25,171 bases of DNA, from positions 1-25,171 of the IMG/VR virus record IMGVR_UViG_3300008110_000483; one strand, given 5' to 3'. Position numbers and translations under genes: made by a program. This document shows positions 1 to 25,171 of the stretch, piece after piece (positions within the stretch are counted from its first letter, which is position 1; each line of letters starts with the position of its first letter). This stretch comes from a virus. The notes under the pieces were generated by a model. That model was not told the origin of the DNA, searched no databases, and was given only the letters and a program-made list of their open reading frames with translations.

Positions 1-1818
1 GCCACTTAAGTCTGTGTTATCTTCCATTTCTATAACTTTACTTAAATCAATATCGTGCAATACTTTCATTAATTCTTCGTATTTTTCTTTTGTACAATCT
101 TCAAATGGTGCTTGGATGTAAGTTCCACCATCGTAAGGTAATACCGAAAGTCCGTTGTAATATTCTTTATTATCCCACATCCATTGCCCAACTGCGTCCC
201 ACTCATGCTCTCTAATTGATATTGTAGCAGATACATTGTGTGTGTTGTTACCACTTCTATGCCCTGGTTTAATCCATTCACTATGAACTTTCTTAACTCT
301 CTCTAATAATTGAATAGGAGATTCAGTTCTAAATATTGCATCAATCGGTGCTTTTTGTGGTATACCAATTACTGCCGTATCATGTGGTCTAAAATATTCA
401 TCTTCTACTAATTCAGGATGATTTAATAAAAGATATTGATAGATACTTTCATTCTTACCAACTCTTACTCTACGAATATAATAATCGTTATGCCATGCGT
501 GAATACCAGATGATGTACCCAATGTTAATGATGTAGTTCCTGCAGGCTTAACTGTCGTTGTTCTTGCTGATACATTTATTCCTAACACACTCGCTACTCT
601 TTTATTTTCTTCCTTTACAGCTTTAGCTGCTTCTTTCATATCCAATTTCAATACCGCACCACTTCCGATACCTGTCATAGATACTCCAATAAGTGCATCC
701 TTTTCAGTTGTTCTTTGCCAAATTGGTCTTAAATAATGGAAATCAGTATAACCTGCCTGCAATGTTCCGATGAATGATGCTGCCTTAACTCTTTCGTTTA
801 AATCGTTTTGGTCAACTACATCACTTACATTTACTTCACACAAGTTACAGAATTGGAAAGGTCTTAATGCAATTTCACAACAAGGATTAGTTCCCCAATC
901 TTTATCGTTTGATAAGTAGATACCAGGTTCACCAGCACCACTTGCTTCAATTCTTTTCCATAAATCCATAAAATAAGATTTATCAATTTTATGTCTCATT
1001 AATACTGCTGAGTTATTTGCTCTACCTCTTTGTGGATTCGTTTCCCACCATGCACCACTCTTACAACTAATCATTTTCTCATCAGTTGCTGAAAACAATG
1101 AAATCAATGCTGCTCTACGAATACCGCCGGCCAATACTGCATCTGCAATATGACAAACAATATCATGCACTTCAATTGGTTCTAACTTATCACCATCTTT
1201 ATGTGCATCTAAAATACCTTCTATCTTAATTAAACACTCTTTTAATGGTTGAGGTCCTGGTGCTTTGCCACCTGATGTAATTAATCTTGCACCTTTTTGT
1301 CTAATATCTCTAAAATCAAATTGTGGTTTACTTCCACCAAAGAAATATGCTTTCATCAATACCGAAATTGCATCAGCCCATCCTTCAATAGAATCACCAA
1401 TTAAAAATCTACGAGTCTTATCTGCATTTGGTTTTCTAATTTCAGGTAAAGCATCAACGTGATGTTTTTGTACTGAATAACCTACACCTGTTCCTCCTAA
1501 TAATAAGAACATAATTTCTGCAAATACTCTCCAATCATCTATTGGTGCAAATGCACAATTGTAAATTCTGTTTGGTGAGATTTCAATAGGTTTTCCAGCA
1601 AACTGCATTGAACGCATTGAAGGTAAAACCTTTTTATCGTACACAAATTTGTAGTTATCTCTAATCTCTTTCTCTAATTGTGGATACTTTTTAATATGCA
1701 TATCCATATTTCTTGTTACCAATTCTTCCCAAGTTTCTCTTCTTTGTAACTCTGGTCTGTACTTTGCGTACTTCATGTAGACTGTAATGTCCGATAAAAT
1801 TTTGTTTGAAATCTCCAT
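1..1818 (-). CDS. nrdJ: Class II (adenosylcobalamin-dependent) ribonucleoside-triphosphate reductase, 3' end outside window
   Basis: Reduces ribonucleotides to deoxyribonucleotides for phage DNA synthesis, using coenzyme B12 to generate the thiyl radical. The frame is open from ATG at 1818 to the window edge: 606 residues, roughly four fifths of a monomeric RTPR of about 740. Visible motifs are redox Cys88 (RIYNCAF), the radical-site motif NPCCEI at 311-316 (Asn311, Cys313, Glu315), the second redox cysteine Cys324 in FCNLCEVN, the KPAGTTS loop at 424-430 and GIHAWHNDYYIRR near 439-450, which is typical of the monomeric B12 type. The C-terminal cysteine pair expected in this family would lie beyond base 1. 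It follows the helicase gene after a 155-base gap with a possible terminator and an ATATTTAT element. No B12 synthesis gene is visible, so cofactor would come from the host. The start has no Shine-Dalgarno. Class assignment is confident. Confidence 0.93.
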   Translation of the reverse strand, partial: MEISNKILSDITVYMKYAKYRPELQRRETWEELVTRNMDMHIKKYPQLEKEIRDNYKFVYDKKVLPSMRSMQFAGKPIEISPNRIYNCAFAPIDDWRVFAEIMFLLLGGTGVGYSVQKHHVDALPEIRKPNADKTRRFLIGDSIEGWADAISVLMKAYFFGGSKPQFDFRDIRQKGARLITSGGKAPGPQPLKECLIKIEGILDAHKDGDKLEPIEVHDIVCHIADAVLAGGIRRAALISLFSATDEKMISCKSGAWWETNPQRGRANNSAVLMRHKIDKSYFMDLWKRIEASGAGEPGIYLSNDKDWGTNPCCEIALRPFQFCNLCEVNVSDVVDQNDLNERVKAASFIGTLQAGYTDFHYLRPIWQRTTEKDALIGVSMTGIGSGAVLKLDMKEAAKAVKEENKRVASVLGINVSARTTTVKPAGTTSLTLGTSSGIHAWHNDYYIRRVRVGKNESIYQYLLLNHPELVEDEYFRPHDTAVIGIPQKAPIDAIFRTESPIQLLERVKKVHSEWIKPGHRSGNNTHNVSATISIREHEWDAVGQWMWDNKEYYNGLSVLPYDGGTYIQAPFEDCTKEKYEELMKVLHDIDLSKVIEMEDNTDLSG

Positions 1819-1882
1819 TCTAAAATGTAATTTTGTCAGTTAATGTAAAAAATTTTTTCCTCAAAAATTGGAAAATGTATTA

Positions 1883-1890
1883 ATAAATAT
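1883..1890 (-). promoter_or_regulatory. ATATTTAT element upstream of the reductase gene
   Basis: In gene direction this reads ATATTTATTAATAC, 64 bases before the reductase ATG. It is one of eight exact copies of ATATTTAT read in this orientation, six of them in intergenic gaps. Promoter function is inferred from recurrence and position only. Confidence 0.4.
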
Positions 1891-1924
1891 GAGGTGCATC
1901 ATATATACGACCCTATTTTTATAT

Positions 1925-1956
1925 AAAAAAAGTAAGTTTTTTTAAACTTTTTTTTT
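1925..1956 (-). terminator. Possible AT-only terminator after the helicase gene
   Basis: In gene direction a run of A precedes AAGTTT-AAAA-AAACTT, followed by AC and seven T. The stem can extend by pairing the flanking A and T runs, with mismatches. It has no GC-rich core, so it is weak. Its place between helicase and reductase genes suits a partial terminator, and it is nearly symmetrical so it could also act on the other strand. Confidence 0.35.
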
Positions 1957-1973
1957 CATATATACTATACTTA

Positions 1974-3332
1974 TTAACCCATATTTTCTACATATTTTTT
2001 ATGTAATAATTTTCTTTCTAATAATTGTCCGTTGTTTGATTCTTTAGTCGCACTCATGCCTTCGGTAGAAGCCTGGTCAAATATATCTATCTGCCCAACT
2101 TGTGTATCTAACTTTGCAGGAAATGTTAATCCATCTGGACCAAATCTATTTTTAACTATATGGATTCTTGCCGTATTTGCTAATTTATCTTTTGTTTTTC
2201 TACTCACACTCATAATGAAATCGGCTGTTTGAACTTTCTTATATGAATCACCAACACTATCAGCTTGAATAACCTCATGTTCAATTGCCGCTCTATTAGT
2301 TTGCGATGCTGTCCAAATTGGAATACCTAATTCACCACCCAATCCTCGTAGTTCTTCGTAAATACCACCCAATTCTGCATATAAATTATCTCTACCTTTG
2401 TTAGCTGATTTTAATAAATCCGCATAATCAATGATAATGATATCAGGTTTAAATCCTATACCCGCTAATTTATCAATGTGTGCATGTAATGTTTTTGTAC
2501 TGGCAGCTTGTGGTGGATAATACTTAATAATAACCTTTCCTGTAATATGTGAAACCTTTTGTTTGATTTCATCTTTTCTTTCTTTAAGTTTATCGGATGG
2601 GATACCCGTTAATATTGTTGAGTATCTATGACCCACATATGTTTCGGATAATTCCAATGTATAATGTAAAACATTTTTACCTGCTTTTAATGCATCACAG
2701 GCTAATTTAGATAGAAACCAAGTTTTACCAATACCGGATGGTGCTAATACAACCCCCAATTCACCTGGCCCCAATCCTCCATCCATCAAATCATTAACAA
2801 CTTTCCATCCAGTTGGTACTGAATTTCTTTTGGTTTCTTCCATTATCAAATCAATATCTTCTAAATAATCCAAACCAAAATTACTTTCTAGTCCAGCTTT
2901 TAATGCATCGTTGATAATACTACCAACTTCATCTAGTCTTTCAGCTTTAATTAAATCAACGGATTTAAAAATTGCTTCTTTTAATTTTTGATGTTTAGAA
3001 AACTTTAGATATTCTTGCTTAACATATGGTAAATCAGTTGAACCAAATAATGTATAAATAAACTTTAATTGTTCAACTATTATTTTTTGTACGGCTTCGT
3101 TTTCAATTTCTTTTACTTTTATCTTAAACACATCAATAGATGGTGCAGTTCTATATTGTGGATAGTATTTAACTATCTCATTAACAACCCATCTATTTGC
3201 TTCGGATTCAAAGAAATCTTTATTAGTTATATCGTAAACTTGCTCTAAAAATTTAGAATCAGTAAGAAATGCAGCTACTACTTTAGATTGATATGATGAA
3301 CCATATTTTTGTAGTGTATCTACTGCTTCCAT
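1974..3332 (-). CDS. dnaB: Replicative DNA helicase, DnaB/gp41 type (SF4)
   Basis: Hexameric 5'-3' helicase expected to unwind the phage fork. The 452-residue protein has a helical N-terminal part (1-150) and a RecA-fold motor. Walker A is APSGIGKT (197-204), a likely catalytic glutamate lies in LELSE (226-230), Walker B is IIIIDYADLL (298-307, Asp302), the sensor-like TASQTNR (341-347) matches the SQxNR motif of DnaB, and KNRFGPDG (394-401) matches the DnaB arginine-finger region KNRxGxTG. The length is that of DnaB (about 470) or T4 gp41 (475). The ATG overlaps the stop of the 71-aa gene (TAATG), which suggests translational coupling. It is the fifth gene of the SSB-RecA-nuclease block. No primase is visible in the window. 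Confidence 0.9.
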   Translation of the reverse strand: MEAVDTLQKYGSSYQSKVVAAFLTDSKFLEQVYDITNKDFFESEANRWVVNEIVKYYPQYRTAPSIDVFKIKVKEIENEAVQKIIVEQLKFIYTLFGSTDLPYVKQEYLKFSKHQKLKEAIFKSVDLIKAERLDEVGSIINDALKAGLESNFGLDYLEDIDLIMEETKRNSVPTGWKVVNDLMDGGLGPGELGVVLAPSGIGKTWFLSKLACDALKAGKNVLHYTLELSETYVGHRYSTILTGIPSDKLKERKDEIKQKVSHITGKVIIKYYPPQAASTKTLHAHIDKLAGIGFKPDIIIIDYADLLKSANKGRDNLYAELGGIYEELRGLGGELGIPIWTASQTNRAAIEHEVIQADSVGDSYKKVQTADFIMSVSRKTKDKLANTARIHIVKNRFGPDGLTFPAKLDTQVGQIDIFDQASTEGMSATKESNNGQLLERKLLHKKYVENMG

Positions 3333-3547
3333 TATTTATCTGATTTTTGCTTCTTTAATTGCTTTTTTGATTTAATCGGTTCTGCTACTTCGGTAGATTC
3401 TGGTGTTACCGGTTCTACTTTTGGTTTACGAGTTGCTTCTTTCCATTCTGATTTTGGAATGAATTTCCATTCGCTTGTTGAATTGTAAGCTTCTTTATCA
3501 CTTACTCTAATAATCTTTCCTGTTTTTGTACTTTTAAGACACTTCAT
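3332..3547 (-). CDS. Small Lys-rich conserved phage protein, function unknown
   Basis: This 71-residue basic protein has an N-terminal part MKCLKSTKTGKIIRVSDKEA followed by WKFIPKSEWK (28-37) and a lysine-rich tail ending KKQLKKQKSDK. Similar short proteins with a T-G-x-I-x-R-V-S/D-K-E-A start and a W-x-(F/Y)-(I/V)-P-K-S-E-W segment occur, as I recall, in T4-like marine phages without assigned function. It has one of the two clear Shine-Dalgarno sites in the window (GGAGGA, 8 bases before ATG), so it is very probably translated. It ends in a 1-base overlap with the helicase gene. A role as a helicase or fork accessory factor is conceivable from position alone. Confidence 0.7.
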   Translation of the reverse strand: MKCLKSTKTGKIIRVSDKEAYNSTSEWKFIPKSEWKEATRKPKVEPVTPESTEVAEPIKSKKQLKKQKSDK

Positions 3548-3555
3548 TGGTTTGT

Positions 3556-3561
3556 TCCTCC
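3556..3561 (-). promoter_or_regulatory. Strong Shine-Dalgarno GGAGGA for the 71-aa gene
   Basis: GGAGGA lies 8 bases before the ATG at 3547. Most starts in this window have no such site, so this is an exception and supports the chosen start. Confidence 0.75.
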
Positions 3562-3565
3562 ATGT

Positions 3566-4612
3566 TTAGTTTAATTTGTTAATTGTATAGAATGATTCTA
3601 TTAACCACTTATTAACATCACCAAATGAGTTAATAACTTTATAATGCATCATTGCTTTGATTACGTCTAATTTATCGAATTTTTTTAAACTTTCCAAAAA
3701 TTTATCATTAATTTTTAGTTTAACTTGTCCACTTATATCCGGGTCAGATAATTGCATTAATTTATAGTTTCTTTCAACTATTTCTGTGTTATCGTTTATA
3801 TCATCATATATCTTCCCATTACCGGCGTTTTGTTTTACAAACGATAGAATATCATCTACTGAATAACGGGTCGATTCTGCTACCATAGGAATCTTTTTAA
3901 TGATAGTTTTAATACCACATCCTTTGATACCATTAATACCATCTGATTTATCACCGTCTAACATTCTAAAATTAATAAAGTTATGAGGATGTACTCCATA
4001 TTCTTCTAATACGGAATCAATAGTATATAATTTCTTTTTAGTTGGTGAATAAACTTTTACATTATCAGTAACTAATTGTAAGAAATCTTTATCGGAACTC
4101 ATTATAGTACACCCTTCATCTTCTTTCAAAAGTTGAGATGCAACATATCCAATTACATCATCGGCTTCAATTCTATCATATAACATAACCTGAACTGGCA
4201 TATGTTCTAGAATAGAAACCAAAGAAACCAATTGTCTTTTCATAGATTGTTGTTCATCCTCCTGAGTCATCATATCTTCATATGTTCTATTGACTCTAAA
4301 TCTATTGTTACCTCTATCTGCTTTATACTCGCCAAACAATTCTTTTCTTCTTTGTGACCCACCTTTACCATCAAATATAACAATACAACGAGTACAATTA
4401 TATTGTCGTATAGCATATGCAATTCCTTTTAAAGAACCAACTATTCCGCCAATATGTTCTCCGTTATCGTTCAATGATGGATTAGCAGTCCAACTACGAA
4501 TGAATGTATTTAACCCATCAACTAAAAGCACATTAGAGTTTTTCCCTAATGTGCCTTGTTGTTGGTGTTCTTCTGTAACCTCGTTTAATAATTTCTTATA
4601 TAAATCTTTCAT
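3566..4612 (-). CDS. rnh: FEN-family 5'-3' exonuclease, T4 RNase H-like
   Basis: Structure-specific 5' nuclease expected to remove RNA primers and flaps during lagging-strand synthesis. The 348 residues (T4 RNase H is 305) carry the metal-binding acidic set of the family: Asp32 in LLVDGLNTF, Asp81 in IFDGKGG, then RRKELFGEYKADR (89-100), Glu149/Asp151/Asp152 in IEADDVIG, Asp174/Asp176 in SSDKDF, and Asp221/Asp224 in GDKSDGINGIKGCGIKT, which starts the helix-hairpin-helix DNA-binding region. All key acidic residues appear present. It follows RecA with a TAATG overlap and precedes the 71-aa gene by 18 bases. Since the polymerase in this window lacks a 5' nuclease domain, this separate enzyme probably supplies that activity. 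Confidence 0.9.
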   Translation of the reverse strand: MKDLYKKLLNEVTEEHQQQGTLGKNSNVLLVDGLNTFIRSWTANPSLNDNGEHIGGIVGSLKGIAYAIRQYNCTRCIVIFDGKGGSQRRKELFGEYKADRGNNRFRVNRTYEDMMTQEDEQQSMKRQLVSLVSILEHMPVQVMLYDRIEADDVIGYVASQLLKEDEGCTIMSSDKDFLQLVTDNVKVYSPTKKKLYTIDSVLEEYGVHPHNFINFRMLDGDKSDGINGIKGCGIKTIIKKIPMVAESTRYSVDDILSFVKQNAGNGKIYDDINDNTEIVERNYKLMQLSDPDISGQVKLKINDKFLESLKKFDKLDVIKAMMHYKVINSFGDVNKWLIESFYTINKLN

Positions 4613-5742
4613 TAATCTTCTAATGCACCTGCTCCGAAATCATCTGAAGTTGAATACTCAACTGCATCTGGGTCGATTCCTCCTTTCTTATATTGTAAGA
4701 TAGTTGATTCGCAGATTTTTTTGTAAATTTGTTCTCTAACATCGTCTCTTTCACTCATTAAAGGAATGAAATCTTTTGATTGAAATTTGATAACTTCACC
4801 ACTATCAGTATCTAAATACTCATACCAAGCTCCGCCCTGCTTAACCAATTTATTATCTTTCATAACCTTTAGCCATCCTCCGTAATTATCAATACCACTA
4901 TCAAAATAGATATCGAAATCAGCAGAACGTAATGGTGGTCCTAATCTATTTTTAATTACCTGTGCTCTTACTTTGATACCGATAATTCTATCGCCAGCTT
5001 TAATCTGTCCCATATTCTTCAATCTCAATCTAACCGAAGCGTGGAATGCTAATGCCTTACCACCCGATGTTGTCCAAGGGTCACCGAACATTGCGTTCAT
5101 CTTTTGTCTTAATTGGTTTGTGAATACAACAGCAATCTTTTGTCTACCAATTACATTGGTAATCTTTCTCATTGCTTTAGAAATGATAATTGCTTTATCA
5201 GTTGCATAACCATCCTTTTCATAATCAGCTTCCATCTCTTTTTTCGTAGATGCTGCTGCTACTGAATCGACTACAATTGTAACTAATTTATCTTTATCAG
5301 AAGTTCTTACCTTCTCAATAATAGTGTCAATAGTTTCAAATATATCTTCGACAGTGTCTACACTTACATAAAGTAATTTAGATACATCTACTCCAATTGC
5401 ATCGAAGAATTCTCTACTTACCGCAGTTTCGGTATCAATCAATACCGCAACCCCACCTTGCTTTTGTGTTTCAGCTAAAAGATGGGCAGAGAGCAGAGAT
5501 TTTCCACTCTGCTCTAAACCCGTAATTTCAGTAATTCTTCCAACTGGCAATCCGCCATAAGGTCGGTTTGATATTGCAACGTCTAGCATTGCAGTACCGG
5601 TAGAAATCCATCCGTTTACATTCGTTGGTGCTCCATCGGAGTCATCATCCAAAAAGAATGCTACCTTTTGGTCTTTCCATTTTTTGTTTAGGGAGTCAGC
5701 AAGTACACTTGCTAAATCTTCCTGTTTAGATACCTTTGCCAT
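4612..5742 (-). CDS. recA: RecA-family recombinase
   Basis: ATP-dependent strand-exchange protein that would take the place of T4 UvsX in recombination-dependent replication and repair. The 376 residues show Walker A GLEQSGKS (75-82), catalytic Glu105 in IDTET, Walker B LVTIVVDSVAA with Asp159, and an L2 loop region TNQLRQKMNAMFGDPW followed by TTSGGKALAFHASVRLRL (208-240). That loop is close to bacterial RecA (NQIRxKxGxMFGxPETTxGGxALKFYASVRL) rather than T4 UvsX. The tail is acidic (DDFGAGALED). Walker A differs from the bacterial GPESSGKT at several positions. It starts 17 bases after the SSB gene and overlaps the nuclease gene by one base. RecA fold is certain. Calling it UvsX-like by role would also be fair. 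Confidence 0.93.
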   Translation of the reverse strand: MAKVSKQEDLASVLADSLNKKWKDQKVAFFLDDDSDGAPTNVNGWISTGTAMLDVAISNRPYGGLPVGRITEITGLEQSGKSLLSAHLLAETQKQGGVAVLIDTETAVSREFFDAIGVDVSKLLYVSVDTVEDIFETIDTIIEKVRTSDKDKLVTIVVDSVAAASTKKEMEADYEKDGYATDKAIIISKAMRKITNVIGRQKIAVVFTNQLRQKMNAMFGDPWTTSGGKALAFHASVRLRLKNMGQIKAGDRIIGIKVRAQVIKNRLGPPLRSADFDIYFDSGIDNYGGWLKVMKDNKLVKQGGAWYEYLDTDSGEVIKFQSKDFIPLMSERDDVREQIYKKICESTILQYKKGGIDPDAVEYSTSDDFGAGALED

Positions 5743-5759
5743 TTAGAAAATTTTTGTTA

Positions 5760-6620
5760 TTAAAATAAATCATCGAAAGCCGCTTCTACATCAATCTTTG
5801 TTGTAGGTTTTGCGTCATCATCCCAAGGTAAGTCATTTGGTAACTCACCACCCAATCCATCAACTTTCTTTGGTTGTGGTTGAAGTGCTTCTGCTACTGC
5901 AGTAGTTGGTTTTGTAATAGCAGGTTGTGCAGAAATTGCACTATCCGCTGCTTCTTCATCTGTTGCTGCTTTTGATGGGTCTAACCAATTTTCTAAAATA
6001 CCTTTCAATTCAGGATATGTTAATTCTGAATAAATTTCGGTAATTTCTTTTTGATTTTCTAATACTTTGGTAACAACATCTTCATTGTCAGAAAGTTTAG
6101 TTTGATTTGGTTTAACTCTGATACGAGTTTCATTATAAGTTTTGCCGATTTCTGCACCATCTAATACTTCCACAACGATGTCTCTACCACTCAAAGAGTC
6201 GGTAATATCACCATAATCAGGATCAGCGATGATTGCTAAAATTTCTTCGTAAACTGTCTTACCAAATCCCCAAAACTTAACTCCTTCATTTTCTTGTCCT
6301 CTTACGATAATTGGACAGAATGTTCTTAATTTTGGTTCCATCTTCTTACCCGCTTTCCAGTTTTCAGTATCACCTAATTTTTTAAGTTTTTCTGCAAACT
6401 CTACAATTGGGTCAGGTCTACCAAAAGAGATAGGACTCAAATAAGTTTTGTTGTTAATGTTGTAGTGAAAGAAAAGTTCGATAAATGGGTTCTCTCTGTT
6501 AAATTTGTAAGGAACAATACGAACTTGATATTTGCCAGGAGCTGGCTTCCAAAGTGAGTCTGATTTTTTTGTGTTGTTTTGTAAGGCGTTCAGACGAGCC
6601 TTGATTGCATTGATGTTCAT
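5760..6620 (-). CDS. gp32-like single-stranded DNA-binding protein
   Basis: Coats ssDNA during replication and recombination and would partner RecA, helicase and polymerase. The 286 residues (T4 gp32 is 301) show an N-terminal segment MNINAIKARLNALQ suited to cooperative binding, a core with SLWKPAPGKYQVRIVPYKFN (22-41) and FFHYNINNKTYLSPISFGRP, and a proline-rich linker leading to an acidic C-terminus with DLPWDDD and a final EAAFDDLF, the expected partner-binding tail. The core has only one cysteine, so the gp32 zinc site (three Cys and one His in T4) is not present. It heads the replication operon under a host-type promoter with a leader of about 85-90 bases. The family call rests on these motifs and on gene order. 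Confidence 0.82.
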   Translation of the reverse strand: MNINAIKARLNALQNNTKKSDSLWKPAPGKYQVRIVPYKFNRENPFIELFFHYNINNKTYLSPISFGRPDPIVEFAEKLKKLGDTENWKAGKKMEPKLRTFCPIIVRGQENEGVKFWGFGKTVYEEILAIIADPDYGDITDSLSGRDIVVEVLDGAEIGKTYNETRIRVKPNQTKLSDNEDVVTKVLENQKEITEIYSELTYPELKGILENWLDPSKAATDEEAADSAISAQPAITKPTTAVAEALQPQPKKVDGLGGELPNDLPWDDDAKPTTKIDVEAAFDDLF

Positions 6621-6656
6621 GCTTTTTAGGTTTTAAAGTTTAAAATTAAGGTTTAT

Positions 6657-6674
6657 GGTTTATCGCGAATAACC
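6657..6674 (-). promoter_or_regulatory. Hairpin in the SSB leader, possible operator
   Basis: In gene direction GGTTAT-TCGCG-ATAAACC can fold into a six-pair stem with one bulged A and a TCGCG loop, 36 bases before the SSB start codon. T4 gp32 represses its own translation through a structured leader, so an operator role is possible but only inferred. Confidence 0.3.
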
Positions 6675-6678
6675 ACGT

Positions 6679-6686
6679 ATAAATAT
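6679..6686 (-). promoter_or_regulatory. ATATTTATA element in the SSB leader
   Basis: Reads GATATTTATACG in gene direction, 58 bases before the SSB start and downstream of the host-type promoter. The SSB gene would then have two promoters, one of each class. Inferred from the repeated motif. Confidence 0.4.
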
Positions 6687-6708
6687 CAAAAACCTCATTA
6701 ATTGAATA

Positions 6709-6740
6709 CAAATATACGATAAATAATTGAAACTACCAAA
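6709..6740 (-). promoter_or_regulatory. Bacteroidota-type promoter for the SSB/replication operon
   Basis: In gene direction TTTG (6740-6737), a 20-base spacer, then TATATTTG (6716-6709). This matches the Bacteroidota sigma-A consensus TTTG / TAnnTTTG. It directly follows the stop codon of the DUF3310 gene and leaves a leader of about 85-90 bases before the SSB start. Confidence 0.75.
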
Positions 6741-7040
6741 TTATTTGGATAGATTTTTTATCTTTCTTTCTAGGTAGAATTTAGCCTTATTTAAGTCCTC
6801 TAATTCCTTTGCTGGGTCTTTCTTTCCGGCTCTTGCTATGTATTTAGCTACATTGAATAGGTATGCGTCTTTATCCAATCCCCACGCTTCACATACCTTA
6901 ATTACTTCATATGGGTTATCAATTCCCCCATAGTGTTTGGGGCCGTTTACCATCTCCGTTTCCTTACGAATTGGTATTGCGTATTCAGGTGTTCCTGAAA
7001 ATGAATATTCTTCTTTTCTTATCTTTGGTTTGGCAGGCAT
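6741..7040 (-). CDS. DUF3310-family protein (T7 gp1.7-related)
   Basis: A 99-residue protein whose part from residue 30 on (MVNGPKHYGG, then EVIKVCEAWGLDKDAYLFNV, AKYIARAGKKDPAKELEDLN, KAKFYLERKI) matches the DUF3310 pattern: V-N-x-P-x-H-Y, E-A-W-G-L, N-A-x-K-Y-I-x-R-A-G-x-K and E-D-L-x-K-A-x-(F/W)-Y-L. T7 gp1.7, the best-studied member, is a nucleotide kinase. Whether this copy has that activity cannot be read from the sequence. The first 29 residues are a basic extension, and Met30 is an alternative start. The first ATG fits better with the promoter whose -7 element ends 17 bases upstream. It sits alone between two host-type promoters, so it may be expressed early. Confidence 0.85.
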   Translation of the reverse strand: MPAKPKIRKEEYSFSGTPEYAIPIRKETEMVNGPKHYGGIDNPYEVIKVCEAWGLDKDAYLFNVAKYIARAGKKDPAKELEDLNKAKFYLERKIKNLSK

Positions 7041-7057
7041 AAATGTAAATATTTTTA

Positions 7058-7089
7058 CAAATATACTACTTTATTTCGATAATATCAAA
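7058..7089 (-). promoter_or_regulatory. Bacteroidota-type promoter for the DUF3310 gene
   Basis: In gene direction TTTG (7089-7086), a 20-base spacer, then TATATTTG (7065-7058), ending 17 bases before the ATG at 7040. Most of it lies inside the 3' end of the preceding 130-aa gene. The leader would be very short. Confidence 0.72.
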
Positions 7090-7458
7090 AATTCTAGTGT
7101 TTATTTTTTTAACACCTTCTGCATTGGTTACCAATATGCAATTCTTATATTTTTCCCAATCTATTTCAAATTTTGGGTCTGGTGTTCCGTTTAGTTCAAC
7201 AACTAATTGATTAAGTGCATTAATAGTGTATAAAGTATTACTATGTTTTTTTCTGTGAACTAGAATAGTTTTTAGATTAATTTTATTTGTAATATCTTCA
7301 CTAACTATATTATATGTAATATATAAATCGTTTGGAATTTCTTTGTTTTGAAGCACATAGATATAGTTAAATGCAATTTCAAAATTACTCTTAATCATTT
7401 CCACCACTTCTTTATAGGCAATTTTATCCGTAAATGTGCACAATAACTGAGTCTTCAT
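7066..7458 (-). CDS. Conserved phage hypothetical protein, 130 aa
   Basis: The protein begins MKTQLLCTFTDKIAYKEVVE and contains LVHRKKHSNTLYTINALNQL (86-105) and IDWEKYKNCILVTNAEGVKK (99-121 region). From memory, the combination of MKTQLLCTF start, HRKKxxNTLYTINALN core and W-x-x-Y-K-N-C end recurs in T4-like phages of marine bacteria and cyanobacteria as a protein of unknown role. No catalytic motif, signal peptide or membrane segment is apparent. It starts 5 bases after the 831-aa gene and its stop overlaps the spacer of the DUF3310 promoter. Function unknown. Confidence 0.75.
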   Translation of the reverse strand: MKTQLLCTFTDKIAYKEVVEMIKSNFEIAFNYIYVLQNKEIPNDLYITYNIVSEDITNKINLKTILVHRKKHSNTLYTINALNQLVVELNGTPDPKFEIDWEKYKNCILVTNAEGVKKINTRIFDIIEIK

Positions 7459-7463
7459 TTATA

Positions 7464-9959
7464 TTATACTTTTCTTTTTAATAAATCTGGTTGGTCCGAA
7501 ACAATATGTGACGGGTTTTGATTTGTTGGTGCTGCTGCTTTACATCCTGTTTTTTTGTTTACCGATATACCAAATCCTGGATCGTGGTGTGGATTCATAT
7601 AGCAAGGTGTACTTACACCATCTGCTATATCATCGGTAACCGAAGTTGCTATTGCATCTTTATTTACGGAAATTTCTTCATTAAAGTTTGAGAATCTGGT
7701 ATAATCCATATCTCTATTATTAATCAATGCAGTTAAGTGCATCATTGTATGATGCAATTGTAATGCTCTTTTAAAGTTTTTAACTCCCTTTGCTCCACCA
7801 CATGCTGCAACACCCGCTTTGGTTAATTTATCTCCCATATTAGTACCGATTGCAGTACCAATAGTCATTGCCTTTTTTGCTTCTTCTGCACTTATTATAC
7901 CTGCTTTAACTGCATAATCTATTAATTTCTTAACTTTACTATCTGCTGTTTTTAAATCACTATCCGATATAGATTGTTGTAAATCTTTATTTTTAGGATA
8001 TGCTAATTGGTATATATCCTGAACTGCTAATAATTCTTTTTTAGTTTTAGAATTTTTATATTCCGTCATCATAATTTTCGGAATACCCGCAGAACCTCCA
8101 CCACCTTTATATTTAACACTCAATCCACCAACATATGTTAATGATACATTATAAAATTGTAAGTTTTTAGCAATTGCCTGCTCTATCGTTTCACCTTTTT
8201 TTGGTGTAATATCTATATCGTCCGGTAATACAATAATATCTGCTGTCTTAAAGTTTTCAGATGATGGGAATAATACTTGTTTTCCTTCTGATAAAAATTG
8301 TAAACCTGCTTTTATTTCCGTAAAGTCTGCTACTGAATCTTTAAAATCAGATGAGTTTGCCATATTCAATAATAATTCATCTAATTTCTTTTTATACGCT
8401 CTTCTTGCGCCCTCATCATTTTGTAAATCATATTTAGAGTTAAACTCTTTTAATTCTTTTAATGATTTAAATATAGCTTTGTTTTCATCGGTTTGTGTTA
8501 AATCATCTTTACCAAACTCCTTTGCATATTTATCTAATTCAGTTTTGAAATTCTTTTCAATTCCTTCTAATAAAGAAGATGAAACTTTTCGTCTACCTTC
8601 TGGTGTTGTTACATCACCAAAGTTTACCATTGTTAATGGTTTACCATCTTTTTCCGCATCCTTTCTAGCATTAACTAAATCGTCTAATCTTCCATTATAT
8701 GCTTTTATTTGATTGACAGTATATTTTGCTTGTTTTGCTGCTTCTTGTTTACTTAATCCTTTTGTAACCAATACTTGTGCTAATTTTTTAGCATCAGGTA
8801 CTTTCAATCTTTTCATTATAACATTACCAACTTTAATATTACCATCCTTTTGTTCAGCTATTTCTAACTTAGCTTCAGGTTGTGTTGGGTTTACACCTTG
8901 TACCATTTTTAATGGAGTAAATACTTTTTTACCAATCGCACCTTCCGATGATTTACCAACATTTAATTTGTTTTTTAAAGCAAATTCTTTAACTGCTTTA
9001 ACCATTGGTAAATTATCAGCTGCTAATTGTATACTTTCATATCCTTGTTGTGGATGTCTTCCGATTGCAGTTCTAGTAAAGTATAATTTAACATCTCCAT
9101 TTTCTGGATTTGTTACAAATTTAGTTGTTTGATTTAATAATTTTCTTTGATTTGCATCTAATTTCGCACCAGAAAATAATACCGCCAATGCTTTCTTCAA
9201 ATCGTTAGCATTTACTTCTGTATATTTGTTTGACCCTTTTTGTGTTTCTAAATAAATAAATCCTTTTTTTGTTTTAACCCCCCTCGATGCTGCTACCCTT
9301 GCTGATTTTTCAGCACATATATCCAACGCTTTACCTGATTCTTTTGCTTTATCTGATAAAGTTGCATCTACCTTATCTCCTTTTTGTTTTGTAGTTGATG
9401 CAAATGCGGATTTAAATGAACTACTATCTCCAACTTTATCGGTTGTTGTAGATGGTTCATCTGTTGGTTTTGCTTTTGTAGTAGGTTTTGGTTCTTCTAC
9501 GCCTTTTTTTGTATTTGTTGGTATAGGTTTTTTAGTTGGTGCAGATTTTGGTTCATTCTCTCTTTCAGGAGCATCTACCATTTCTAAATCATTAGGGTCA
9601 ATTTTATTAGTTCTTAATAACCCCTTTGCTGCTTGTACTGCTGATTTCTTTGCATTATTTGCTTTATAATCATCATCCGTTTCATATCCTAATGCAGTGG
9701 CAACTGTCACCATCTTGCCAAACGCACCACTTACTTTCATTTTTAATACCTTATCTATCTTATCCTCTGCTTCAGGTAAAGTATGTACAATACCTTCTGG
9801 TAATAATTCTATAAATTCCATTAACCCATTTCTATATAAATGAGTTTTTAATTTTTCTAAATGTTCTTCGTTAGTTAAGTCTACTACACCAACTTCTACA
9901 CTTAATTCTACTAAAATTTCTTCTAATAATTCGTTAAGACTTTCGTGTGTTAATTTCAT
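7464..9959 (-). CDS. Large protein of unknown function, candidate internal virion protein
   Basis: I do not recognise a family over most of the 831 residues. The N-terminus MKLTHESLNELLEEILVELS is an amphipathic acidic helix like the leader of phage proteins packaged into capsids. Two (L/I)-x-E-(G/A) sequences follow (LPEG at 53-56, LPEA at 61-64), the cleavage pattern of T4 prohead protease. Residues 128-200 are a Lys/Pro/Thr-rich, probably disordered linker. The middle is Lys-rich and helical. The last 80 or so residues contain several His and Cys (PCYMNPHHDPGFG, KKTGCKAAAP). It overlaps the polymerase gene by 26 bases, so it has no promoter of its own in a gap, although two ATATTTAT copies lie 79-98 bases upstream inside that gene. 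A DNA-metabolism role is an alternative, given its neighbour. Confidence 0.7.
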   Translation of the reverse strand: MKLTHESLNELLEEILVELSVEVGVVDLTNEEHLEKLKTHLYRNGLMEFIELLPEGIVHTLPEAEDKIDKVLKMKVSGAFGKMVTVATALGYETDDDYKANNAKKSAVQAAKGLLRTNKIDPNDLEMVDAPERENEPKSAPTKKPIPTNTKKGVEEPKPTTKAKPTDEPSTTTDKVGDSSSFKSAFASTTKQKGDKVDATLSDKAKESGKALDICAEKSARVAASRGVKTKKGFIYLETQKGSNKYTEVNANDLKKALAVLFSGAKLDANQRKLLNQTTKFVTNPENGDVKLYFTRTAIGRHPQQGYESIQLAADNLPMVKAVKEFALKNKLNVGKSSEGAIGKKVFTPLKMVQGVNPTQPEAKLEIAEQKDGNIKVGNVIMKRLKVPDAKKLAQVLVTKGLSKQEAAKQAKYTVNQIKAYNGRLDDLVNARKDAEKDGKPLTMVNFGDVTTPEGRRKVSSSLLEGIEKNFKTELDKYAKEFGKDDLTQTDENKAIFKSLKELKEFNSKYDLQNDEGARRAYKKKLDELLLNMANSSDFKDSVADFTEIKAGLQFLSEGKQVLFPSSENFKTADIIVLPDDIDITPKKGETIEQAIAKNLQFYNVSLTYVGGLSVKYKGGGGSAGIPKIMMTEYKNSKTKKELLAVQDIYQLAYPKNKDLQQSISDSDLKTADSKVKKLIDYAVKAGIISAEEAKKAMTIGTAIGTNMGDKLTKAGVAACGGAKGVKNFKRALQLHHTMMHLTALINNRDMDYTRFSNFNEEISVNKDAIATSVTDDIADGVSTPCYMNPHHDPGFGISVNKKTGCKAAAPTNQNPSHIVSDQPDLLKRKV

Positions 9960-11304
9960 TTTGCTCTTGATAGTTTTTTCCGATTGTAACTTTTATGGGA
10001 TAATTCCCATCTTTTAAAATACTTTCTATTTCTTTTAATAAATATGTTTCTTCTTTATAAATATCAAAAGTTAAGGCATCATATGTATATAATATAAGTT
10101 TTGTCTTTTTTCCTCTTAATAATTCTACAATTTTTTTAATCTTTTGTACATTTATTTCAGTTTCTAACGCCTGAATATAATAATTGAATGCTTTTGTTTC
10201 GGAAACTGCTTTACCAAACTCAACCACTTTTAGTGGTAATTTAAATATTCTACTTTCTATTAGACCTTTACTATCTATAATTTCTATTAACTTTTCAGTA
10301 AATAATGCAATATCATTGAAGAATGGTATCTCTTTCATATCCGAATCTATTCCACCATATATTTGTTGAAATGTTAAAATTTTCATTTCATCATATGATA
10401 TTCCACTCAAATCAATAGATTGTTTTTGAATCCAATCATATATGTTTGTATCTTCATCAATAGTTGAATAATGTGATGAAAATCTATTTGGATGTTTACG
10501 AAACAATTCAACAAATATATTTGCTAAAATACGAGGATGATATGATACAAAGTCCATATTTAATATCCTACCGTCATCTCCATATCTACTTACAAAATGT
10601 TTACGGATACCTGTGTTCTTATTTAGTGCTGAAAAGTTTGTTCCTCCGAATGTATTAGATGGTCTTAATGTTGATGTTAAAAAATTGTAAGATGAAAATA
10701 CCAACCCATCTACATTTCGTTTTCCTTCTCTTTGCTGAGAAATTTCTTCATCAACATATATTCCATTCTTTTCAATCTCACCAAACATTTTTACATACTC
10801 ACTAAATTCTTTAACACTAACAAATGTTTTCCAATTCGTGCAGTTAGGATATATTGGTAATAGCGGTTTGATTTGCTCTAATTGTTTAGCAATAGGAACG
10901 GAATCGTTTATATTTACAATATCTTTATAATATGGTTTTGGTAATTCGTATTCATCTGCTACTTTACCAAATGAACACATAAATAAAATATCAGCATCAA
11001 TTGAATTATCTATATTGTATAATTGTGAAAACTCTTTATACCAATAAACTATTCTATTTAATCTACCTGTTTGTTTTTCATTTAAAAAATCTAATCCTTC
11101 TATTTTCATACCCAAACAATCGGTATGATTTATATTAACCACATAATATTGAGATGATTGGTTGAAATAAAATACAACAAATGATAATCTGTTCTGTGAA
11201 AAATGTAATTTATTATCTGACCATTGTGGGTATATCACACAATCTTCCGATGCCCATTTCACTTTAAGTGCTTGTAAACTATCTATATCTTCTACATAAA
11301 ACAT
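9934..11304 (-). CDS. Divergent family A DNA polymerase without active 3'-5' exonuclease or 5' nuclease domain
   Basis: Probable DNA polymerase; T4 itself uses a family B enzyme. Of 456 residues the C-terminal 270 are the palm and fingers. STLRPSNTFGGTNFSALNKN (211-230) corresponds to the conserved T-G-R/PNLQN region. Motif A is NMDFVSYHPRIL (Asp251, Arg258). Motif B is MKILTFQQIYGG (Lys308, Phe312, Tyr316). FNYYIQALE (373-381) supplies the conserved Asn and Gln. Motif C is YTYDALTFD (Asp409). Residues 1-190 look like a decayed exonuclease fold without the acidic DxE set. The E. coli Glu710 position is His256, and the Arg754 position is Tyr304. A host-type promoter ends only 4 bases before the ATG. 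It overlaps the next gene by 26 bases. A repair or specialised role is an alternative to replicase. Confidence 0.83.
   Translation of the reverse strand: MFYVEDIDSLQALKVKWASEDCVIYPQWSDNKLHFSQNRLSFVVFYFNQSSQYYVVNINHTDCLGMKIEGLDFLNEKQTGRLNRIVYWYKEFSQLYNIDNSIDADILFMCSFGKVADEYELPKPYYKDIVNINDSVPIAKQLEQIKPLLPIYPNCTNWKTFVSVKEFSEYVKMFGEIEKNGIYVDEEISQQREGKRNVDGLVFSSYNFLTSTLRPSNTFGGTNFSALNKNTGIRKHFVSRYGDDGRILNMDFVSYHPRILANIFVELFRKHPNRFSSHYSTIDEDTNIYDWIQKQSIDLSGISYDEMKILTFQQIYGGIDSDMKEIPFFNDIALFTEKLIEIIDSKGLIESRIFKLPLKVVEFGKAVSETKAFNYYIQALETEINVQKIKKIVELLRGKKTKLILYTYDALTFDIYKEETYLLKEIESILKDGNYPIKVTIGKNYQEQNEINTRKS
10038..10064 (-). promoter_or_regulatory. Two ATATTTAT copies upstream of the 831-aa gene
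   Basis: Exact copies at 10064-10057 and 10045-10038 in gene direction lie inside the end of the polymerase gene, 98 and 79 bases before the 831-aa start. They are the only two of the eight copies found within coding sequence. An internal late promoter is possible; chance in AT-rich DNA is the alternative. Confidence 0.3.
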
Positions 11305-11308
11305 ATAA

Positions 11309-11339
11309 CAAATATAGTATAAATTTGTTACATTACAAA
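11309..11339 (-). promoter_or_regulatory. Bacteroidota-type promoter for the polymerase gene
   Basis: In gene direction TTTG (11339-11336), a 19-base spacer, then TATATTTG (11316-11309). It ends 4 bases before the ATG at 11304, so transcription would start at or next to the start codon, giving a leaderless or almost leaderless message. Confidence 0.72.
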
Positions 11340-11341
11340 AT

Positions 11342-11365
11342 AAAAAAGGGAGTATTTAAACTCCC
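11342..11365 (-). terminator. Intrinsic terminator after the dioxygenase gene
   Basis: In gene direction GGGAGT-TTAAAT-ACTCCC is a perfect six-pair stem followed by six T. It starts 12 bases after the stop codon at 11378 and is followed at once by the polymerase promoter. It closes the tail/dioxygenase block. Confidence 0.85.
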
Positions 11366-11377
11366 TAATCTATTTTT

Positions 11378-12160
11378 TTATTCTCCCCAATGTTGTTTTC
11401 TCAATTCATACATATTAATTGGTTCTCTTTTCATATGCCCACCTTTTGAAAAGTTTGCACCTTTTTTAAGGTATCCACCTAAAAAGTTTCTTCTCATTCT
11501 ATTTGAGTTATTTGCTTCTGAACCATGCACACAATGTGAGTGTAATAATACTACTTGTCCTTTTCTTAAATATCCTTCTACTTTACGGAAATCATGTCCT
11601 TCCGGCATTACACAAGGTTTACCTCTTTCATTTCTCCAAAATGTAGGATTAGTTTTTGTTCTTTCCTCATCTACTTCAATTGGTAAAACTGGCAATCTAT
11701 GTGAACCTTCGTAATTCCATACCGCTCCGTTTTCAGGATCGTGATTATCTAATGCTAATGCAGTATTGATAATTTCATTGTGTCCACATTGTGTATAAAA
11801 TGCGTTTTGATGTTGGTCTCTACCTAATTGTCCTGGTGGTTTAAAATAACACCAACTTTGCATTCCTTCAATCTCGCCTTCCATTAAAAATTCTACCGCT
11901 TCCAATACTTTTGGGTGTGCAAATAATGCTTCTAATTTATCTGATAATTTATGTGGATATGCAAATGGGTCCCACTCTCCCCACTCTTTGCCGTCTTCAG
12001 TCGTAGTTCCAATTCTTTCTTGACGAAGTTTTTCTAACTCATCATTAATTTCATCTACCTGTTCTTCTGTTAATAATTCTAGGACCGTAAATCCTCTGTA
12101 TCTCCAATCAAATGTAATTTGTTGGATTTCTAAATCCGTAAGATGTTTAAAATTTCCCAT
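11378..12160 (-). CDS. Phytanoyl-CoA dioxygenase (PhyH) family protein
   Basis: Fe(II)/2-oxoglutarate oxygenase fold, 260 residues, within family range. The core pattern is clear: DQHQNAFYTQCG (115-126) at the first metal site, NTALALDNHDPENGAVWNYE (132-151) and GSHR (152-155), which match the ALxDxxxENGxLxxxPGSHR block, and GQVVLLHSHCVHGSEANNS (201-219) with distal His212, followed by RMRRN with the likely 2-oxoglutarate arginine. The usual HxD metal pair reads His117-Gln-Asn119, so one acidic ligand is replaced. Substrate is unknown. Phage members of this superfamily have been proposed to modify nucleic acids, proteins or small molecules. It lies after the tail genes, has its own ATATTTAT element and ends in a terminator, so it may be expressed late with them. 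Confidence 0.88.
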   Translation of the reverse strand: MGNFKHLTDLEIQQITFDWRYRGFTVLELLTEEQVDEINDELEKLRQERIGTTTEDGKEWGEWDPFAYPHKLSDKLEALFAHPKVLEAVEFLMEGEIEGMQSWCYFKPPGQLGRDQHQNAFYTQCGHNEIINTALALDNHDPENGAVWNYEGSHRLPVLPIEVDEERTKTNPTFWRNERGKPCVMPEGHDFRKVEGYLRKGQVVLLHSHCVHGSEANNSNRMRRNFLGGYLKKGANFSKGGHMKREPINMYELRKQHWGE

Positions 12161-12173
12161 AACTAATTTATTG

Positions 12174-12191
12174 TTTGTATATATAAATATA
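12174..12191 (-). promoter_or_regulatory. ATATTTATATATACAAA element before the dioxygenase gene
   Basis: The 18-base sequence TATATTTATATATACAAA in gene direction is identical to the one before the 110-aa gene at 21929-21912. The ATATTTAT core is at 12183-12190, 22 bases before the start codon. No Shine-Dalgarno follows. Inferred phage promoter. Confidence 0.5.
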
Positions 12192-12213
12192 TAGAATAAT
12201 TTTTAAAAACCAA

Positions 12214-12621
12214 TTATCCTTTATAAAATTTTGTATAATCTACTAAAAATTTATCCAAATTAGATATATCTTTTTTACCCAATTCAATAGAACGTTTATT
12301 AGCATGTGCAATACCATATTCTTTAACACTACCATCATCGTTAAATGTAGTATTCAATGGTCCCATTATTTTCCATCTAATACGTGTTTTCGCAAATAGT
12401 GGATTGTTCATAAATTTTTTATAAGTTTTAGCATCTACTTCTTCTATTATTCCTGTTTGTTGATTTGCTTTTCTTAAAAAAAATCTATCTAAATATCCTA
12501 TTCTAAAATCTTCTTCAATTGGTGATGGATGATATGTTGCAGATACTATTTTAGCTTCAGTATTAATATATCTCTGAAGTTTTCTATACTTTGCAATAAT
12601 ATCTAAATTTTGTTCTTCCAT
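12214..12621 (-). CDS. Conserved tail-region hypothetical protein, 135 aa
   Basis: No recognised domain. The 135 residues include RFFLRKANQQTGIIEEVDAK (46-65), an RIRWKIMGPLNTTF segment (80-93) and HANKRSIELGKKD, ending with a hydrophobic and basic DKFLVDYTKFYKG. The pattern F-x-R-x-A-N, E-V-D-x-x-T-Y/F-x-x-F and W-x-I-x-G resembles unannotated proteins near the baseplate genes of other T4-like phages, as far as I can recall. It begins with a TAA-T-ATG junction after the 725-aa hub-like gene, the same coupling seen at two earlier junctions, so it belongs to the same translational unit. A minor baseplate component is the likeliest role, by position only. Confidence 0.65.
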   Translation of the reverse strand: MEEQNLDIIAKYRKLQRYINTEAKIVSATYHPSPIEEDFRIGYLDRFFLRKANQQTGIIEEVDAKTYKKFMNNPLFAKTRIRWKIMGPLNTTFNDDGSVKEYGIAHANKRSIELGKKDISNLDKFLVDYTKFYKG

Positions 12622-12622
12622 A

Positions 12623-14800
12623 TTATTTCTTTCTACTAATTCTCCATTTTGCTTTTACTGATGTTTCCCATTTTGATTCATCGACAGTATGTCCTATTTC
12701 TGTTAGTTGAAAATATCCTTTATCGTTTAATCCAAATGGAACACCTGCAACTTGCATTGTATATCCATTTTTTAATCCAGCAAAACCTATACATTTTAAT
12801 TCTATCTCAGCACTACTCAAAACCGATGTACCATCAAACGCAGCCGGTGCGTCTGCTTTTCTACCTGCTATAATATTAGCAATTGCATCTCTATTTTTAA
12901 ATATTGGAAATACGCTTTTTCCGCCATTACCATCTACTTTTTTTTCTTTATCAACCGCAGGTGTATCACCGATTCCTTCATATCCTTCTATTGCCCACTC
13001 TCCCATAGTTCTTATTTTAACTTGTTCGGGTGATGGTGAATTAAACATATTTGCAATCATTGATACTACACCATTAGTAATACTTTCTATAAAACTTGCA
13101 CCTGTTGCATCTTCTACTGCTTCTTTATTTCTTTTATCTTCTTCCTCTTTTTGTCTTTTTTCTTCTGCTGCTACCTCTGCTGCTGTTGGTTGTTTACCAT
13201 TTTTTTGAAAAAGTTCTTTTTCTATTTTTGATAATTTTTTTTGTTGTTCCGCTTTAGCTGCTTCTCTTTTCTTTTGTTCTTGATACTCACTATTTTGAAT
13301 TGCATCTGGTGTCTTTTTTGAAAATAAATTTGCACCCGCAACATCTCCTGTATTTTTTTGTGCTTTATCCGAACCTAATACCGCCTGTGCTGCCATTGCC
13401 TTTGGTAAATCCGTATTTAGTTTTAATTCTAAAATAGAAGTACCTTGTCCTCTTGGGTTTAATTTATAAGGTTGTTGTGCTGCTGAATTTTTTGGTGTTA
13501 AATTCATATCAACTATTGTGTAAATTAACGTACCATCTTGTTTTGTTGTTTCTGTTAATTGTAAATCAAATAAGCCACAACTTGCATAATTTAATTCATC
13601 ACATAATTTTTCTAACCATTGTTGAACATTATCACATGTTTTCAAAGTTTCAGCTACCCATGTTACTTGCATAAAAACATTTGCCAATAAACCAGCTTCA
13701 TATGGTTGGTATATATTCGTAACACCCCCTCCACCAGATTGTACAATTACATTAGGGCTTGGAAAGTTGATATCTTTTCCTGGCTTTTTTATTGTTAAAT
13801 CTTGTATACTTGCTATTGTTGGTGTAATTTTTCTATTCCCCCTATCATCATTTTTATTTGTAAAACCAGGAGCAGTTTTATTTGGAAATATAACATTTTC
13901 ACTAATACTAATCATATGTTTATGTCCTCTAGCTACTACATTTGATATGTCTATGCTAAAATCTACTTTTCCATCTGATAATATTTTCATATTATTTACT
14001 ACGGAATTTACAATTCCATCTAATTTTGAATATGGCTCATCACTATTTCCATATACAAAATCAGGCATCCAAGATGTAGTTACATTTATTGTATTTTTAA
14101 CAAAATATGCCTTTGCCGCAGTTGTTTCTCCTTCATCATCGGTTCCACCATATTTCAAAGCATTTAATACTTTTGACATTCTATCATCAGATGCATCTGA
14201 TGTAAAGGCTCCTGTATTTTGTCCATCTGGTTTTGATAACTTTAATGTACCAGGTAATTCATTTGGTGATGATAAAGTAAATACAACATTTATAGTACCA
14301 TTATTATTATATGTTAATTCAAAATCCGTCATTAGACCAACTAACATTTCATGTTCATATCCTTTTGAAGATACATAATTTCTCCAATTATCAACATTAT
14401 TATATACTTGTGGTGCTGCTGCAAAATCACCTGTGCCACTACCTGCATAACTCCACCCCCATATAACAACTCCCGCATTTCCAATTCTAAAAAAATCATT
14501 GAAAGGACTCATATTGATATGGTCAACTGATGGGAATTGTATTGTTACTTCTGCTTTTCTTAATGTACCATTTGCGCCACCTGCTTTAACTTCCAATCCC
14601 AATATGGAAACCGGATGTCTGTTGCCACTTTGATTATCATATTTAAATGATTGCCATTGTGGACTACCGACAGTAGTTGACCAAGCTGCTCCACTTTTAT
14701 ATGCAATATATGGTTTAGCACCTTTATCCCAAAGTTTATTTCCTAAGAAAAATTTATTGCCAATCTCTGCTGGCATACCTTGTAAAAATGGAAAAGCCAT
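12623..14800 (-). CDS. Baseplate hub-like tail protein, 725 aa
   Basis: Probable central baseplate component below the tail tube. The N-terminal 170 residues are beta-rich, with GNRHPVSILGLEVKAGGANG (59-78), TLRKAEVTIQFPSVDHIN and GNAGVVIWGWSYAG, a pattern recalled from unnamed baseplate proteins of marine T4-like phages. Residues around 500-570 are a Lys/Glu/Ala-rich coiled coil. The last 30 residues (GYFQLTEIGHTVDESKWETS, then VKAKWRISRKK) resemble the end of gpD/gp27-type hub domains, where a V-x-H-x-(I/V)-(D/S) strand precedes W-x-T-x-(V/L). No lysozyme motif is evident, so tail lysozyme activity is not claimed. Starts at a TAA-T-ATG junction with the LysM gene and ends likewise. Hub is the best call; tail spike or fibre adaptor is an alternative. 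Confidence 0.68.
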   Translation of the reverse strand: MAFPFLQGMPAEIGNKFFLGNKLWDKGAKPYIAYKSGAAWSTTVGSPQWQSFKYDNQSGNRHPVSILGLEVKAGGANGTLRKAEVTIQFPSVDHINMSPFNDFFRIGNAGVVIWGWSYAGSGTGDFAAAPQVYNNVDNWRNYVSSKGYEHEMLVGLMTDFELTYNNNGTINVVFTLSSPNELPGTLKLSKPDGQNTGAFTSDASDDRMSKVLNALKYGGTDDEGETTAAKAYFVKNTINVTTSWMPDFVYGNSDEPYSKLDGIVNSVVNNMKILSDGKVDFSIDISNVVARGHKHMISISENVIFPNKTAPGFTNKNDDRGNRKITPTIASIQDLTIKKPGKDINFPSPNVIVQSGGGGVTNIYQPYEAGLLANVFMQVTWVAETLKTCDNVQQWLEKLCDELNYASCGLFDLQLTETTKQDGTLIYTIVDMNLTPKNSAAQQPYKLNPRGQGTSILELKLNTDLPKAMAAQAVLGSDKAQKNTGDVAGANLFSKKTPDAIQNSEYQEQKKREAAKAEQQKKLSKIEKELFQKNGKQPTAAEVAAEEKRQKEEEDKRNKEAVEDATGASFIESITNGVVSMIANMFNSPSPEQVKIRTMGEWAIEGYEGIGDTPAVDKEKKVDGNGGKSVFPIFKNRDAIANIIAGRKADAPAAFDGTSVLSSAEIELKCIGFAGLKNGYTMQVAGVPFGLNDKGYFQLTEIGHTVDESKWETSVKAKWRISRKK

Positions 14801-14801
14801 A

Positions 14802-15083
14802 TTATAATAAATCTTTAATTGTAAACGGATTTGAAGGTATTTTTAATTGAGTACCTTCTTTTAATTTTAAGTCAATTTCCGTAAGATTATTATTGTACGC
14901 TATAATATACCAAAGAGTTTCATCATCATAAAACCTTTTTGCCAATAAATCTAAACGGTCTTCGGCTGTTGTAATAATAACTATATCATTATCAGAATCT
15001 TCAAATCTACTAATAGGTTTAGCTTCATATACATTTTTACCTGTTTTAGATTTCTCTATTATATGTTTAAAATATCTACTCAT
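14802..15083 (-). CDS. LysM-domain baseplate protein (gp53 / tail protein X-like)
   Basis: A small protein (93 residues from ATG at 15083) whose second half is a LysM fold: the stretch from TAEDRLDLLAKRFYDDETLW through YIIAYNNNLTEIDLKLKEGT to QLKIPSN shows the D-x-L-x-x-(I/L)-A-x-(K/R)-x-(Y/F) start, the W-x-(I/L)-I-A-x-x-N centre and the L-x-x-G-x-x-L-x-I-P end. T4 gp53 and P2 gpX are baseplate proteins of this type. I chose ATG 15083 because it gives TAA-T-ATG after the previous stop, the spacing found at the next two junctions. A GTG at 15092 would add three residues and overlap the previous gene. It lies between two large baseplate proteins. No signal peptide, so it is not an exported cell-wall enzyme. 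Confidence 0.85.
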   Translation of the reverse strand: MSRYFKHIIEKSKTGKNVYEAKPISRFEDSDNDIVIITTAEDRLDLLAKRFYDDETLWYIIAYNNNLTEIDLKLKEGTQLKIPSNPFTIKDLL

Positions 15084-15084
15084 A

Positions 15085-17217
15085 TTATCCACCTATTGTT
15101 TTTCTTTGTGTATTAGTTGTAGCTTGTGTTGGTGATACCGCAGTAGAAGTTATAATTTTTTCAATTGTTGTTCCTTTGTTATCATCTATTGTAGTTGCTG
15201 TTTTTTTATCTGATATGGTTGTTGATGCAGTTTTTGCTGCCCCATCATCTTTTTTAACATTGGAGTCTGCACCAGGAACTTCTTGATTTTCTAGCTTTGG
15301 TGCCGGAGAATCTCCGTATAAATTATAACTATCAGTATCATTATTAGTTGCAACTTTAAATGTTACATCTATGCTAATAATCATAGGTAATTCTTTTGAA
15401 GTATCCCAAGGATGTATATCATCAATTGCTAATGTAAATGAGCTAAGAAATCCATTTTGACTTATTAAATTACCAATTTTCAATCCAATTATATTACCAT
15501 ATGCACCATACTTATTTCTTCTACTCCAAGCCAATTTACCAACCTGATTTGCTTTGTTTTTAATGTTTGTTACCTCTGCTTCATTTTCTGCATACAATGT
15601 CATTTTAAAAGTAATTTCTCTTTCCACATTATTAAATACATAAAATGGAACACCTGCACCTATTGGATTCATATTATCCCAGTTTGGTGTTAATGTATCC
15701 TGTAAATTAGTTATCGTTGATGGGAATGCTATTCCACCAATATTGACAGTTAAGTTTTGAGGTGCTTTACTTAAAATACTTTGTTTTGATTTATTTAAAA
15801 ATGCATTATCTTTTTTATCATACACAGGTAATGCCAATTTAACATCTACTGGTTTTAATGTTTTGTATGTTTGTCTTAAAACTTTTGATGTTACAATTTT
15901 CTTTTCTACTTCACCAATAGTTGAACTATCACCTTCGTAAATATCTTTATTGTTGGTGTATGCAAAACTTGCTGTTGATAGGTTAGAATTACTTACTAAC
16001 GTACCAGTTGTAATTTGATTATTTACATTTATACTTCCACTTCCAAAATACGATTGGTCTACCCTTCTACCACTATCTAACAAAGATTGTGAAAAATTAT
16101 TTATACCACCATTGTTTTGTCCGTAGATATCTATCTTTGGTTTTGGGTCAGGTTGTTTCCCATCTAACGTACCAATTAAAGGAAAATTAGAAGGTAGTTT
16201 TGTTTTCTTTGTTACAGAGGTTCCACTAAATACTAAAATTTCATTTACATTCGAATCAATTGAAAGAAATTTATTTGTTATATTGTGAGAAAAAGTTTTT
16301 TGTAATGTAAGTAATTTTGAATTTGTTTTATTATCACTTCCTCTATAAGTTTCATTTTTAATAAGTTCACTATATGTTGTACTATTTGTAATTGATGCTC
16401 CTCCTGTATTACTGAATGTATATTGTGTTGGCTTTTCAAAATACGAAGTTGAACTAATCACTTTATTACTCTCAATTCCAAGTGCTTCATCATCTATTGT
16501 AGATTTAAAATTATTACCAATTGTAATTCTTTTTTTGAAAACATCGTTTAATCCTATACCATCTACAAAATAATTTTGTTCTTGGTTTGCAACAACTCCA
16601 CCCGTATTTTTATTTAATTTTATAACGACAGTAGATGGAAATATCAACGATTGTTTGCCAATTGCAACACTTGATATTTTTCTAACATCAATTGGGTCCG
16701 ATGATTCTGTTTTACCAATTCCCAATTTACCTAATACCTTATTACCTAGCAACTTTAACCCATCAACTGCTATACCTACTCCGGCTCCTAAAGCGTTTCC
16801 TGATATTTGTTGTGGTGTTTTATTGTCTTTAAGAAATTGTTTAACTGATTTAATTATTGAACCACCAAAACTTCCATTTTGTTCTATACCCAAATATAAT
16901 GGGTCAACTGTCTTACCATTTTCTATTAAATCCGATGGTTTAAATGCTGTTGGTGCTATTAATTTTTTTACAAACCCACCTAATTTACTCTTACCAGCAA
17001 TTTTACCTATAACACCTCTTACTTTATTTTTATCAATTTGCCCACCACTCATAATACGAACAATATCCGTACCATATATTTGTGGTGTTTCTTTTAACCA
17101 TTTTTTATTTTGTGCAATATCAATATCCAAAGTAGACGGAGTGCTTCTATCAATCTTTTTAGGGTCTCTATCAGATTGAAAGTTATATTTTTCATATAGT
17201 TCTCTTAATGTTGACAT
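15085..17217 (-). CDS. Large baseplate / tail-tube-adjacent protein, 710 aa
   Basis: Likely structural tail protein. Position directly after the tape measure and before the LysM gene is that of tube-cap or baseplate proteins in contractile phages (T4 gp48/gp54 neighbourhood). Residues 1-170 are basic and contain a Gly/Ala-rich hydrophobic stretch (GNALGAGVGIAVDGLKLLGN, 140-159). The middle is Ser/Thr/Asn-rich beta-type sequence. Residues 490-645 form a compact domain with NIGGIAFPSTITNLQDTLTP, VEREITFKMTLYAENEAEV, GNIIGLKIGN and IDDIHPWDTSKELPMIISID, which looks like a tube-type domain. The last 60 residues are a Thr/Lys/Asp tail, probably disordered. Starts 8 bases after the tape measure stop codon. 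The exact T4 counterpart is not determined. Confidence 0.68.
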   Translation of the reverse strand: MSTLRELYEKYNFQSDRDPKKIDRSTPSTLDIDIAQNKKWLKETPQIYGTDIVRIMSGGQIDKNKVRGVIGKIAGKSKLGGFVKKLIAPTAFKPSDLIENGKTVDPLYLGIEQNGSFGGSIIKSVKQFLKDNKTPQQISGNALGAGVGIAVDGLKLLGNKVLGKLGIGKTESSDPIDVRKISSVAIGKQSLIFPSTVVIKLNKNTGGVVANQEQNYFVDGIGLNDVFKKRITIGNNFKSTIDDEALGIESNKVISSTSYFEKPTQYTFSNTGGASITNSTTYSELIKNETYRGSDNKTNSKLLTLQKTFSHNITNKFLSIDSNVNEILVFSGTSVTKKTKLPSNFPLIGTLDGKQPDPKPKIDIYGQNNGGINNFSQSLLDSGRRVDQSYFGSGSINVNNQITTGTLVSNSNLSTASFAYTNNKDIYEGDSSTIGEVEKKIVTSKVLRQTYKTLKPVDVKLALPVYDKKDNAFLNKSKQSILSKAPQNLTVNIGGIAFPSTITNLQDTLTPNWDNMNPIGAGVPFYVFNNVEREITFKMTLYAENEAEVTNIKNKANQVGKLAWSRRNKYGAYGNIIGLKIGNLISQNGFLSSFTLAIDDIHPWDTSKELPMIISIDVTFKVATNNDTDSYNLYGDSPAPKLENQEVPGADSNVKKDDGAAKTASTTISDKKTATTIDDNKGTTIEKIITSTAVSPTQATTNTQRKTIGG

Positions 17218-17225
17218 CTACTTTA

Positions 17226-20207
17226 TTATTTAACTGCTTGATTGTTTGCTACACTAAATGTTTTTCTACTTATTTTTGTTCCATCCAAATTAACTGCAAT
17301 TAAACCTGCTTTTAAATCTGCTCTTAATCCCTGAATTTCACTTAATAATGTATCCTTTTCCTTTCCACCTTTTTCTCCTTCGCCTCCACCAAATAAACCA
17401 GCAGCTGCTCCTGCCACAAATCCAAGTCCTATTAATATAGGAAGTGCCATAGGCCCCGCACTTGCTAACATAGCTAATGCTCCCGCTAATATCATTAAAG
17501 ATGCTGCTAATCCAAATATTGGCATAACCATAGTTGTTAATGTTCCTATATGTGCACCAATTAAAGGTAACACACTTGCCAATGAATTCAATCCACTTAC
17601 AAATAAATTAAATCCAGCTGCAACTATTCCAATTGCAACACCAAATACCATTAAGGCTACCGATGCATATCCTAATGCCCATGCCCCTGCCATAATAGCA
17701 GGTGAGAATATGCCAAACATAGCCATTGCCAATCCTAATTTAACCAATGAGCCTATATTCGCCCCTATTACCGGCAGTACTGCACCAAGTGTTGATAATC
17801 CATTAACAAATACTCCGAGACCAATACCAACCATCCCAACTGCTGCACCAAATAACATTAATGCAATTGATGCTGCCGCTAATGCTAATGAACCTGCATA
17901 TATAAATCCAGATAAAGCACCGAATCCGGCCATTATCAATCCCAAACCTATTAATGATGCACCTGCCATTGCTATTGTTCCCCAATTTAATCCTGAAAAT
18001 TGCTGTAATGCTTTTCCCATTACAAACAATGCTCCCGCCATAATTAACATAGCAAATGCTCCTTTTATTAACGCGGCCGGATTAATTTTAGAAAAAAATC
18101 CACCACCGGGCGCACCACCTGCTTTTCCAGCAACACCACCTGCTGCATTTGAAGCAACCGAAGATGCTGCGTTACTCGCAACACCAGTAGCTGCTGCACC
18201 CGCGCCAGCTGTTGCAACTTTTGCTGCACCTGCTTTAAATCCTCCGGATATTGCCGAACCTGCACTTTTAAAAAATCCTAACGTACCTTGCATTATTTTG
18301 GTACTCATTATCCAGTTACCTAACATTTTTAAAGGAGCCATAATATAAGAACCCAATGTACCCATTCCACTCCATAATTTTCCAACAAATTTACCAACTG
18401 CTGGTACTAAACTTCCCATCCAAGTTGCTGCCGTTCTAATACTTCCCATCAAAAATGAACCTAATCCTTTAACTGCTCCCCATACTCCACTTGCCATTTT
18501 TGCTATACCATTATATAATCCTGGCATAGTCATTTTCATATTACCAAGCACTAACAAAGCACCTCCCAAATACATTAACATTTTTCCTAAATCATGCATT
18601 ACAAATTTCTTAACAACACCGCCAATGGCAGAAAAACTACCTTCTAATTTCCCATTAACCGTCTGTGCGTTTTCTTGATTAGCCAACATTTGTTGAAGTG
18701 TATCTACCTCAACACCCATTGCCTTTGCTAATGCTTTTCTTTGGAATAAGTTCATATTATTAAACTCATTAATACCACCAACTTGTCTTAACATCTCTTT
18801 GGTAGCACCTTCTATATCATTCTGAAATGCCAATTCTCTTGCTCTTTGGAAGTTTACTTCTTTACCCAACATTGCACTTGCTTCCATTTCTGCATTTATT
18901 GAGTTTTCAAAATCCAATAATCCTTCTGCCATTTTTGCAGTATCACCTACACTAACACCTAATTTAGCAGCTTGTACCGCTGCTCTAATCATATTTTCAC
19001 CACCATTTTTACTAAACATAGCAAATTCTTGTGTACTCTTTGCTAAATCACTCATAACCGCATTTGGCATTACTCCATTTGCTACCGATAAATGTTGAGC
19101 TGCATACAACATATCTGCTGCAACCAATGATGATTTACCTTGTAGGTTACCAAACATATTAACCAAATCGGTAGTTTCTTTTGCAGCCAATCCTAATTTA
19201 TATCCAATTACAGATGTTTTTAAAGCAGTTTGTGCCCCCACTTCATTTACATTACCTAATTTTTCAGCTAATAGTTTTGCGTTTTCTGCACCATCTTTAA
19301 AAAATAATGAAGCTGTTCCAGCTGCTGCTTGATATCCTAAAAAGTTTGTAGCTGCAAATCCTGATGCTCTTGAGAACTCATACATCTTATCGTATAAAAG
19401 TCCTACTCCAATTAACATTATTCCTATACCTGCAACTGGTGATGTTAGCATATCCTTTGCTAACGATTTAACCATACCGAATGTATTCTTTATACCATGT
19501 ATATGGTGTTCCATTTCCATTACAGATGTTTTCTGTTCATCTGATAATAGAGCATTCATTTTTAATGCCATTCCCACTTTCTGATTGTGGTCAAACATTT
19601 TAGCATATTCGTTTGCCAAATCTTTACCTGCTCCTCCACTTTCTGCTAATTCATCTGAAAATTGTGATTGAACTTGTGTAAGGGATTTCAATGTATCTAA
19701 TTTATGTAGATAATCATGTAAATCCATATTATTACTATCCGCTAATTCTTGCTGTATTTTAGATATATCGGTTTGTGCTTGTAAAAACCCAAATCCTGCA
19801 GTTTTTTGTTGAGATGTTAGTGATGATGATTTTTCTATTTCAGTTGCTATACTTTTAGTTCCCTGAATAGTCTTATCATTTAATTTATTTAAATGTAAGA
19901 AATGATTTGTTGTTTTTTCTATTTCTCCAGCAACACTAACAATACCATCTCTAATTCCTTCGTGTTGTACTTTTTGTTCACGTAGATAGTTTTTTAACGC
20001 AACTTGTCTATCTAATAAACCATCTATTATTTTTTCTTGTTTAGCAAATTCTTCACTTGCACCGATAATTCCCTTTTTTTCTGCTTTAAGCGCACTTAAT
20101 CTATCTTTATACTTTTGGTCTAAAGCAGTTCTTATCCCTAGCAATTCGTTTTCTAATTGCTTAATGGTTTTTAAATCGTTTATTTGGTCTTTTAAGTTAT
20201 CAGCCAT
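17226..20207 (-). CDS. Tail tape measure protein
   Basis: Sets tail length and is threaded through the tube lumen. With 993 residues it is typical for the class. Residues 1-250 are coiled coil (LKDQINDLKTIKQLENELLG and similar heptads), 250-280 and 530-620 contain hydrophobic segments, 652-705 are Ala/Gly-rich (KVATAGAGAAATGVASNAA), and 705-940 are a run of membrane-like hydrophobic helices with an internal repeat of about 69 residues (779-847 and 848-914). A charged linker GGGEGEKGGKEKD precedes a short conserved-looking C-terminus. The length predicts a tail of roughly 150 nm if the usual 0.15 nm per residue applies. It begins 5 bases after the 85-aa gene. T4 gp29 has no such long hydrophobic region; the match is by general tape-measure features and position. 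Confidence 0.88.
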   Translation of the reverse strand: MADNLKDQINDLKTIKQLENELLGIRTALDQKYKDRLSALKAEKKGIIGASEEFAKQEKIIDGLLDRQVALKNYLREQKVQHEGIRDGIVSVAGEIEKTTNHFLHLNKLNDKTIQGTKSIATEIEKSSSLTSQQKTAGFGFLQAQTDISKIQQELADSNNMDLHDYLHKLDTLKSLTQVQSQFSDELAESGGAGKDLANEYAKMFDHNQKVGMALKMNALLSDEQKTSVMEMEHHIHGIKNTFGMVKSLAKDMLTSPVAGIGIMLIGVGLLYDKMYEFSRASGFAATNFLGYQAAAGTASLFFKDGAENAKLLAEKLGNVNEVGAQTALKTSVIGYKLGLAAKETTDLVNMFGNLQGKSSLVAADMLYAAQHLSVANGVMPNAVMSDLAKSTQEFAMFSKNGGENMIRAAVQAAKLGVSVGDTAKMAEGLLDFENSINAEMEASAMLGKEVNFQRARELAFQNDIEGATKEMLRQVGGINEFNNMNLFQRKALAKAMGVEVDTLQQMLANQENAQTVNGKLEGSFSAIGGVVKKFVMHDLGKMLMYLGGALLVLGNMKMTMPGLYNGIAKMASGVWGAVKGLGSFLMGSIRTAATWMGSLVPAVGKFVGKLWSGMGTLGSYIMAPLKMLGNWIMSTKIMQGTLGFFKSAGSAISGGFKAGAAKVATAGAGAAATGVASNAASSVASNAAGGVAGKAGGAPGGGFFSKINPAALIKGAFAMLIMAGALFVMGKALQQFSGLNWGTIAMAGASLIGLGLIMAGFGALSGFIYAGSLALAAASIALMLFGAAVGMVGIGLGVFVNGLSTLGAVLPVIGANIGSLVKLGLAMAMFGIFSPAIMAGAWALGYASVALMVFGVAIGIVAAGFNLFVSGLNSLASVLPLIGAHIGTLTTMVMPIFGLAASLMILAGALAMLASAGPMALPILIGLGFVAGAAAGLFGGGEGEKGGKEKDTLLSEIQGLRADLKAGLIAVNLDGTKISRKTFSVANNQAVK
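17466..17873 (-). repeat. Internal tandem duplication in the tape measure gene
   Basis: Two adjacent segments of about 69 and 67 codons (17873-17667 and 17666-17466) align: ASIALMLFGAAVGMVGIGLG against ASVALMVFGVAIGIVAAGFN, and GLSTLGAVLPVIGANIGSL against GLNSLASVLPLIGAHIGTL. The similarity is clear in protein and partly kept in DNA. Confidence 0.8.
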
Positions 20208-20212
20208 CTATG

Positions 20213-20470
20213 TTAGAAATGAAATTCTGAATTAGGATTTGGTTTGTAATTCATCTTTTTTAATTTTGCTCTCAAATTTTTTGCAGCATTATCAATTGTA
20301 TCAATATAATCATCGAATGCTTTTGCTAAAGTTGGATTTTGTTTTTCAGCTGTTTTTAGAAATCTATCTTGGTTACTCTTTGATACTGAATCAAAGAACT
20401 TATCCATCAATCTATCTATTAAATCTTCCCTTAATACTTCTTTTTGTTCTTTTGTTAATTTTTTAGACAT
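20213..20470 (-). CDS. Small charged helical protein upstream of tape measure gene, unknown
   Basis: This 85-residue protein is not recognised. It is strongly charged and helical: MSKKLTKEQKEVLREDLIDR, then LMDKFFDSVSKSNQDRFLKT and a second helix around AFDDYIDTIDNAAKNLRAKL, ending NYKPNPNSEFHF. No membrane segment or signal peptide. It is the first gene of the tape measure transcript, 17 bases downstream of an ATATTTAT element and a terminator, and 5 bases before the tape measure gene. Small proteins in this slot often act as tape measure chaperones or assembly factors, which is a reasonable but untested guess here. Confidence 0.72.
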   Translation of the reverse strand: MSKKLTKEQKEVLREDLIDRLMDKFFDSVSKSNQDRFLKTAEKQNPTLAKAFDDYIDTIDNAAKNLRAKLKKMNYKPNPNSEFHF

Positions 20471-20487
20471 AGTAAGTTTATTTGTTT

Positions 20488-20495
20488 ATAAATAT
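20488..20495 (-). promoter_or_regulatory. ATATTTATA element before the 85-aa / tape measure genes
   Basis: Reads TAATATTTATAAACAAATAA in gene direction, 17 bases before the ATG at 20470 and directly after a terminator. Inferred late promoter. Confidence 0.5.
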
Positions 20496-20500
20496 TATAT

Positions 20501-20536
20501 AAAAAGAAAAGTTAGGATTTATCTTTTCCTAACTTT
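20501..20536 (-). terminator. Intrinsic terminator overlapping the end of the small chaperone-like gene
   Basis: In gene direction AAAGTTAGGA-(9-base loop)-TCCTAACTTT is a perfect ten-pair stem followed by a TCTTTTT tract. The left arm contains the last codons of the gene ending at 20519. It separates the chaperone pair from the tape measure unit. Confidence 0.75.
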
Positions 20537-20764
20537 ACTTTCTGCTTTTTTATATTCGTCTGCTTCTTTCTTTTTAATATCAATTAATATTTTAAGATAA
20601 AACCTTCGTAATCTAACCGGCATATTATACACATCCGAGTGAGTAAACCCACCATTTCCATGAAACACCAATGAAAAAATTTCTTCATGTAGTGTTTTAG
20701 TATAATCAATTGGTAGGGTAAAAAAAGTCAACCCCGAAAGGTATATCAAGTGCCTCCGTTTCAC
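20519..20764 (-). CDS. Small tail-assembly protein, possible +1 frameshift extension of the gp26-like gene
   Basis: The frame runs from a GTG at 20764 (81 residues), but the recognisable part starts after the overlap with the previous gene: LPIDYTKTLHEEIFSLVFHG, NGGFTHSDVYNMPVRLRRFY and a Lys/Glu-rich end. G-G-F-T/S-x-x-(D/E)-V-Y-N-M-P-x-x-(L/R)-R-x-F-Y occurs in short proteins beside baseplate genes of marine T4-like phages, as I recall. The only in-frame ATG lies inside this conserved segment, and the GTG has no clear Shine-Dalgarno. The frame is +1 relative to the upstream gene and the two share a seven-T run (20726-20720) 12 bases before the upstream stop. A +1 slip there would give a 335-residue fusion. 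It occupies the slot of T4 gene 51. A stand-alone GTG- or TTG-started protein is the alternative. Confidence 0.68.
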   Translation of the reverse strand: MKRRHLIYLSGLTFFTLPIDYTKTLHEEIFSLVFHGNGGFTHSDVYNMPVRLRRFYLKILIDIKKKEADEYKKAESKVRKR

Positions 20765-21527
20765 CCGTTTCTTCTGATGTATAATCGAAAGTTAAATCTA
20801 AATCTGGTGTTATTTTTCTAATATAATCTCTCATTGCTTTCGCATCTCTTGCTAACATTTGATTATCCACATATCTATTAATTGTTCCTCTATCACTATT
20901 ACCATTTACAGAAGTAATCATCTTTTTTAAACGAGTTGTTAAATCCAAAGATGTTTCTGATTTTGTTAATCTTTGCATAGCCTGAACTTCTGCGGTAATA
21001 TCCTTCTCATCTTTATGTGTTATCAATTTGAATATTAATTTCGCACCAGATGGTGTTGTAAATTCATATCTATTTTCTCTGTTTAATAAATCAATATCAA
21101 TTTCTTTTGATTTCAATTCAGATAAATTAATAACATGTTGTACTTTATTTCCCGTAAATGGGTCATTCATTTCAACTTGATAATCAGAACCATATGCTAA
21201 CATACGGGTTGCAATTAAAATTGCATTCTTATCACCCACAATAACATCATCTGCTATTTTAGGGTCAATCATTACTGATTCGAATAACTTTTCTAAAACT
21301 ACTCCTTTCTTAATTAAATTTTGAGATGATAGAATATCTTCTTCTCTTGCTGTCATCAATTTAATTTCAACTGCCCCATTTGCTAATGGATGTCCTTCTG
21401 GGTAACATCTACCTTCCGATGGTAGTGTTATCACTTCTGTTGGGAAATCATATTTAGATTGTTTTGTTTCCGTAACAGGTATCGTTGGTGTTTCTCCACC
21501 TCTACTTATTTGTATGTTTTCTTCCAT
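20706..21527 (-). CDS. gp26-like baseplate protein / tail assembly chaperone (T4_baseplate family)
   Basis: A 273-residue protein matching, by recall, the T4 baseplate protein family that includes gp26. FPTEVITLPSEGRCYPEGHP (29-48), LANGAVEIKLMTAREEDILS and SQNLIKKGVVLEKLFESVMI are the diagnostic N-terminal block, followed by a beta/helical middle and a C-terminus ending VDFFYPTN. In T4, gp26 is not a major virion part and acts in hub assembly. Its location before the tape measure gene suits a chaperone for that protein. It overlaps the next frame by 59 bases with a seven-T run close to its stop. An imperfect copy of the promoter-like element (ATAGTTATATAAAAC) lies 19 bases before the start. 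No Shine-Dalgarno. Confidence 0.8.
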   Translation of the reverse strand: MEENIQISRGGETPTIPVTETKQSKYDFPTEVITLPSEGRCYPEGHPLANGAVEIKLMTAREEDILSSQNLIKKGVVLEKLFESVMIDPKIADDVIVGDKNAILIATRMLAYGSDYQVEMNDPFTGNKVQHVINLSELKSKEIDIDLLNRENRYEFTTPSGAKLIFKLITHKDEKDITAEVQAMQRLTKSETSLDLTTRLKKMITSVNGNSDRGTINRYVDNQMLARDAKAMRDYIRKITPDLDLTFDYTSEETGETEALDIPFGVDFFYPTN

Positions 21528-21546
21528 AATAACTTGTTTGTTTTAT

Positions 21547-21554
21547 ATAACTAT
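21547..21554 (-). promoter_or_regulatory. Imperfect ATATTTAT-like element before the gp26-like gene
   Basis: Reads ATAGTTATATAAAACAAAC in gene direction, 19 bases before the ATG at 21527. Differs from the core by one base. Supported mainly by matching position and downstream ACAAA. Confidence 0.3.
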
Positions 21555-21568
21555 TTATTTTTTTAATT

Positions 21569-21901
21569 TTAGTCTTTTATATTGTTTCCTCCATTTGTAT
21601 AACTCCATGCACTACCACTAGTATATCCATATGCAGTTGATGTACTTCCAAATCCAAATGGTGGATTAGCTATTGTTATAGAACCACTACCAGGTGTTGT
21701 TGTAATCGTTGTACCAGGTGTAGAAGTTATCTTATATGGGTTGTATGGGTTCGGAACTCCAAATGGAAATCCTATTGGTTCTTCATCTTTAACCTCTGCC
21801 AATTTTTCTTTTAATAAATCCCATTGTTTTGGAGTAATATTGTATTCATGTACTCCGTCTGTAAATCCTTTTAACCAAAGGACGAATTCTTTTGATGTCA
21901 T
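21569..21901 (-). CDS. Small protein with Gly/Ser/Thr-rich C-terminus, unknown
   Basis: 110 residues in two parts. Residues 1-40 (MTSKEFVLWLKGFTDGVHEY, ITPKQWDLLKEKLAEVKDEE) form a helical domain of a kind found in many phage small proteins, with the pattern S-x-E-F-x-x-W-L-x-G-F then T-x-x-Q-W-x-x-L-x-E-K-L. Residues 45-110 are Gly/Ser/Thr/Tyr-rich with almost no charge (TPGTTITTTPGSGSITIAN, GFGSTSTAYGYTSGSAW) and probably disordered or fibrous. Function unknown. It is flanked by a terminator plus the clearest promoter-like element upstream, so it is transcribed apart from the tube gene. Its place between the tube and chaperone genes suggests a virion or assembly role. Confidence 0.72.
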   Translation of the reverse strand: MTSKEFVLWLKGFTDGVHEYNITPKQWDLLKEKLAEVKDEEPIGFPFGVPNPYNPYKITSTPGTTITTTPGSGSITIANPPFGFGSTSTAYGYTSGSAWSYTNGGNNIKD

Positions 21902-21911
21902 AACCTATATA

Positions 21912-21929
21912 TTTGTATATATAAATATA
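21912..21929 (-). promoter_or_regulatory. ATATTTATATATACAAA element before the 110-aa gene
   Basis: Same 18 bases as at 12191-12174 (TATATTTATATATACAAA in gene direction). The core at 21921-21928 lies 19 bases before the ATG at 21901 and starts within 10 bases of the preceding terminator. Inferred phage promoter. Confidence 0.5.
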
Positions 21930-21930
21930 A

Positions 21931-21961
21931 TAAAAAAAGGGAAAAACGTAATGCTTTTCCC
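21931..21961 (-). terminator. Intrinsic terminator after the tail tube gene
   Basis: In gene direction GGGAAAAGC-ATTAC-GTTTTTCCC forms a nine-pair stem with one G-U pair, followed by seven T. It starts 24 bases after the tube gene stop. The other strand would fold less well (one A-C mismatch). Confidence 0.85.
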
Positions 21962-21985
21962 TTTCTTTTTTATTTTTAGTTCTTA

Positions 21986-22474
21986 TTAGAATTCTAAAAT
22001 TGCGTAATCATATCTGATTGTCAATTCGATTTCCATTGGGTCATTTTCTGACCAATCCATGTCACCGAAGTTTGCAGTTTTGATGTACGCTCCCACTAAC
22101 TTCCATTGTTCAACTACATCGCCTACTGGTCCAATAGTTTTGAAAGTTAATGTTCTTTTGTAGAAGTCTGCATATCCATCTCTACCTGTCACAGATTCAT
22201 GTGATGTACGAACCCACTCCATTGCCGCCTGTGCTCCAGATGGTACGATTGGGTCATATAATTTGATTACGATATCATTCCACTTTGTTTTACCCTTAAC
22301 TTTTCTAATTAAGTTAATGTGGTTGATTTCTACATCTTCAGATTCAACTGTCGGTCTTTGAGCCGCTTTGATAATGAATGATGGAATATCATCAATTTCC
22401 ATTATAAATCTGTTCTTTAACTTTGGTTCAAAGTTAGTGTAGAATATTTTATCGAATGTTAGAACTTCTGCCAT
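21986..22474 (-). CDS. Tail tube protein (T4 gp19 family)
   Basis: Forms the stacked rings of the inner tail tube that guides DNA and is surrounded by the sheath. The 162 residues match the length of T4 gp19 (163). The sequence shows the tube fold pattern: a start with FYTNFEPKLKNRFIMEIDDI (11-30), SFIIKAAQRPTVESEDVEIN (32-51), the W-N-D-I-V-I-K-L-Y-D-P strand (65-75), a helix AAMEWVRTSHE, and a C-terminal GAYIKTANFGDMDW with an E-L-T-I-R-Y-D-Y strand. It follows the sheath gene as in T4 and ends in its own terminator, which would let the tube be made at high level. A weaker variant of the promoter-like element precedes it. Confidence 0.92.
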   Translation of the reverse strand: MAEVLTFDKIFYTNFEPKLKNRFIMEIDDIPSFIIKAAQRPTVESEDVEINHINLIRKVKGKTKWNDIVIKLYDPIVPSGAQAAMEWVRTSHESVTGRDGYADFYKRTLTFKTIGPVGDVVEQWKLVGAYIKTANFGDMDWSENDPMEIELTIRYDYAILEF

Positions 22475-22501
22475 ATTATTTACTCTTTAATCTTATTGTA
22501 T

Positions 22502-22509
22502 ATAAGTAT
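22502..22509 (-). promoter_or_regulatory. Variant promoter-like element ATACTTATATACAA before the tail tube gene
   Basis: One mismatch to the ATATTTAT core (ATACTTAT), followed by the same ATACAA, 27 bases before the ATG at 22474. Inferred. Confidence 0.38.
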
Positions 22510-22523
22510 CTCTTTTTTTAAAA

Positions 22524-24824
22524 TTATGCGTTAAAAGTAGCTCCGGTTGGTAAAACGTTGAAATCAATGATAATGAATTCAGCTGTTTTAGTTGGTTGTA
22601 AGTAAATCGCTCCCTGTAAGATATTTCTATCAATTGCGTCAGGTGTGTTATTACTTTCATCCATTACTACTTTGAATGAATATAAACCTTGTCTTTGTTG
22701 GATTGATTCCATATATGGATTAACAATGTTTAAGAATCTTGCTCTTGTCTCCGCTGTGTTTTGTTCGAACACTAAGAATCTAGATGAAGATGCGATAAAC
22801 TTCTTCAATGTAATCAACAATCTTCTTACGTTAATTCTATCTAATGCAGATGGTAATTGTTGTAAAGTTTTTTGTCCGAATACTACAATACCTTGTCCAG
22901 GGAATTGTGCGATTGGGTTTACATTGTTTTCATATAAAGTATCTCTTTCAGCGTGTGTTAATCTATTAACTACTGAAACTGCTCCTACTAATCCACCTCT
23001 GTTTAAACCTGCTGGTGCGAACCATTCAGCTTTAGTATTATCGTTTGCTGCATATACAGCCGGTATCAATACTGATGGTGGTATAGTTATTAATTTATTT
23101 GTGTTTGTGTCGATTGTTCTAACCCAAGGGAAGTAAGTACCAGCGTAGTTAGAATCTACTGCGTTTGCTTGAGCAACTGCTGTATCAATACCCGCTAAAT
23201 GGTCTGTTGCATCAAATACATAGAATGCATCTTCTCTAGCTTCAATCATATCTAAACCAGATGTTACAACATCAATGTGATATTGTCTAGTGATACCAGG
23301 TGTTACTAATAAGTTGATATCATATTCATCTTTATTAGATAATGCGTTAAAACATAATTCATATGCAATCGAACCACTTCCGGTTGCAGTTGCACAATCC
23401 ATACCTTGCATATTTGTACCAGCTACCCACTCATCTCTTAATGAACCTAAACTATCTGATTTTGCGATTCTTTTTGTTACATTAAATCCGTCAAATCCAC
23501 CCTGAAAGAATATGTTAAATTCTCTCTTAGCTACTGCTGCTCCAAATGATGCAGTTAATTCTACATTACAAGTTGTATCTAATGAGAATATTGCGTTTGA
23601 ACCAGTACCAGCGTTTGAAGGTAATGCTTTTAAATATATTTCGTTATCTGTATTGTTTTCTACATTCAATCCTAACACATATTCAGAAGAACCTGATGTA
23701 GTGTAGAATGTTGCTGCAGGAATTAATAATTCTTGTGCCGCAGTACCACTTACAGGTAATGTGTATGGTGAGTGTGCAAAAGGTACAGCTGCTACTGGAT
23801 ATAAACCAGCATCTTTAACTTCTATTCTAATGTATTTAGATTTATTTTGCCAAACTCCACTTTCTGATATTTTTCCTGTTAAACCTTCACTATCAATTGT
23901 ATTATAGATATCACCAATTACTCTTGCGATGTAGTTAGGTGAATTAGGGTCTAATGTTAAGTTATTAAATTGCTCTAATATAAATCTTTTCTTATCTGTA
24001 TCTTTGTACTTTCTTATTTGTAAAGAGAATGAACCATAATCAGAACCCGCAATAGAACCAGCTTTTTTGATTTGAGATATAGTTACCTTAAATCTTTGGT
24101 TTTCTGCAGTACCATCTGATAATGTATGAACTCTAAACAAATCGAATCTTTCACCAGCAATTGCTTGTGATTTAATCCAAGGAGTTGATGCGTAAGTTGC
24201 ATCGTATGTGAAATCTTGTGCACCTAAAACAGATGCAGTTACCGCTGTGTTTGCATCGAATGTTACCGCTGTGTTTTCAAAGAAAGCATATGCGTAAGCA
24301 CCTTGCTCACCATGTGGGGATGTTCCTAATACTTTTGAAATGTTATTTACATCCGATGGGTCAACTGATGATGAACCAGCAAAACCACTAAACCCACTAC
24401 CACTAACATTAATATAAAAATCACCACTAATAGTTTCTAATATTGATGCTGATGTTGCAGTTAAACTATGTGCTACATCTGTATTAAATAAGATTGCTAC
24501 TGATTTAGATACACTTGCACTAGCTGCTGTGATTACTAATGGTCCTGGTTCGGTGTATCCACCTAAACCTGCTACTCTACAAATTGTTACACTACCCGCT
24601 TCTCTCAAATAATTTTGAGCTGCTAATGGTGTGTAATAATCTCCATCTGCAACACCAAATATATCTGATAATTCAGATTGTGATGTTACGATAGTTGGTT
24701 TGAATGCAGGTCCTTGTTTGAAAGGTCCTACTATTGCTGCACCGATGTTTGATACTCCTTGTGCTAAAAACGAAAGGTCATTTTCTCTCGTAAATACGCC
24801 TGGTGATACTATTTTTTCTGCCAT
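22524..24824 (-). CDS. Tail sheath protein (T4 gp18 family)
   Basis: Contractile sheath subunit that drives the tube through the host envelope. The 766 residues exceed T4 gp18 (659). The N-terminus MAEKIVSPGVFTRENDLSF has the family S-P-G-V-(F/Y)-x-x-E start, followed by SNIGAAIVGPFKQGPAFKPT and VTSQSELSDIFG. The conserved C-terminal domain includes NPIAQFPGQGIVVFGQKTLQ, INVRRLLITLKKFI, RFLVFEQNTAETRARFLNIV and PTKTAEFIIIDFNVLPTGAT, which forms the interlocking and tube-facing part. The variable central region (about 110-480) is Ser/Thr/Ala-rich and carries the extra length, probably surface-exposed insertions. It has a strong Shine-Dalgarno (AAGGAG, 8 bases before ATG) and a leader with an ATATTTATA element, consistent with high expression. 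Confidence 0.96.
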   Translation of the reverse strand: MAEKIVSPGVFTRENDLSFLAQGVSNIGAAIVGPFKQGPAFKPTIVTSQSELSDIFGVADGDYYTPLAAQNYLREAGSVTICRVAGLGGYTEPGPLVITAASASVSKSVAILFNTDVAHSLTATSASILETISGDFYINVSGSGFSGFAGSSSVDPSDVNNISKVLGTSPHGEQGAYAYAFFENTAVTFDANTAVTASVLGAQDFTYDATYASTPWIKSQAIAGERFDLFRVHTLSDGTAENQRFKVTISQIKKAGSIAGSDYGSFSLQIRKYKDTDKKRFILEQFNNLTLDPNSPNYIARVIGDIYNTIDSEGLTGKISESGVWQNKSKYIRIEVKDAGLYPVAAVPFAHSPYTLPVSGTAAQELLIPAATFYTTSGSSEYVLGLNVENNTDNEIYLKALPSNAGTGSNAIFSLDTTCNVELTASFGAAVAKREFNIFFQGGFDGFNVTKRIAKSDSLGSLRDEWVAGTNMQGMDCATATGSGSIAYELCFNALSNKDEYDINLLVTPGITRQYHIDVVTSGLDMIEAREDAFYVFDATDHLAGIDTAVAQANAVDSNYAGTYFPWVRTIDTNTNKLITIPPSVLIPAVYAANDNTKAEWFAPAGLNRGGLVGAVSVVNRLTHAERDTLYENNVNPIAQFPGQGIVVFGQKTLQQLPSALDRINVRRLLITLKKFIASSSRFLVFEQNTAETRARFLNIVNPYMESIQQRQGLYSFKVVMDESNNTPDAIDRNILQGAIYLQPTKTAEFIIIDFNVLPTGATFNA

Positions 24825-24832
24825 TGTTTTTT

Positions 24833-24838
24833 CTCCTT
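24833..24838 (-). promoter_or_regulatory. Strong Shine-Dalgarno AAGGAG for the sheath gene
   Basis: AAGGAG lies 8 bases before the ATG at 24824. It is one of only two clear sites in the window and fits a highly expressed structural gene. Confidence 0.78.
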
Positions 24839-24866
24839 AAAGTTGTTATATAGAAATACTCTCCAT

Positions 24867-24874
24867 ATAAATAT
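24867..24874 (-). promoter_or_regulatory. ATATTTATA element before the sheath gene
   Basis: Reads GATATATTTATATGGAG in gene direction, 42 bases before the sheath start. Inferred late promoter, as for the other copies. Confidence 0.48.
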
Positions 24875-24906
24875 ATCTATTCAATATCAAAAGTATTTTT
24901 TTTGGT

Positions 24907-25158
24907 TTATTTTTGTTCGTTTGGTGTAAATTCTCCAGATGCTAAATCTAAATTACCTTCACCATATTCTTTATTGATTGCATCTAATAATGCTTTCTCA
25001 CTATTCAATAAATCATTATAGTTTTTTAATAAAACTTCTCTTTGTACTTTGATTTGTTGCTCATCTAAAGTCAACTCACCTAATGCATTTGTAATTTGTA
25101 ACGCAGATGTTCTAACATCTTTAATTTGCTCAAACAATTCTTCTCTAATTTTTGCCAT
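24907..25158 (-). CDS. Small coiled-coil protein upstream of the sheath gene, unknown
   Basis: 83 residues, almost wholly helical and charged: AKIREELFEQIKDVRTSALQ, then ITNALGELTLDEQQIKVQRE and VLLKNYNDLLNSEKALLDAI, ending in an acidic GEGNLDLASGEFTPNEQK. The heptad-like spacing of Leu/Ile suggests a coiled coil. No family recognised. The start at 25158 is close to the window edge (13 bases left), so promoter and ribosome site cannot be judged. It is separated from the sheath gene by an 82-base gap holding a promoter-like element, so it probably belongs to an upstream unit of head or neck genes not in view. Confidence 0.72.
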   Translation of the reverse strand: MAKIREELFEQIKDVRTSALQITNALGELTLDEQQIKVQREVLLKNYNDLLNSEKALLDAINKEYGEGNLDLASGEFTPNEQK

Positions 25159-25171
25159 AAACTTTTATTTT

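Follow-up and report, generated by a model that had tools for sequence, protein, structure and literature searches.

Introduction

The polymerase family divPolA1 was named from a group of 14 phages, Flavobacterium phage immuto and its relatives (Virol J 2024;21:200; PMC11348598). In the published members the exonuclease is dead, the thumb is truncated and the palm is kept; the gene always occurs beside a 'regular' polymerase and in a conserved replication neighbourhood (PMC11348598). A second group, divPolA2, carries a barbavirus-type N-terminal domain (PMC11348598). The words 'steric', 'histidine' and 'ribonucleotide' are not used in the text of that paper, and residues may appear in its figures.

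Here, a stretch of viral DNA of 25,171 nucleotides, referred to as the window, was analysed for the gene of a divergent polymerase and its surroundings. The divPolA1 family itself is already published (PMC11348598). What is new is a universal His/Tyr/Tyr pocket, a set of no fewer than 585 relatives, a nearly constant gene order and a 130-aa companion protein.

Results

The open reading frame at 9934..11304 on the minus strand starts with ATG and encodes 456 aa; on the plus strand, stop codons occur throughout this interval. From its reading frame, fold, profile alignment and family it was assigned as a divPolA1-type, putatively accessory, family A polymerase. Pfam, PHROG and tblastn queries were carried out with 9934-11301, in which the first Met is omitted, so that their numbering runs one lower. 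In profile-profile alignment with seven ordinary PolAs, residues 198-449 were matched with 98.5% probability (E 2.6e-15). The predicted model of the protein is of moderate confidence (pLDDT 70.5, pTM 0.72) and has a Klenow-like fold, with 1d8y as the top Foldseek match (E 1.3e-16). When superposed on Bst polymerase (4dsj), it gave a VIA Z of 22.6 and an rmsd of 4.4 over 368 residues. Thus both the alignment and the superposition on Pol I-type folds bear out the preliminary description of this gene as a divergent PolA-type polymerase.

The window protein gave no match over the cut-off of Pfam DNA_pol_A (PF00476), which several of its relatives pass. The immuto divPolA1 was matched to it by tblastn at E 3e-17, with 25.9% identity over 86% of the query. 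The closest relative is an 88% identical gene on a 237-kb record; dN/dS against this copy is 0.094, and 0.079 in the N-terminal part, indicating purifying selection. It is near certain that the window gene belongs to divPolA1, as a hitherto undescribed member.

Searches of IMG/VR gave at least 585 matches. No match was obtained when the LR756508 protein served as query. For alignment, the best 80 of 109, of 312 and of at least 585 matches were taken from three scans. The family alignment has 247 rows, of which 203 were kept after removal of identical rows and of rows under 300 aa; these are the distinct relatives counted below.

Three motifs were located on the minus strand by profile alignment and family counts. 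Motif A, DFVSYHPR (residues 251-258; 10531..10554), keeps Asp251, and its steric-gate position is taken by His256. Motif B, YDEMKILTFQQIYG (residues 304-317; 10354..10395), has Tyr304 at the Arg754 position and keeps Lys308, Phe312 and Tyr316. Motif C, YTYDA (residues 406-410; 10075..10089), keeps Asp409, with Tyr408 at His881 and Ala410 at Glu883. The pairs in the profile-profile alignment are D251-D705, H256-E710, Y304-R754, K308-K758, F312-F762, Y316-Y766 and D409-D882. The two substitutions and five retained residues of the preliminary description were thus recovered, and Asp251, His256, Tyr304 and Lys308 carry the numbers given there.

The same pocket is found across the family. His256 is present in 203/203 distinct relatives, Tyr304 in 194/203 (Arg in none) and Tyr408 in 201/201. 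The catalytic positions are equally constant: D251 in 203/203, K308 in 202/203 (one X), Y316 in 203/203 and D409 in 201/201, with Arg214 and Gln378 invariant or nearly so. Motif-A peptides were among the family search patterns; His256 was therefore recounted on the rows not matching them, and was found in 19/19, a set that includes the window protein and its near-identical relative. In a narrow control of ordinary PolAs, mostly of one lineage (Roseobacter-phage type), Glu occupied the Glu710 position in 80/80 and Arg the Arg754 position in 80/80, while Glu was found at the Glu883 position in only 2 of 73. A second scan to broaden this control gave no matches. The changes are far above chance and no quirk. 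In family A enzymes, Glu710 is a textbook example of a sugar gate; the bulky ring of His256 probably still serves as such a gate. The joint change of the Glu710, Arg754 and His881 positions across a large environmental family constitutes a natural experiment.

The N-terminal part of the protein (residues about 1-155; 10840..11304, minus strand) was assigned as a 3'-5' exonuclease-like domain that has lost its first-strand acidic residues, on the basis of VIA alignments and column counts. The alignments with the Bst and Klenow large fragments begin at model residue 1, and the N-terminal part overlies the 3'-5' exonuclease domain. No acid is conserved in its first strand, residues 23-29: the acidic fraction is 0 at positions 23, 24, 26, 27 and 28, 0.02 at 29 and 0.30 at 25. 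Acidic residues 62, 103, 143 and 178 are conserved in the family, which counts against a clean dead-exonuclease reading. Because of these acids, and because model residues 64-102 and 113-127 fall below pLDDT 50, the mapping of positions II and III of the exonuclease is insecure. Of the earlier proposal of an exonuclease-like fold without its acids, the fold and the loss of the first-strand acids are borne out. The thumb is almost absent: the stretch from E178 to R214 spans 36 residues, and its counterpart E541-R668 of E. coli Pol I spans 127, the pairing of E178 with E541 resting on a shared IExNG motif. The near-loss of the thumb, Tyr408 at His881 and Ala410 at Glu883 had been missed in the preliminary description.

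Downstream of the polymerase gene lies a module of genes, all on the minus strand. The first encodes an 831-aa protein (7464..9959) to which no Pfam or PHROG family could be assigned; the start of this gene overlaps the end of the polymerase gene by 26 bases. It separates the polymerase from p130 (7066..7458), the 130-aa companion bearing the signature HRKK..N..Y..N..N. These are followed by a gp32-type single-strand binding protein (5760..6620; Pfam gp32, E 1.8e-15), a UvsX/RecA-type recombinase (4612..5742; PHROG 97, E 6.4e-75), a FEN-type 5' nuclease (3566..4612; Pfam 5_3_exonuc_N, E 6.2e-33) and a gp41/DnaB-type replicative helicase (1974..3332; PHROG 19, E 6.4e-83). In the 95 loci whose downstream flank extends over 7 kb or more, gp32 was found in 94, UvsX in 94, FEN in 90 and gp41 in 86, and all four occurred in that order in 85. 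The nearby FEN nuclease noted earlier is thus a regular feature of these loci. FEN is absent from the available flank in 5/95 loci; it may not be obligatory, since the one such locus inspected (L043) has gp41 and UvsX without FEN. A shared gene neighbourhood argues at most for shared use.

The companion p130 was found with divPolA1 in 112/112 loci, and the reverse held in 33/33. This reciprocal association may reflect no more than membership of both genes in the core of one clade; a control gene, p135, was found in 2 of 50,697 phage records and does not decide on this reading. The predicted fold of p130 had no PDB match at E 0.001, its best VIA Z was 6.5 over 65 residues, under the level meaning kinship, and the fold search returned one viral relative, of unassigned function.

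To the preliminary description, divPolA1 might have been the only polymerase of the phage, a premise against which a second complete polymerase in the genome would count. Of 19 long virus records carrying relatives, chosen by length and not randomly, 18 encode a regular polymerase, either a full PolB or a full PolA; a MAG bin (G013) was excluded since bins mix sequences. The one exception is a 114-kb fragment (G017), in which no regular polymerase was found. On the 237-kb record with the 88% identical gene, one of the 18, an 843-aa PolB has polymerase and exonuclease domains with the motifs of both intact, which contradicts the premise for the clade. The same record encodes T4-type clamp loader genes and a primase. 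A candidate sliding clamp in G001 has as its sole indication its relationship to a Mel-JY01 protein adjoining PolB; the T4 gp45 query gave no match in G001, and Pfam assigned no family to the candidate. For the window phage, with a record of only 25,171 bases, a second polymerase is inferred from these relatives, and divPolA1 as its only polymerase is very unlikely. Proofreading of the genome would then come from PolB. No separate RNase_T/DnaQ exonuclease was matched in 3/3 records, and Pfam places the annotated 'exonuclease' of immuto among the PD-(D/E)XK proteins, at 2.1e-4 and narrowly below the cut-off.

A DnaG-type primase was found in 9/13 records, the four misses being contigs of 110-126 kb. 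Since it is present in 9/9 records of at least 150 kb, divPolA1 as a replacement for a missing DnaG-type primase was rejected.

Discussion

Taken at about an even chance of being right, the reading we favour is that divPolA1 is an accessory polymerase of large T4-like phages, distributive and without proofreading, that acts on gaps and on recombination intermediates. It would be kept alongside whichever main polymerase the phage uses, and would synthesise DNA over short distances on substrates handled by gp32, UvsX and gp41. Candidate substrates are the gaps between Okazaki fragments and the extension of invading 3' ends. The neighbouring FEN would provide the 5' nuclease that Pol I has in the same chain, and a separate regular polymerase, PolB in the nearest relative, would carry out bulk replication and proofreading. 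T4 is not known to need such a second polymerase, and the need for gap filling is therefore unexplained.

Primer extension is an unlikely alternative. Here divPolA1, like eukaryotic Pol alpha, would take the RNA primer of the primase, perhaps tolerate ribonucleotides, and pass the product to the main polymerase. The changed gate residue, the exonuclease-like domain retained without first-strand acids, the module shared with gp41 and gp32 and the availability of a separate primase as partner are all consistent with such a role, and short products would suit a missing thumb. Against it, the primase gene of the nearest relative is distant from the module (50816 versus 133559).

A role as translesion or mutator polymerase, at stalled forks or on modified phage DNA, appears distinctly unlikely. 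The first strand without proofreading residues, the altered pocket and the adjacent gp32 and UvsX would fit, as would the deazaguanine DNA-modification genes annotated in the immuto relative. However, the family extends across many contigs with an almost constant pocket, and one would expect more frequent loss of an enzyme dedicated to lesions.

It is doubtful, and at present quite improbable, that divPolA1 and p130 form one two-chain polymerase, in which p130 would replace the thumb or clamp the primer and the His/Tyr/Tyr pocket would select a non-standard sugar or triphosphate, such as for RNA-primer extension. If true, a family A enzyme would have been rebuilt as a two-part machine and fixed while the main replicase swaps families.

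The changed E710, R754, H881 and E883 positions could also suggest a PolA-derived scaffold without catalytic activity. This is very improbable, as the metal-binding aspartates, Lys308, Arg214, Gln378 and Tyr316 show no or almost no variation, and E883 is variable in ordinary PolAs as well. That divPolA1 copies the genome without proofreading, as the main or sole replicase, is hardly likely at all: its conserved position among replication genes, its invariant catalytic residues and the part in replication inferred for it in 2024 (PMC11348598) speak for it, but the thumb is missing, nearly all the long records have a full PolB or PolA, and the nearest relative pairs its exonuclease-bearing PolB with T4-type clamp loader genes. 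The question raised is why a second polymerase and a small companion stay fixed among gp32, UvsX, FEN and gp41 while the main polymerase is PolA in some phages and PolB in others.

Compared to the described divPolA1 proteins, the window protein shares the dead first-strand exonuclease, the truncated thumb, the kept palm and the downstream replication genes, at 26% identity to the immuto protein. With bacterial DNA polymerase I (the Klenow, Bst and Taq large fragments) it has the fold and the order of motifs in common, and the adjacent FEN recalls the 5' nuclease of Pol I, here a separate gene. The exonuclease domains of Bst and Taq are also dead. In contrast to Pol I, the Glu710, Arg754 and His881 positions are changed family-wide, and about 90 thumb residues are missing in the window protein. 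Motif A of the family B enzymes (T4 gp43 type) has a bulky ring at D+5, as does the window protein (DLTSLYPS in the PolB of the clade and T4 gp43, DFVSYHPR here). The family B Tyr at D+5 has a gate role; by analogy, the altered gate of divPolA1 need not be open, its His ring being comparable to that Tyr. In its fold and in motifs B and C the window protein belongs with family A, and the resemblance to family B is a likeness of short motifs and not of descent.

Fold and family of the polymerase

The minus strand of 9934-11304 holds a single ORF of 456 aa, and stops close the plus strand across the same interval. The 456-aa protein has no polymerase match in Pfam; residues 357-452 match a PHROGs DNA polymerase family (9.1e-7). 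A structure model predicted with 39 aligned sequences has a pLDDT of 70.5 and a pTM of 0.72. The top structural match of the predicted fold is the Klenow fragment (E 1.3e-16), and by VIA the model resembles Bst polymerase (Z 22.6, rmsd 4.4 over 368 residues) and Klenow 1kfs (Z 21.9, rmsd 4.4 over 417 residues). Residues 198-449 were aligned with seven ordinary PolAs by hhalign at 98.5% probability, which bears out the residue placement of the preliminary description. Compared with an 88% identical copy, the gene has a dN/dS of 0.094 (N-terminal part, 0.079; palm and fingers, 0.105) and, judged from the sequences, is under purifying selection. Immediately upstream lies a PhyH-type dioxygenase gene (11378-12160, minus strand; Pfam E 8.8e-22), also present at L002, a locus of a relative.

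With this protein, divPolA1, a family described in 2024 (PMC11348598; preprint PMC11188092), gains a new member. Among the papers searched, the name occurs in these two, which report it in 14 phages; according to them, these phages also carry a regular polymerase (family A, B or C), and divPolA1 has an inactivated exonuclease, a truncated thumb and retained palm residues. In the window protein, 36 residues separate the IExNG glutamate from the palm arginine, versus 127 in E. coli. The acidic residues of the exonuclease-like part had been described as absent. This holds for the first strand (residues 23-29), where the family has no conserved acid; acids are conserved at 62, 103, 143 and 178. 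Model confidence is low at 64-102 and 113-127, so that the loss is placed in the first strand and may or may not extend to exonuclease positions II and III.

A regular polymerase alongside in relatives

The reading of a divergent PolA-type enzyme with altered gate and fingers stands, but the premise that it is the only polymerase of the phage is very unlikely to hold: 18 of 19 long virus records of relatives encode a regular one. The 237-kb contig that holds the nearest relative (G001) encodes a PolB of 843 aa, in which both a polymerase and an exonuclease domain are present (motifs DIE, NIDFFD, YNIVD, DLTSLYPS, KILLNSMYG, YIDTD), proteins related to the clamp loader proteins gp44 and gp62 of T4, a DnaG-type primase, and a relative of the Mel-JY01 protein adjoining PolB, a clamp candidate from position alone. 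PolB is also the regular polymerase in Mel-JY01, LR756508, G002, G007, G008, G009, G011, G012, G014 and G015, and PolA in immuto, G003, G004, G005, G006, G010 and G016; none was found in G017, a 114-kb fragment. A primase occurs in 9 of 13 records. The PolB of the 484-kb phage LR756508.1 (260623-266900) is matched in two distinct open frames (1022 and 625 aa) and may be split or broken by an insert.

A constant gene module

Where 7 kb or more lie downstream of divPolA1 (95 loci), gp32 (94/95), UvsX (94/95), FEN (90/95) and gp41 (86/95) follow, all in that order at 85. Some exceptions have gp32 and UvsX at greater distance; L043 lacks FEN, and the flank of L284 holds none of the four. The module stays the same whether a relative has PolA or PolB as its main polymerase, which suggests that divPolA1 is tied to the helicase-recombination set, not to the replicase. 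Most likely, divPolA1 would carry out distributive, non-proofreading DNA synthesis on substrates readied by gp32, UvsX and gp41, with FEN as a 5' nuclease detached from the polymerase chain and a separate proofreading replicase working beside it.

A 104-kb contig in a bacterial MAG bin (CALMEO010000055.1) carries divPolA1 with p130, gp32, UvsX, FEN and gp41, and is most likely phage sequence. At the Mel-JY01 locus (20384-21424) the FEN nuclease is annotated 'DNA polymerase I' (TIGR00593), and the actual PolA-like protein hypothetical.

The companion p130 is one of two points of interest. This 130-aa protein (7066-7458, minus strand; invariant pattern HRKK..N..Y..N..N) lies downstream of divPolA1 at 112/112 loci with at least 5.5 kb available. 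Among 79 loci retrieved via p130, divPolA1 was found in 33/33 with at least 6 kb upstream and 45/50 with at least 2.5 kb. Across 50,697 phage records, p130 and full-length divPolA1 share the same six, and no record searched has p130 without divPolA1. It is more conserved than the polymerase (diverse relatives, 37-57% identical to the window copy). Its predicted model is confident (pLDDT 92.6); fold comparison with that model gave no informative likeness. Between p130 and the polymerase lies an 831-aa protein of no family (7464-9959, minus strand), whose gene shares 26 bases with the polymerase end; it is 84% identical to the L002 copy (dN/dS 0.14).

The remodelled nucleotide pocket

The second point of interest is the fixed His/Tyr/Tyr pocket. 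Relatives confirmed in scans of viral contigs numbered 3, 109, 312 and at least 585, the sets overlapping. In 203 distinct relatives of at least 300 aa, drawn from the best 80 matches per scan, D251, H256, F312, Y316, Q378 and R214 are each invariant; K308 occurs in 202 (X in the other) and Y304 in 194 (otherwise I in six, and M, V and K in one each). Y408 and D409 are found in 201/201, with A (140) or S (61) at 410. Ordinary PolAs, mainly of a single phage lineage, have Glu710 in 80/80, Arg754 in 80/80 and His881 in 73/73, with S 63, Q 8 and E 2 at 883. The changes at the Glu710 gate, Arg754 and His881 are therefore family marks, and that at Glu883 is not. The altered active-site positions first noticed in the window protein are, on alignment, a trait of the family.

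The main text of PMC11348598, figures aside, contains none of 'steric', 'histidine' and 'ribonucleotide'; the available part of PMC6302109, on phage PolA diversity, has nothing on divPolA1; and among the steric-gate titles listed, none is on a family A enzyme that naturally has His at the gate, a weak indication. The His at the divPolA1 gate is a ring, and motif A of PolB has a ring (Tyr) at the same place, so that lost sugar selection should not be presumed.
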